Below, one piece after another: positions 1-48,766 of a DNA stretch of 48,766 nucleotides (positions within the stretch are counted from its first letter, which is position 1; each line of letters opens with the position of its first letter). The stretch is from an uncultured Bacteriovoracaceae bacterium. Lineage in GTDB: Bacteria > Bdellovibrionota > Bacteriovoracia > Bacteriovoracales > Bacteriovoracaceae. A program made the translations under genes and the position numbers. The notes under the pieces are model-generated. The model was given only the letters and a program-made list of their open reading frames with translations, did no database searches and was not told the DNA's origin. The stretch lies in assembly GCA_950054155.1 (NCBI GenBank), contig CATLOT010000030.1, positions 1 to 48,766 of the forward strand, written 5' to 3'.

Positions 1-13
1 GTGTCTTTTTCAT
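1..13 (-). CDS. 5' end of a truncated gene running off the left edge
   Basis: On the minus strand an AAGGAG ribosome binding site (20-25) lies 6 nt before an ATG at 13-11, which continues AAA AAG ACA (M-K-K-T). A Lys-rich start like this is common in exported proteins. Only four codons are in the window, so no function can be given. About 70 nt separate it from the YihY gene on the same strand. Confidence 0.55.
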
Positions 14-83
14 AACGCACTCCTTATCACATAAGTCGTGCTGTTAAAAGAGTGTCCGTTAAACTAAGGGAAGGTCAGCTTAC

Positions 84-752
84 TTAAGATTCAAGTTTCT
101 CTTGTTGAACGATACAAATACTTAATCCATAGAAAAAGAGATTCATCAGAAGATAAACCCACACAGCGCCAACAAATATTAGATAAAACTCGCCATAGTT
201 AATCGCAACTGAGCGACGAATGGCGTACACATAGAGCCAAAAGAGAGCTTTTGAACCTATTAAGAGGCTCACAAAAGTAGCACTCGCTAAAAGAGCCTGT
301 TTCTTTTTTCCCTTTCCCCGAAAGAGCCAGTAGTAAGCAAGGCTAAAAGCAATCCAAAAAATAAAAAACTGCCATATCGTCAGACCAAGAGGAACTCCAA
401 TCCACTTGAGGATGGGTTGCAGGAGAAAGGAGAAGAAGACGAGAAGAATCATCATCCCAAGCAAGGCAAAACCATAGAGATGCCTTCTCCAAGAGAGAAA
501 AGACTTATCTCCGCTCAGAAGATAGAGCCCCGACCAGATCGAATTGAAGAAGGTAAGGCAGGAAATCATAAGGATCACACTATTGAGCACAATGAGAAAA
601 GGACCTCCAAACAAAGGAGTTATGATAATCGACTTAATTTTAGAGAGGATCTCAGGTGCAATATCGGGAAAGGCATGGCCAGAGGCTTCAACAAAGAAAG
701 CAAAAACATCCTCAGGTCCATTAAAAAATACTCCTACAATTCTTGTGGTCAA
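84..752 (-). CDS. YihY/BrkB family inner-membrane protein (conventional start missing; real N-terminus probably near 870-910)
   Basis: This is an integral membrane protein with about five or six hydrophobic segments. It matches the YihY/virulence factor BrkB family (formerly called RNase BN), including the C-terminal pattern NYGEFYLIFVGAVWVYLLMN. The family's molecular function is not settled. The first normal start codon in frame is TTG at 752, but the frame stays open upstream to a TGA at 926-924. That extension reads SLYLKAWKLFQKRHASQ and then AAASSFYLILTVVPF, the conserved family N-terminus and first membrane helix. No ATG, GTG or TTG exists in the extension; only ATC (896-894) and ATT (908-906) could initiate, and a GGAG lies 5 nt before the ATC. 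The coordinates given are the conservative frame from TTG; the functional gene very likely begins upstream, overlapping the end of the small lipoprotein gene. Confidence 0.8.
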   Translation of the reverse strand: MTTRIVGVFFNGPEDVFAFFVEASGHAFPDIAPEILSKIKSIIITPLFGGPFLIVLNSVILMISCLTFFNSIWSGLYLLSGDKSFLSWRRHLYGFALLGMMILLVFFSFLLQPILKWIGVPLGLTIWQFFIFWIAFSLAYYWLFRGKGKKKQALLASATFVSLLIGSKALFWLYVYAIRRSVAINYGEFYLIFVGAVWVYLLMNLFFYGLSICIVQQEKLES

Positions 753-868
753 CAGTAAAAAAGGAACGACAGTGAGAATAAGATAAAAGGAGCTGGCTGC
801 TGCAAGCTGAGAGGCATGACGCTTTTGAAAGAGTTTCCAAGCTTTTAAGTAAAGGCTGAGAAGATTAT

Positions 869-1174
869 TTACCTTGAAGAAAGGGAGGTTTCTGATTCTA
901 ACTCCAATTTTGTCATCTCTCTTTCAAGAAGTTCATAATCTCGTTCAAGAAGAGAGGCATGCACTTCATCACCCATTAATCTGGAATATTCCATTTGGGC
1001 CCATAAGCGAATTAACTCTAGCTTCATGGTACGCTTTTCAGTCGCCTTAGAAAAGTTTTGCGGCATTCTTCTCACTTGATTAGAGCCACAAGAGACCAAC
1101 GTCCCACTAAGAACGAGTAGCCTGCCAAACTGAAGTGACTTGTGGATAAGCATATTGTGCAAAAGTTCGCGCAT
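869..1174 (-). CDS. Small predicted lipoprotein
   Basis: A 101-residue protein with a long basic n-region, a hydrophobic stretch (about 19-28) and a lipobox L-V-S-C with the lipidated cysteine at residue 29. This predicts Lol-type membrane anchoring. The mature part (about 72 residues) is highly charged and helical, rich in Glu, Arg and Leu (for example LLEREMTKLELES), and has no recognised domain. GAGGG lies 6 nt before the ATG, supporting the start. Its TAA stop (871-869) falls inside the conserved N-terminal coding region of the YihY-family gene that follows on the same strand, so the two are probably co-transcribed. Function unknown. Confidence 0.7.
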   Translation of the reverse strand: MRELLHNMLIHKSLQFGRLLVLSGTLVSCGSNQVRRMPQNFSKATEKRTMKLELIRLWAQMEYSRLMGDEVHASLLERDYELLEREMTKLELESETSLSSR

Positions 1175-1265
1175 CGTTTTCCCTCGATAATGTGCCTGCT
1201 ATCAATATCAATTAAATTTTGGTTGTTGAATAGAAGAGATGAAAAATCTACCTAGAAAAGCAAAG

Positions 1266-1283
1266 GTGCATGACTCAATGCAC
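1266..1283 (-). terminator. Weak hairpin at the end of polB
   Basis: A 6-bp inverted repeat (GTGCAT/ATGCAC, loop of 6) lies immediately after the polB stop codon, read on the minus strand. It is followed by a mixed T/C stretch (CTTTGCTTTTCT). The T-run is interrupted, so termination is only possible, not assured. Confidence 0.3.
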
Positions 1284-1284
1284 A

Positions 1285-3609
1285 TTAAAATAAAGTGAGT
1301 TGATCTCCTGTCACAATATTATCAAAGCTCAATCCCAGTGGTTCTAGAAGGACTTCAGCAATAGGGCGTATCTGTTTATCGATATAGTGCTGGTAGTCAT
1401 AATCTGTCGGCTCAAGCTCAATGGGTGTTGGCCCCATCCTTGTCATCACGTAGCGTACATCCCTCTCAACCGTATGACCCGCTTCTTGGGCGAGTTTTGC
1501 GGCCCTGACGTGAGGAGGTAAAGACTTGGTATATTCTTCTAGCTTCTTTGAAAGGCGCTTCTTATAAATTAGTTCTTTATCATGCTGGCCATTCTTTAGG
1601 GCCGCTACAATATCACGAATCGAATCTTCAAGGTCGACCTCATTAAAAAACTTTTGATAGAGGTCAAATTGAAAATTCTTGGCAAGCTTCGTCCAATCAC
1701 TCCGAACAAATTCCATTCCTGAAAAATGAAGATGACTCTCGCCAGAGCGGTCTGTAAGAAGACCCGCATACTTCTTCTTAGCGCCACCCTCACCTGTTCT
1801 CAAAATAGGAAAGAAAATTTTCCTAAAATATTTTTCAAACTCAACTTCAAGCTGACTTTCGACTTTAAAATGTTTTTTAAGGGCACGCTCAAGGTGCTCA
1901 GTCGCCCTCTTGGCAAGCATCGCTCCTCTATCAAAGGGACGCTCACCACTTGGAAGTTTTACAAAGACCGAGTCCGTATCTCCATAAATGACCTCATATC
2001 CGTCATTTTGAAAGTACTCTATTGTTTCTCTAAGAATCCATTGACCGCTTCCCGTAATCGCTGTCGGTAAATCCGCGTGGTAGAAGCGGCTTCCAGCCGA
2101 ACCCATTACCCCATAGAAAGAATTCATTAGAATCTTTATCGCTTGCGAGAGATAAGGATCTCCTTCTTGCTTGGCCATTTCACGCCGTCCCATCAGAGTT
2201 TCAATAAAGTCGGGCAGAATATGGTGGCTTTCAGAGAATTTAATTCCAGCCGGTGTTTGCAGGGGGTTTTGATCAGCCATCAATCGACTATAGGGATCAA
2301 TCTTGAAAGTTTTAATGATCGAAGGATAGAGGCTCTTAAAATCGAGAACCACAACATGATGATGAAGGCCACTCTCTGGTGTCAGAACATAGCCACCAGC
2401 CGCGTGCATATCTCTTGTGATATCGATCACATTAGGAGCAATAAAGCCTTTGCGGTGAAGCTTGGGAAGCATAAAGAAATCAAAAGCCGCCGTTGAAACT
2501 CCTTGCCTATCCATAAGAAGCCCAGAGAGTTCAACTCGTGTTTGCATAAGTTTAATAAGTCCCGTCTTCTCCATAACGTCGGTAACGAGCACACAATCAA
2601 GAAGATTATACTTTGCAAGAGAAGGCTTATCTTCTTTGAAGCGTCTCTCAATTTCGGCAACTTTAGCAAGCCCCGTCTCTTCAATATCCTTTCCCGTCCC
2701 CAAAATTTCGTTGGCAACGAAATCAAGCTTCCAACTCTCAAAACTATAAAAGGCAGCCTTAAAGGCGGGAGGTCCATCAACAACCACACGTCCATGAATA
2801 CGAGCAAACTGCTGACCACTTTGCCTCTCGGTAATAAAAATTTTCTGTTTCCTTCTTCCAAGGGCCAGAGGTATTCCCCAGCGTTGACACTTTCGTTCAA
2901 GAAAAGCGAGATCAAAACCAACGACATGCCAACCGAGAATGAGATCAGGATCAAGAGTTTCCATATCCCTCTCAAAGGCCAAGTAGCACGAGCGCTCATC
3001 GGGATAATAAAAGAGTTCACCTCGCTCATCCATGGGGCCTTGATCTTCGCCCACCATATGAACTCTTCGCACTTCACGACTCTCGTCTTTATAGTGAATG
3101 CCAATAGAATAGAGGTCACTGCCTCGCGATGTCTCAATATCAAAAGACATCATGCTTAATTTAATATCAGTCTTAGCCGCTCGCATCTGGGGATTAATGA
3201 ATATTCTCAATCCCTCTTCTTCACTAAAGTCCCCAGAAAACTCGACGCCCCCTTTGATAAATCTCTCCATGAGATAGCGCTCTGTTGTTCTGACATCAGC
3301 TTCGAAGGTTCTTACGCCACCGTCATCCTTAACCTTAAAAAGATCCGCTTGAGAGTTAAAATAACAGGCGTCCACAGTGCGACCTGAAAAAGACTTCAGG
3401 GGAACTTCCCTTCGCTCAAAATTAATCCCAAGACTTTTAATTTGAGAATCTCTTTCAACAAAAAAGAGGGGACGCTCCTTCGTGAGGCGAATCTCAAAAG
3501 GACCAAAGGACGCTCGCCCAAAAAAACGCAGCACATTTCTCCCACCACGGTCCTCAGAATGGGCCGTCAGAAGAAATCCCTTATAAAGAGGAGCATTATT
3601 TTGCTCCAT
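1285..3609 (-). CDS. polB: DNA polymerase II (family B)
   Basis: A 774-residue family-B DNA polymerase, close to the E. coli Pol II length (783). It carries an N-terminal 3'-5' proofreading exonuclease and a C-terminal polymerase. Exo I is visible as SFDIETS, Exo II as LILGWHVVGFDLAFL and Exo III as YNLLDCVLV. Polymerase motif A is DFKSLYPSII, motif B KILMNSFYGVMGS and motif C YGDTDSVFV. All acidic catalytic residues are present, so both activities should be intact. In E. coli Pol II is SOS-induced and acts in translesion and restart synthesis. I saw no obvious LexA box in the 60 nt separating it from the divergent iminopeptidase gene. A GGAGG 7 nt before the ATG supports the start. Confidence 0.95.
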   Translation of the reverse strand: MEQNNAPLYKGFLLTAHSEDRGGRNVLRFFGRASFGPFEIRLTKERPLFFVERDSQIKSLGINFERREVPLKSFSGRTVDACYFNSQADLFKVKDDGGVRTFEADVRTTERYLMERFIKGGVEFSGDFSEEEGLRIFINPQMRAAKTDIKLSMMSFDIETSRGSDLYSIGIHYKDESREVRRVHMVGEDQGPMDERGELFYYPDERSCYLAFERDMETLDPDLILGWHVVGFDLAFLERKCQRWGIPLALGRRKQKIFITERQSGQQFARIHGRVVVDGPPAFKAAFYSFESWKLDFVANEILGTGKDIEETGLAKVAEIERRFKEDKPSLAKYNLLDCVLVTDVMEKTGLIKLMQTRVELSGLLMDRQGVSTAAFDFFMLPKLHRKGFIAPNVIDITRDMHAAGGYVLTPESGLHHHVVVLDFKSLYPSIIKTFKIDPYSRLMADQNPLQTPAGIKFSESHHILPDFIETLMGRREMAKQEGDPYLSQAIKILMNSFYGVMGSAGSRFYHADLPTAITGSGQWILRETIEYFQNDGYEVIYGDTDSVFVKLPSGERPFDRGAMLAKRATEHLERALKKHFKVESQLEVEFEKYFRKIFFPILRTGEGGAKKKYAGLLTDRSGESHLHFSGMEFVRSDWTKLAKNFQFDLYQKFFNEVDLEDSIRDIVAALKNGQHDKELIYKKRLSKKLEEYTKSLPPHVRAAKLAQEAGHTVERDVRYVMTRMGPTPIELEPTDYDYQHYIDKQIRPIAEVLLEPLGLSFDNIVTGDQLTLF

Positions 3610-3670
3610 GCCTTAACCTCCGCTCAATTGCTTATTAAACTCAGCCTTTAACTCAATCAAAGGCGAATTC

Positions 3671-4606
3671 ATGCACCTTTATCCAGAAATAGAACCCTAC
3701 CACACTGAAATGCTTCCCGTCAGTGATATCCACACCCTCTATGTGGAGCAATCGGGAAATCCCGAGGGGCGCCCAGTCGTCTTCTTACACGGAGGACCAG
3801 GAGGCGGAACCTCTGGTCAATACCGCCGCTACTTTGACCCTAAAAAGTGGAGAATCATTCTACTTGATCAAAGAGGTTGTGGACGTTCAACGCCTTTTGC
3901 AGATTTGCGCGATAATACCACATGGGATCTTGTAGAAGACCTCGAAAGAATCCGTAAACATTTCTCAATCGACCAATGGGCAGTGTTTGGTGGTTCCTGG
4001 GGTTCAACTCTTGCTCTTAGCTACGCCGTCACCCACCCCGAAAAAGTGACAGCGCTCTTTCTAAGAGGAATCTTTATGCTACGTCAAAAAGAGATTCATT
4101 GGTTCTATCAAGAGGGAGCCAGTCGCATTTATCCCGATGCCTGGGAGCACTACATTGCTCCCATTCCTCAAGAAGAGCGCGGCGACTTAATTCAGGCCTT
4201 CTACAAACGCCTCACAAGTGACAACGAAGAGACGCGAAAAGCTGCAGCAAAAGCGTGGTCCATTTGGGAGGCCTCCACTTCGAAACTTGTCCAAGATCAA
4301 GATCTCATGAGTGCCTTTGGTGATGATCAATTTAGCCAGGCCTTTGCTCGGATAGAATGCCACTACTTCACCAATAAGGGATTCTTTGAAGAGGAAAACT
4401 TTCTTCTTAATAATGTCGATAAAATCCGTCACATCCCAGGCATTATTGTTCAGGGACGCTACGATGTCGTATGCCCAGCAGAAAGTGCTTGGGAGTTGCA
4501 TAGAGCATGGCCAGAAGCTGAGTTCAAACTCATTCAAACTGCAGGACATTCATTGAGTGAAGAAGAAATAGGAAGAGCTTTAGTTGAGGCAACGGATAGG
4601 TATTAA
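3671..4606 (+). CDS. pip: Proline iminopeptidase (alpha/beta hydrolase, peptidase S33)
   Basis: A 311-residue cytoplasmic alpha/beta-hydrolase that matches proline iminopeptidase from end to end; the family releases N-terminal proline from peptides. The oxyanion-hole motif HGGPGGG, the nucleophile elbow GGSWGS, the acid in GRYDVVCP and the histidine in AGHS form the expected triad. Its length is normal for the family (about 310-320). The gene is divergent from polB with about 60 nt between them. There is no signal peptide, so a role in using imported or internal peptides is likely. Confidence 0.93.
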   Translation: MHLYPEIEPYHTEMLPVSDIHTLYVEQSGNPEGRPVVFLHGGPGGGTSGQYRRYFDPKKWRIILLDQRGCGRSTPFADLRDNTTWDLVEDLERIRKHFSIDQWAVFGGSWGSTLALSYAVTHPEKVTALFLRGIFMLRQKEIHWFYQEGASRIYPDAWEHYIAPIPQEERGDLIQAFYKRLTSDNEETRKAAAKAWSIWEASTSKLVQDQDLMSAFGDDQFSQAFARIECHYFTNKGFFEEENFLLNNVDKIRHIPGIIVQGRYDVVCPAESAWELHRAWPEAEFKLIQTAGHSLSEEEIGRALVEATDRY

Positions 4607-4610
4607 AAAA

Positions 4611-4680
4611 AGGTGAATCAGAGGTATCCCCACTTAAGACCCAACACCAACGGAAGGGATAGCCTCTGATTCATACACCT
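4611..4680 (-). terminator. Terminator of the LysR gene
   Basis: Two arms of about 16 bp (4615-4630 and 4656-4672, one bulged base) form a stem with a 25-nt loop. Read on the minus strand the stem is followed by CCTTTTTTTA, a proper T-run. It lies about 120 nt past the LysR stop and ends just beyond the stop of the convergent pip gene. Confidence 0.6.
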
Positions 4681-4798
4681 GAAAAATTAACCCAAATCCA
4701 AATTTTTCGAGGAGTGCTTCGTATGTGTGAGGGAGTTATGCCATGGAGCATCATTTTTCACAACCCTTTTTCGTCTTTTTCACAGCATCACGTAAAAA

Positions 4799-5686
4799 CT
4801 ACAGGGAAACCTTAATTTCCTGAATCAAAGTCTCAAGGAGAGGGTGGCCATCACGGGCCTTGTGATAGGAAAGACTCACTTTATGAGGAAAGAGGCCAGA
4901 CTTACTCTTATGACCTAAGTCCACGGCCTCAAGTTGACCCTTCTCAACAGCGGCACCTGCTACTCCTTCAGGAAGAAAGCCCAAGCCTAATCCATTGAGC
5001 GTGAGCTCCTTTACAGATTCCAAAGAGGACATTGAGTAGATCTTGCGCTCATCTATTTTAAAGGGATTGAGCTTGTCTCGTACCGATTCCCCTGGGGCAA
5101 AGCTATCGGGCATCACTATAAAAGGGGCCTTTTCTAGATTTTCAAAGAGAAGCTTCTTCTTGGTGGAGCGGTAAAACTTAAAACGGTCTTCTCTTAGAAC
5201 TTGGATAATACTCTGTGCGCTTTCCTCGGGATTAATGACAAGAATAAGGTCAAGCTCGCCTTTATTGAGAAGCTCCTGCATCTGTCGCGAGCGTCCCGTT
5301 GTCATTTCTATCGATAAATTAGGAAATTTAGCGAGAAACTTCTTTAGAAAAGCGGGCCAAAAATAAATACCAATGGAATCGTAAGTCCCCACCCGAAGAG
5401 AGCCTGCCATAGGATCTTCAAGACTCTCAAGGCGCTTCTCTACGCTCTTTAGGCTACTAAAGAGTTCGTGGCAATATTGGTAGAGAACCTCGCCTGCCTC
5501 TGTCATTTTCACCCCTCGAGGAAGTCGGATAAAAAGCTCATGACCGACAACCTCTTCAAGAATTTTCATGGATTTAGAAAGAGAGGGCTGAGTGACAAAG
5601 ACGGCTTGAGAGGCCTTCTTCATTGAACCTAACTGCGCAATCTCATAGAAGTAATGGAGTTTTTCTAGATGTTCTCTTAAATACAT
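4799..5686 (-). CDS. LysR family transcriptional regulator
   Basis: A 295-residue LysR-type regulator. The N-terminal winged helix-turn-helix covers about residues 1-65, with the typical core AVFVTQPSLSKSMKILEE. It is followed by the two-lobed co-inducer domain, seen in RVGTYDSIGIYFWP and MPDSFAPGES. AGAGGG just before the ATG supports the start. The gene is divergent from a nitroreductase-fold flavoprotein with 92 nt between them, the classic arrangement for a LysR protein controlling its neighbour and itself. The shared gap contains the palindrome AGCTATAGCT (5696-5705). The inducer is unknown. Confidence 0.92.
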   Translation of the reverse strand: MYLREHLEKLHYFYEIAQLGSMKKASQAVFVTQPSLSKSMKILEEVVGHELFIRLPRGVKMTEAGEVLYQYCHELFSSLKSVEKRLESLEDPMAGSLRVGTYDSIGIYFWPAFLKKFLAKFPNLSIEMTTGRSRQMQELLNKGELDLILVINPEESAQSIIQVLREDRFKFYRSTKKKLLFENLEKAPFIVMPDSFAPGESVRDKLNPFKIDERKIYSMSSLESVKELTLNGLGLGFLPEGVAGAAVEKGQLEAVDLGHKSKSGLFPHKVSLSYHKARDGHPLLETLIQEIKVSL

Positions 5687-5695
5687 ATACCCTCT

Positions 5696-5705
5696 AGCTA
5701 TAGCT
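5696..5705. promoter_or_regulatory. Candidate LysR operator (short palindrome)
   Basis: A perfect 10-bp palindrome AGCTATAGCT sits directly upstream of the lysR start, in an AT-rich 92-bp divergent intergenic region. LysR proteins usually bind interrupted dyads of the T-N11-A type, so this is a location-based guess. Confidence 0.25.
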
Positions 5706-5778
5706 TATATTATCTTTTCTCAATTTTTTTATACCTAAAAAAGATTTAACTTGTCGTCAACAGAGGAGTGAAAAAATC

Positions 5779-6435
5779 ATGCTAGAAAATTACCAAACAC
5801 CAAATTACCATCATGACGATGCCCTCTCGATTTCGCGAGATCTTGTGCCTCTCTTTAAGCGTCGCAGGACCATTCGCCATTTCTCCGATAAAATCCCTCC
5901 CCAAGAGGTCATTACCAACGCCATTTCTGTAGCGGGCCTAGCCCCAAGTGGCGCTAATAAGCAGCCCTGGAGCTTTGTCGTCATCTCAAACCCTAACTTT
6001 AAGGCCCATCTCCGTGAGCTTGCTGAGCGCGAGGAATATCGCTTCTACGTTGAAAAACCCAATGAGCAGTGGGTAAAAGACCTCGCTCACCTTCACTGTA
6101 AAATCGAAAAGCCCTTCATGACAGAAGCGCCTTATTTAATCGCCGTCTTCTACAGCCACTATGATGTGAATGAAGAGGGTGAAAAAAGCACCAACTATTA
6201 CGCCAAGGAATCTGTCGGTATCGCGACAGGTATGCTTATCTCTGCGCTTCACCTGTGTGGACTCAGCTCCCTCACCTATACGCCAAGGCGTATGACCTTT
6301 CTCGCTAAGGAGCTGGGAAGGCCTCAACACGAGAGAACCTTTATGCTTCTTGGGGTCGGTGCCCCTCATCCTGAAGCGGAGGTGCCAATCATCACCAAGA
6401 AGAGGCTTGATGATATTTGCTCAATCTATAATTAA
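5779..6435 (+). CDS. Nitroreductase-superfamily flavoprotein of the iodotyrosine deiodinase (IYD) type
   Basis: A 218-residue FMN-dependent protein of the nitroreductase fold. It aligns with animal iodotyrosine deiodinase rather than with NfsB-type enzymes. Shared features are the FMN-binding RRRTIR start, the core LAPSGANKQPWSFVV, the lid segment with WVKDL, and TYTPRRM for the FMN-N5 Thr region. The three residues that in mouse IYD (E153, Y157, K178) bind the halotyrosine zwitterion are present at the same spacing as E86, Y90 and K111. Reductive dehalogenation of halotyrosines is therefore the best guess; reduction of another substrate is possible. GAGGAG upstream supports the start. The gene overlaps the convergent PLD gene by 4 nt and is divergent from a LysR regulator. 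Confidence 0.85.
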   Translation: MLENYQTPNYHHDDALSISRDLVPLFKRRRTIRHFSDKIPPQEVITNAISVAGLAPSGANKQPWSFVVISNPNFKAHLRELAEREEYRFYVEKPNEQWVKDLAHLHCKIEKPFMTEAPYLIAVFYSHYDVNEEGEKSTNYYAKESVGIATGMLISALHLCGLSSLTYTPRRMTFLAKELGRPQHERTFMLLGVGAPHPEAEVPIITKKRLDDICSIYN

Positions 6436-7742
6436 CGGCAGTGCTTTTGTCCTCTTCTTAAAAGAGCGTCAATTTCGTCATGCTCAAGGGCCATGGGAGC
6501 AAACCCACAGCTCATCTTTTCACCCTTTTGATTGGCAAGGGAAATCTGCTCATGAAGAGGAGTGAGGGCTTCACGTCTTAAATTCCAAAGACGATCAAAG
6601 TCTTTATTGAAGCCATTCAAAACGTCTTGGCTTTCTTTGCGCTCAATCTTAACGACATTTTCAATGTGGTTAAATTCACCAGAATAAGACCAGTTAAATG
6701 AGCCCGAAAGAACCACATCGTTATCGATGATGAGGTATTTCGAATGCATTTGCTTATTAAGGTAAGCGCTGGTGAGGACACTGAAGAACTTTAATCTGAC
6801 GTCGATAAGTTCATGTCCTTCAAAGTCATCCCCTCCCAAAAGAGAAACATAATTTACACCTGAAGAGCATTCTCTATCGTATTCATCTTCACAGTGAGGG
6901 AGGTTCATTTTGTTACGTTGCCTTTCCCAATCATACTCCCCCATTGTAACGAGTATTTTGACTTCCACGCCACGCTTGGCTGCTCTAATAATTGCATTGT
7001 AAATGGGGCGTAATTTAAGGCGTGTGGTGGCAATCTCAACAACTTCTTGGGCCTCATCAATGGCGTCAACAACCTTTCTCGTAAGAGTAAACCCAAGCTC
7101 CCCTCTCTTTTTAGAAAGACGCCCTCTCTTAACAACAAAATTATCTTTATTAAAATAGGCCTTTCCTAATCCAGCAGAACTTTCCTCTCTTGCAAAAACT
7201 CTATCAGAAAAAGATGCTCCAATCTCCTCACTCACTTCCCACAGAAAGTTGAATTCATCAAAGAATGATTGGGCCATCGCCCCTTCTTGATCAAAGAAGA
7301 GAATATTTTCATTGTAGTTTTTAAAGCTGCTCATAGACCAATTGGCAGAACCTGTGATCACACTAGCATCAGAGCGGTGACCATCGATCACGGCAAACTT
7401 ATGGTGCATCTTTTTAGAAGAGCGTAGCGAGCGGACATCTATGCCCATCTCTTCAAACTGCAGCATTTTCTTAAGATTATCCTCTTTCTTGGCATAGCCT
7501 TCAAAGATCATCCTTACTTGGAGTCCCTTGGCCTTGAACTCTTCAGAACTTAGATATTTAATGATGGGATTGTTTTCACTTGAGTCCATATTATAAAGAG
7601 CAAGGTCTACAGTCTCTTTCGCTCCCTTTAAGCGCTCTACAATGGCGTCAAAGGTGTTGTCGTAAGGGTGGAAAAGAACTCCAACCTTAGCGTTTAAGGA
7701 AAGAGTAAAAAGGGCGCAAAGCGCTAGGATGAGGTTTTTCAT
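6432..7742 (-). CDS. Secreted phospholipase D-like protein with two HKD motifs
   Basis: A 436-residue exported protein with a clear signal peptide (MKNLILALCALFTLSLNA). It has two PLD catalytic repeats: H113-x-K115-x4-D120 followed by TGSANWS, and H333-x-K335-x4-D340 followed by SGSFNWS. Both HKD motifs are complete, so the paired active site should work as a phosphodiesterase on phospholipid or nucleic acid; the sequence alone does not say which. Soluble two-domain PLDs of this size include nucleases and cardiolipin synthase-like enzymes. The protein probably acts in the periplasm or outside the cell. A 13-bp inverted repeat overlaps its weak AGAGAG ribosome binding site (see 7749-7800). Confidence 0.88.
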   Translation of the reverse strand: MKNLILALCALFTLSLNAKVGVLFHPYDNTFDAIVERLKGAKETVDLALYNMDSSENNPIIKYLSSEEFKAKGLQVRMIFEGYAKKEDNLKKMLQFEEMGIDVRSLRSSKKMHHKFAVIDGHRSDASVITGSANWSMSSFKNYNENILFFDQEGAMAQSFFDEFNFLWEVSEEIGASFSDRVFAREESSAGLGKAYFNKDNFVVKRGRLSKKRGELGFTLTRKVVDAIDEAQEVVEIATTRLKLRPIYNAIIRAAKRGVEVKILVTMGEYDWERQRNKMNLPHCEDEYDRECSSGVNYVSLLGGDDFEGHELIDVRLKFFSVLTSAYLNKQMHSKYLIIDNDVVLSGSFNWSYSGEFNHIENVVKIERKESQDVLNGFNKDFDRLWNLRREALTPLHEQISLANQKGEKMSCGFAPMALEHDEIDALLRRGQKHCR

Positions 7743-7748
7743 TATTGT

Positions 7749-7800
7749 CTCTCTGTACTATGTCTCTTTTTCGGGAATAAAATGGATATAGCACAGAGAG
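7749..7800 (-). promoter_or_regulatory. Inverted repeat covering the ribosome binding site of the PLD gene
   Basis: Arms 7749-7761 and 7788-7800 are 13 bp each with one mismatch and a 26-nt spacer. In the minus-strand transcript the downstream arm ends in ACAGAGAG, the only Shine-Dalgarno-like sequence before the ATG at 7742. It could be an RNA hairpin limiting translation or a DNA operator near the promoter. Confidence 0.45.
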
Positions 7801-7852
7801 TAATTCGGATAAATAAGAACTAACTAATGGTTCCTATCTAATTTTAAGATAA

Positions 7853-8377
7853 TTAAAGTGACTTAAGGGCCGCCTCAAGCTCAGCTTTAGCCGCAGCTGT
7901 CGCCTTCTTCACGAAAGTATCTCCGCCTTTAATATAAACGCGCTTCACTTTCTTATAAGCCCCTTGCTTCTTTGCATACTCAGCAAGCTTCTTATTGGAG
8001 ACTCCATAATAGAAGACATTGTCAACGAAGCCATTCATAGGATTAGGGTTTTTAAAGACCGGGAAAGTTGAATTAAAGCCATTCGCTGTGTAATCACACT
8101 TGTCACCATTGTCGTACTTGTAGAATCTGTAACCTTCTTTATTAAGGGCGTCGATTTCATCCTTGGTTTGAAAGTAAGAGCGGTTACTTTGAATACTTCT
8201 GGCCATTGATGTGTCTTCTTCGTGGCTCCATGAAGGATCGACTGTTAAAGCACAAGCCTCTTCAGTTTCGACATACTTCACTTGAAGCGAGCCTTTTACG
8301 GCAACATCAAGCTTAAAGATTTCAGCTTTCGCTAAGGGAGTAACGGCTATCAGCGCCGCAAGGGTGATTAGTTTCAT
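7853..8377 (-). CDS. Small secreted protein of unknown function
   Basis: The best start is the ATG at 8377, preceded by a strong GGAGGAG and giving a clean signal peptide (MKLITLAALIAVTPLAKA). The frame is open 14 codons further upstream, but that would bury the signal peptide. The mature protein has about 155 residues, two to three cysteines, many aromatic residues and a basic C-terminal third ending in an Ala/Lys-rich helix. I recognise no domain. It is monocistronic, lying between the PLD gene and the divergent aromatic amino acid operon. It is probably periplasmic or secreted. Confidence 0.75.
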   Translation of the reverse strand: MKLITLAALIAVTPLAKAEIFKLDVAVKGSLQVKYVETEEACALTVDPSWSHEEDTSMARSIQSNRSYFQTKDEIDALNKEGYRFYKYDNGDKCDYTANGFNSTFPVFKNPNPMNGFVDNVFYYGVSNKKLAEYAKKQGAYKKVKRVYIKGGDTFVKKATAAAKAELEAALKSL

Positions 8378-8521
8378 AAGCTCCTCCACAGGGGGTAATT
8401 TATTGAGTGGCTTGGTCATAACATGAGCTAAATGGCTTTAATTGTTAGGTTCTGATTTTTAGTAATTTTTATAGACACCTCGGCTAATCTTTAGACATCG
8501 CCCTTTGGCCTCATGAAAGGG

Positions 8522-8530
8522 TGGTATAAT
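8522..8530 (+). promoter_or_regulatory. Extended -10 promoter of the aromatic amino acid operon
   Basis: TGGTATAAT (8522-8530) is a perfect extended -10 element (TGn plus TATAAT). No good -35 is visible, which such promoters tolerate. Transcription would start near 8537, leaving a leader of about 87 nt before the DAHP synthase start. Confidence 0.6.
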
Positions 8531-8563
8531 AAAAACAAGCTTTTACAGCGATAAATACTCCTT

Positions 8564-8614
8564 ATGACCCTGCGGGCTTTCGGCATGGCCATTGCAACTT
8601 TATTCCTATACTAA
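8564..8614 (+). CDS. Candidate 16-residue leader peptide of the aromatic operon
   Basis: An ATG-initiated short frame encodes MTLRAFGMAIATLFLY and stops at TAA 8612-8614, which overlaps the AAGGAG of the DAHP synthase gene. Its A of ATG is also the last base of CTCCTTA (8558-8564), the exact complement of TAAGGAG (8612-8618). The last codons are Phe-Leu-Tyr, end products of the operon. Against it: no Shine-Dalgarno precedes the ATG and there is no run of regulatory codons. Confidence 0.3.
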   Translation: MTLRAFGMAIATLFLY

Positions 8615-8623
8615 GGAGAAATG

Positions 8624-9727
8624 ATGAATATCAAGCCAATCAACAAATGGATTCCCAACCTCAAACGCCCTCTTGTTATAGCGGGTCCCTGCAGTGCTGA
8701 GACCGAAGAGCAAATGCTTGCTACGGCCAAGGCGGTCAGAGAGATTGAAGATGTTCGCATTTTTCGTGCTGGTATTTGGAAGCCGAGAACTCGTCCCAAC
8801 AGTTTTGAAGGGGTGGGAGAAAAAGGCCTTGCCTGGCTTAAGACTGTTAAAGAAGAAACAGGTCTTCTGGTCACCACAGAAGTTGCCAATGCGGGCCACG
8901 TTGAGCTCGCTCTAAAAAATGATATTGATATTCTTTGGATTGGCGCCAGAACAACAGTTAATCCCTTCTCTGTACAAGAAATTGCAGATGCCCTCAAGGG
9001 AACGAATATCCCTGTCATGGTTAAAAACCCTATCAACGCCGACCTCGCCTTGTGGATTGGCGCGCTAGAAAGACTTAATCTTGCGGGAATTGATAAGCTC
9101 GTCGCCATTCACCGTGGATTCTCAAGTGCTGAGAAAACAGAGTATCGAAATGTTCCTCACTGGCGAATTCCAATTGAACTCAAAAGACGTCTACCAGAAC
9201 TTCCTATTGTCTGTGACCCCTCTCATATTACAGGGGATCGCCATAGAATTGCCCTAGTATGCCAAAAGGCAATGGACGTTGATATGGATGGAGTCATGGT
9301 AGAAACGCACCCCACTCCGGATGAAGCGTGGAGTGATGCTGCCCAACAAGTCACGCCCACCATGCTGGCCGAAATAACGAAGTCACTTAAACTCAAAACT
9401 GAATTCTCACACGACCGCTCCTTTGAAACAGAGCTTTCAGAGCTTCGTCAGCAAATTGATCGCATCGATAGCGAACTCATGGAAAGCCTACGAATGAGGT
9501 TCAATATTGTTGAGAGAATTGGTGATCTTAAAATGAAGAATCATGTGACCGCCCTTCAGGTCCATCGTATGGACGAGATGATCAACAAAGTAAAAGCCCT
9601 TGCTGAGAACATGGGGCTGCGCGGCCAATTTGCAAACGAACTTTATCATGTCATTCACGAAGAATCTGTTAAAATACAAGCTGAAATGATGCGCTCTTTT
9701 CTTAAGGAACAAGAAAAGAAGAACTAA
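8624..9727 (+). CDS. Bifunctional DAHP synthase / chorismate mutase
   Basis: The N-terminal two thirds (about 1-260) is a type I DAHP synthase, joining phosphoenolpyruvate and erythrose 4-phosphate in the first shikimate step. Seen are VIAGPCSAET, the IWKPRTRP loop, and CDPSHITG with its metal/substrate residues. The C-terminal 90 residues are an AroQ-type chorismate mutase (LRQQIDRIDSELMES, then ERIGDLKMK), making prephenate. This domain order is known from type I-beta enzymes of Bacteroidetes and others, where the mutase domain also serves feedback control. An ATG at 8621 is possible, but 8624 lies 5 nt after GGAG and is preferred. It is the first gene of a four-gene operon. Confidence 0.93.
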   Translation: MNIKPINKWIPNLKRPLVIAGPCSAETEEQMLATAKAVREIEDVRIFRAGIWKPRTRPNSFEGVGEKGLAWLKTVKEETGLLVTTEVANAGHVELALKNDIDILWIGARTTVNPFSVQEIADALKGTNIPVMVKNPINADLALWIGALERLNLAGIDKLVAIHRGFSSAEKTEYRNVPHWRIPIELKRRLPELPIVCDPSHITGDRHRIALVCQKAMDVDMDGVMVETHPTPDEAWSDAAQQVTPTMLAEITKSLKLKTEFSHDRSFETELSELRQQIDRIDSELMESLRMRFNIVERIGDLKMKNHVTALQVHRMDEMINKVKALAENMGLRGQFANELYHVIHEESVKIQAEMMRSFLKEQEKKN

Positions 9728-9738
9728 AGAAGATTCTT

Positions 9739-10902
9739 ATGACTGATTTATTTGTGAGTGACCGAATCAACGCTGTCGTTGAGTCCAAATCCGTACAACT
9801 TGCTGGTGTGATTGCTGAGCTGAGAGCTAAGGGCGAATCCATTATTAGCTTTAATGTGGGCGAGCCTGACTTTGAAACCCCTGAGGTTGTGATCAAGGCT
9901 ACACAAGAGGCCCTTTCCCAAGGGCTCACTCGTTATGCCCTCGTGCCAGGAGAACCCTTTCTTCGCCAAGGGATCGCGGACAAACTAAAGAGAGATCAAG
10001 GTATCAACGCGAAAATGGAAAATATTTGCGTCAGCAATGGCTCCAAGCAGGTACTCTATTCCATCTTTCAAGTCATCTGTAACCCCGGGGATGAAGTTAT
10101 CGTTCCTATCCCCTATTGGGTTAGTTTTCCTGAGTCTATTCGCCTCGCTGGCGCCAACCCCGTTTTCGTAGAAAGTGAAAGTGGGGAGTTAAATATGGAG
10201 GGAATTGAGAAGGCCATCAATTCTAAAACCCGGGCTATTATCATTAATTCCCCTAATAACCCCTCGGGACGAGTCTTCTCTAAGGAACAAAAAGAAAAGC
10301 TCGTAAAAATCTGTCGTGAAAAGAATCTCTATCTTGTCAGTGATGAGGCCTATGAAACACTCATCTATGGTGATGAGCCCTTTTCTGGCCCCGCTGGAGT
10401 TGCTGATCAGAATCTTGAGAGAACCCTTATCGTGCAAAGTTTCTCTAAGAGTTACTGTATGACAGGCTTTCGTTTAGGTTATGTGGCAGGCCCTACGACC
10501 TTTATTAAAGCTCTTAATAAGCTTCAAAGTCATCTCTGTGGCAACACTCCCGTATTTGTGCAAAAAGGTGCAGCCGCTGCACTTGAAAACGAAAAGGAAA
10601 TCGTCACTCACATGCGCCAGACCTTTAGAAAGCGCAGTGAACTGGCTTATGAATTAAGTAAGGAAATCTTTCCTCATACTCCTAAACCAGAAGGTGCCTT
10701 CTATCTCTTTCCCAAAATTCAAGAAGAACTCATAGCGAAATATGGAAGTGATGAAAATCTTGCTCTTCATATTTTAAAAGAAGCTAAAGTGGCGATTCTA
10801 CCCGGCTCCTTCTTTGGTCAACCGGGCTTCCTTCGCATTTGTTTTTCAACGAATGAAGAAAATATTGAAAAGGGCTTTAAGGCCATAAAGGAGTGCCTGT
10901 GA
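9739..10902 (+). CDS. PLP-dependent class I aminotransferase (aromatic/aspartate or prephenate type)
   Basis: A 387-residue fold-type I aminotransferase. The PLP lysine is K237 in SFSKSYCMTGFRLGY. Asp202 in SDEAYE binds the pyridine nitrogen, and SPNNPSG (171-177) is the usual substrate/PLP loop. The family includes aspartate, aromatic and prephenate aminotransferases, and sequence alone does not fix the substrate. It sits between DAHP synthase-chorismate mutase and TyrA, so it should transaminate prephenate to arogenate or phenylpyruvate/4-hydroxyphenylpyruvate to Phe/Tyr. It starts 12 nt after the previous gene and shares 4 nt (GTGA) with tyrA. Confidence 0.9.
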   Translation: MTDLFVSDRINAVVESKSVQLAGVIAELRAKGESIISFNVGEPDFETPEVVIKATQEALSQGLTRYALVPGEPFLRQGIADKLKRDQGINAKMENICVSNGSKQVLYSIFQVICNPGDEVIVPIPYWVSFPESIRLAGANPVFVESESGELNMEGIEKAINSKTRAIIINSPNNPSGRVFSKEQKEKLVKICREKNLYLVSDEAYETLIYGDEPFSGPAGVADQNLERTLIVQSFSKSYCMTGFRLGYVAGPTTFIKALNKLQSHLCGNTPVFVQKGAAAALENEKEIVTHMRQTFRKRSELAYELSKEIFPHTPKPEGAFYLFPKIQEELIAKYGSDENLALHILKEAKVAILPGSFFGQPGFLRICFSTNEENIEKGFKAIKECL

Positions 10903-11630
10903 AAATTGGCCTCATTGGTTTTGGTCGTCTAGGCCGCCTCATTGCAAAGAACCTCGCACAAGATGCTGACTTGGTGATTTATGATATTGCAGGCTACCAA
11001 GAAGAAATTGAGTCTATCGGCGCCAAAGCAGGAACCTTAAAAGAAGCGGCTTCTTGCCCAGTCGTCATTCCCTTTGTTCCGATGAGTGCTTTTGAAGAGC
11101 TCATGAAAGAGATTGCTTCCTTTGTGCAAAAAGACGCCCTTATTATCGATGTCTGTTCTGTCAAAACCCAGCCCGTTGGTTGGATGCAAGAACATCTTCC
11201 TGACAATGTTAATATCCTTGGCACCCACCCTATGTTTGGACCTGACTCTGCCAAAAACACTCTCTATGGCTGTAAGATTGTTCTCTGTCCCGTGCGAATT
11301 GAGCGCCAGCAATTCAATGAAATTAGGTCTTATCTTGAAACCCATGGGCTTCGAGTAATTGAGGCCACTCCCGAGGAGCATGATCAGCAAATTGCGCACT
11401 CTCTTCTTCTCACCCACTTTATTGGTCGAAGTCTTATGGAATTTAAGGCCGAGTCTCTTCTTATTGATACTAAGGGTTACCGCCGGCTCATGAAAATTCT
11501 TGAAACCGTTGAAAATGACAGCTGGCAACTCTTTGAAGATATGAATCACTACAATCCCTATGCCGAAGAGACCCGAGAGGATTTTATAAAGAGTATGGAA
11601 ACTATCCATAAAAAGGTTCGCAAATGTTAG
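10899..11630 (+). CDS. tyrA: Prephenate/arogenate dehydrogenase
   Basis: A 243-residue NAD(P)-dependent dehydrogenase. The N-terminal Rossmann motif is GLIGFGRLG. IIDVCSVK and GTHPMFGPDSA are typical of TyrA proteins, and the conserved histidine region is QIAHSLLLTHFIGRSL. It oxidatively decarboxylates prephenate or arogenate toward tyrosine; HPMFGPDSA resembles arogenate-type members, but specificity cannot be settled here. The GTG at 10899 overlaps the upstream TGA and lies 5 nt after AAGGAG; an in-frame GTG at 10893 is inside that site and less likely. No ACT or mutase domain is attached, consistent with the mutase being fused to DAHP synthase. Confidence 0.9.
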   Translation: MKIGLIGFGRLGRLIAKNLAQDADLVIYDIAGYQEEIESIGAKAGTLKEAASCPVVIPFVPMSAFEELMKEIASFVQKDALIIDVCSVKTQPVGWMQEHLPDNVNILGTHPMFGPDSAKNTLYGCKIVLCPVRIERQQFNEIRSYLETHGLRVIEATPEEHDQQIAHSLLLTHFIGRSLMEFKAESLLIDTKGYRRLMKILETVENDSWQLFEDMNHYNPYAEETREDFIKSMETIHKKVRKC

Positions 11631-12469
11631 TAGGCTTTCAAGGTGAACCCGGTGCTTATTCACAAGAAGCTGCCCTCAAATACTTTGGTCCAGACGTTAA
11701 GACCAAAGGCTATGCTCTTAGTGAACAAGTGGTAGAAGCCCTTATCAATGGCGATATTGATCAGGCGATTCTTCCCGTTGAAAATTCGATTGTGGGAAAT
11801 GTGAACGTCAATATTGATCTCCTCTATCAAAACCCCATCAAGGCGATCGGAGAAGTTTACCACGACATCCATCATCACCTCTTCGTCGTTCCCGGAACCC
11901 AATTAAGTGACATTAAAGAGGTCTATTCTCACCCTATTGCCCTGGCCCAATGTCGAGATTACCTCATTCAAAATGAATTACGCCCCATCGCTGATTATGA
12001 TACCGCAGGCTCTTGTAAACTCCTCGCCCAAAGAAAGAGTAAAACTCAAGCCGCTATTGGCTCAAAACTCTGTGCCGAGGCTTATGGCCTAGAAGTCGTC
12101 AGTGATCATATTCAAAAGGTTCATAATAATATCACCCGCTTCTTTATTCTGTGCCGCAATCAGGACTTTCGCTCTCACGCACAAAACCTTAGAGAAAGAG
12201 GAAAAACCTCAATCGCTTTTCGCGCTCATCACCATCCTGGTGCGCTTTTAGATTGCCTTGAAATATTTAAAAGCTTTGGCATCAATCTTACGAAACTTGA
12301 AAGTCGTCCGATTGTGGAAAATCCCTTTGAGTATATTTTCTATGCTGATCTTCAGCTGCCCCTTAACAATCCTCAAACTAAAGAATGTCTAGAGGAACTT
12401 AATCTTGATGCCCACCATGTGAAGATTTTGGGAACTTATAACGAAGGTAGAAAATCTCACCTACAGTGA
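11624..12469 (+). CDS. pheA: Prephenate dehydratase with ACT domain
   Basis: A 281-residue monofunctional prephenate dehydratase making phenylpyruvate for phenylalanine. The catalytic domain starts with GFQGEPGAYSQEAA and contains the diagnostic TRFFIL. The C-terminal ACT domain (about 190-275) has the GALLDCLEIF and KLESRP segments that bind phenylalanine for feedback inhibition. The ATG lies inside the end of tyrA (7-nt overlap), indicating translational coupling. Its 3' end overlaps the convergent yciB-like gene by 71 bp. With its three upstream partners it covers DAHP formation and everything from chorismate to Phe and Tyr. Confidence 0.95.
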   Translation: MLVGFQGEPGAYSQEAALKYFGPDVKTKGYALSEQVVEALINGDIDQAILPVENSIVGNVNVNIDLLYQNPIKAIGEVYHDIHHHLFVVPGTQLSDIKEVYSHPIALAQCRDYLIQNELRPIADYDTAGSCKLLAQRKSKTQAAIGSKLCAEAYGLEVVSDHIQKVHNNITRFFILCRNQDFRSHAQNLRERGKTSIAFRAHHHPGALLDCLEIFKSFGINLTKLESRPIVENPFEYIFYADLQLPLNNPQTKECLEELNLDAHHVKILGTYNEGRKSHLQ

Positions 12470-12980
12470 AGAGGGCAAACGCTATATAAAAGCCTATTGT
12501 CTTGTAAAAGAGCCATCTTTCAGTCGTCCAATAAAGAGCGACGTAGGCCATGAAGAGACCATAGCCTGCAAAAAGAAAGACCATATGAGATTCAAGTTTC
12601 TTCATAAGCCATTTGGGAATAAGCGGCTTTTGAGGCATTGAACTCACCATCTCCCACATAAGCCCATCCCCCTTCACCAGACGAAAAGTCATAAACCCGC
12701 CGATGGCAATTCCAGTGAAGAAAGGTTGAAGTTTAAACCAAAGACCATCCTCGCCCAGAAGGCTTATTCCTCCCAGGATAGCGATAAGGAAGAAATTGAA
12801 TTTACTTAGAGTATGAACATGCTTGGTGTAGAAGTACTCAAAGAGGACTTCTATCGTCGCGAGAATCACTCCCCCCGTAACAGCAATGCGAATGGGATAA
12901 TTCTCTTCAAGATACCAATAAGCAAGAGCCGGTAAAAAAGAGATCAGGAAAAAGTTTTTCTGAGAGAGATTCTTCGCCAC
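12399..12980 (-). CDS. YciB/IspZ-like (septation protein A family) membrane protein
   Basis: A 193-residue protein with about five membrane segments. The pattern NFFLIAILGGISLLGEDG followed by WFKLQPFFTGIAIGGF matches the inner-membrane septation protein A (YciB/IspZ) family, which in E. coli is linked to envelope synthesis. It begins with GTG at 12980 without a visible Shine-Dalgarno, 18 nt after the WYL gene stop, so it may be translated from the same transcript. Its last 71 bp are antisense to pheA. The C-terminal His/Gly-rich end (SSHGGHQD) is unusual. The family call rests on overall pattern and size (E. coli 179 residues). Confidence 0.7.
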   Translation of the reverse strand: MAKNLSQKNFFLISFLPALAYWYLEENYPIRIAVTGGVILATIEVLFEYFYTKHVHTLSKFNFFLIAILGGISLLGEDGLWFKLQPFFTGIAIGGFMTFRLVKGDGLMWEMVSSMPQKPLIPKWLMKKLESHMVFLFAGYGLFMAYVALYWTTERWLFYKTIGFYIAFALFTVGEIFYLRYKFPKSSHGGHQD

Positions 12981-12998
12981 GAGGTCAAAGATAGATCA

Positions 12999-13985
12999 CT
13001 ATGAAGCCTTCTTCAAGGGTCTATTTGCCGACTCAGAGACAAGAAAGTTTTCAAATTCTTCCTTCACTTCCTGAGGGTCAAGAATCTCAATTTCGTCTTT
13101 GATCGAGTCGAGCCATCTAAAGAGCTCCGAGGACACCTCTACCGAAGCTGCCCATATAAACTCACCTTCTGTATTCGTCGTCACATAGGGACTGCCAAGA
13201 AAGTGATACTGAGGTTTGAGATTAACTTTTTCAGGGGAAGAAATACGCAGAACAAGCCGCTCTTCATTTCCTGTAATAGAGCGGATCGCCATAATAAAGT
13301 CATCAACTTCCGCTGAGACAAAATTCACTTTATAGTTGTGCTCAAATTTTGGCGTGATCCCGAGCATGTCACTAAATTCCATGCAGATCATACACCTATC
13401 GTTGACGTCTTCCGCAATAAGGGAAAGCACACCATCGAGAAAGACCACTTTATGCGGGTAAGCTTTTATATAATTATTATTTTCAGCTTCAATTGTTATG
13501 ACAGCCCCTTGAGAAATCGACTCTCCAAGCAGGCGAAGGAGGAACTCTTTATCCTCAGACATCTCACTTCTAAAGTGCTGAAACTCTCGCTCTTCTTCCA
13601 TCACACGATAGAGGTCCTGATCAGGATGAGCGGCTTCAACGAGTTTAAGCTTATGACTAAGGGTCTCAAAGAGGGAGCGATTCTTAGTTTCTTCAAAGAG
13701 AGGAAATTGAGCCTGAAGGGCAAGCCACTCTGAAAAGGAGAGGTCCATAGAAACCCTTGGCTTCTTGCCCTGAAGGCAGATCCAATTGAGACCTTCCCTC
13801 TTTTGGGCACTTAGGGGGTAGTGAAATTTCCTCATAAAGGAGATCACTTCTAAGATATCTTTTTCTTCTACTTGAGGGCCAAAATGGTGGCAAAGCTCGC
13901 TCACAGAAACATCTTGATTAAGGCCATCGAGGGTTACAAGAATATTCCAGAACTTATCATCAAATAGCTTTTCGTTTGCGCTCAT
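12999..13985 (-). CDS. WYL-domain transcriptional regulator
   Basis: A 328-residue protein with the layout of PafB/PafC-like regulators. It has an N-terminal helical/HTH region (about 1-75), a linker, a WYL domain (about 150-210: YPHKVVFLDGVLSLIAED, then FSDMLGI) and a C-terminal WCX-type region (EFIWAASVEVSSELFRW). WYL proteins are ligand- or nucleic-acid-sensing transcription factors often tied to DNA stress or phage defence. The HTH is weakly conserved, so DNA binding is inferred. AAGGTG before the ATG supports the start. It is divergent from a small membrane-anchored protein gene and followed by the yciB-like gene. Confidence 0.7.
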   Translation of the reverse strand: MSANEKLFDDKFWNILVTLDGLNQDVSVSELCHHFGPQVEEKDILEVISFMRKFHYPLSAQKREGLNWICLQGKKPRVSMDLSFSEWLALQAQFPLFEETKNRSLFETLSHKLKLVEAAHPDQDLYRVMEEEREFQHFRSEMSEDKEFLLRLLGESISQGAVITIEAENNNYIKAYPHKVVFLDGVLSLIAEDVNDRCMICMEFSDMLGITPKFEHNYKVNFVSAEVDDFIMAIRSITGNEERLVLRISSPEKVNLKPQYHFLGSPYVTTNTEGEFIWAASVEVSSELFRWLDSIKDEIEILDPQEVKEEFENFLVSESANRPLKKAS

Positions 13986-14083
13986 GTATTACACCTTTAA
14001 CTCGTAAATACCGTAGTAAACTTGTCGGAGATATCCCCGTAAGCTTTAGTGCTTTTTTCCCAATTTCAGGCCATAATATAGCT

Positions 14084-14599
14084 ATGCCTTTAAAATTATT
14101 GATGAAAAATCCTATTCTCGCTATTGGCCTCCTCTTCATGGTGATCTTCCTCTTCCAGGCGGGAGAGAAGTACAATTGGTGGCCTTCTAGGACCCAAAAA
14201 CTTATGCCCTCAAGCTGTAAAGCCACCCAAGTGAAACTTGATAGGCGGATTCCTGCTCATTGGAAAAGTCTCTGTGAGGGCAAGTCTTTTAATAACCTCG
14301 CCGTCATTATTAACTACCCCGTAGAGAAAAATGCTCAAAAACTTGAGGACCTTGCTCTTAATAAGCTGATCTATCGTGAGCTTGCAAATGATATGATTTT
14401 GATTGCTAAGAATTCACCGGCGGATAATTTAGAGAGAGTTGATATTGTAAGGATCCAATTTAACCATCCTCAAAAGCAAGTGAATGCCATCACTGAGGGT
14501 CGCTTCATTGTAAAACTTCAAACAATGACAGATAGAAGCCTCATAGCCAAACACTTTCAGACGACAGTTCAAGTCCAAGAAGTGCCGGCCTCAAAGTAG
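14084..14599 (+). CDS. Membrane-anchored periplasmic protein of unknown function
   Basis: The frame is open from 13976, but the ATG at 14084 puts a single membrane helix (ILAIGLLFMVIFLFQAG) at the N-terminus and is the best start; ATG 14102 is a second candidate. There is no Shine-Dalgarno. A -10-like CATAAT lies only 14 nt before the ATG, so the mRNA may be nearly leaderless. The soluble part (about 145 residues) has two cysteines (SSCKATQ, SLCEGK) about 30 residues apart that could form a disulfide. No domain is recognised. Its end overlaps the convergent pseudouridine synthase gene by 31 bp. Confidence 0.6.
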   Translation: MPLKLLMKNPILAIGLLFMVIFLFQAGEKYNWWPSRTQKLMPSSCKATQVKLDRRIPAHWKSLCEGKSFNNLAVIINYPVEKNAQKLEDLALNKLIYRELANDMILIAKNSPADNLERVDIVRIQFNHPQKQVNAITEGRFIVKLQTMTDRSLIAKHFQTTVQVQEVPASK

Positions 14600-15375
14600 A
14601 AGTCTTTCCACTTATAACTTAAGCAATGAAGTCCAAAGATTTCGGACTCCATCCCTCCATAGAGAGTGTCTCCTACTAATGGAAAGCCAACAGCTGCCAA
14701 TTGAACTCTTATTTGATGCCTCAATCCCCCATGAAGTCTGACTTTAAGGAGACTTTGGTCTTGAGACTCACTAAATTTTTGCTCTAAGACTTCTAAGCGA
14801 GCTCTCTTACCCTTATCTGTAACCTTAATCTTGTCACCACTTGTACTCAGATGATGAACAAGCTGCGAGGGTCCATCATATTTACCCGCCACTGTCACTT
14901 CATAAATTTTAATGGCTTCATCATGAGTTTCGCGAAACTCTTTATAAACTTCATCGTTATTAGTAAAAAGACATAAACCAGAGGTCTCATAATCCAAGCG
15001 GTAAAGAAGCCCTCTATCATAGGCTTCTTGGTTAACAGCAAGATACTCAAAGTATCTCTCTTCTCGCAGAAAGCTCAGAAGGTTATTGCCTTCGCTATAC
15101 CTTAAGGGATGACAATGGACTCGTGTCGGCTTGTGAACAGCGAGAAAACCTCCACTCTCTTTAAGAATGCGTGGTTTTTCTGCTCCTTCATAAAGAGGGA
15201 AAATAAGATTTCTATTGTAAAGATATTCGGGAATGAGGATTTCTGAGCGTGCCTTTATGGTGCGGTTAAGATGCTTTCGATTTAAACCGCTTTTTTTTAG
15301 AGAGCTCTTTGTAAATCCAAGAGCTCTCAGTGCGTCTTCCAGCGAACAAGAGGGTCCAGTCCAGCATAATTTCAT
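14569..15375 (-). CDS. RluA-family RNA pseudouridine synthase
   Basis: A 268-residue pseudouridine synthase. The catalytic aspartate is in LLYRLDYETSGLCLF; most family members have HRLD here, this one has Tyr in place of His. Further family motifs are FLAVHKPTRVHCHP and the C-terminal GLRHQIRVQLAAVGFPLVGD. The N-terminal 75 residues may act as a small S4-like RNA-binding part. It isomerises uridines in rRNA or tRNA; which site cannot be told. It lies 2 nt downstream of motB on the same strand, so it may be read from the motA-motB transcript. Confidence 0.88.
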   Translation of the reverse strand: MKLCWTGPSCSLEDALRALGFTKSSLKKSGLNRKHLNRTIKARSEILIPEYLYNRNLIFPLYEGAEKPRILKESGGFLAVHKPTRVHCHPLRYSEGNNLLSFLREERYFEYLAVNQEAYDRGLLYRLDYETSGLCLFTNNDEVYKEFRETHDEAIKIYEVTVAGKYDGPSQLVHHLSTSGDKIKVTDKGKRARLEVLEQKFSESQDQSLLKVRLHGGLRHQIRVQLAAVGFPLVGDTLYGGMESEIFGLHCLSYKWKDFYFEAGTSWT

Positions 15376-15377
15376 GA

Positions 15378-16244
15378 CTACTGAGCACGAACCTTATGTC
15401 CGCGAGTCATGATATCTCTTTTTCTCAGCATAAACTCGACACGACGATTAAGCTCTTGCCTCTCCTGACCATTTGCCTTGAGAACCTTATCGGGACGAGT
15501 GTCTCCATAGAATGAGGTCGTGACCTTTTCAGGATTCACTCCTTGCTTAATAAGATTTCTAGCGACAGCGCTCGCTCGCTTAGCGGAAAGTTCAAAAGCA
15601 TCACTTCCCTTCTCTCCAACTTCACCTCGACTAGCATGACCAAGAATATAAATGACCCACTTCTTATCATTAAGAAGCTTCACCAAGCGGTCATAGACTT
15701 CAATATTAATCTCAATGGGAACAACACTCCCCTCTTTAAAGAAAATCTTATCTTTAAAGACGACTTTAAGTCCTTCGGCCATCTCATAGACATCAACATT
15801 CTCAGCAAGACTAAAATCATTAAGATCCTGCTTCGCCATCTTAAGTGTTTCATCTGATTCACGATTAATTTCGTGCTTATCCAAGATCCCTTCCATTGTT
15901 AAGAAATCAATGGGAAAGGGTTTGATAGGTTCTTGAGACTCCAGCATCGTTGGAGAATCGTCAGGCGACTTCCCTCTTTGAATCACTTCACCATGCTGAA
16001 GAACATTTCCTCCAAAGGCATTACGAATTGATCCGAGTGCGGCTTCGTATTTTGCTGACTCAGTTTTAGCAAAAGAGAGAAGCAATACAAAGAATGTCAA
16101 AAGAAGTGTTACCAGATCGGAAAAGGTCGCCATCCATCCCGGAAGACCAGGAACGCAGACTTCACATTTCGGGCACTCCTGAGCAGCGGCTTCATCGCCA
16201 CCACCACCTGCTGCACCACCGACGTCTTCAGCTTCTTCGGCCAT
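15378..16244 (-). CDS. motB: Flagellar motor stator protein MotB
   Basis: A 288-residue stator protein with one N-terminal membrane helix and a C-terminal OmpA-like peptidoglycan-binding domain (about 160-280: YILGHASRGEVG, LSAKRASAVARNLI, NRRVEFML). The proton-carrying aspartate is D43 in FSDLVTLLLTFFVLLLSF. The N-terminal cytoplasmic tail is Gly/Ala/Glu-rich and carries a CPKCEVC cluster (C24, C27, C30) just before the membrane, a feature I recall from other deltaproteobacterial-type MotB proteins. AAGGAT before the ATG supports the start. It follows motA by 12 nt. Confidence 0.93.
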   Translation of the reverse strand: MAEEAEDVGGAAGGGGDEAAAQECPKCEVCVPGLPGWMATFSDLVTLLLTFFVLLLSFAKTESAKYEAALGSIRNAFGGNVLQHGEVIQRGKSPDDSPTMLESQEPIKPFPIDFLTMEGILDKHEINRESDETLKMAKQDLNDFSLAENVDVYEMAEGLKVVFKDKIFFKEGSVVPIEINIEVYDRLVKLLNDKKWVIYILGHASRGEVGEKGSDAFELSAKRASAVARNLIKQGVNPEKVTTSFYGDTRPDKVLKANGQERQELNRRVEFMLRKRDIMTRGHKVRAQ

Positions 16245-16256
16245 GATTTATCCTTT

Positions 16257-17027
16257 TTACTCTTCACCACCGCCATCATCAACTTCACGCTGAGATGGAG
16301 GAAGGAAACTATTCAACTTTTCTTTAATAAGACGAGGGTTTTCCCCCGCGACAATTCCAAGAGTTCCCGCGATCACAATACTCATCTTTGTAATCTCAGC
16401 TTGTGAACGGTAGCCAAGCTTGTTCTTAATTGGGTTACAAAGGGCATTGGCAATAACAGCTCCATAGAAAGTCGTCAAAAGCGCAACCGCCATCGCAGGA
16501 CCAATGGCAGCCTGATCAGAGAGGTTCCCAAGCATGATCACCAGACCAATCAGGGTCCCAATCATCCCGAAGGCAGGACCATCTTCGGCCATCCCAGAGA
16601 AAATCTCAGCCCCAACCTTATGGCGCTCTTCCATAGCATCGATTTCTAATTGAAGAATAGAACTGATGACCTCTGGCGGTCTGTTGTCAGCGGCCAAGGT
16701 CATTGCTTTTTTCATAAAAGGATCATCGATAGGCTGCTTCTCTAGAGCAAAAACTGACTCACGTCGTGCGGTCTCTGCAAGATTACCAATTTCATCAATG
16801 GTTTCCTTCGGATCAGCAGGAGTAAAGAAGAGTGCTTTCATCCCAATACTCACAACATTTTTCACAACCTCCATAGGCCATTTGATAAATGTCGATCCAA
16901 TCATCCCGAAGATAACAACGATGACCGAGGGAACATCCACGAATGACATAATGTCGCCCCCAACTAGAATTGATCCGAGGATGGCACCAAATGCGAGCAC
17001 GAGTCCAATGACGGTTCCTATATCCAT
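16257..17027 (-). CDS. motA: Flagellar motor stator protein MotA
   Basis: A 256-residue MotA/TolQ/ExbB-type ion channel subunit with four membrane segments. It starts with MDIGTVIGLVLAFGAI and includes the third and fourth helix region GPAFGMIGTLIGLVIML and PAMAVALLTTFYGAVIAN. The frame is open 25 codons further up, but AAGGAAG lies 6 nt before the ATG at 17027 and the family begins there. With MotB it forms the stator that couples ion flow to flagellar rotation. A sigma-28-like promoter is seen at 17063-17090. Confidence 0.93.
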   Translation of the reverse strand: MDIGTVIGLVLAFGAILGSILVGGDIMSFVDVPSVIVVIFGMIGSTFIKWPMEVVKNVVSIGMKALFFTPADPKETIDEIGNLAETARRESVFALEKQPIDDPFMKKAMTLAADNRPPEVISSILQLEIDAMEERHKVGAEIFSGMAEDGPAFGMIGTLIGLVIMLGNLSDQAAIGPAMAVALLTTFYGAVIANALCNPIKNKLGYRSQAEITKMSIVIAGTLGIVAGENPRLIKEKLNSFLPPSQREVDDGGGEE

Positions 17028-17062
17028 ATTCTTCTTCCTTAAAAAGTTTGACTTCGTTAATA

Positions 17063-17090
17063 GAATCGGTCCTTTACAAACCTCACTTAA
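17063..17090 (-). promoter_or_regulatory. Possible flagellar sigma-28 type promoter of motA
   Basis: On the minus strand TTAAGTGA, a 12-nt spacer and ACCGATTC resemble the FliA consensus (TAAAGTTT, N11, GCCGATAA). It lies about 36 nt upstream of the motA start, as expected for a late flagellar class. The match is partial and the spacer one base long. Confidence 0.35.
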
Positions 17091-17143
17091 GAAAAAGTGC
17101 ACCTAAGGTGTTGATATCCCCTAATAGGGAAGATTTTACCCGC

Positions 17144-17176
17144 TCATTTCACTCCCCTATCCCCTTTCATTTCACT
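17144..17176. repeat. Direct repeat TCATTTCACT, twice
   Basis: The 10-mer TCATTTCACT occurs at 17144-17153 and 17167-17176, 23 bp apart (about two helical turns), in the intergenic region between motA and the giant lipoprotein gene. It may be a regulator binding site; no other support. Confidence 0.3.
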
Positions 17177-17260
17177 TTTGAAACAGCCCCACCATTTCAT
17201 AGATGGCCCTGAACCTCAGTGGCATAACCCCTTTCAACATCAAAACAAATGAGGTCAAAA

Positions 17261-20200
17261 ATGAAATCAAAGAAACTTCTTCCCTTAGTTATTGCCACCT
17301 CCCTTCTAGGATCATGTGGCTCAAAACAAAATCAAACAGACACAACAGGCTCACTCTTTAACCAAGAGGCAACCACGGAAAATGAGGCGAGAGTTCGCTA
17401 CTCTCAAGATATTTTAAGTCCGGCCCTCTTTCCTCAAGACCGCCAGGTTCTTGCTCTTAAAGCGGAGCGCTTAAGTGTTCTCGATAAAGAATTCTTTGAA
17501 GTCATGACCGTGAGAGATCCTGAAATCACTCAGCATAATGAAGTTCACTATAAAAATGGTACTCGCCATATCACGATTGAAGGCAAGAGAATTCTCCTCG
17601 ACTCTCTCGATCAGCAACACCTCGTCAAACTTCTCAACGGGCAAAGAGATATAGCAAAAGTAACAATTAATTGTGAGCGCCTTGATATTGAAACCCCAGT
17701 CGTTATCCCCGGCGCAGACCTTGAGATCAATGCCCAAGAACTCGTTCTTACTCAAAACGGCAGTATCGACCTGACTCCTCACTCTAATCTCCAAAGGGCT
17801 CCCCAATTTGAAGAGGGTGCCCAGGGAGCAAAGGGAAGCACCCTCACCCTAAATATCTCAAACCTTCAAGCAGTCCCACGGACAACTCCTCTCTTTATAG
17901 TGAATGGAGCAAATGGCCAGCCGGCTGGACTTGGCCAAGCGGGCTCTGACGGTAATTCTCTTCCCGACCTTGGAGGTGGAGTTATTAGAGAGGAAAGCGT
18001 TTCGGCCATTGCTTGCTCAGGGACTATACCAAAGTCTATGCAAGGTTGCTCAGAAGCAGTAACCATTAGAGGAAGTGGTTCTGTCCCTTCAAAGGGTGAA
18101 GATGCTCGCCAAGGGGGAAAACCAGGCCTTCCCGGAGACGGTGGTGTGATTAGAACCACGATCCCCCTCGCCTATAGCTCCTATGAAATTAAACCCGGTC
18201 TACCGGGAACACCAGCTCCTCTTTATAAGGGCGGAAAACCTGGACTTCCCAACCCCTATTACATCATTACTTCAAAGAGAAAATCTCACGCCCACTATGT
18301 TTCACCAGGTCTCGATGCCGCTTCCCCCATCTTACCTAAGGATATTGGTAACTTTGGCCACATAGAAATAATAAAAGAAGGAAAATGGCTGACGCCAGCT
18401 TTCCTTAAGTACACAAGTAAGTATGCTCGCCATCTCCACAAAGTAAATTCCATCGAGGAAGCAAAAGTCCTCACTGAAAAAGTTGTGGCTAAATGTGTGG
18501 ATGCTCAAAAGACTCTTACGACCCAAGAAACTCTTCTCTGTGCAGAAACGACGAAGTCGCTCACCCCCCTTCTTTCTAATCTCGATTACTATGGCAAGAA
18601 GGCTTCATGGATCCCCTCATTTTCCGTAGAGGCGAATTATCGCCTCTTTCAAGATGAACTGGAGCGTAGCTTTAGAACTCTCTTCCTCACCTATTGGACC
18701 CAGAAAGAAACCCTGAGCATAGAACAAAGAAATGAGGCGCTTAACAGACAAAGTGACCTTCTCACGAAGACAATTGCTCGCAAGGAAAAGGAATTTAATG
18801 AACTTAATAATTCCATCCCTCAGCTAAACACTGAAATAGCTAATTTAAAAAAAGAGGAATTCTTCTTTGAGAAAGAAGTTCATCGCATTGAAAGAGAAAT
18901 CCTTGCTTCAGCGCGCTCTAATGTTAGAGAGCGATCCCGGATCCCTCTCTACAAGAAGGCCCTCAAAACAGTGGCTGCACTTTCACGTGTCATTCCTGCA
19001 GGTCAACCAAGCCTTGGTGCTGCGGCGACCACAATAGAGACGATTGTTGAGAGTTTTGAAAGTGACGAACCCCTCAAGAATATATTTGAAAAATTACCAG
19101 CTCAATTAAGTTCACTCACTCCGGCAAAAGTTCAATCCTCATTTGATAACTGGAAAAAAGTTAAACAGAGTATCGACTACAATGAATATAAAAGAGTCTT
19201 CTCTTTAACACCTGAGAATTCTCAACTTAATTCTTCAGAGATAAAGAAAGAAAAGAATCTCTATATTGAGAGACTTAAGGATTTCACCAGTCCCATAGCA
19301 AAAGAAGCTCTTAATCAACTTAAGCTCTATAAGAGACAACAGGTTTCTAAAGCCGATATTGAGAAAGAGGTTCTGAATATTAAAAAAGCTCATCCTCTCT
19401 TTAAGAAACTTTCAGGTGATCTTTTAAAGCTTGTTAATAAACGCCAAAGAGTCGCTGAGCAACTTACTGATGTCCATAATAGATTAAACGATATCACTTC
19501 AACTCTTCAAAGTTCCTTTCTCCAAATGGCAGCTCTTAGTGAGGCAACAGCTCAGTTAAGTACTGTTCGAGATCATGATTTAAATAAGACTCTCAAAGAG
19601 ATTGAGGAAGAACAACTTGAAAGGCTTGATTACTATTACTACCTCTTTCAAAAAGCCTATAGCTATAGAATGCTTCGTCCCTTCCCAGGGCTTATAACCA
19701 CGAGAGAAACGATTGAGAAGATTAAGAAACTTGCCTCCCAGTCAGAAGAGGGCGAACTCAGTCTTGAGGAACTCTTAAGTTTAAAAGAAGTTTACACCGC
19801 ACAAATCAGCCGTGTGATCGAGGAGATGATCAACGATTTTGATCTTCAGTACCGAAATAGCAAAGTCTTTAAGCTGAGTGAAGAGCAGATCGAAGCCCTC
19901 AATGATGGTCATGAGATCACTCTCGATCTCACTCTTCCTCGCTACTTTGGTCATTTAAAGAATGAAGAGAACCTGAGAATCAATGGCATTAAAGTTCTTG
20001 AGATGAACCAAAGAAACTCGAATGATAGTGAATCAAAGCTTCTTTTTTCAACAACGGGAGAAAGCCTCATGAAGAAAAACGGCCTAACATACTTCTTTAG
20101 CTTGGGACAAAAACCTTTTTTCTGGGGTGCAAAGGCCCAAAGCTCGATGGGATCTAATCTTGAGCAAATTAGACCAAGTCCCAATAACCAGTCTTTACTA

Positions 20201-20359
20201 AGAAGTTTTCTTTCAAGCGCACAGGATGGGCTGCTCTTTTCTAGACCTGGTGCTCTTACCCATTTAAAGGTTAAATTCAGCCATTTTCAAAAAAAGGAAA
20301 ATGCTCCAAAGCTCGATGCAGTCGCCTTTGAGATCGACTACGATTACAGTCTGATTTAG
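17261..20359 (+). CDS. Giant lipoprotein with Gly-rich collagen-like segment and coiled coils
   Basis: The ATG at 17261, 6 nt after GAGG, gives a 1032-residue protein with a lipoprotein signal (lipobox LLGSC, cysteine near residue 19). Residues of about 180-340 are Gly/Pro-rich with scattered G-x-y runs such as GAQGAKGS, GGKPGLPGDGG and GLPGTPAP, too irregular for a true collagen helix. Then come helical, Glu/Lys-rich stretches with coiled-coil character (for example EFNELNNSIPQLNTEIANLK), and a C-terminal globular part of about 150 residues. No catalytic domain is recognised. It is probably a surface or periplasmic structural lipoprotein. A hairpin follows the stop and abuts the next gene. 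Confidence 0.8.
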   Translation: MKSKKLLPLVIATSLLGSCGSKQNQTDTTGSLFNQEATTENEARVRYSQDILSPALFPQDRQVLALKAERLSVLDKEFFEVMTVRDPEITQHNEVHYKNGTRHITIEGKRILLDSLDQQHLVKLLNGQRDIAKVTINCERLDIETPVVIPGADLEINAQELVLTQNGSIDLTPHSNLQRAPQFEEGAQGAKGSTLTLNISNLQAVPRTTPLFIVNGANGQPAGLGQAGSDGNSLPDLGGGVIREESVSAIACSGTIPKSMQGCSEAVTIRGSGSVPSKGEDARQGGKPGLPGDGGVIRTTIPLAYSSYEIKPGLPGTPAPLYKGGKPGLPNPYYIITSKRKSHAHYVSPGLDAASPILPKDIGNFGHIEIIKEGKWLTPAFLKYTSKYARHLHKVNSIEEAKVLTEKVVAKCVDAQKTLTTQETLLCAETTKSLTPLLSNLDYYGKKASWIPSFSVEANYRLFQDELERSFRTLFLTYWTQKETLSIEQRNEALNRQSDLLTKTIARKEKEFNELNNSIPQLNTEIANLKKEEFFFEKEVHRIEREILASARSNVRERSRIPLYKKALKTVAALSRVIPAGQPSLGAAATTIETIVESFESDEPLKNIFEKLPAQLSSLTPAKVQSSFDNWKKVKQSIDYNEYKRVFSLTPENSQLNSSEIKKEKNLYIERLKDFTSPIAKEALNQLKLYKRQQVSKADIEKEVLNIKKAHPLFKKLSGDLLKLVNKRQRVAEQLTDVHNRLNDITSTLQSSFLQMAALSEATAQLSTVRDHDLNKTLKEIEEEQLERLDYYYYLFQKAYSYRMLRPFPGLITTRETIEKIKKLASQSEEGELSLEELLSLKEVYTAQISRVIEEMINDFDLQYRNSKVFKLSEEQIEALNDGHEITLDLTLPRYFGHLKNEENLRINGIKVLEMNQRNSNDSESKLLFSTTGESLMKKNGLTYFFSLGQKPFFWGAKAQSSMGSNLEQIRPSPNNQSLLRSFLSSAQDGLLFSRPGALTHLKVKFSHFQKKENAPKLDAVAFEIDYDYSLI

Positions 20360-20376
20360 GAAGTATTTGCCTTAAA

Positions 20377-20397
20377 TTTAAAAAAGCCTTTTTTAAA
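20377..20397. repeat. 21-bp AT-rich perfect palindrome
   Basis: TTTAAAAAAG and CTTTTTTAAA flank a single central C, just after the giant lipoprotein stop codon. With a one-base centre it is unlikely to form an RNA hairpin as such and may be a DNA binding site or chance in AT-rich sequence. Confidence 0.3.
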
Positions 20398-20408
20398 GTG
20401 ATGTTCGT

Positions 20409-20432
20409 AAAGCCCGCTCCGATGCGGGTTTT
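20409..20432 (+). terminator. Hairpin ending directly at the GH25 gene start codon
   Basis: AAAGCCCGC (20409-20417) pairs with GCGGGTTTT (20424-20432), with a 6-nt loop. The T-run is short (four) and the next three bases are the ATG of the following gene. It looks like the terminator of the giant lipoprotein gene but also occupies the place of a ribosome binding site. Confidence 0.5.
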
Positions 20433-21395
20433 ATGAAAACAACAAAAACAAAACTCACTCTATTCTTAGTTTACTCTGTCCTTGCGTTCGCCGGTACTTC
20501 CTGTGTCCAAGATGATGATCCCTGTGTGACAGCGGATTCATCTGTGGAAAAATCAGATAGTCTCGACACCGACGCAAAGTGTTCTGACGGCGGCACCGAT
20601 CCAGACGATAGTACTGATCCAGATGATGGAGCAGATCCTGTTGATCCAGATCCAACCGATCCCGTAGATCCGACTGACCCGGATCCAGTAGATCCACCCT
20701 CTAACCCCAATGATGGAATTCATGATCCCGTGTCTCTTAACAGACCATGGAACAAAGACTTCACGACAATTGTCATTGATGCCTATGAAGGAAATGGCAT
20801 CGACTGGGATCTCATGGCAACTGATCGAAAAGTTGCAGGTGTGATCCACCGCTCAAGTATTGGCCTTCGTGTCGATAAGAAGTACAAAGAAAGAAAAGCA
20901 ATTGCTAAATCTCGCGGCTACCTCTGGGGTGCTTATCACCTTGGCTACCGTGGAAACACCATTGAGCAAGCTGAACTCTTTCTTGATCTCATCGATGATG
21001 AAGACGACACTCTTATGATCCTTGATCTTGAGGACACGAATAACAGTCGCTTTATGAGTATTTCAGAAGCTGTTACCTTTATGGAATATGTCTATGAAAA
21101 GACAGGCCGTATTCCGGTTGTCTATGCCAACCACTCGACAACGGTTAAGCTCAATTCACTTGTAAAGAATAACCCTCTCTTTCAACAATCTCGCCTTTGG
21201 TACGCAAGATTTAAGTCTAATGTCACTGATTACCCTCAAGGTATTTGGCCTAATTACTTCCTCTGGCAATTCTCTAGTGAGATCAATTGCTCAAGAACCG
21301 GCACTTGCCTTTACAATGTTCCAGGAACTCGTTTCGATATGGATGTGAATGTCTATTACGGAACCCGCGCAGACCTCGAACAAAACTGGTACTAA
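20433..21395 (+). CDS. GH25 family lysozyme-like lipoprotein
   Basis: A 320-residue lipoprotein with signal peptide and lipobox A-G-T-S-C (C24). An Asp/Pro/Thr-rich spacer (about 52-95, DP-type repeats) follows, then a C-terminal glycoside hydrolase family 25 domain (about 110-320). GH25 muramidases cut the MurNAc-GlcNAc bond of peptidoglycan. The expected acidic residues are seen as D116 (VIDAYEG) and the DxE pair D198/E200 (LDLEDTN). WGAYHL, VVYANHST and FLWQFSS are further family-like stretches. The spacer suggests surface display away from the membrane. No Shine-Dalgarno precedes the ATG, which touches a hairpin. A cell-wall role in growth or in attack on other bacteria is inference. Confidence 0.85.
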   Translation: MKTTKTKLTLFLVYSVLAFAGTSCVQDDDPCVTADSSVEKSDSLDTDAKCSDGGTDPDDSTDPDDGADPVDPDPTDPVDPTDPDPVDPPSNPNDGIHDPVSLNRPWNKDFTTIVIDAYEGNGIDWDLMATDRKVAGVIHRSSIGLRVDKKYKERKAIAKSRGYLWGAYHLGYRGNTIEQAELFLDLIDDEDDTLMILDLEDTNNSRFMSISEAVTFMEYVYEKTGRIPVVYANHSTTVKLNSLVKNNPLFQQSRLWYARFKSNVTDYPQGIWPNYFLWQFSSEINCSRTGTCLYNVPGTRFDMDVNVYYGTRADLEQNWY

Positions 21396-21401
21396 TAAAA
21401 A

Positions 21402-21433
21402 AACCCTACTTAGTTTTTCAACTGAGTAGGGTT
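21402..21433. terminator. Bidirectional terminator between the GH25 gene and the small acidic protein gene
   Basis: A 13-bp stem (21402-21414 with 21421-21433, one G-U type pair) with a 6-nt loop. It is followed on the plus strand by a T-rich stretch and preceded by an A-run that gives a T-run on the minus strand. The two flanking genes converge on it. Confidence 0.8.
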
Positions 21434-21489
21434 CTTCGATTTTCCATAGTCCATCCTGACAGCGGAAATTGAATATTAATTTATTCTCT

Positions 21490-21729
21490 CTATTGAACTT
21501 CCTGCTTTAACGTATGCTCCAAATAACTGGCCATCGTTTTTCTGAGGTCGTCCATAGAAAGCTCGTCGTTGTCGACAAGTAATTCTGACTTAATGAAATC
21601 AATCGGGAAACCTGTCATCTCAGACAGTGATGAAAGAGCTACTACCGTATCCGATTCCGTTTGAATATTTCCTTGTGTCTCGCCTACAACCATCTTTGGT
21701 TCGCCTGCAACTTTAGTTGTTGCTTCCAT
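21490..21729 (-). CDS. Small acidic protein, faintly acyl-carrier-like
   Basis: A 79-residue soluble protein without signal peptide, preceded by a strong AAAGGAG and a near-consensus promoter, so it is likely well expressed. The C-terminal half reads LSEMTGFPIDFIKSELL then DNDELSMDDLRKTMASYLE. This resembles polyketide-type carrier proteins (TGYP..., then DLGIDSIKR...), except that the phosphopantetheine serine position would be Asp. If the likeness is real it is a non-acylated carrier-like protein; otherwise a small helical protein of unknown function. It stands alone between pabB and the GH25 gene. Confidence 0.65.
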   Translation of the reverse strand: MEATTKVAGEPKMVVGETQGNIQTESDTVVALSSLSEMTGFPIDFIKSELLVDNDELSMDDLRKTMASYLEHTLKQEVQ

Positions 21730-21847
21730 TCCACACTCCTTTGTGTTTCCAACTCCTCAGCAGCGCTACAAAATTTTGTCCCTGTCCCCATCATCCTAAG
21801 TAGGGCGTAGCGTTTACTGAAGTGCACATATCCTTGCGCTTTCCCAA

Positions 21848-21877
21848 ATCATATCGAGACATTTTTTTCAATGTCAA
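21848..21877 (-). promoter_or_regulatory. Near-consensus sigma-70 promoter with an internal dyad
   Basis: On the minus strand TTGACA (21877-21872), an 18-bp spacer and TATGAT (21853-21848). GACATT and AATGTC form an inverted repeat starting in the -35 and lying in the spacer, a good place for a repressor. Transcription from here gives a leader of about 110 nt before the small acidic protein gene. Confidence 0.7.
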
Positions 21878-21950
21878 CAAAATCACGAAATGCTCAGATG
21901 TTTGTAAGATTATATTAGACTTTATAACTTATGGATTTTATTGAGGAATC

Positions 21951-23138
21951 TCAACTTATTTCATTTGTAAGAAGTTTTGTGAGACTTTTATGCTTGTCAC
22001 GCATTTCCCGGTATTCTCCCTCTAAAGTGCTCTCAAAGGTCACTCCAGAGCCTGCGTGGTATGTCAGACAAATCTCAGATTTGTCCAAAATTCCTCCTCT
22101 AATATTGATACTCGCTCTATAAGTTTTTTCTGAACGCACAACGGTAGAGCCGCAGTAAAAACCTCTGTCCTCTTTCTCTAGGTCTTCAATAATTTGCATG
22201 ACACGCTTCTTAGGAGCCCCTGTAATAGATCCACCAGGAAAGAGAGATCTCATTACCTCAAAAAGAGTGACGTCCTTAGAGAGCCTAATCTGAAGCTCTG
22301 AAAAGCTATGTAATAAGCCAGGTACAACAAGAGGTGCTTTCTTATGAACAACCTTAACACATGGCTCCTCAATAGCATTGAGATCATTGCGAAGAAGATC
22401 AGTAATCATATAAAGCTCAGACTCATTCTTAGGACAATGACTTAACTCTTGCCAAGCCTCCTGCCAGTCCTGACCATCTTCAATCCTTATTGTCCCCTTA
22501 ATAGGACGAGTCTGAAGAAGTTGCCCCTCCTCGCCCTCTTCAATATCAAAGAGGCACTCGGGACTATTGCAATAGAGACCAATTTCACCCACTTGGGTAA
22601 AGGAGGCGAATTCCCCCCTTGCCTCTTTCTTTCTCCAAAGGCGGATTAAAAAGTCATCTAGAATAAAGTCAGCCCCTTTAGCCTTAAAGGGAAACGTGAG
22701 ATTGTATTGATAACAATCCCCCCGCTTAAGGTGATGCAATCCCCGTTCAAAAGCTTTTTCGTATTCTTCAAATCCGGGAACACTCCACTCGAGCTTAATG
22801 TCATTAGCCTTGCTCTCAAAGAAAGTTTCACAAAGTTCTGACCTCTCATCAAAGAGCATCCAATAACCAAGTAGAGTCTTCTTTTCTAATCGGCCTTCCC
22901 AAAAAGTTCCTAATTCGTAGAATGCATGAAAAATGAGGTGCTCTTCGCTCTCTTTTGAAAGAAGCGCCGAAATAAATACCGCGGGCTCATGACTGACGAT
23001 TACGCCCTCTAATAAATCACAAACTTCATCAGAGTAGAGAGCAAAAATTTTTCGTGGTTTTGTAAAGAGAGTCGGCACTCCCTTAAGAAATTGTAGTGAC
23101 CAGAACTCTCCTTCAGGAAGAGAATTAATCTTGCTCAT
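21951..23138 (-). CDS. pabB: Aminodeoxychorismate synthase component I
   Basis: A 395-residue chorismate-using enzyme making 4-amino-4-deoxychorismate for folate. Hallmarks are TRPIKGTIRI, where the PIKGT lysine distinguishes aminodeoxychorismate synthase from anthranilate synthase (PIAGT), and FPGGSITGAPKKRVMQIIEDLE-type C-terminal core (370-390 of the longer frame). The frame is open far upstream, but the ATG at 23138 begins the family region. It overlaps the end of dnaB by 14 nt, indicating coupling to it. The N-terminal domain is short and divergent. No glutaminase (PabA) or lyase (PabC) gene is in the window. Confidence 0.9.
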   Translation of the reverse strand: MSKINSLPEGEFWSLQFLKGVPTLFTKPRKIFALYSDEVCDLLEGVIVSHEPAVFISALLSKESEEHLIFHAFYELGTFWEGRLEKKTLLGYWMLFDERSELCETFFESKANDIKLEWSVPGFEEYEKAFERGLHHLKRGDCYQYNLTFPFKAKGADFILDDFLIRLWRKKEARGEFASFTQVGEIGLYCNSPECLFDIEEGEEGQLLQTRPIKGTIRIEDGQDWQEAWQELSHCPKNESELYMITDLLRNDLNAIEEPCVKVVHKKAPLVVPGLLHSFSELQIRLSKDVTLFEVMRSLFPGGSITGAPKKRVMQIIEDLEKEDRGFYCGSTVVRSEKTYRASINIRGGILDKSEICLTYHAGSGVTFESTLEGEYREMRDKHKSLTKLLTNEIS

Positions 23139-24507
23139 TACCCTGAAAAGAAAGGTTCTCAAAGCTGGTGTAAGCACCAACCCAAGCAAGCTTAGCCGTT
23201 CCCGTTTCACCGGCACGGTTCTTACCGACAATAATCTCGGCAACCCCAGGCTCTTTGGTGTCAGGGTTGTAAACTTCATCACGATAAACAAACATCACGA
23301 TATCGGCATCCTGCTCAATGGCTCCCGATTCACGAAGGTCGGCAGTTGTTGGTCTCTTATTTGGTCGCGACTCAACCCCACGGTTAAGCTGAGAGAGTGC
23401 GATCACAGGACACTCAAGTTCTTTTGCAAGTGTTTTCAAACCACGGGACATCTCAGAGATTTGCTGCTCTCGAGAGATTGATTTGTTATGCGGATTCATA
23501 AGCTGAAGGTAGTCAATCAGAATGAGCCCTAACCCATGCTCTGCTTGAATTTTTCGGCACTGGGATTGAATATCAAGAATTGTTGATTCACCGTTATCGT
23601 TAATAAAAATAGGATAACTTGAAAGCTCTTTTACTGCCTGGCCAATATTACGAAGATCGGTATCAAGGAAGTTCTTTGTTCTTAATCTCTTTGAATCAAC
23701 TTTAGCCTTAGAACTTAAGAGCCTCATGGAAAGTTCTTTATCAAGCATTTCCAGTGAGAAAATAGCGACAGGTTTACCATGATGCTCACAAACATTATTA
23801 GCTATATTAAGGGCCAGAGATGTTTTCCCCATGGCAGGACGAGCTGCTAAAATAATAAGCTGACCTGGTTGAAGCCCCAGCAAGAGGGAGTCTAGTTTAG
23901 GATAACCAGTACCAAGACCTTGAATTTGACCAGGGTTACGAGACATATCCTCTAGCTCGATGAGGTTCTCTTTAAGACAGGCATTAAGACGCATCATCTT
24001 TCCGGACTTAGCATCATTAGTTAGTTTGAAAAAAGAAGCCTCCACATCTTGAATGAAGTCCTCTGTCTTACCTTGAAAGTTTAGACCACGATCAGTAACC
24101 CTCATCGCTGTTCTAATAATTTCTCTTAATGAAGACTTATCCTTAACTGTCTTTGCGTAGTGATAAATATTAGCCGAGCTGGCCTGATCTTCAACGAGAT
24201 CAGTAATAGCACTCGTTCCCCCAATCTCTTCAAGTTTTCCCGCTTCATTTAAACGTGAACTTACCGTGACGTAATCTATGGCCTGGTTTCCGAGAGCGAG
24301 GTCACTAATAGCCTCAAAAATAACACCATACTTAGGCTGATAGAAATCTGCTTTCTCGAGCTTAAGGTCTGAAACATCGTCGAAGGATTGACCATCGATA
24401 ATCAGACAACCAAGAAGTGAGCGCTCCGCTAAAAGGTCATGAGGGAGTTCCTTATTAGGACCTTTTTTTGGTTGTGGTGTATCACTCGGCATATTCATCA
24501 TATCCAT
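23125..24507 (-). CDS. dnaB: Replicative DNA helicase DnaB
   Basis: A 460-residue hexameric replicative helicase. The N-terminal DnaB domain (about 20-130: LLAERSLLGCLIIDG) is followed by a RecA-like motor with Walker A RPAMGKTSLALNIA, Walker B LGLILIDYLQLM and the C-terminal SGAIEQDADIVMFVYRDE. Length is normal (E. coli 471). GGAGAG before the ATG supports the start. It lies behind rplI, the common rpsF-rpsR-rplI-dnaB order, but is separated from it by a strong terminator, so it may also have its own promoter. pabB is coupled to its end. Confidence 0.97.
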   Translation of the reverse strand: MDMMNMPSDTPQPKKGPNKELPHDLLAERSLLGCLIIDGQSFDDVSDLKLEKADFYQPKYGVIFEAISDLALGNQAIDYVTVSSRLNEAGKLEEIGGTSAITDLVEDQASSANIYHYAKTVKDKSSLREIIRTAMRVTDRGLNFQGKTEDFIQDVEASFFKLTNDAKSGKMMRLNACLKENLIELEDMSRNPGQIQGLGTGYPKLDSLLLGLQPGQLIILAARPAMGKTSLALNIANNVCEHHGKPVAIFSLEMLDKELSMRLLSSKAKVDSKRLRTKNFLDTDLRNIGQAVKELSSYPIFINDNGESTILDIQSQCRKIQAEHGLGLILIDYLQLMNPHNKSISREQQISEMSRGLKTLAKELECPVIALSQLNRGVESRPNKRPTTADLRESGAIEQDADIVMFVYRDEVYNPDTKEPGVAEIIVGKNRAGETGTAKLAWVGAYTSFENLSFQGNEQD

Positions 24508-24534
24508 AATAAAGTCTCTCCAAATGCGGCTATA

Positions 24535-24567
24535 GGAAAAAAGAAAGGGCCCGACATAGCGGGCCCT
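24535..24567 (-). terminator. Terminator of the ribosomal protein operon
   Basis: A 7-bp GC stem (24547-24553 with 24560-24566, loop of 6), read on the minus strand, is followed by TTTCTTTTTT. It lies 31 nt after the rplI stop and separates the ribosomal genes from dnaB. Confidence 0.85.
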
Positions 24568-24597
24568 CTCATCACTTGATCATTGTTTAAGATGATA

Positions 24598-25227
24598 CTA
24601 GCTGCGAAGAAGTTCGTCAGCCTCTTTAGCAAGTTTCTGCTCGTCAGTAAGAGGTTGATTTTCCTTAGCTTCTTCACCTTCAGCTGTTTCACCAGCTTCT
24701 TTAGCAGCTGCGTCAGCTTCTGCTTTAGCAGCTTTCTTCTTCGCTGCAGCTTCAGCTTTCTTCTTAAGCTCTTCAGCTTGCTTAGGATCCATCTCTACCT
24801 TTACGCCAAACTCAGCTTCAACGCCGTTGAAAAGCTTTGCTTTAACAGTGTAAGAACCAACCGCTTTGATAGGGTTGTCTACAGAGAGAACTCTTTTTTC
24901 AACTTCAATGCCTTTGTCAGCAAGAATCTTAGAAAGTTCAGTTGTTGTAACTGTTCCGAAAAGACGACCGTTTGAACCAACTTTCTTGATAAGATCAAGA
25001 TTGAGTCCATTGAGTTGCTTAGCAACTGCCTCAGCAGCTGACTTCTCTTCAGATACTTTCTTAGCAAGCATCTTATTATAGTGGTTCATCTGAGCCTTGT
25101 TAGAATCATCAGCAAGAACCGCTTTGTTATTTGGAATAAGGAAGTTTCTTGCGTGACCCGCAGAAACATTCACAACCTCACCAACATTTCCTAGTGAAGC
25201 TACCTTTTCAGTAAGAATAACCTTCAT
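24598..25227 (-). CDS. rplI: 50S ribosomal protein bL9 with C-terminal extension
   Basis: The first ~150 residues are bL9, a two-domain protein bound at the base of the L1 stalk: MKVILTEKVASLGNVGEVV, the NFLIPNNKA turn, a long connecting helix and a C-terminal domain with GSNGRLFGTVT. The protein is 209 residues, about 60 longer than usual. The extension starts as an Ala/Lys-rich helix and becomes acidic and Gln/Glu-rich (for example QPLTDEQKLAKEADELL). AAGGAGAT before the ATG supports the start. It follows the DUF2232 gene by 11 nt. Confidence 0.95.
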   Translation of the reverse strand: MKVILTEKVASLGNVGEVVNVSAGHARNFLIPNNKAVLADDSNKAQMNHYNKMLAKKVSEEKSAAEAVAKQLNGLNLDLIKKVGSNGRLFGTVTTTELSKILADKGIEVEKRVLSVDNPIKAVGSYTVKAKLFNGVEAEFGVKVEMDPKQAEELKKKAEAAAKKKAAKAEADAAAKEAGETAEGEEAKENQPLTDEQKLAKEADELLRS

Positions 25228-25238
25228 ATCGTATCTCC

Positions 25239-26297
25239 TTAAAAATTTTGTTCATCATTCTTTTTGTTAAAAAACCTGCGAAAATCGACCCACGTATCAA
25301 GCACCCCAACAAGGGCGAGAATTTGGTAGGCCATAAGACAGGCGAAAAAAATCGCCATCGTTCTTAAGAAACCAAAGAAATGCCAATAAGTAAGAAGCTC
25401 GCTTAAAATCCCAAATCCTTGAAAGAAGTAGAACACACCAAAGGCCATCAAACCGTTAAGTCCAATAACTTCAGCCCATGTTCCAAGAACTTCATAAGCA
25501 TGACCGACACAAAGAGCAAGAATACCCATAAGTGGCCAAACCAATGGAAATGGCATTTTAAGACCTGTCAGAGTTTTCACATCATAGGGATACTCATGAA
25601 ATGGCTTCCACAGTGGGGCCATTCTCAAGGTCACAAATGTTCCAACCCAAAAGCTAAGCATAACAACAACAAAAATAAATCCAGTTCCGTAATTTAAGAC
25701 AGGATCAACAACCAAACTAGGCTCTTTCATCACATCTTCAAGTTGGCGTAACTGCTCACCAGCAGCACCAACAGCGTTTACGAGACTCTCATGATATTGA
25801 GTCGCTGTTTTCTGAACATAAGGAGTCAGGATCCCGCGAAGGCCTCCTTCCCTTTGGAAGTTCAGTGTTAGAATCAATCCCATCATGACAAGAAAGACCG
25901 ACGCCCCATTAATGACAATCCCCTTAAGAGGATGATCTTTAGCACGCACGGTTCTTGAGATCAGGTAACCATAGATAAGAGCAAGAGGAAAAGTTCCAAG
26001 TGCACTTCCTTGATTAAATTGAATCTGAACCAGTAAGAAAGCGATAACGGTCCCCACGACTCCCATCATGAATGTCTTCATTTTTCCATAGAGAAGAAAG
26101 CTCATGGTGAAAGGAATAGAGGCAAAGAGCGCAAAAGGCTCAAGACTTGAAAATAAGAATGCAAGAACCCCAAGAAAGGCTAGCTTACTTGTATTCAACT
26201 GAGGAATCATCATCGCTCTAAGCTCTGACTCACCTTCGGGATTGAATCCCTTGGGCGCCTCATCTGAATGGTTGTTCTTATCTTCGTTATTCATCAT
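25239..26297 (-). CDS. DUF2232 family (YybS-like) membrane protein
   Basis: A 352-residue protein with about eight membrane segments after a polar N-terminal 35 residues. Its position between the bS18 and bL9 coding regions and its topology match DUF2232/YybS-type proteins, which occur in this neighbourhood in many bacteria. Function is unknown. The central loop (about 150-190) is helical and probably extracytoplasmic. The start has no good Shine-Dalgarno (ATG at 26297 or 26294). It is about 70 nt after the ribosomal fusion gene and 11 nt before rplI, clearly in the same operon. Confidence 0.75.
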   Translation of the reverse strand: MMNNEDKNNHSDEAPKGFNPEGESELRAMMIPQLNTSKLAFLGVLAFLFSSLEPFALFASIPFTMSFLLYGKMKTFMMGVVGTVIAFLLVQIQFNQGSALGTFPLALIYGYLISRTVRAKDHPLKGIVINGASVFLVMMGLILTLNFQREGGLRGILTPYVQKTATQYHESLVNAVGAAGEQLRQLEDVMKEPSLVVDPVLNYGTGFIFVVVMLSFWVGTFVTLRMAPLWKPFHEYPYDVKTLTGLKMPFPLVWPLMGILALCVGHAYEVLGTWAEVIGLNGLMAFGVFYFFQGFGILSELLTYWHFFGFLRTMAIFFACLMAYQILALVGVLDTWVDFRRFFNKKNDEQNF

Positions 26298-26365
26298 TTG
26301 TCGTTTATCGTTCTTTTCTTAGCAATTTTTTTAACAATTCTTCTTTTTATTAGCGCTATGGTTAA

Positions 26366-26989
26366 TTAAGCGCGAACTTCAGCTGTTCTGTTAGAAACGT
26401 AGCTTGCAACACCGATTTGACGAGCTCTTTTAATAGCAGTCGTTGCAAATCTTTGGTGCTTACGGCTTACACCTGTAATACGAGCTGGAGAAATTTTTCC
26501 AAACTCATTGATAAGCCATGTAAATGTCGCAGGATCTTTCCAGTTCGCTGTAACGTTATTTGCTTTGAAGTAACAAGATTTACGACGAGCAAATTTCTTA
26601 GGATTGTCAGACTCTTCATCACCTTCTTTCTCTGTAGCAGAACCTTTGTAAGTCTTAGAGAAAGGAGTTTTGTAAGCCTTAACAACAGCTTCACGGTCTT
26701 CATCTTCACCAAGAGCGATGAACATGTGACGAAGGTGAAAGTCGCTAATTTTAAGACGACGGATAAGTTCTTTGTTGTTTTCCGTGTTTGCCTTAAAGAT
26801 AAAATAAACAAAGTGACCTGCAGGTGTACCTTCTGTTGTAGGTTGTGCAAGGGTCATTTTTCCCCACTCATCTTCGATGAATACTTCACCGTCGTGAGCT
26901 TTTACTACTTCGTGAACCATTGCTTTAAGAGCAGCAACATCATTTTCAGTAGCTTCTGGTTTCGCCACTAGGGCCAACTCATAGATCAT
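26366..26989 (-). CDS. Fused ribosomal proteins bS6 and bS18
   Basis: One continuous 207-residue frame encodes both proteins. Residues 1-110 are bS6 (MIYELALVAKPEATENDVAA, then DEWGKMTLAQP, LRHMFIALGED). Residues about 111-129 are a charged linker (SATEKEGDEESDNP). Residues about 130-207 are bS18 (KKFARRKSCYFKANNVTANW, ISPARITGVSRKHQRFATTA, IKRARQIG). No in-frame ATG, GTG or TTG lies in the linker, so bS18 has no ordinary start of its own. The two proteins are direct contacts on the 30S platform, so a tethered pair is structurally plausible. AGGAGG 5 nt before the ATG at 26989 fixes the start; the frame is open 14 codons upstream but lacks a site. No ssb gene lies between, unlike in many bacteria. 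Confidence 0.95.
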   Translation of the reverse strand: MIYELALVAKPEATENDVAALKAMVHEVVKAHDGEVFIEDEWGKMTLAQPTTEGTPAGHFVYFIFKANTENNKELIRRLKISDFHLRHMFIALGEDEDREAVVKAYKTPFSKTYKGSATEKEGDEESDNPKKFARRKSCYFKANNVTANWKDPATFTWLINEFGKISPARITGVSRKHQRFATTAIKRARQIGVASYVSNRTAEVRA

Positions 26990-27001
26990 AAAAACCTCCT
27001 G

Positions 27002-27066
27002 GACTAAACGGCTAAAGGGCCCCATGCCCAATAGCGGGGTCTAGTGAATGTCAAAGTGCCGAAGTC
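27002..27066 (-). promoter_or_regulatory. Structured leader upstream of the bS6-bS18 gene
   Basis: On the minus strand GACTTCGGC (27066-27058) can pair with GCCGTTTAGTC (27012-27002) around an inner GC-rich hairpin (27041-27036 with 27023-27018). It ends just before the AGGAGG. Leaders bound by the S6:S18 complex are known in bacteria, so this is a candidate autoregulatory site. If the promoter at 27063-27091 is the only one, the outer 5' arm would not be transcribed. Confidence 0.35.
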
Positions 27067-27091
27067 TAACACCACGAGCCTCTTTTGACAA
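27063..27091 (-). promoter_or_regulatory. Promoter of the ribosomal protein operon
   Basis: TTGTCA (27091-27086), a 17-bp spacer and TAGACT (27068-27063) on the minus strand make a good sigma-70-type promoter. Transcription would start near 27056, about 67 nt before the bS6-bS18 start. The gene-free stretch 26990-27359 also holds a second, weaker AT-rich -10 (TATATA near 27125-27130) and, to its right, the unmarked upstream region of the plus-strand lipoprotein gene, where I see no clear promoter. Confidence 0.6.
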
Positions 27092-27359
27092 CGTCTTAAG
27101 CCTTTGATTACACGCCTTAGGCTTATATAAAATCAATCACTTAGATTGTCGCCACACTGTTTTTGCCTTTTGCCCAAAAACTGTCCAGAAGAATTGATAT
27201 CAAAATTTAATGCCACATCGCTCCAATCGAGGTTTCCCGATTTCAACTCTTTAAAGGAGCGATTTGGAATTTTTTGAAAAATCTGCTCTTCGACTACACT
27301 TCAAACTTGTGAAAGCGGTACGTCATCTCTCCTCATTAAAAACACACTTGGAGGTTACT

Positions 27360-28229
27360 ATGAAACGCTCATCTTTCTTTCTCACTTGCTTCTCTCTTCT
27401 TCTCTTTTCTTGCCAGCCGGAAGAGGAAATTACAAAAGACCCAGTGAGTGAACTTAATGCTCTCGTCAAACCCCTTGGTTTCATCGGTTTTCAAAATGCC
27501 ATGGATCGAGGTGAGCAAGGAACCCATACAGGAATCCTCGTCGGTGGTCGCCCTACTGCCCTTTCATACGTCGCAAACTTTGAAAGCTGCTTCCCTCAAA
27601 ATGATTTTTTGCCCCGATATCAAGATCGCGCCAATATCCAAAGGAAATACGATTATACTTTTCAAGGAAACCTCGGTTTTCTCACCTTAGGTATTCCCAT
27701 TGTATCTGCGGGCTTTGGCCTTCAAGAATCAATGAAGGTCAATCTTGAACTTGACGGACTTGTCATTGAGTATCTCGATTCAGTGGATGTAACGGATTGG
27801 TATCGTGAAGGAATGAGAGAGACTTGTCGGGACTACCTCAAGGAAGTTGGCTTTCTCATTCAAACCATTCACACTCAAAGTATGCGCCTCTCCATTCAAA
27901 GAGTCGGTGGCACTAATATTGGTCTCAATGCGGACAATGTTAATGACTTCTTTCAATTTGAAGCAGGTGTCGCCTGGGAGATTATTGATGGAAAGACGAT
28001 AGAAATCACTTCTCCTCATACACTCGGCTATCAAATTGCACTCATGAAGCCTGACGATCAAGGACAAGTTCTCTATCGTGCAATGAGCACTGAAGACGAC
28101 TCCTTTGTCTTTGAGGCTATTGGCTTTTCTGACTTCTTTAACCAAGACAATATTAGTCAGAACCCTGATTGTGAGCAAAAGGGGCCTTCAAGCCAAATCG
28201 ATCAGAGCCAGCATATTTTCTTAAACTAG
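27360..28229 (+). CDS. Predicted lipoprotein of unknown function
   Basis: The ATG at 27360 has a GGAGG 6 nt upstream and begins a lipoprotein signal (MKRSSFFLTCFSLLLFSC, lipobox L-F-S-C at residue 18). The frame is open 32 codons further up, but that would bury the signal. The mature part (about 270 residues) is mainly beta-like and acidic, with four cysteines (FESCFPQ, ETCRDY, NPDCEQ plus the lipid Cys). I recognise no domain. It stands alone, with a terminator right behind it and the ribosomal operon divergent on its left. Confidence 0.75.
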   Translation: MKRSSFFLTCFSLLLFSCQPEEEITKDPVSELNALVKPLGFIGFQNAMDRGEQGTHTGILVGGRPTALSYVANFESCFPQNDFLPRYQDRANIQRKYDYTFQGNLGFLTLGIPIVSAGFGLQESMKVNLELDGLVIEYLDSVDVTDWYREGMRETCRDYLKEVGFLIQTIHTQSMRLSIQRVGGTNIGLNADNVNDFFQFEAGVAWEIIDGKTIEITSPHTLGYQIALMKPDDQGQVLYRAMSTEDDSFVFEAIGFSDFFNQDNISQNPDCEQKGPSSQIDQSQHIFLN

Positions 28230-28236
28230 AAGAAAA

Positions 28237-28260
28237 GGGCCCTCTTAAGGAGGGCCACTT
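28237..28260. terminator. Bidirectional terminator between the lipoprotein and subtilase genes
   Basis: GGCCCTC (28238-28244) pairs with GAGGGCC (28250-28256) with a 5-nt loop. On the plus strand ACTTTTAA follows; on the minus strand CTTTTCTTCT follows. Both convergent genes end within 10 nt of it. Confidence 0.8.
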
Positions 28261-31146
28261 TTAATAAACGAGAGGGACTGTTTCGAGGGTCACTTCCCCC
28301 TGTCCTTTACGACAAAGCATCATGTAGTGAAAAGTACCATCAATCTTTTCGGGATTGAGGTAGACACAGAGATTTGGAATATCCACTGAAAAGCGAAGGG
28401 GGCGAATAAATCCTTCCTCCGTTTGGGCCATCGTGTAGAGACGATTGCCAAAGATCAAAGTGGAGTTAATAAATAATCCTGGTAAAGTGTCGCCCTCTTT
28501 CTTTAAGAGTATGGGGCTTAAGGTTTCAGAAAACTGAACACCCGGAAAAGAACTTTCTCTATTGATACGAAGACGTCCTTGTTCACCATTCTTCCCATAA
28601 GAACGGAGGTAGTAACGTGTTTCAATAAGTCTTGTCTTATTCTCATCATTGAAGGCACTGATAGAATTAAAGATGGGATCACTCCAGTTTTTTGTATCAA
28701 TAACAAGGGCTTCTCCTCTTTTCGTTTGCGGATTCCAAACATAGGAGCGAACCTGATCTCTCTTGAGGGCAGCAAGAAATTCAACATTTTCAGTCACTTC
28801 ACCAAAGTTCTCTCCACCAACACTTAGGAGTTCGCGTGTATTATTCCCAGCGAGAAGTCTCTCCGGAAAGAAAACCCTTTCAAAACTTAACTGGCCATTA
28901 ACAAAAGTATAGAGATAGTAGTCACGAGCAAATTCCTCACCGACAGAAACAAGACCACGGATGAGACCTAGTGCTCTATCTTTTTGACTCTGAGGAAAGG
29001 CTTCATCAAAGCTTACACTTTGCCACTCTTCAATAAAGAATTGCATTCTAAACGTATTGATGGCCTCAAGAGAGTTCACAACTCTTAAACGCATTTCACC
29101 ATTTTCCAAAGGCTCAAGAAAATACTGATGTTGGGCAATTGCCGTCTCGGGTACACGCTCAAGAATATCATCTGTATTATCCTCTTCAGGAAGACGGTAA
29201 GTCATTTTAAAGGTCGGAACAAGAAGGCTCCCTCCTTTAAAAGGAATGGAAATAAAAGCCGTTTCGCCAAGTTCATCATATTCAAGGGGAAAATTCTTAT
29301 AATTAAGAAGAGGAAAGAGAAATTTCTCCGTTTTATAATCTCCAGAGTCTTGTCCCAAAAGATAATTAAAAACGAGGCTCTTTTGATCTTCACTAATACC
29401 AAAGACAAGAAAATCAAGTTTTCCATCATCATTAAAATCTGCAAAGGAAACATTAGAGACTTCATGAAACTTTTCCATCTCCAGATTAAGTCTTCCCCAC
29501 TTCCCTTGTTTTCGCAAAAGAAAGGATAGAGTTGTCTTCTCTTCTGTTTGAAGACTAGGAACTTGAGCGTGGTATAGGGGAGCATTCGTTTCCTCAGAAG
29601 AAAAGCGCACCTTCTTCACGCGACTCACCTTACGAGCGCCCTCAATAAAGGTCAGTTCCGTGTCTTTGAAGCCTTCGATAGCCGAGACCTCATCAGCTCC
29701 CTCTCGCCCAAGGTCGCGAGAAAAGATAAGAGTTGTTTGGGTCACAGAGCTAAAGTCTGAAGACTTTAGTGCTACTGTCATAAGAAAATTACTGTCCTTA
29801 TTGAGATCAAGGAGCTTCCCTTTTATGAGAACACTTCTCTTTTGTCCCTCTTTCAAATCAACACTCTGTTCAGGAGCTTCAATAACAATATCACTGCGAT
29901 TAAAAGTCACCGAAACCTGGAGATCTTTAAAATCACCCATCAGCGATTCGATAGGCAGACTAAAGAAGAAACTTCCATCACGGCTTTTATAATTGAGATC
30001 AAGAAGCTCTTTAAAGTCTGGACTCGCAAAGTTCTTAGGCGCTGAGATCAGAGCCTTTTTCATGTCGACTAATCCATATTTTGAAAACTTCCCTTCAAAA
30101 ATACTTTCCTCACGATCACGACTTGAGCTAAAGAGCCTCGCCATGACTTCACGGATCGGCATTTGGGGATCAATTAATTTCAAGCTAGCAGCGATCCCTG
30201 CGATATAAGGAGAGGCCTGACTCGTTCCATTCTTCGTTTCATAGCCACGAATTCTTAGAATTCTTGATTCTACCGAGTCCTGAGGATAGGTTGAAACGAT
30301 AAACTCACCCGGTGCGAGAATATCAACCTTCCCTCCGTAATTTGAAAACTCTGTCACTGCGCCTGTATTATCAACAGCTCCAACACAAATGACTTTATCA
30401 ACGGTACAAGGGTATGTTGGCACTTGTTTATTATTATTTCCTGCAGCTGCGATAACGACGACGTTTCTCTGTGCCGCTAACGCGAGGGCCCTTTGCATTC
30501 GTGGCGTTTGCACAAGCTTCGGCCAACCAATAGACATATTAATTACATGAGCTCCCCGTTGAATGGCGTAAGCAATTCCATCGGCAAAGAGGTCCGTAAC
30601 GTAACGCTGATTATAGACAAAGCCAGAGATCTCATCGGAGAGGACTTTGACAGGAAGAATCTTTATACGCTCATCTGTTATTCCAGCAATCCCCTGTTTA
30701 TTTTGGGCAGTAGCTGCAATGATACCAGCGACGTGAGTTCCGTGGCCCATATCATCAGTAAGATCGAGATTTCGCTTTAAAATATTTATACCACTACAAG
30801 GCTTCGTTTTCGCATCTTCTTCTTTGGGGCATAGTTTCTTATCAAAGAATATTCTGTCCTTGATTTCCGGATGATTAACATCCAGGCCACTATCGAGAAC
30901 GGCAACAACAATTTCTCTATCGGCAGGAATATCGGGGGGTATGGATTTAAAATCCACATAATTAATATCCCTTCCTTTTATACCGACGATTTGGTCATAG
31001 GTAAGGTCACCACTACGGCGAGAAATCGTTTGCCCACTATTAGAGAGACCCCATTGTTTTTCAAAAAGAGTATCATTAAAGTCTTGTGCTTGAGTTCCTT
31101 GCCACAGTCCCGCGAGCAGCGAAAGGGGTAAGATTAAATTCTTCAT
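28261..31146 (-). CDS. Secreted subtilisin-like serine protease (S8) with large C-terminal region
   Basis: A 961-residue exported protease. After the signal peptide (MKNLILPLSLLAGLWQGTQA) comes a peptidase S8 domain (about 75-360). Its triad is D85 (AVLDSGLD), H135 (GHGTHVAG) and S309 (GTSQASP), with the oxyanion Asn in AAGNNNK (N237). There is no obvious I9 propeptide; only about 55 residues precede the domain. The remaining 600 residues are beta-rich and include an FG-GAP/VCBS-like repeat (SFADFNDDGKLDFLVFG). Its ATG overlaps the TAA of the upstream 1045-residue gene (TAATG), so translation of the pair is coupled. GGGAGAG precedes the start. It probably acts outside the cell or in the periplasm. 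Confidence 0.92.
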   Translation of the reverse strand: MKNLILPLSLLAGLWQGTQAQDFNDTLFEKQWGLSNSGQTISRRSGDLTYDQIVGIKGRDINYVDFKSIPPDIPADREIVVAVLDSGLDVNHPEIKDRIFFDKKLCPKEEDAKTKPCSGINILKRNLDLTDDMGHGTHVAGIIAATAQNKQGIAGITDERIKILPVKVLSDEISGFVYNQRYVTDLFADGIAYAIQRGAHVINMSIGWPKLVQTPRMQRALALAAQRNVVVIAAAGNNNKQVPTYPCTVDKVICVGAVDNTGAVTEFSNYGGKVDILAPGEFIVSTYPQDSVESRILRIRGYETKNGTSQASPYIAGIAASLKLIDPQMPIREVMARLFSSSRDREESIFEGKFSKYGLVDMKKALISAPKNFASPDFKELLDLNYKSRDGSFFFSLPIESLMGDFKDLQVSVTFNRSDIVIEAPEQSVDLKEGQKRSVLIKGKLLDLNKDSNFLMTVALKSSDFSSVTQTTLIFSRDLGREGADEVSAIEGFKDTELTFIEGARKVSRVKKVRFSSEETNAPLYHAQVPSLQTEEKTTLSFLLRKQGKWGRLNLEMEKFHEVSNVSFADFNDDGKLDFLVFGISEDQKSLVFNYLLGQDSGDYKTEKFLFPLLNYKNFPLEYDELGETAFISIPFKGGSLLVPTFKMTYRLPEEDNTDDILERVPETAIAQHQYFLEPLENGEMRLRVVNSLEAINTFRMQFFIEEWQSVSFDEAFPQSQKDRALGLIRGLVSVGEEFARDYYLYTFVNGQLSFERVFFPERLLAGNNTRELLSVGGENFGEVTENVEFLAALKRDQVRSYVWNPQTKRGEALVIDTKNWSDPIFNSISAFNDENKTRLIETRYYLRSYGKNGEQGRLRINRESSFPGVQFSETLSPILLKKEGDTLPGLFINSTLIFGNRLYTMAQTEEGFIRPLRFSVDIPNLCVYLNPEKIDGTFHYMMLCRKGQGEVTLETVPLVY

Positions 31147-34100
31147 TATAAACTCTCCCTTATCCAAGACCCATTGAGTTCGCCACCTTGAATTCCGATA
31201 ATATCTCTTAAACGGTCAAGGGGACCATTCCAGTACTTACTGCGGACACGGCCAATAGTATTAGCCCGAATGGGAGCATTTAGAATTTCAGACTCTTTTC
31301 TGAATCCATTAATCGCCCCATGAACAAAAACATTTTCAACACCAACAATTTTTAAAAAGTCGTTAAACTCGAGATCCTTAACCATCTTCTTGGCCAAGTC
31401 GAGGGCACATTTTGATTTCTTCTTTGTACCTTTAGTTAATTTTGAGCACTCCCTCACCTTATCCATCAGACTCCCAAGGTTGCCACATTCAATGAGCGTG
31501 CGTGCTGTACGGATAACGCGATTTCGCCTTGAATTTCGACGACATTCATTCCATCGCTCCCTACCATAACGGCGCCCAAGATCTTCTAAGGTCTTCTGAG
31601 TCACGTTTTCAATATTAGAAATCCCTTTTTCGTAGATATTAGTACTCACACTAATTTCAAAGAGTTGAAGGGCTTGAGCATCATTCACACTCCCCACATT
31701 AAAAAGTGTTGTTCCGTACTTTGTGTTGAGCTCATCAATATAGCGCTGAAGTTTCTTCTTGCTTGCAGACCATCCCTCTCTCTTATCGGTAAGACCAATA
31801 AAGCGGTCCTTCAATTCACTTTTATTTTTTCTAGCTTCAAAGCGAGCACTCAGTGTTTCACTCACTCCAAAGATACTTTGCCCTGGATTTTGAAAACGAT
31901 TCACATCCAATTGAGGAGTGATAGGAAGGTCCTTAGAGATGTCTTTGAGGTAATAGTTTATTACGTCATAGACAAAGCTCTGATAGTTAATCCCAGATTG
32001 AGACTGACTTGTCAGGCTTACAAACTCATTACGTTGCTGCCCTGGAGTGGTAAGCACAATATCATTGTCCCCCTTGAGGTACTTTGCCTTCCACACCAAA
32101 AAAGAGAACTTCGTCGATTTATCAAGAAAGTCTCCTTCGACAATATAGGGTTTCTCTCTCACCTCAAGAAGTTCACTTGACCCCTCTTCAATAAGACTGC
32201 TCAATGCAATGGCATTAGAAAAGAGATCTGGGTTCTCGCTAACCTCGCCGTTAATATTAACCTGATGAAACCTTACTTTGTACTTCCCCTTAGTCCGCGA
32301 AGTATCAACTTTTACCACTGGAATATAGTGATCGATCCCTGCATTCAGACTAAGAGTATAGGTTCTTCCTTTATCTTCATAAACATGAATAGTACTGGGG
32401 TCCTTTCTATAGAGGTGTAGTCTTCTCACAACAGCGCCTTGGACACCCCCACCGAGGCTCACCCTTGTTTCCATCATATTAAGGCTACCATTTCCAAAGA
32501 CTCTTGGAGTAAGTCTATCAGTAATAAGAAGTGATTCGCCGACTCCCAATGTTTCGTTAATATCTGAAATAAATCCTTCAATCGCCTTTAGCCTTGGATC
32601 AACACCATCAGCATCGGGCTCACTATCTTGATTAGGGAGGTCCCCTAACTGAGAGAGAGTCTTTCTAAGGTCCCTCTTTAAAAGTGGGACCATGAGATTA
32701 CGATAAGGCTCTTTAAACGAAGCCTTTAGGGTTTTAACCGGCTTAAGGTGAGTATAAGTTCTAACAGCACTCACGGTTCCTGAAACACTTGCAACTGGCC
32801 ATGAAGGTAAGTTTTCAATCCCCATAATGCCACCAAGAGTAAGAGAAACTCCCACAGTATCGGCCAATTGAACCAAATTATCTGTCCCTAAGTAATTGCC
32901 AACGACAATATCACGATTGAGGATGAGCCCTCCGTTAACGACGGGACTAAACCAAGTCCCCACGCCAAATTCTTTAAATTCACCCGTTTCAACAAAGTGC
33001 TCAAGTCCTTCCTCAAACTGATCTTTGATAAACTCAAACTTTGCTTCAGTAGGATCAAAAACACTGAGTTTCTCATTAACGAGACTCATTAAATTAGTGA
33101 GAACGGAACTTTGAATTTTAGAAAAAACAAAGTACTCAAAATCTTTGAACGGCGATTCAGGTTGGCCATGAGCAAAGCGGCTGGCATAGCCATCCCAGTC
33201 CTCTTTAAGAAGACGACCTGATTCCACTTCTCCAGCGATATTAATATTTGTTTCAAAGGAAATACTCTCGGCATCCACTTCTAAAAGAGAGAGAAGAGAA
33301 TTTCTTCGACTTATGAGCTTTTCAATGAGAATTGCTTCAACAGGCTTAGGAAAGCCAGAGGCCTCGACCACTTCTTTCCAATCATCACGATTGAGCTTAG
33401 CTAAACGACGAGCAGCCCACCGTGCGTCCTCAATCGCAGTGTTCATATTGGCGTAAGTAAAGTGCGGCAGCACCACGCTTTCATTATCGACAAGACCCAC
33501 ATTCCAAGGAAGCTTATTAACAGACTCTCCAAGGTTGACCACAGCGTAAGGAATAAGGAGGGAGCGCAAGGTTCGACTAACAAGCCGTCTTTGAGGAACC
33601 CCCATCGCTACATTGTAATGGTCTGTTTCTTGAGGCATAAAAGCAACAACATCATTAAATGTTAGGGTCAGTTGCTCATCCGTTAATTCTTTATGATCAA
33701 AACCTAACCAGCGTGAAGGCGCTCCATAAGTAGCTTCGGGTAGTTCTCGAGATAGAAATTGATCTCTTTGTTCAATATTGTCGAATGTTACTTTTAACGA
33801 CTTTAAATACTTCATTGGAGCGATCTGATAACCCAATTTTCTTAAGAGGTTTCTTCTGAGTAATGTTGTATGAAGAGTCTTTTCCAGCAGAATCGTAAAC
33901 ACTCGATCACGACCTTCCTCTGGAAGCACGTTAAATCTCATGATCCCTTGATTTGAGGAAATTGACCCTTTAAAGAGATATTCTTTCGATTCATCAATGG
34001 GGATTTCATCCCAGGCGGGATTGAGCACATTTTCGATACGGTTTTTCCACGTTACTGACTCCATAGGGTCGAGCAAGGAAAGATCCACTTTTTCATTTTG

Positions 34101-34283
34101 TTGAAGAAACCATGCATCTTCTGCGGTAAGGATATTTCCTTCAAAAATAAGATCATTTGAAGGCTGGCGAATAGAGGCCAAAGGAATTCTCTCTTCTTGG
34201 GAGTAGAGTGACCTCATCCCTGAAAAGAGAGCTAAAATGAGTGAAAAAAACAAAAAGATTTTTCTTCTTTTTAAAGTTCCCAA
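31146..34283 (-). CDS. Large exported protein of unknown function, coupled to the subtilase
   Basis: A 1045-residue protein starting with TTG, preceded by AAGGAT, with a signal peptide (FLFFSLILALFSG core; likely cleavage near residues 29-30). I recognise no known domain. The first 300 residues are mixed alpha/beta. The middle (about 430-700) is beta-rich with Gly patterns like NGGLILNRDIVVG and SLGGGVQGAVVRR, and the C-terminal 150 residues are basic and helical with several cysteines (NECRRNSRRN, IECGNLG, VRECSKL, KSKCALD). It ends in TAATG shared with the protease, so the two are made together, possibly as enzyme and partner, chaperone, inhibitor or substrate. None of these can be decided from sequence. 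Confidence 0.85.
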   Translation of the reverse strand: MGTLKRRKIFLFFSLILALFSGMRSLYSQEERIPLASIRQPSNDLIFEGNILTAEDAWFLQQNEKVDLSLLDPMESVTWKNRIENVLNPAWDEIPIDESKEYLFKGSISSNQGIMRFNVLPEEGRDRVFTILLEKTLHTTLLRRNLLRKLGYQIAPMKYLKSLKVTFDNIEQRDQFLSRELPEATYGAPSRWLGFDHKELTDEQLTLTFNDVVAFMPQETDHYNVAMGVPQRRLVSRTLRSLLIPYAVVNLGESVNKLPWNVGLVDNESVVLPHFTYANMNTAIEDARWAARRLAKLNRDDWKEVVEASGFPKPVEAILIEKLISRRNSLLSLLEVDAESISFETNINIAGEVESGRLLKEDWDGYASRFAHGQPESPFKDFEYFVFSKIQSSVLTNLMSLVNEKLSVFDPTEAKFEFIKDQFEEGLEHFVETGEFKEFGVGTWFSPVVNGGLILNRDIVVGNYLGTDNLVQLADTVGVSLTLGGIMGIENLPSWPVASVSGTVSAVRTYTHLKPVKTLKASFKEPYRNLMVPLLKRDLRKTLSQLGDLPNQDSEPDADGVDPRLKAIEGFISDINETLGVGESLLITDRLTPRVFGNGSLNMMETRVSLGGGVQGAVVRRLHLYRKDPSTIHVYEDKGRTYTLSLNAGIDHYIPVVKVDTSRTKGKYKVRFHQVNINGEVSENPDLFSNAIALSSLIEEGSSELLEVREKPYIVEGDFLDKSTKFSFLVWKAKYLKGDNDIVLTTPGQQRNEFVSLTSQSQSGINYQSFVYDVINYYLKDISKDLPITPQLDVNRFQNPGQSIFGVSETLSARFEARKNKSELKDRFIGLTDKREGWSASKKKLQRYIDELNTKYGTTLFNVGSVNDAQALQLFEISVSTNIYEKGISNIENVTQKTLEDLGRRYGRERWNECRRNSRRNRVIRTARTLIECGNLGSLMDKVRECSKLTKGTKKKSKCALDLAKKMVKDLEFNDFLKIVGVENVFVHGAINGFRKESEILNAPIRANTIGRVRSKYWNGPLDRLRDIIGIQGGELNGSWIRESL

Positions 34284-34375
34284 AGTTAATCCTTAATTAA
34301 TTGAACGTTCACCCCATAGAGATGCAAAGTTCAGACCACTTATGCCATGATTATTCCAAGACTTAAGTGCTAAAA

Positions 34376-34394
34376 TTGTCTAAAATTTAGACAA
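34376..34394. promoter_or_regulatory. 19-bp perfect palindrome in the divergent intergenic region
   Basis: TTGTCTAAA and TTTAGACAA flank a central A, between the 1045-residue protein gene (minus) and the membrane glycosyltransferase-like gene (plus). The length and symmetry fit a dimeric repressor operator, and it could serve either gene. The regulator is unknown. Confidence 0.5.
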
Positions 34395-34417
34395 AACCAA
34401 TAAAAAAGGCGTTAACC

Positions 34418-35830
34418 TTGAGGCTCCAAAAATTAAGCCCCTTTATCCTCTTTGCCCTCTTCACTTTCTTTATTCAAAGAAACCTCTTCTTTGAAAATTT
34501 CAATATTGATGAGATCATTCTCTACTTTTCTTCACTCGGAATCCCTTTTCATGACCTCACCAGTCCTTCACTGGCGCATGCTCCTTTAAAAGACTTTACG
34601 AAAATCCTCTTTGTGAACTCTCATGGGGGATCCATGGACCCAGGGGGATTCAATTTTGTCATCTTTATATGGAATTCCTTAGGAGAGCTCTTTGGGATAA
34701 AGAGCGCTTTCTTTTTACGCTTACTCCCTTTTAGTTTCTTTCTTGTAAGCTTTTTGCTCTATTCACTCTTTTTAAAGAGCTTTCGCATAGCTCCTTTAGT
34801 AGGAGCACTTCTTCTCTATTTGATTTGGCAGGATCAGATCTTCTTTGATTATCTCTTTACTGTCAGACCCTATATTATGGAGGTTTGTGCCGTTCTTACC
34901 CTCTGCGCTCTCCTCTACTTTAAGCTTTTAGAGCCTAAAGAGGAAAAGTCGGCCCACTTCATTCTTCTTGGTATTCCCCTCGCATTCTTTGCTTCAAGTC
35001 GCTATACCGTCTGGCCCATCATTCTCCTCGCCCTTCTCTACTTATTTTGGCTTTACCAAAAAGAAAAGAGGGTCCTACGCCCTCTTTGTGTCTTTATTCC
35101 TAGTCTTCTTATGATGGCCATCTTTAGCTTCACTAGCCTTAGACTTCAAATCCATTACCACCTCCCTTATATGGAGCGCCAATTCCTTGGTGGCTATGGA
35201 TTTTGGCCAACAGTGAAGCAACTGATGAATCCAATGGTTTTCGCTTTTCTCAGTTACCCTGTTTTTCACTTCTTTTTTAATCAAGAAGCCACTTCAAAAC
35301 AAAGGAGTTATTCTCTCTTTCTTTTGTTCTTTATGGTCGTGACCCTACTTCTTGATCTCTTTAATCTTTCGCCCTTTGCCATGGATCAGAGGTTCACCCT
35401 CTTCTTCCATGCAGTGGCCCTTTTGAATTTCAGCTTACTTATTTCGCCGGTACTTGAGTCGGGTTTTTCAAGATGGTCTATTCAGTCCCTTCTTGCGGTT
35501 TTTATTCCCGGGTTTCTTTCACTCTATTTCTTTAGCTTTCAAAAGATTTATTTTCGCCAAGCCAGTGATCTTCTTCCTATAACCTCTCACCTTTCAACGA
35601 TCCTCTCTCCAAAAGATCATATCTACTGTGATCAAGACACCTGGGGAATGATTCATTTTCATAAGGCTGTATTAAAGAGCAGTAAAGTTCCTCAATGCAA
35701 GCCCCTTGAAAACCTCTCCTCGAATCAACCCCAAGGTCAAAAAAATTATATTCTTAAGAGAACGGGTACTTTAGTTGCTGGCAAAGTCATTTTAGGAGGA
35801 ACCTATGAGCAGCTCCTCCTAAAAGAATAG
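34418..35830 (+). CDS. Multi-spanning membrane protein, probably GT-C type glycosyltransferase
   Basis: A 470-residue protein with about ten to eleven membrane helices and a C-terminal soluble tail of about 90 residues. The first periplasmic loop carries an acidic pair in FNIDEIILYF, as in ArnT/PMT-like GT-C enzymes that move sugars from polyprenyl carriers. I infer that class from topology and this motif only. The start is a TTG at 34418 with AAAGG about 6 nt upstream; no ATG is available before the first helix. A 19-bp palindrome lies 24 nt upstream. Its end is 6 nt from the convergent lipoprotein gene. Confidence 0.65.
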   Translation: MRLQKLSPFILFALFTFFIQRNLFFENFNIDEIILYFSSLGIPFHDLTSPSLAHAPLKDFTKILFVNSHGGSMDPGGFNFVIFIWNSLGELFGIKSAFFLRLLPFSFFLVSFLLYSLFLKSFRIAPLVGALLLYLIWQDQIFFDYLFTVRPYIMEVCAVLTLCALLYFKLLEPKEEKSAHFILLGIPLAFFASSRYTVWPIILLALLYLFWLYQKEKRVLRPLCVFIPSLLMMAIFSFTSLRLQIHYHLPYMERQFLGGYGFWPTVKQLMNPMVFAFLSYPVFHFFFNQEATSKQRSYSLFLLFFMVVTLLLDLFNLSPFAMDQRFTLFFHAVALLNFSLLISPVLESGFSRWSIQSLLAVFIPGFLSLYFFSFQKIYFRQASDLLPITSHLSTILSPKDHIYCDQDTWGMIHFHKAVLKSSKVPQCKPLENLSSNQPQGQKNYILKRTGTLVAGKVILGGTYEQLLLKE

Positions 35831-35836
35831 AGCTTC

Positions 35837-36721
35837 TTAGATTTGAACCCCAAAGAGTTCTGGAAGAAGCTTACCTTCAAGGTGCTGAGCAGTCGTTCCC
35901 ACTTTAGATGAGATTTTCTCAAGAACTTCTTCTTTCTTTTTGTTGTCAAAACCAGCTTGAACAACTTCTTCTAGAGTAACACCTGTTAGATTTTCGATAT
36001 CACCCATGAGAGCAGCTTGGTCTTCAGCAGTGAGTTCACTATCAGACTTCTTAAGCATGCTTTCGACTTTTGAACCAAGAGTCACAAGGCTCATTGCCGT
36101 TTCAAGTGAAACTGAATACGTGTAACTGACATTAGAAGCTTGTTTAAAGAACTTCATTTTCTCTGAATCAGCGGCCATCAAATTGACATCGGTTGTTTCA
36201 GATTCGTCTTCGTAAGCATATCCAGATTCCTCACCATAGAAGAAACCATCTGTTCCAAGGGTTACGACTTCGTAATCATCACCGAGGTAGTCACCATTGA
36301 TATAACCATCAAGGATGTCATCAGTTTCAATATTTCTGAATTCATCTGCAGCTGAGAAGTCATTTGAATAATAATCGTAATAAACGATAGAGCGTACATA
36401 CTGAAGAGATACCGCTTTATACTCATCATACTTTGAATCATAAATAACGAACCAATCATCTTGCCCAGCGAGTTGAGATCTCTCAGTCTCATCGATGGTA
36501 AGGATCAGTTCAGAGAGGTCATCAGCAGGAAGACCATCCACATCATTAAGGGCTGTGATAAAACGATTAGCCGTGATCGTAGGTGAAGAATATTGACCGT
36601 AAGTCGATCCACCCGTGCCGGTACCACCGCCACCGCCTCCGCCGCTACAACTTGCGAAAGTTAGGGCTGCGAGCGTTAGTGAAGTCATAGCTAATTTCTT
36701 AGGGTTTAAATCCTGCAACAT
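35837..36721 (-). CDS. Lipoprotein, paralog A of a tandem pair
   Basis: The ATG at 36721 has AAGGAGAG close upstream and gives a 294-residue lipoprotein with lipobox F-A-S-C followed by poly-Gly. The frame is open 85 codons upstream but that stretch is not conserved. The mature protein is acidic and Tyr-rich: EDWFVIYDSKYDEYKAVSLQ, then GEESGYAYEDE and DVNLMAA. The C-terminal helical part ends LEGKLLPELFG. It is strongly similar throughout to the next gene upstream (36849-37706), which marks a duplication. No known domain. A hairpin terminator lies between the copies, and each has its own ribosome binding site. Confidence 0.8.
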   Translation of the reverse strand: MLQDLNPKKLAMTSLTLAALTFASCSGGGGGGGTGTGGSTYGQYSSPTITANRFITALNDVDGLPADDLSELILTIDETERSQLAGQDDWFVIYDSKYDEYKAVSLQYVRSIVYYDYYSNDFSAADEFRNIETDDILDGYINGDYLGDDYEVVTLGTDGFFYGEESGYAYEDESETTDVNLMAADSEKMKFFKQASNVSYTYSVSLETAMSLVTLGSKVESMLKKSDSELTAEDQAALMGDIENLTGVTLEEVVQAGFDNKKKEEVLEKISSKVGTTAQHLEGKLLPELFGVQI

Positions 36722-36782
36722 GTTCTCTCCTTTTTTCTCCGACATTGCGTGTGTACGGAGAGCTAGTGCAGAACTGATGCCA

Positions 36783-36820
36783 AAAAAGAAAAGCCCCGCG
36801 TTAATAGCGGGGCTTTTTAT
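36783..36820 (-). terminator. Terminator of the second tandem lipoprotein gene
   Basis: AAAGCCCCGC (36790-36799) pairs with GCGGGGCTTT (36807-36816) with a 7-nt loop. The minus-strand transcript continues into a T-run (TTCTTTTTTG). The plus strand also shows TTTTTAT after the stem. It lies about 33 nt after the stop of the gene at 36849-37706. Confidence 0.85.
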
Positions 36821-36848
36821 GCATTGTAAGTTTTTGTAAACTTTCTGC

Positions 36849-37706
36849 TTACTTGATACCAAAAAGTTCTGGAAGAAGTTTACTCTCAAGAACTTGTCTG
36901 TTGGCACCTGTCTTAGAGGCGATCTTATCAAGAGCTTGCTCTTTAGCTTCATCAGAAACACCAGCAGCGATAGCATCTTCTAAAGTAAGGCCTGTAAGGT
37001 GCTCAAGGTCGTTAAGAAGGACTTCTTGGTCTTCTGCCGTAAGTTCTTCTTGGTTAGCACCCTTTTGAATCATCCCTTCAACCTTTTCTCCAAGTGAAAC
37101 AAGAGAGAGGGCAGTTGCTGGTGAAACTTGGTAAGTGTATGAAATATTTGAAACTTTCTTTGCAAGTTTCTTCATCTCTGCTTCTGCAGCCATTAGGTTA
37201 ACGTCAGTAGACTCAACCTCATCCTCGTAAGCATAACCAGATTCTTCACCGTAGAAATAACCACCTGGTCCAAGAGTTACAACTTCGTAGTCATCACCAC
37301 CAAGGTCACCCCAAACGTATCCAGCTGCAATATCGCTATTTTCAATATTTCTGAATTCCTCAGCTGTTTGGTAGTTGCTTGAATAGTATGAGTAATAAGT
37401 AATTGCTCTGATATATTGAAGACTTACGGCCTTGTACTCATTGAACTTGTCATCATAGATAACGAACCAATCTTCTTGACCAATAAGACGTGAACGCTCT
37501 GTCTCATTAGTATAAAGAATTACTTCAGAATCAGTGTAAGCACCATCAACACTGTTAAGGGCGTTAACGAAACCGTTCGCAGTAATATAAGGTGAACTGT
37601 AGTATCCATAATCACGGCTTGAACCACCGCCTCCACCACCACAGCCGTTAAGGATGACTGCCGTTGCGAGAACTGATGCTGTAAGAGCTAATTTTTTCAT
37701 TTTCAT
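36849..37706 (-). CDS. Lipoprotein, paralog B of a tandem pair
   Basis: A 285-residue lipoprotein with signal peptide (MKMKKLALTASVLATAVILN) and lipobox L-N-G-C, followed by a Gly run. GAGGAG 6 nt before the ATG supports the start. It shares long blocks with the downstream copy: YYSSPYITANGFVNALN against YSSPTITANRFITALN, EDWFVIYD, YKAVSLQY, GEESGYAYEDE, DVNLMAA, SKLLPELFG. The tyrosine/aspartate-rich N-terminal half and helical C-terminal half (about 190-285, with LTAEDQEVLLNDLEHLTG) suggest two domains. Function unknown; lipid anchoring predicts an envelope location. Confidence 0.8.
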   Translation of the reverse strand: MKMKKLALTASVLATAVILNGCGGGGGGSSRDYGYYSSPYITANGFVNALNSVDGAYTDSEVILYTNETERSRLIGQEDWFVIYDDKFNEYKAVSLQYIRAITYYSYYSSNYQTAEEFRNIENSDIAAGYVWGDLGGDDYEVVTLGPGGYFYGEESGYAYEDEVESTDVNLMAAEAEMKKLAKKVSNISYTYQVSPATALSLVSLGEKVEGMIQKGANQEELTAEDQEVLLNDLEHLTGLTLEDAIAAGVSDEAKEQALDKIASKTGANRQVLESKLLPELFGIK

Positions 37707-37830
37707 TTCTTTCTCCTCTATTTGCTTTTGGGTTATCTCAATTATTCTGATTTGAAAGTGCGCCGTTTATGTCACACTTCTTTGTGCGCACCAAGTCATT
37801 TTGTCAAATTTACAGGTGCGCTTTGGCATC

Positions 37831-37871
37831 GGGGCCAGGCTGACTCCACCTAAAATGGTCAGATTAGCCCC
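37831..37871. other. Symmetric inverted repeat of unknown role
   Basis: GGGGC and GCCCC enclose CTGAC and GTCAG with a matched 4 x 4 internal loop. It lies directly after the stop of the gene at 37882-38682 (minus strand). No T-run follows on that strand, so it is not a standard terminator. Three copies of GTGCGC (37758, 37784, 37816) lie upstream of paralog B nearby. Confidence 0.3.
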
Positions 37872-37881
37872 ATTTTGTTCA

Positions 37882-38682
37882 CTAGGGCTCTAGATCTTTA
37901 AGACTCAAGTCAAAATAGAATGTCTTGCCATCTCTCTTATAAGCAAAACAGCCATTCTTTGAACCATTAATATTGAAGCCCGCTCCCCAATAACGGTAGC
38001 CTTCTTCATAGGAGCGCGCCGTATTGTGGCTATGGGTTTCATTGTGAAGAAGTTCAATCTTGCCAAGGGCCTTATTTCCCCCAACAAGGTTACGGGTGAA
38101 GAAGCGCCACTGGATTTTTCGATCATCTATGAGTTTCTTATCCTCATCAATCATCGTGAGTTGCTCAGCGGTATGATAGAGAAAACGCGTCTCTTCATGA
38201 TTAAGCATGAGTTCATATCTCTTGTGACCTTCCTTAGCAGGAATCGGCTTAATTTTTTCATCGTAGAATTTCTGAGGAATGAAGAGATGGCTATGGCCCA
38301 TGTCAGGAAAAATAACGGCGTCTATGTAGCCTCTCTTAAGCCCTTCTTCAACGTGAGCAATAACGCTTTTAATGAAGCGATCACTTAGCTTTATCTTCTC
38401 TTCAGATCCTCCATAGGGAGTATAGGGAAGGTAGACTTGGCCATTTTCAAGGAAAGCGCGCTCCTTTAAGCGAAAGCCCCTCTCGTAGACACTCACTTCC
38501 TTTTTCTTAATTTCCTCAAGGCTCATCCCCCAAGAAAACTCAGAGCTTCGTAGGATCTCTTCTCCTTGAGTCGTGCGCTTACAAGTTTCACTTTGCACTA
38601 ATTCAGGTGCTGTTGCCATTACGGTGCCCGATAGGCAGAGCAAGCTCGCCAGAGCACAAGAAGCTTTGATCACTTTCTTCAT
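37882..38682 (-). CDS. Secreted protein with two HxH-type motifs, function unknown
   Basis: A 266-residue protein with a signal peptide (MKKVIKASCALASLLCLSG, cleavage probably after VMA). The mature part contains FPDMGHSHLFIP (about 130) and ELLHNETHSHNTARSYEEG (about 215-230), two His-x-His clusters each with nearby acids, plus LMLNHEETRF. These could bind a metal, perhaps as a catalytic site. I do not recognise the family. The C-terminal GAGFNINGSKNGCFAYKRDG looks beta-stranded. It is monocistronic, upstream (in the minus direction) of the tandem lipoproteins. Confidence 0.75.
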   Translation of the reverse strand: MKKVIKASCALASLLCLSGTVMATAPELVQSETCKRTTQGEEILRSSEFSWGMSLEEIKKKEVSVYERGFRLKERAFLENGQVYLPYTPYGGSEEKIKLSDRFIKSVIAHVEEGLKRGYIDAVIFPDMGHSHLFIPQKFYDEKIKPIPAKEGHKRYELMLNHEETRFLYHTAEQLTMIDEDKKLIDDRKIQWRFFTRNLVGGNKALGKIELLHNETHSHNTARSYEEGYRYWGAGFNINGSKNGCFAYKRDGKTFYFDLSLKDLEP

Positions 38683-38759
38683 CGTTTTCTCCTCAATTTT
38701 TTTGATAGAGGGAACCTACAAGACGGATCACAATAAAGAACTCGTATTAACAAAATTAC

Positions 38760-38777
38760 AGGGGGCAACGCCCCCCA
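38760..38777 (-). terminator. Terminator of the RNase G/E gene
   Basis: GGGGGC (38761-38766) pairs with GCCCCC (38770-38775) with a 3-nt loop. The minus-strand transcript continues TGTAATTTTG. It lies about 20 nt past the stop codon. The T-run is short, so efficiency is uncertain. Confidence 0.6.
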
Positions 38778-38797
38778 TGTAAGAAAAAATCAGGTGA

Positions 38798-40378
38798 TTA
38801 GAACTCTTGAGCGAAAATCTCGTACTGCTCTATATGGTAGTTATTCTCAGAACGAATAACCAATTGCTTACCAAAGGTCTCTTCAAGGGTTTCAACCATT
38901 TCAGCATCCTCTGAACAGAGTCTTGCTGTCACTTCAGGGTGGGCATAAATAAAGACTTTATTCCCCTCACTCTTTTTAATGACCTTCATAAGCTCTCTTA
39001 CGAGCTCATAACAGACGGTAACCGTTGATTTCACAACTCCCGTCCCTTCACAATAAGGGCAGCCCGTACACATCAAACGCGTCAAAGTGTCTCGAGTTCT
39101 CTTTCTTGTCATTTCGACAAGGCCAAGACCAGAGATTGGAAGGACATTGGTCTTGGATCTATCTTTCTTTAAAGCCTCAAGAAGAGAGTTATAAACTTGC
39201 TCTCGATGGTCCTCTTTTTCCATATCGATAAAGTCGATGATGATAATCCCACCGCAATTTCTTAAGCGCATTTGATACGCAATTTCTTTAACGGCTTCTA
39301 GGTTAGTCCGTAAGATTGTCTCTTCTAGGGTTTTTCGACCAACGAACTTTCCTGTATTCACATCAATGGAAACAAGTGCTTCCGTTTGATCGACATTGAG
39401 AGAGCCCCCACTTCGCAGGAACACCTTATTAGAGAGTCCTCTCTCTATCTCCATATCAAGGCCATGCTTTTCAAAAAGAGGTATATCCTCATTATAGAGT
39501 TTGGCCTTACCTTTAATATTGGGAAGAAACTTTTGAATGAACTTTTCAACTTCTTTTAAATTCTCTTTGCTATCAACAATGATCTCTTCAACATCCTCAT
39601 CCGTAATATCGCGAAGGACTTTTTGGACAAAGTGAAGATCTTTATAACAAAGGCTTGGTGCTTTTATCGTATCAGCGGATTTCATAACATCCTTCCAAAT
39701 ACGATTAAGCATATTGTAGTCAGCCTTTAAAGTTTTATAAGATTGCCCTTCAGCGACTGTCCTCGCTATGATCCCCTTACCTTCAGGACGAATGGTATCA
39801 AGAATCTCTCTTAGGCGGTCTCTTTCCGTATCATTTTCAATTCTTCGAGAAACACCCGTGTGCTCAATAAAAGGCATGAAAACGACGTGTCTACCGGCTA
39901 AGGTTACGTGTCTTGTCACACGAGGACCTTTAGTAGAAATAGGCTCCTTAGCCACTTGAACAAGGATCTCATCCCCTTCTTTTAAGAAAGATTCTATTGA
40001 GACATCTGGGCGGTAGCGCATATTAACATGATCAGAGAGAGTCGAAAGTTCATCGGGAATCACTTCGCCCATTTTCTCGCGCCTACTGGCGAGCTCTTTC
40101 TTTGTTCTCTCTGCAATTTCACGTTGTTCTTCTAAGGTTGGAATATAAGCATCATCGACATAGAGAAAGGCCGCTTTCTCATAGCCTATATCGACGAACG
40201 CCGATTGCATTCCAGGTAAGACTCTTAGAACCTTACCTTTGTAGATATTCCCCACAGAGGGATGGTCGTCGCGAATTTGCTCGCCTCGAACCATGAGGAA
40301 ATCCAAGATCTCCCCACTCTCAACCAGCGCAGCTCGGCACTCACCCAGCGTCTGGTTGATGAACAGTTGTTTTGCCAT
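38798..40378 (-). CDS. rng: Ribonuclease G/E family endoribonuclease
   Basis: A 526-residue protein with the RNase E/G catalytic core only, so closer to RNase G (E. coli 489) than to long RNase E. Residues of about 40-130 form the S1 RNA-binding domain (GNIYKGKVLRVLPGMQ), which has an inserted charged loop (EEQREIAERTKKELA). The metal-binding aspartates are D339 (SIDVNTG) and D382 (IIIDFIDM), 43 apart as in E. coli RNase E. The Zn-link cysteines are in CTGCPYCEGTG. It cleaves AU-rich single-stranded RNA from the 5' end, in rRNA processing and mRNA decay. A thioredoxin-like gene precedes it by 81 nt. Confidence 0.95.
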   Translation of the reverse strand: MAKQLFINQTLGECRAALVESGEILDFLMVRGEQIRDDHPSVGNIYKGKVLRVLPGMQSAFVDIGYEKAAFLYVDDAYIPTLEEQREIAERTKKELASRREKMGEVIPDELSTLSDHVNMRYRPDVSIESFLKEGDEILVQVAKEPISTKGPRVTRHVTLAGRHVVFMPFIEHTGVSRRIENDTERDRLREILDTIRPEGKGIIARTVAEGQSYKTLKADYNMLNRIWKDVMKSADTIKAPSLCYKDLHFVQKVLRDITDEDVEEIIVDSKENLKEVEKFIQKFLPNIKGKAKLYNEDIPLFEKHGLDMEIERGLSNKVFLRSGGSLNVDQTEALVSIDVNTGKFVGRKTLEETILRTNLEAVKEIAYQMRLRNCGGIIIIDFIDMEKEDHREQVYNSLLEALKKDRSKTNVLPISGLGLVEMTRKRTRDTLTRLMCTGCPYCEGTGVVKSTVTVCYELVRELMKVIKKSEGNKVFIYAHPEVTARLCSEDAEMVETLEETFGKQLVIRSENNYHIEQYEIFAQEF

Positions 40379-40459
40379 GTGTTAATCCTAAATTTTAAAA
40401 TCATAAATCTCTTAGATTCTAGCAAATTCTTAAGACACTCGATAGAGGGCACAGAGAGA

Positions 40460-40906
40460 TTAGCGGGTGACTTGGCGCAATTTCTGACACTCAAGTGCAC
40501 CTAAATGGTGAACAAGCTTCTCACCCTCTGCAAAGAAGAGAAGTTGAGGTGAATAGTTGTGTTTTACACCTAGGTGTTTAAGGACATCCCCATCCCCATA
40601 AAAAGGTCCACTTTGCTGGGGTTTCATTTTCTTGAGGATCTCAAAACGCTTGGCTTCCCGGTAGAGCTCGCGCTCACCTGCGTCTATACCGACGATACGA
40701 ACCTTGCTCAAGTCATCAAGACAATCCAAAGATTTCATCTGCAACTCACAGGCGGAGCAGTCTGGTCGAAAGAGAATCCATACGGTCTTTCCTTTCATGA
40801 GGCTTTGCATTTTTACAGTTGGGGTCTTTCCCAAGCCTCGAATTTCTAGACTGTAGCTAGTTAGGGAAGAAAGGAGAAGTAATAAGGTTAACCAAGGCCG
40901 CAACAT
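40460..40906 (-). CDS. Periplasmic thioredoxin-like (TlpA/redoxin) protein
   Basis: A 148-residue exported protein with signal peptide (MLRPWLTLLLLLSSLTSYS) and a thioredoxin fold. VWILFRPDCSACELQMKSL carries a C-S-A-C redox pair, and a cis-Pro is likely in NYSPQLLFFAEG. Two further cysteines occur (LDCLDD, LECQKL). It should reduce or exchange disulfides outside the cytoplasm. It starts 3 nt after the tonB stop, so it is made with TonB. No strong ribosome binding site is seen. A link to the receptor across the divergent gap, whose plug has a CxxC, is possible but unproven. Confidence 0.8.
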   Translation of the reverse strand: MLRPWLTLLLLLSSLTSYSLEIRGLGKTPTVKMQSLMKGKTVWILFRPDCSACELQMKSLDCLDDLSKVRIVGIDAGERELYREAKRFEILKKMKPQQSGPFYGDGDVLKHLGVKHNYSPQLLFFAEGEKLVHHLGALECQKLRQVTR

Positions 40907-40909
40907 AAA

Positions 40910-41512
40910 TTAACGCTTCAGAGAATAGCGTAAGGGGACACTTAAAGTAATTTTGCCACCCATTTCAATTGGAAGCGGTTTAAAGTGAGAAATCTGTTGA
41001 ACGAGCCTTAGTGCAGCTCTATTGAGTGTATTAAAGTGAGAAGCTTTCTTGAGTTCGACTTTAACAAAGTGCCCATGTTGATCAATTTCAAGCTCAACTT
41101 CAACACTTCCACTTTGCTTTAAGCGTGCCGCTTTTCGAGGATAGGACTTCTGATTTTCAATGAACTGGCGCAGCTCTGTTATGTACTGATTAAGCTTCTT
41201 TTCGCCCTCTTGCTTTTCTCTTCGCGCTTGGGCTTTTTGGCTTGGTGTTGTTTTCCGTGCCACCTTTATAGTCTTTTTCTTTTCTACCTTTTTAGGAGTG
41301 ACTTTCTTTCGTCCTTCTAAAACTCTCTTGAGCTTAGGGAGCTCACTCTCCTCAATGCGAAGAATGACTTTAAAGGTTTCACCATGATGAGCATGCAATT
41401 CACGCTGAGCTTCAAGAGCGACAGTACTTTGCTCTTCTTTGGAGGAAGTCCAAAAAAGAAGAGCCCCATGGGCCAATAGACTGACTAAAAGACTAAGTTT
41501 AAAAAGTTTCAC
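40910..41512 (-). CDS. TonB family energy transducer
   Basis: A 200-residue protein with one N-terminal membrane helix (LSLLVSLLAHGALLFW, with the conserved SxxxH-like pattern), a Lys/Arg/Glu-rich periplasmic spacer instead of the usual Pro-rich one, and a C-terminal TonB domain (about 120-200: YPRKAARLKQSGSVEVELE, then LPLRYSL-like end). TonB couples the inner-membrane proton gradient to outer-membrane receptors. It starts with GTG at 41512, with AGGAAACAG before it. It is divergent from a lipoprotein plus TonB-dependent receptor, its probable client. No exbB/exbD is in the window. Confidence 0.88.
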   Translation of the reverse strand: MKLFKLSLLVSLLAHGALLFWTSSKEEQSTVALEAQRELHAHHGETFKVILRIEESELPKLKRVLEGRKKVTPKKVEKKKTIKVARKTTPSQKAQARREKQEGEKKLNQYITELRQFIENQKSYPRKAARLKQSGSVEVELEIDQHGHFVKVELKKASHFNTLNRAALRLVQQISHFKPLPIEMGGKITLSVPLRYSLKR

Positions 41513-41531
41513 CTGTTTCCTTTTTGCTCTT

Positions 41532-41548
41532 GCAACTCTGTCGCAACT
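41532..41548. promoter_or_regulatory. Direct repeat in the tonB / receptor intergenic region
   Basis: GCAACT occurs at 41532-41537 and 41543-41548, 11 bp apart (one helical turn), in the 86-bp divergent gap. It could be a regulator site shared by tonB and the receptor genes. No Fur or Zur box is obvious. Confidence 0.25.
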
Positions 41549-41598
41549 AAGCCTATATTACCTGCCATAGCCTTCTCTGTAAACCTAAGGAGCCCCTT

Positions 41599-42282
41599 AT
41601 GAAAAATCTATCGATTTCTGCATTATGCCTACTATTTTCACTCTCTGGCTGTGCTGAAGAGCCAAAAGCGGTTGTCAGCCCGATCGACAGTTTCATCGGT
41701 GGTGAAACGCAAACACCTGGACAAGACCTTACTCTTAACTCACTTGTTTTTGCTGGAGCGGACTTTTTCGGTCAAAGCTGTCACCTTCACCTCGCTCTTA
41801 AGGAAGAAAAAGGTGGTCATTCGGTTCTTGCAAAACTTGAATACTCACTTCACGGTCAAACTCTTCCTGATTTAGAGACTGGTGTTTATCGTTATGACCT
41901 CTCTCAAAATCAATACAGCGATGTTCATTCAACAAATGGTTCAATTGCTTTCGCTGGAGCTCTTGTTCATGATGTTGACGATGTTGATGTTAATCAACTT
42001 CCTGCTTATGAAGCCCAAGGGGAACTTATTTACTCTCTCCGTGTCGACTTAAGTGCAGCTGACTTTCATGACTATGAAGAAGCGATGGAGATTGTTCTTG
42101 ATGATCCTTCTCAACTTGCTGCATTCTCCTCAACTCTTAATCAAGTAAACCGTGCCATTTTTAAAATTGGTCATGCGGGTCACTACGATGCTGCTGGCTG
42201 TGTAGGGTTTAACCTAGAAGGCGTTGAAGAGGTTACTTTTGAAGTAGGCGACCACGGCCATGATGACCACGACCACCCCTAA
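41599..42282 (+). CDS. Lipoprotein with His/Asp-rich C-terminus
   Basis: A 227-residue lipoprotein (MKNLSISALCLLFSLSGC, lipobox L-S-G-C at residue 18) preceded by AAGGAG. The mature protein is His- and Asp-rich: CHLHLALKEEKGGHS, VHDVDDVDVNQL, GHAGHYDAAGC and the tail GDHGHDDHDHP. This predicts binding of Zn, Cu or Ni. No named domain is recognised. It is 14 nt upstream of a TonB-dependent receptor and divergent from tonB, so it is probably a periplasmic or surface metal-binding partner of that receptor. Confidence 0.8.
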   Translation: MKNLSISALCLLFSLSGCAEEPKAVVSPIDSFIGGETQTPGQDLTLNSLVFAGADFFGQSCHLHLALKEEKGGHSVLAKLEYSLHGQTLPDLETGVYRYDLSQNQYSDVHSTNGSIAFAGALVHDVDDVDVNQLPAYEAQGELIYSLRVDLSAADFHDYEEAMEIVLDDPSQLAAFSSTLNQVNRAIFKIGHAGHYDAAGCVGFNLEGVEEVTFEVGDHGHDDHDHP

Positions 42283-42296
42283 CAAAAGATTTTTAA

Positions 42297-44438
42297 ATGA
42301 GTAAAATTCATCTCGTCACTTTAATTTTGCTCATAGCATACTCCCGTGTTGGAATTTCTCAAGAGAGTTACTCCACGGGAGAAATTCTCATCGAGAAGAA
42401 AGAAATTGAAGGCCCTGTTGATAATTTCCAAGCCTTCAAAGTCGAAAAAATTTCCAAAGATAAAATTGAAAATCCTCGTTATCAGACCCTTGCTGATCTT
42501 GTTAAAGACCAAGTTGGTCTTGATACTCAAGTCTACTGCGCCAACTGTGGCGCCAAACGCCTCACCATTAATGGTCTAAAAGGCGAACACACTTCTATTC
42601 TTGTTGACGGTCTTCCTCTTCACTCAGCGGTCTCTAGTTTCTATGGTGTTGATAGTGTCCCCCTTCTTGGACTCTCTGAAGTTCAAGTCATGAGAGGCTC
42701 TGGGGCTTCACTTACTAACCCTGAAGCTATCGGTGGCACCCTTAACCTTATTACAGTCAATCCCTTAGACTTTGAAAATAAGGCTAAAGTTTCTTTTGGA
42801 GTAAATGACGGGTTTTCACGCCAGTCTCAAAACTACAACGTCTTAGTTGGAACCAAGAATGATGAAAAGACCCTAGGTCTTGTCCTTGGTGGTAGTTTTC
42901 ATCGAAATGAAACATGGGATGAAGATAGTAATAATATTGCTGAACTTCCTCAGCGAGAAGGAAAGAGCTTTATTGCTAAATCTCGCTGGACCCCAAACAG
43001 AAGCCATGATCTCTCTTTAAGAGTTGGCTACTCAGACCTTGAAATACTTGGGGGTTACAGAAACCCGACCAAGCCCACCCGTGTCAGACCAAATGCTGCC
43101 GGAGAAGCTGACTTTGTTGATGGCTCTGTCCACAATCAATATATTGGAGATCCCGAAAAGGTCACTGACTGGGTCGATCTCGCGCGTACTGAAGTTGCCC
43201 TCACCCATCTTTACTATATTGACGAAGACACGACTCTTAATCTTAAAGGCGGATACGCTCGCCAAGAACAAAAAGCCATCTATCAACATGGCTTTGACTA
43301 TTCTCATATCGATAATTCCTTTGTTTTTGATGGCTATCTCGAACACTTTTTTAATGAAGAGCTCAGCCTCAAAGCAGGACTCTTTTTAAAAGATGAAAGG
43401 CTGCGCTCTGCCTCAGAGAATCTTTTTGAAAAGTATCCCTCGACAAGCGCTCTCGATATTAAAAAAGATAACTTTGATTACCTCTCTACGGCCCTCTACT
43501 CAGGTCTCAACTGGATTGGGGACGATATTGAAGTGAACCTCGCCTTAAGAGCTGATCGCGTTGACATCAATTGGCTAGAGCTTACCAATGAAGTTGATGA
43601 ATGGGTTCTGGCCCCGCGCTTTATCTTTTCTCACTCTTTCTCTGAGCACCTCACTCAGCGCTTTAGTTATGGACTGGGCTATCGTGCTCCTCTCACCTTC
43701 TTTGAATCAGGTCATGGTAATCAAGAAAGTGGTTATGAAGTGGCCATTACTGAGTTGGAAAAGGCCCACTCTCTTGTTTATAGCCTGAGCTACAACACCC
43801 CCACAGGTTATGTCACAGCAGGGGCTCACTACACCCACCTTAAAAATATGGCCTATGGCTTTGAGGAATTTAATCAGCCTATCCGCTATCGCAATAGTGA
43901 GCAGGACTACGACATTTTTGTCGCCGATCTATTAGTGGGTTATAAACCCAAAGATTGGTGGCTGCTTGAAGCGACCTTTGAAATTTTTGAATACCAAACG
44001 GCTTATAAAAGAAGATTACCTACAGCGGCTATTGAAAAGAGAATAGGCTTAACGTCGCAGATTGATAAAGGACGTTGGTCTCAGCGCCTCGCCTTACAGG
44101 TTGTCCCCTCACGGGATATATCTGCTTACAGCCGCTACGGTGATCACTACGTTAACAGAAATCAAGGAATAGAGCCTATTCTCGATTCCTCACTCAAAAA
44201 GAAAGGTCAGAAAGCTCCAACCTTTGCCACTGTTGATTTTAGTTTAGGCTATAAGTGGACAGAAAAACTCACAGTTAATTTGAATGTTCTCAATGTCTTT
44301 GACTACACTCAAACAAGTGCTGGTGACTCCCCTTCAACTTGGCACTGGCACTTTAATCATGCTCACTATGATGGACTTCACACATGGGGCCCAAATGCTG
44401 GGCGCCAATTTCAACTTGCACTCGACTATAAATTCTAG
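42297..44438 (+). CDS. TonB-dependent outer membrane receptor, candidate metal importer
   Basis: A 713-residue receptor with signal peptide (LVTLILLIAYSRVGIS), a plug domain (about 45-165) and a 22-strand beta-barrel ending in the aromatic residue of LALDYKF. The plug has VYCANCGAKRLTINGLKGEH (CxxC at 81/84) and PLHSAVSSFYGVD; this layout is seen in receptors near metal-handling genes. The C-terminal region has HWHFNHAHYDGLHTW, a dense His cluster probably facing outside or the barrel lumen. Together with the His-rich lipoprotein this suggests Zn, Cu or a metal chelate as substrate. The substrate is inferred only. No good Shine-Dalgarno; likely coupled to the preceding lipoprotein gene. Confidence 0.9.
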   Translation: MSKIHLVTLILLIAYSRVGISQESYSTGEILIEKKEIEGPVDNFQAFKVEKISKDKIENPRYQTLADLVKDQVGLDTQVYCANCGAKRLTINGLKGEHTSILVDGLPLHSAVSSFYGVDSVPLLGLSEVQVMRGSGASLTNPEAIGGTLNLITVNPLDFENKAKVSFGVNDGFSRQSQNYNVLVGTKNDEKTLGLVLGGSFHRNETWDEDSNNIAELPQREGKSFIAKSRWTPNRSHDLSLRVGYSDLEILGGYRNPTKPTRVRPNAAGEADFVDGSVHNQYIGDPEKVTDWVDLARTEVALTHLYYIDEDTTLNLKGGYARQEQKAIYQHGFDYSHIDNSFVFDGYLEHFFNEELSLKAGLFLKDERLRSASENLFEKYPSTSALDIKKDNFDYLSTALYSGLNWIGDDIEVNLALRADRVDINWLELTNEVDEWVLAPRFIFSHSFSEHLTQRFSYGLGYRAPLTFFESGHGNQESGYEVAITELEKAHSLVYSLSYNTPTGYVTAGAHYTHLKNMAYGFEEFNQPIRYRNSEQDYDIFVADLLVGYKPKDWWLLEATFEIFEYQTAYKRRLPTAAIEKRIGLTSQIDKGRWSQRLALQVVPSRDISAYSRYGDHYVNRNQGIEPILDSSLKKKGQKAPTFATVDFSLGYKWTEKLTVNLNVLNVFDYTQTSAGDSPSTWHWHFNHAHYDGLHTWGPNAGRQFQLALDYKF

Positions 44439-44447
44439 GCTTTAGAG

Positions 44448-45662
44448 TTAAATAAAAATCCCGGCGATTGAGGCCGTCATAAAACAGGCAAGAGTTCCCC
44501 CAATCAAGGATTTGATCCCCAAGAGCGCGAGATCTTGTCTTCTCTCGGGGGCAAGTGTTCCAATCCCACCAACTTGGATGGCAATTGAACTAAAGTTAGC
44601 AAACCCACAGAGGGCGTAAGTTGAAATAATTGTGGAACGCTCTGAAAGCTCGGGGATCATGGCCTGCAGATCAAGATAGGCGACGAATTCATTGATAATG
44701 AGTTTCTTCCCTAGAAGAGTTCCCACATTAAAAGCATCTTCCCAAGGAACACCCATAATAAAAGCAATGGGGCTAAAGAGATATCCAGTAATGAGTTCTA
44801 GGGAAAGCCCAGGATAGCCTAGAAGCTCACCAAACCAGCCAAGAGTTCCATTAACAAGGGCGATCAGAGCGATAAAGGCCAAGAGCATAGCCCCAACATT
44901 AATCGCAAGCTTTACACCTTCCGCAGCTCCAGCAGACGCAGCATCAATAAGATTTGCAGTTGTGTTGGGAAGTGTGAGGTTAACCTCGCCTTTAGTTTTT
45001 GAGGCTTCGATTTCGGGGACCAGGATTTTAGCACACACAAGGGCTGCAGGTGCTGACATCACAGAAGCAGCCAAAAGGTGACCTGCATCGATGCCCATTC
45101 CCACGTAAGCTGCGAGCACTCCACCGGCAACGGTTGCCATACCGCCAGTCATAAGGGCCATAAGCTCTGAGCGGGTCATTGAGTTGATGAAAGGCTTAAC
45201 AACCAGTGGCGCTTCCGTTTGTCCTGCAAAGATATTAGCAGCGGCAGAGAGGGACTCAGCTCCGGAAGTTCCCATAACCTTGATCATAACTTTGGCCGTG
45301 CCCTTGATTACAATTTGCATCACCCCAATGTGATAGAGGATGCTCATGAGAGAGCTCATAAAAATAATGGTCGGGAGAACCATCACGAAGAAAATGAAGC
45401 CAAAACGATTAGTCTCCATCAGGCTTCCAAAAATAAATTTAGAACCTTCATTGGTATAAGCAAGAATACCGGTGAAGAAAGCGCGTGCTCCTTCAAATAC
45501 GGCCTGGCCACCACTTGTTTTAAGGATTAGAAGACCAAGAGTCAGCTGAAGGGCAAGCCCTGCTCCGACGGTTTTCCAATTGATTTTCTTTTTGGCATCA
45601 CTTAAGAGGAAAGCTATTCCCACCATCAAAAGTAGGCCCACAAAAGAAATAAGACGCTCCAT
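44448..45662 (-). CDS. NupC-type concentrative nucleoside transporter (CNT family)
   Basis: A 404-residue inner-membrane transporter with about ten helices. Family motifs are SKFIFG, QTEAPLVVKPF, LINEFVAYLDLQ and CGFANFSSIAIQVGGIG, which form the nucleoside and cation site. It imports nucleosides with H+ or Na+. The neighbouring plus-strand genes for pyrimidine and purine nucleoside phosphorylases use its cargo. Convergent with the TonB-dependent receptor gene (9 nt gap). The length is normal for CNT proteins (about 400). Confidence 0.93.
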   Translation of the reverse strand: MERLISFVGLLLMVGIAFLLSDAKKKINWKTVGAGLALQLTLGLLILKTSGGQAVFEGARAFFTGILAYTNEGSKFIFGSLMETNRFGFIFFVMVLPTIIFMSSLMSILYHIGVMQIVIKGTAKVMIKVMGTSGAESLSAAANIFAGQTEAPLVVKPFINSMTRSELMALMTGGMATVAGGVLAAYVGMGIDAGHLLAASVMSAPAALVCAKILVPEIEASKTKGEVNLTLPNTTANLIDAASAGAAEGVKLAINVGAMLLAFIALIALVNGTLGWFGELLGYPGLSLELITGYLFSPIAFIMGVPWEDAFNVGTLLGKKLIINEFVAYLDLQAMIPELSERSTIISTYALCGFANFSSIAIQVGGIGTLAPERRQDLALLGIKSLIGGTLACFMTASIAGIFI

Positions 45663-45723
45663 TAGGACTCCTCGCTATTTGCCGGGGGTCCCTCTAAAAA
45701 GACTTACTAAGCCCTCAATTTTC

Positions 45724-46173
45724 TTAGAAAGAAAACTGGAAATTGACACCTGGCATACTTGTAGCATTGTCTTTACCAAGGTTGTCATTAATTTGATAGT
45801 GATTTTTCGAATGCCACGAGTTTCTCATGGCCGTGGTCATCTCAGGGGTCTGAGAGGGTGAAAGAAATGCATTATTTTGATAGACGTCTTTACTTACGTT
45901 CGCCTGCTTGTAGGCCACGACACCCACACCAATAATGATGCCTATCGCGCCACCGACAACGATATTTTTCAGGTGATCACCGGGCTCATCCACAAAAGAT
46001 AATGTTGAGAGACCAAGAACTGCACCAATCCCTCCACAAGCGCCGACAGTAATGATATCATTCATACTTTGAGCAAAAATGTCGTCAGTTCCCTCACCCT
46101 GAGCAAATGACTTTTGAGGATTAAAAGTGAATACTGCTAGGCACAAAAGAGAGAGGATGAAATTTTTGATCAT
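45724..46173 (-). CDS. Small exported membrane-associated protein of unknown function
   Basis: A 149-residue protein with signal peptide (MIKNFILSLLCLAVFTF region, cleavage probably after SFA). The mature part has two Gly-rich hydrophobic stretches (GACGGIGAVLGLSTLSF and NIVVGGAIGIIIGVGVVAY) that look like a membrane hairpin. A polar C-terminus follows, ending VNFQFSF, an outer-membrane-like aromatic terminus. It may be in the outer membrane or inner membrane; no family is recognised. It lies between nupC and the divergent deoA-type gene, and about 60 nt upstream of nupC on the same strand. Confidence 0.7.
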   Translation of the reverse strand: MIKNFILSLLCLAVFTFNPQKSFAQGEGTDDIFAQSMNDIITVGACGGIGAVLGLSTLSFVDEPGDHLKNIVVGGAIGIIIGVGVVAYKQANVSKDVYQNNAFLSPSQTPEMTTAMRNSWHSKNHYQINDNLGKDNATSMPGVNFQFSF

Positions 46174-46258
46174 AGAATACGCTCACATTGTAAAAAGTTA
46201 GGAAACTTTCCTACAATTTATCGTGAGGCGAAAACCCCGTTACGTCAAGTGAGGACTC

Positions 46259-47581
46259 ATGCTAAGTGCCTATAATATCATTGCCAAAAAAAGAGACGGT
46301 CACGAGTTAAGTGAAGAAGAAATTAAGTGGTTCATTGCGGGCCTAACCGAAGGGCGCATTGGAAATTACCAAATGACTGCCCTTCTTATGGCCATTTATC
46401 TCAATGGTTTTAACACCAAAGAAACGGCCTACCTCACCGATGCCATGCTTTACTCTGGTGAGACCCTTCATTTTGAAGCCAACCATGTTGTCGATAAGCA
46501 CTCAACAGGTGGAGTTGGTGATAAGGCGAGTTTTATCCTCGCCCCGTTGGCCCAAGCTTGTGGTGTGAATGTTCCTATGATCGCCGGCCGTGGTCTCGGT
46601 CATACCGGTGGAACAGTTGATAAAGTTGAGGCCATAGAAGGATTTAAAACGACTCTCAATTTAAAAGAATTCAAGGAAATGCTCGAAGCCCATGGACTTG
46701 TTCTTATTGGCCAGACTGGAGAAATCGCTCCGGCTGATAAGATCATCTATGGTCTTAGAGATGTGACAGCGACAGTTGACTCTATTCCTCTTATCACCGC
46801 TTCGATTATGTCAAAGAAACTGGCTGAAGGTGCCCAAGGTATCGTTATGGATATCAAGGTAGGAAGTGGTGCTTTCATGAAGAGCAAGGCTCAAGCGAGA
46901 AAACTAGCAAAGTCTATTCGCCAAACAGGGCTTCGCTTTGACCGCAATATGATGACCGTCCTCAGTGATATGAATCAGCCGCTGGGTAATGCTGTTGGAA
47001 ATTCTTTGGAGATTATCGAATCTATTGAGACCCTCAAAGGAAATGGGCCCAAGGATCTTACTGATCTTTCAGTGCACCTTGCAGGGGGCATGGTCTTTCT
47101 CGCAGGTCTCGCTAAGACCCATGCGGCGGGAATTAGAAAAGCGAAAGAAGCCCTTAAATCAGGAGCCGGCCTTCAATCCTTTAAGGAGATGATCGAGCGC
47201 CAAGGAGGAAACTCTAAGGTTGTAGAAGACTATGGAATTCTTCCCCAGGCCAGTCATCATCATGTTGTAGCAGCTCCACGCGCGGGCTTCATTACAAAAA
47301 TGGACGCCACACGAATCGGCCAGCATTGTGTCAGTCTCGGTGGTGGACGAAATAAAGCGGAAGATAAAATTGACTTTGGTGTCGGATTCACTTTTCATAA
47401 GAAGATTGGCTCTAAAGTCAAAGAAGGTGAACCCATTGTGACCATTCACCACAATGAAAATCAAAAAGAACTAGCGCAAAAGATTACAGATGAGCTTTTG
47501 CAAAAAGATATTAAACTAGGGCGCCAAAAACCTGCAAAGATTGCGCCCCTTATTTATGAAACAGAAACCTCTTGGAGCTAA
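46259..47581 (+). CDS. deoA: Thymidine / pyrimidine-nucleoside phosphorylase
   Basis: A 440-residue enzyme that splits thymidine, and in some members uridine, with phosphate to give the base and (deoxy)ribose 1-phosphate. The signature DKHSTGGVGDKASFILAPLA and the phosphate/sugar loop GRGLGHTGGTVDK are intact, as are SIMSKKLAEGAQGIVMDIK and the C-terminal domain with GGGRNKAEDKIDFGVGF. It is closer to Firmicutes-type pyrimidine-nucleoside phosphorylase in length, so substrate range is open. GAGG 4 nt before the ATG supports the start. The purine phosphorylase gene follows within 1 nt. Confidence 0.95.
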   Translation: MLSAYNIIAKKRDGHELSEEEIKWFIAGLTEGRIGNYQMTALLMAIYLNGFNTKETAYLTDAMLYSGETLHFEANHVVDKHSTGGVGDKASFILAPLAQACGVNVPMIAGRGLGHTGGTVDKVEAIEGFKTTLNLKEFKEMLEAHGLVLIGQTGEIAPADKIIYGLRDVTATVDSIPLITASIMSKKLAEGAQGIVMDIKVGSGAFMKSKAQARKLAKSIRQTGLRFDRNMMTVLSDMNQPLGNAVGNSLEIIESIETLKGNGPKDLTDLSVHLAGGMVFLAGLAKTHAAGIRKAKEALKSGAGLQSFKEMIERQGGNSKVVEDYGILPQASHHHVVAAPRAGFITKMDATRIGQHCVSLGGGRNKAEDKIDFGVGFTFHKKIGSKVKEGEPIVTIHHNENQKELAQKITDELLQKDIKLGRQKPAKIAPLIYETETSWS

Positions 47582-47582
47582 G

Positions 47583-48407
47583 ATGGAATTGCAAAAGAGA
47601 TTAGAAGAAACGGCAAAGGCCATCAAAGAAAGAATCCAAGGAGAACTGCCAACAAGTGCCGTGACACTTGGAAGTGGTCTTGGGGAATTTGCTGATAAAC
47701 TGACAGAAAAGACTATCATTCCTTATAATGAGATCCCTCACTTTCATGGGACAAGTGTCGTAGGTCATGCTGGTCAACTCGTTGTCGGAACGACTTCAAA
47801 AGGTACACGTGTCCTCGCTCTTCAAGGTCGCATTCACGCCTATGAAGGTCATAGCTTTGAAGAAGTTGTTTTTCCTACTCGTGTCCTTAAAGGCCTAGGT
47901 ATTAAAAACCTCCTTCTCACAAATGCCAGTGGTGGAATGAATCCCAAACATAAGGCAGGAGACCTGGTCATTATAAAAGACCATCTTAACCTTACGGGAA
48001 ACAATCCCCTTTTTGGTCCTAACCATGAATTTCTTGGACCGCGTTTTCCCGATATGACTCATACCTATGATCCCAAACTTCGAGAGGCAATTAAAGAAGC
48101 CGCAAAAGAAGTTGGCTACAATATCACAGAAGGTGTTTACGTTGGAGTCCTTGGCCCAAGTTATGAGACACCTGCAGAAATTAAAATGTATCAGACACTA
48201 GGGGGCGATATGGTGGGAATGTCCACTGTCGCTGAGGCCATTGCTGGTCATCACTGTGGATTGAAGATGGCGGGGATTTCATGCATTACCAATATGGCCG
48301 CTGGTCTTGGTGCAACTGAACTTGATCACGCCGACATCAAAGAAGAAGCGAATAAAGTAAAAGATACTTTTATTAATCTTCTTAATTCTTCACTTTCTCA
48401 TTTTTAA
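47583..48407 (+). CDS. Purine nucleoside phosphorylase (PNP-I, trimeric type)
   Basis: A 274-residue trimeric-type PNP. Motifs are LGSGLGEFAD, LQGRIHAYEGHS, NASGGMNP, GPSYETPAEIKM, GMSTVAEAIAGHH and ITNMAAG, with the purine-binding Asn. It releases guanine or hypoxanthine from (deoxy)nucleosides. The ATG at 47583 follows GGAG by 5 nt; the open frame further up overlaps deoA and is not conserved. It is co-transcribed with the pyrimidine phosphorylase, forming a salvage operon with NupC nearby. A hairpin terminator lies just after its stop. Confidence 0.94.
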   Translation: MELQKRLEETAKAIKERIQGELPTSAVTLGSGLGEFADKLTEKTIIPYNEIPHFHGTSVVGHAGQLVVGTTSKGTRVLALQGRIHAYEGHSFEEVVFPTRVLKGLGIKNLLLTNASGGMNPKHKAGDLVIIKDHLNLTGNNPLFGPNHEFLGPRFPDMTHTYDPKLREAIKEAAKEVGYNITEGVYVGVLGPSYETPAEIKMYQTLGGDMVGMSTVAEAIAGHHCGLKMAGISCITNMAAGLGATELDHADIKEEANKVKDTFINLLNSSLSHF

Positions 48408-48730
48408 ATTTTTGAGAGGGGGCATTGATTTGTGCCCCACTCTCTTTCTCTTGGACCGTAAATAAAGACAAGTCCACCAGGTTTAGTTAGACGTAATCCT
48501 TCTTGGTCTCCCTTGAGAGCATCAATCAACGGGTCAATATTGGACCACGAAACCATCGGACAACCTGAGCTCATGACATAAGCTCTTCTCTTACTCACCA
48601 TTGCGTGCTTATGGATGACAACGGCACGTTCGCAAGCATTATCATTAATACCTTCTTCTAAACCGTGAAGGACAAGGCTGCGCCCAAACTGACCTTTCCT
48701 TGAAATCACGGACACTACTTTAAGCAGCAA
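48404..48730 (-). pseudogene. Murein L,D-transpeptidase (YkuD_2 type), 5' part missing or frameshifted
   Basis: This frame carries the catalytic C-terminal part of YkuD_2-type proteins: FGRSLVLHGLEEG, NACERAVVIHKHAMVS, the cysteine motif SSGCPMVSW, and LVFIYGP. Such enzymes are exported and usually 200 or more residues, whereas this frame opens after a TAA at 48742-48740 and has only a TTG start (48730). In another minus-strand frame the upstream bases read VEYRIKTCLAA and then stop; joined to LKVVSVISRKG by a frameshift near 48717-48722 they would continue the family pattern. So the gene is either frameshifted (true or sequencing error) or cut short. It converges on the PNP gene with a 4-nt overlap. 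Confidence 0.6.
48414..48450 (+). terminator. Terminator of the nucleoside phosphorylase operon
   Basis: An 11-bp stem with one bulge (48414-48424 with 48433-48444), loop of 8, is followed by TTTCTCTTGG on the plus strand. It lies 7 nt after the PNP stop and inside the end of the convergent transpeptidase frame. Confidence 0.65.
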
Positions 48731-48766
48731 GACAGGTTTTTATTCTATACTCCACTGGGCTCACAT

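Follow-up and report, generated by a model that had tools for sequence, protein, structure and literature searches.

An iodotyrosine deiodinase-like gene of a Bacteriovoracaceae bacterium and its predicted co-regulation with an envelope redox cassette

Crystal structures of bacterial iodotyrosine deiodinases (IYDs) exist, and to our knowledge no role of IYD has been established in bacteria. A search of mainly open-access literature found no paper linking IYD to a bacterial regulon. An IYD-like open reading frame (ORF) was recognized in an uncultured Bacteriovoracaceae bacterium. Bacteriovoracaceae-like lineages are known for predators, and the question is which chemistry such an enzyme performs there and what it works with. 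The window, the whole stretch of DNA that was analyzed, is 48,766 nucleotides long. The gene and its start are as follows.

5779 to 6435, plus strand: IYD-like FMN enzyme of 218 aa, with an ATG start and, by eye, no apparent signal peptide.
5763 to 5768, plus strand: probable ribosome-binding site GAGGAG, read from the sequence.

The ORF matches the Pfam family Nitroreductase (PF00881) with 72.8 bits. The first-pass annotation had regarded it as IYD-like rather than as an ordinary nitroreductase, and a phmmer search against the PDB bore this out, with IYDs at 93–187 bits and the best other protein at 42. The best five matches are all IYDs: the Haliscomenobacter hydrossis enzyme (186.5 bits), the human (145.7) and mouse (144.9) enzymes, a mouse mutant (145.5), and a human Thr239 mutant (143.5). 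The IYD 6pz0 scores 93.3 bits, and the first non-IYD is 4dn2 with 42.3. The higher score of the H. hydrossis enzyme indicates that the ORF is nearer to this bacterial IYD than to the animal ones. As bacterial IYDs are already known, the enzyme taken alone is no new kind. Named relatives of the ORF come from Bdellovibrionota, Bacteroidota, Planctomycetota, Neomarinimicrobiota, Chlorobiota, Pseudomonadota, and a Heimdallarchaeota bin, and the nearest is a protein from a 'Bacteriovoracales' MAG with 72% identity. The window's own genome encodes one further nitroreductase-fold gene, without the IYD-type lid.

The PF00881 match, together with BluB and malonic semialdehyde reductase as weak NCBIfam matches, would be compatible with an ordinary oxygen-insensitive nitroreductase or a BluB/RutE-type enzyme. 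However, no NCBIfam equivalog is reached; the best model, BluB (TIGR02476), scores 49.5 bits where its cut-off demands 150, and the RutE malonic semialdehyde reductase model (NF003768) gives 36.4 where 152 are needed. These cut-offs and the rank, with IYD structures far ahead, led to the rejection of ordinary nitroreductase, BluB, and RutE, and with the tree described below this reading is very improbable.

A fold model of the ORF was built from 25 aligned sequences (pLDDT 90.5, pTM 0.86), and the predicted structure has the IYD fold with its helical lid. In the comparison with PDB chains, IYDs fill the top 12 places (Z 27.8 to 22.6, rmsd 1.2–2.1), followed by BluB (Z 18.6) and putative nitroreductases (18.4 and lower). 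By their titles, these 12 entries are FMN-bound except for 5yak, whose title names a fluorotyrosine ligand, and several are complexes with mono- or di-iodotyrosine. Among them, 6pz0, which we take to be from Thermotoga neapolitana, has the same fold with FMN and tyrosine bound (Z 23.2), although it is more distant in sequence (93 bits). Residues 1–218 of the model align with residues 68–286 of mouse 3gfd and 72–290 of human 4ttc. The N-terminal part of the animal enzymes before residue 68–72, which contains a membrane anchor, has no counterpart in the ORF. In a tree of 48 rows, the 44 IYD-like rows, including human, mouse, and H. hydrossis IYD (hhIYD), form a single clade (support 100/99), inside which the 23 Bacteriovoracaceae/Bdellovibrionota rows group together (97/92), with a Robiginitomaculum row as their neighbor. 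The root of this tree is uninformative because of the long outgroup branches. The assignment of the ORF to the IYD branch of the nitroreductase fold is well supported.

The residues corresponding to the substrate-holding triad and the flavin-side threonine of animal IYDs are encoded at the following positions.

6034 to 6036, plus strand: codon for E86 (mouse E153), by fold alignment.
6046 to 6048, plus strand: codon for Y90 (mouse Y157), by fold alignment.
6109 to 6111, plus strand: codon for K111 (mouse K178), by fold alignment.
6280 to 6282, plus strand: codon for T168 (human Thr239, mouse 235), by sequence and fold alignment.

The insertion of one residue falls after the TP motif, and thus E86, Y90, and K111 correspond to mouse 153, 157, and 178, and T168 to mouse 235 and human 239. 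The spacing proposed for the triad in the first-pass annotation is therefore exact. The human counterpart of T168, Thr239, adjoins the flavin N5. Residue conservation was analyzed with 47 distinct IYD-like rows, after 6 duplicate rows were removed. E86, Y90, and K111 are invariant in 47/47 rows; T168, with both Thr residues of TxTP, and the Ala of PSGA are likewise present in all 47. The three ordinary nitroreductase rows (3/3) are without the lid, the E, Y, and K residues, and both Thr residues.

Human and mouse IYD/DEHAL1 (4ttc, 3gfd) are 37% identical to the ORF and share the E/Y/K triad and the Thr at identical spacing. The H. hydrossis IYD (5ko7, 5ko8, and 5krd), with 43–44% identity in the fold alignment, shares the triad, the T before P, and the closed-lid fold. 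They differ in the lid, which is GTDW in H. hydrossis and HCKI in the ORF (W to I109), and in the motifs PSGAH and LTHTP, which are PSGAN and LTYTP in the ORF. The position of mouse W176 is thus occupied by I109; W is observed there in 19 of the 47 IYD-like rows, while TxTP reads TYTP in 16. The second half of the lid is the clade-specific change in the group of the ORF. The replacement of the lid W with I109 suggests a pocket unlike that of the animal enzymes.

This lid leaves room for another tyrosine- or phenol-like substrate, such as 3-nitrotyrosine, a halophenol, or a quinone, which the neighboring LysR regulator would sense in an electrophile or oxidative-stress response. The clade has no conserved tryptophan in the lid, the fold also includes nitro- and quinone reductases, and the gene cassette described below consists of redox, possibly quinone-handling, parts (YceI and cytochromes). 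The three residues that hold the amino-acid end are, however, invariant, which argues for an amino-acid ligand over a bare phenol or quinone. A different substrate is thus a sizable possibility, rated at about one chance in three. Reductive dehalogenation of a halotyrosine is held to be the likeliest chemistry, based on the conserved ligand triad and on the characterized IYD relatives, which dehalogenate halotyrosines; by analogy with them, we put its chance at about half.

The IYD-like gene has a divergent neighbor.

4799 to 5686, minus strand: LysR-type regulator of 295 aa, with the Pfam domains HTH_1 and LysR_substrate.

The two domains score 62.8 bits (PF00126) and 106.1 bits (PF03466), and no equivalog at its cut-off is present among the NCBIfam matches listed (25 of 56). 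The start codons of the two genes are 92 bp apart. Among 129 genomes of the family, the IYD gene was found in 22 (E ≤ 1e-15) and a LysR homologue in 14 (E ≤ 1e-45), all 14 of which are IYD-positive (Fisher 1.6e-13, with counts not corrected for shared ancestry). The divergent pair seen in the first pass is a kept arrangement, since each of these close LysR homologues (14/14) has an IYD gene within 3 kb. In a fifteenth genome (G117), the best LysR homologue, 33% identical, is beside the operon. Beyond the family, a LysR-type gene adjoins the IYD gene or is divergent from its operon in 8 of the 9 genomes of the phylum with IYD, the exception being G271.

According to PMC3930498, the target of the nematode IYD orthologue SUP-18 is a K+ channel complex, and the orthologue apparently requires its catalytic activity for this function; on that account, IYD ancestry is no proof of a salvage role. 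The bacterial protein could likewise be a flavoprotein with a regulatory or redox-sensing role, its ligand site retained but without metabolic dehalogenation. However, no channel or partner gene recurs beside IYD, and the conserved pairing with LysR resembles that of an inducible enzyme. A sensor of this kind is improbable.

Around the IYD genes of the family, a string of genes is repeated: LysR, a YHS-domain protein, a diheme cytochrome c, YceI, a heme protein of ~365 aa, and IYD. The gene order was compared for 18 relatives' loci. The five genes from YHS through cytochrome c, YceI, and the heme protein to IYD are contiguous at six loci (L071, L073, L077, L078, L079, and L080), and a shorter form with YHS and cytochrome ahead of IYD is seen at L072 and L074. 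In the window's genome, LysR and IYD are on contig C30 and the cassette is on another contig.

Contig C2, about 28692 to 31569: intact cassette of YHS, cytochrome, YceI, and heme protein genes.

The cassette YHS-domain protein is apparently secreted, and the two relatives' members tested both exceed the cut-off of the YHS-domain (seleno)protein family NF041384 (92 and 113 bits against 70). The Cys in YGGWCA is invariant. The NF041384 family appears in a selenoproteome review (PMC13188914). The cytochrome c is diheme with a lipoprotein-type start (by eye), and the heme protein has a single CxxCH near the N-terminus and belongs to no Pfam family; profile searches of the PDB with these two proteins gave no match. 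By eye, the cassette proteins appear to carry signal peptides. The cassette contains no recognizable halogen-specific gene, and a search of mainly open-access literature found no paper on the cassette or on YHS with YceI.

The YHS gene follows the distribution of IYD. It was found (E ≤ 1e-40) in 17 of the 129 family genomes, 16 of them IYD-positive with G001 as the exception, while 6 of the 22 family genomes with IYD are without a YHS homologue at this threshold, and one of them, G035, shows only a fragment where a contig ends. Across the phylum, 290 genomes were sampled; IYD occurs in 26 (E ≤ 1e-40), YHS in 22 (E ≤ 1e-30), and the two together in 18 (Fisher 5e-19, with counts not corrected for shared ancestry); beyond the family, the corresponding numbers are 9, 10, and 7. 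In G112 and G113, the cassette string is kept even though the adjoining LysR belongs to a different lineage (25% identical), which indicates that IYD is tied to the cassette and not merely to the regulator. At the thresholds used, heme-protein homologues occur in 66 and cytochrome homologues in 35 of the 129 genomes, and the more diverged homologues in IYD-less genomes suggest other uses for these two parts. At 22 loci of other phyla (L010–L031), no member of any cassette family was found next to the IYD genes.

Several variations were observed around related strings. The IYD-less genomes G004 and G115 (L108 and L109) carry a diverged cytochrome-YceI-heme-protein string, which at L109 adjoins heavy-metal-binding- and mercury-transport-like genes (by eye). 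In other families (L146, L147, L150, and L154), a glycosyltransferase-like gene takes the place of the cytochrome after YHS (by eye). In the window's genus, a two-gene ABC transporter (ATPase and permease; identified with Pfam for L098) is located just upstream of the YHS cassette at L098, L102, L103, and L104.

A putative regulator-binding site is located between the LysR and IYD genes.

5696 to 5726, plus strand: putative LysR box AGCTATAGCT...TCAATTT in the shared LysR/IYD promoter.

The box consists of a dyad around TATA, 17 bases, and then TCAATTT, and is common to the LysR/IYD and cassette promoters. The pattern GYTATASCT-N14-TCAATTT has two exact matches in the 3.52 Mb genome, at 5697–5726 of the window and 28627–28656 of contig C2; inexact matching adds 6 sites, each with two mismatches, against 13 for the reversed control. 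A search for extra box sites in the same genome yielded 6 matches against 4 for the reversed pattern, with TCAATTT only at the two known sites; three of the four matches besides these are inside ORFs.

Since the pattern was composed from the two sites themselves, two held-out matrix tests were made. The first matrix, built from 12 promoters adjacent to LysR, detects the box in 8/8 YHS promoters away from LysR. These promoters take the top 8 places among the 644 tiles of their loci, and none of 1000 shuffles scored as high as any of the 8. With a matrix trained only on 8 LysR/IYD promoters, the genus's 6 unlinked YHS promoters rank above all other tiles (822 half-overlapping tiles in those loci). 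In G119, IYD has its own box, separate from the LysR/YHS box. The 12-site matrix also detects the box in the LysR/IYD gap of G319, a genome of another family, with a score of 24.7. The box is absent at loci with a diverged regulator and at most LysR-less loci. No box was found at the IYD promoters of L075, L076, L081, L083, and L084, which are LysR-less or LysR-convergent loci of the family, and none at L077–L079 among the matches listed (70 of 85); at L080 the box score is weak. Co-regulation of IYD and the YHS cassette, as predicted from these promoter sequences, is well supported.

Other genes near the IYD locus were also inspected. Genes of the DAHP-synthase/chorismate-mutase, aminotransferase, prephenate dehydrogenase, and dehydratase types are in a row at 8621–12469 of the window (by eye). 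A DAHP-synthase-type gene follows the IYD locus in the close relatives L004, L037, L039, and L045 and is absent there in others. As it is not always near IYD and is beyond genes of the opposite strand, a functional link of IYD with the aromatic amino-acid genes was rejected and the arrangement was treated as neighborhood conservation. The gene at 3671–4606 encodes a prolyl aminopeptidase (TIGR01249, 463.7 bits against 259.75), which fits a peptide-consuming predator. On the strand opposite to IYD, 6432–7742 encodes a secreted-looking protein with two PLD-like domains, and its end overlaps the IYD stop codon; this gene was not found in the relatives' loci searched. The IYD frames of L054 (G119) and L155 (G275) each contain one internal TGA at non-matching positions, due to either a decayed gene or a sequencing error.

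The following mechanism is proposed. The ORF would produce a cytoplasmic FMN enzyme of the IYD subfamily, in which the E/Y/K lid would close on a tyrosine-like substrate at its amino-acid end, the backbone amide at A59 would bind the phenolate, and T168 would tune the flavin for stepwise reductive loss of an ortho halogen, converting iodo-, bromo-, or chlorotyrosine to tyrosine. We take these roles of the lid, A59, and T168 from work on animal IYD. The inducer that the divergent LysR may sense at the TATA-N17-TCAATTT-type box is probably the substrate or a phenol related to it, and LysR may turn on IYD and, in trans, the cassette of YHS, diheme cytochrome c, YceI, and N-terminal-heme protein as a single regulon against halogenated or otherwise oxidized phenolics, which would be its common trigger. 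The cassette would perform redox chemistry outside the cytoplasm, and IYD would remove halotyrosines inside. IYD is without a visible signal peptide and the cassette proteins apparently have one, so the regulon seems to be active on both sides of the inner membrane; given this separation, electrons are unlikely to pass directly between the two parts. The family, the residues, the fold, the LysR pairing, the co-occurrence, and the shared box come from computation, whereas the substrate, the inducer, the direction of regulation, and the cassette role are what we infer. The chance that a single LysR regulon joins halotyrosine dehalogenation by IYD to the in-trans envelope cassette is considered to be about even.

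The promoter box that IYD shares with envelope redox genes, and their common operon in relatives, make a role wider than halotyrosine salvage plausible. The marine origin that the first-pass annotation offered as an explanation is conjectural. It is conceivable, though doubtful at present, that the Bdellovibrionota IYD is the cytoplasmic arm of an undescribed LysR-controlled system, comprising the YHS protein, a diheme lipoprotein cytochrome, YceI, an N-terminal-heme protein of outer-membrane type, and IYD, that senses and reductively neutralizes halogenated or oxidized tyrosines or phenols. If so, it would amount to a dedicated pathway for halogen stress or organohalides and would give bacterial IYD its first physiological context. 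The enzyme itself is a further bacterial IYD, and it is the cassette regulated with it that deserves further work. Given a conserved regulator, its putative DNA box, and envelope redox genes under the same predicted control, the purpose of a bacterial IYD becomes directly testable.

Follow-up and report, generated by a model that had tools for sequence, protein, structure and literature searches.

Nearly all bacteria have the ribosomal proteins bS6 and bS18, which form a heterodimer in assembly of the 30S subunit and, in addition, repress their own operon. Do the two ever need to act apart? A natural and stable fusion of both tests this question, and one is encoded in the 48,766-nt contig analyzed here (the window), which comes from an uncultured member of the Bacteriovoracia, a class of mostly predatory bacteria.

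The fused rpsF-rpsR gene occupies positions 26366..26989 of the minus strand as one open frame of 207 codons plus a TAA, running from an ATG (26989-26987) to the stop (26368-26366), with Pfam S6 and S18 profiles both above cut-off in its 207-aa product. A Shine-Dalgarno sequence, AGGAGG (26995..27000, minus strand), lies 5 nt upstream of the ATG. The bS6 part (about residues 1-109; 26663..26989, minus strand) matches Ribosomal_S6 (PF01250) over residues 4-92 (60.6 bits, 1.7e-16, profile positions 2-89 of 90) and aligns, as a model, to Escherichia coli bS6. It is followed by a linker of some 23 residues (about residues 110-132, FSKTYKGSATEKEGDEESDNPKK; 26594..26662, minus strand) and by the bS18 part (about residues 133-207; 26369..26593, minus strand), which matches Ribosomal_S18 (PF01084) over residues 146-194 (57.9 bits, 1.1e-15, profile positions 2-50 of 52) and passes the S18 equivalog TIGR00165 over residues 134-200 (60.2 bits against a cut-off of 38.75). 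The encoded frame is thus a genuine, complete bS6, a linker, and a complete bS18. A reading made earlier from the sequence only had proposed such a one-frame fusion, and its complete domains and 207 codons stand; the gene is now placed on the minus strand, as a stop interrupts the 26366-26989 stretch when it is read on the plus strand. On the NCBI S6 equivalog TIGR00166, the fusion scores 37.5 bits, under the cut-off of 42.9, which is a likely reason that annotation would miss it. Such a fusion can stay hidden: the gene may carry an S18 name only, with S6 recorded as missing.

The assembly that includes the window consists of 61 contigs, and an assembly or sequencing error might have joined two genes in this contig or a separate rpsR might have been missed. 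A whole-genome search (3.52 Mb, 99.91% complete) returns one S6 match and one S18 match, both in the fused frame; the second rpsR that the sequence-only reading wanted sought is absent, and the fused copy is the sole S18. S18 matches occur in 118 of 129 Bacteriovoracia genomes, one apiece, and the 11 genomes with no match are all less than 90% complete. As such, the fused genomes of the class apparently have no separate copy of either protein.

The search for other genomes with an rpsF-rpsR fusion was equally productive. All six genomes of the window's genus carry it (84-91% identity), and in 112 of the 118 Bacteriovoracia genomes with an S18 match the S18 frame fits a fusion: it is 203-252 aa long except in two genomes, G014 and G140, where a contig edge truncates it. 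These two truncated frames read continuously from S6 across the linker to S18. We read the fused frame directly in 78 of 80 named loci, in every member but one (L029, described below) of a set of representatives, and in additional loci. Bacteriovoracaceae, Halobacteriovoraceae, and Bacteriovoracia all appear among the titles of the named loci. Two of the fused records, Bacteriovorax sp. DB6_IX (L078) and Halobacteriovorax marinus MAAO01000006 (L104), have titles that do not call them MAGs. Genomes of the class range from 1.6 to 5.6 Mb. Outside the Bacteriovoracia fusion family, none of the S18 matches listed for 369 genomes of the phylum lies in a frame longer than 155 aa. An identical fusion across dozens of independent assemblies and genera, a single S18 per genome, and divergence across the linker that is rich in synonymous changes already contradict an erroneous join, since every assembly would need the same error, and we give that explanation a negligible probability. 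A missed base between the two domains, the artefact that might have undone the original observation, is ruled out in the same way: the fusion recurs class-wide, and the linker never loses frame.

Two separate genes are found in five Bacteriovoracia genomes (G007, G025, G031, G034, and G098), where about 14 to 60 nt separate rpsF from the rpsR that follows it; rpsF and rpsR also adjoin in some related families. S18 of the split genomes has a long N-terminal extension that ends in a motif like DKDRRMFSRKKSCWF, whose M corresponds to the usual S18 start, and the DxEKDRR part of this extension is retained in the fused proteins. A further exception is genome G032 (Bacteriovoracales APA_bin_12; L113, 2998-3591; L029, G032:C61:11570-12163), whose linker is interrupted by an in-frame TAA (EEDI*KDEKNKRNFPRRKSC). 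From that TAA to the S18 core there is no ATG, GTG, or TTG; the TAA may be a base error of the assembly, a site of readthrough, or a real break. Taken together, the five split genomes and the one linker TAA indicate that the covalent tie is not indispensable.

In a phylogeny of ten proteins (4029 columns), the split genome G034 branches first (88/96), and the split clade of G025, G031, and G098 groups next to the window's fused clade instead of falling outside the fused genomes as a whole (95/94). Read literally, this topology calls for a single fusion plus a single fission, or else for two fusions. A tree that keeps every fused genome in one clade is not rejected (p-AU 0.078), and we therefore do not claim a fission: the origin may lie in one fusion with a fission or in two fusions.

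Does the joined frame also allow S18 to be made by itself? The window linker has no in-frame ATG, GTG, or TTG, and codons 104 to about 147 are also free of CTG, ATT, ATC, and ATA. The earlier claim that S18 has no separate start holds in the window's lineage but does not extend to the other fused clade, many members of which keep an ATG at the old S18 start. Altogether, 31 of 76 fused genes, mostly from that clade, retain this in-frame ATG (KDKKMHSKRKSC); a few of them have an AAGGA-like sequence about 10 nt upstream, and most have no recognisable Shine-Dalgarno. In the remaining 45 genes, K, R, L, Q, I, T, A, or G takes the place of the old start residue. The retained ATGs, and the few with an AAGGA-like sequence, would fit an arrangement in which translation of S18 also, or mainly, begins within the frame and the upstream join is incidental. 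With ordinary starts absent from the window linker, the old start replaced in 45 of 76 genes, and most retained ATGs devoid of a recognisable Shine-Dalgarno, we judge this arrangement very improbable, although separate production of some S18 is conceivable in the other fused clade.

The linker itself appears to be maintained as protein. Among relatives, it spans 16-31 residues in 16 distinct lengths (mean net charge, -1.8), and the frame is always kept. Within the genus, linker codons show 147 synonymous versus 89 non-synonymous pairwise differences, a ratio about equal to that of the S6 part (587:363), which points to protein-level constraint on the linker; such a codon pattern, together with the frame, would be unexpected in a spacer that is not translated.

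An AlphaFold2 model of the fusion has a mean pLDDT of 79.3 and a pTM of 0.74, confidence being lowest for linker residues 122-128 and for the C-terminus. Over residues 1-111, the model aligns with E. coli bS6 chains (Z 15.4-15.7, rmsd 1.4-1.5), and the S6 part is accordingly modeled with the bS6 fold. The structural comparison covers the S6 part, so the S18 fold is assigned from sequence profiles, which match the S18 part to solved bS18 chains (2.7e-17). Residues K60 and R63 of E. coli S18 touch 16S rRNA at C719 and C720 and also contact the two cytosines of the rpsF leader (PMC4647458); the equivalent K187 and R190 are invariant in 29 of 29 fused proteins. The interface between the two proteins has been altered: E. 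coli S6 Y48 (numbering of PMC4647458) is replaced by Q in all 29, and S18 Y23 is replaced by an invariant W (W150), while K24 is kept. The roughly 30 residues between the ordered parts should be ample to span two touching proteins.

The linker is also the place where a cut might fall. As the least confident part of the model, it could be a cleavage site, and the gene would then encode a polyprotein: a single chain would ensure equal dosage and then be cut in the flexible linker, leaving ribosomes with separate bS6 and bS18. Variable linker length and composition, the negative mean charge, and the use of separate proteins in some Bacteriovoracia genomes are all compatible with such processing. 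Against it, the linkers share no visible conserved cleavage motif, near-constant residues being confined to K104 and P109 in the bS6 tail or to the basic start of bS18, nor was a protease identified; we regard processing as unlikely. We infer instead, as the likely state of affairs, that one uncut chain sits in the 30S platform as a tied bS6:bS18 heterodimer and that this chain probably represses its own mRNA.

Repression of this kind would act through the leader, where a hairpin ends at the start codon and overlaps the Shine-Dalgarno (26987..27042, minus strand; covariance model R1, 24.4 bits, full length). The window leader's own base pairs are imperfect. The arrangement common to fused genes is a CUC GCUC...GGGC hairpin, an unpaired stretch ending in CC, and then AGGAGG. 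The sequence of the upper stem is highly variable yet paired (165 of 208 inner positions, versus a shuffled mean of 90 and maximum of 113). In the alignment of 25 leaders, a chosen subset of sequences on which we proposed the structure, 97.1% of cells are paired, both partners change in five pairs, and covariation scores 0.361 versus 0.159 when shuffled (0 of 500 shuffles as high). The outer three pairs contain the GAG of the Shine-Dalgarno; they rarely vary and so provide little evidence by themselves. Model R1 detects the leader at nearly all tested fused loci, including the window, and at the loci of split G034 and of G032. The split clade of G025, G031, and G098 (L143, L144, and L145) is set apart from split G034 and from nearly all fused genes in that R1 detects no leader at its split genes. 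G007 was left out of this comparison because its contig begins too near the gene.

The Rfam model of the E. coli RpsF_leader (RF02893) scores 110 bits on its E. coli control and has no match in the window (E up to 5) or at nine related loci (E up to 1); conversely, R1 has no meaningful match on the E. coli rpsF leader, such that neither covariance model finds the other's leader. The two leaders are nonetheless alike in layout: the E. coli element (PMC4647458, PMC10931766) also has a helix holding the Shine-Dalgarno region, a hairpin with a GC..GGC base, and an unpaired 3′ stretch ending in CC beside the Shine-Dalgarno. By analogy with this layout, the leader of the fused genes may work like RpsF_leader, and we do not file it as a member. 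The known S6:S18 feedback, which the sequence-only reading invoked, is therefore plausible through a conserved leader RNA, but this RNA is not recognised as the Rfam RpsF_leader.

The preferred series of events, then, would run as follows. Neighbouring rpsF and rpsR were presumably joined in frame within the Bacteriovoracia, and the ribosome would make a single chain of ~23 kDa comprising a bS6 fold, a flexible linker, and a bS18 fold, with the linker taking the place of the S6 tail and the S18 N-terminus. This chain would fold as an intramolecular bS6:bS18 heterodimer and bind the 30S platform whole, and bS6 and bS18 would be made 1:1 by construction, with their ratio fixed by the fusion. Surplus fusion would then bind the structured leader beside its own Shine-Dalgarno and probably block translation as a single-chain repressor. 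On a broader scale, we advance with some reserve, at slightly under even odds, the view that a class of free-living or predatory bacteria builds its 30S platform from a permanently tied chain that represses itself via a diverged leader, the tie having been lost or gained more than once.

The fusion removes the free C-terminus of S6 and the free N-terminus of S18. In E. coli, the free bS6 C-terminus is the target of RimK. Strong RimK-family matches are present in 9 of 12 fused genomes tested (that of the window included), in 0 of 3 split genomes, and in 2 of 7 outgroups, a pattern on which we rest nothing; a search for RimI returned GNAT matches everywhere and was uninformative. One strong RimK-family ligase (277.9 bits) lies in genome G000 (contig C9:36997-37848), where it persists though the free bS6 C-terminus is gone.

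Elsewhere in the window, the next gene downstream of rpsF-rpsR encodes a DUF2232 membrane protein (25239..26297, minus strand; PF09991, 52.4 bits) and is followed by rplI (24598..25227, minus strand; TIGR00158, 120 bits on residues 1-145 of 209). Its bL9 product has a long, charged C-terminal tail of ~64 alanine- and lysine-rich residues past the profile, and the corresponding frames of G025 and G031 are longer still. Positions 20433-21395 encode a lysozyme-type protein of Glycosyl hydrolase family 25, which starts like a lipoprotein and contains a stretch rich in Asp and Pro, and 28261-31167 encode a Subtilase-family protein of 968 aa. Two proteins of more than 1000 aa (17249-20359 and 31146-34283) have no Pfam match. 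Between convergent genes, a near-perfect inverted repeat (AACCCTACTTAGTTTTTCAACTGAGTAGGGTT, 21389-21446) is probably a terminator usable both ways.

The sequence-only reading knew of no described fusion of S6 and S18, and in agreement with this, we found none in the open-access literature, the domain of our search. The nearest precedent found there comes from Candidatus Sulcia muelleri DMIN, in which L10-L12 and S21-LepB fusions were verified by sequencing (PMC2859065); upon checking, the L10-L12 case is not one of S6-S18. The resemblance lies in the fusion of a ribosomal protein gene, and the difference lies in the distribution: the Sulcia fusions belong to one reduced endosymbiont and are missing from the other sharpshooter Sulcia genome (PMC2859065), in contrast with the class-wide fusion described here. 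With respect to the separate bS6/bS18 heterodimer, the fusion keeps both domains complete, matches the S6 fold, and retains the RNA-contacting S18 residues, but does so as one chain, with neither of the two joined termini free and with remodelled interface residues. As such, it offers a ready single-chain tool for studies of assembly and regulation.
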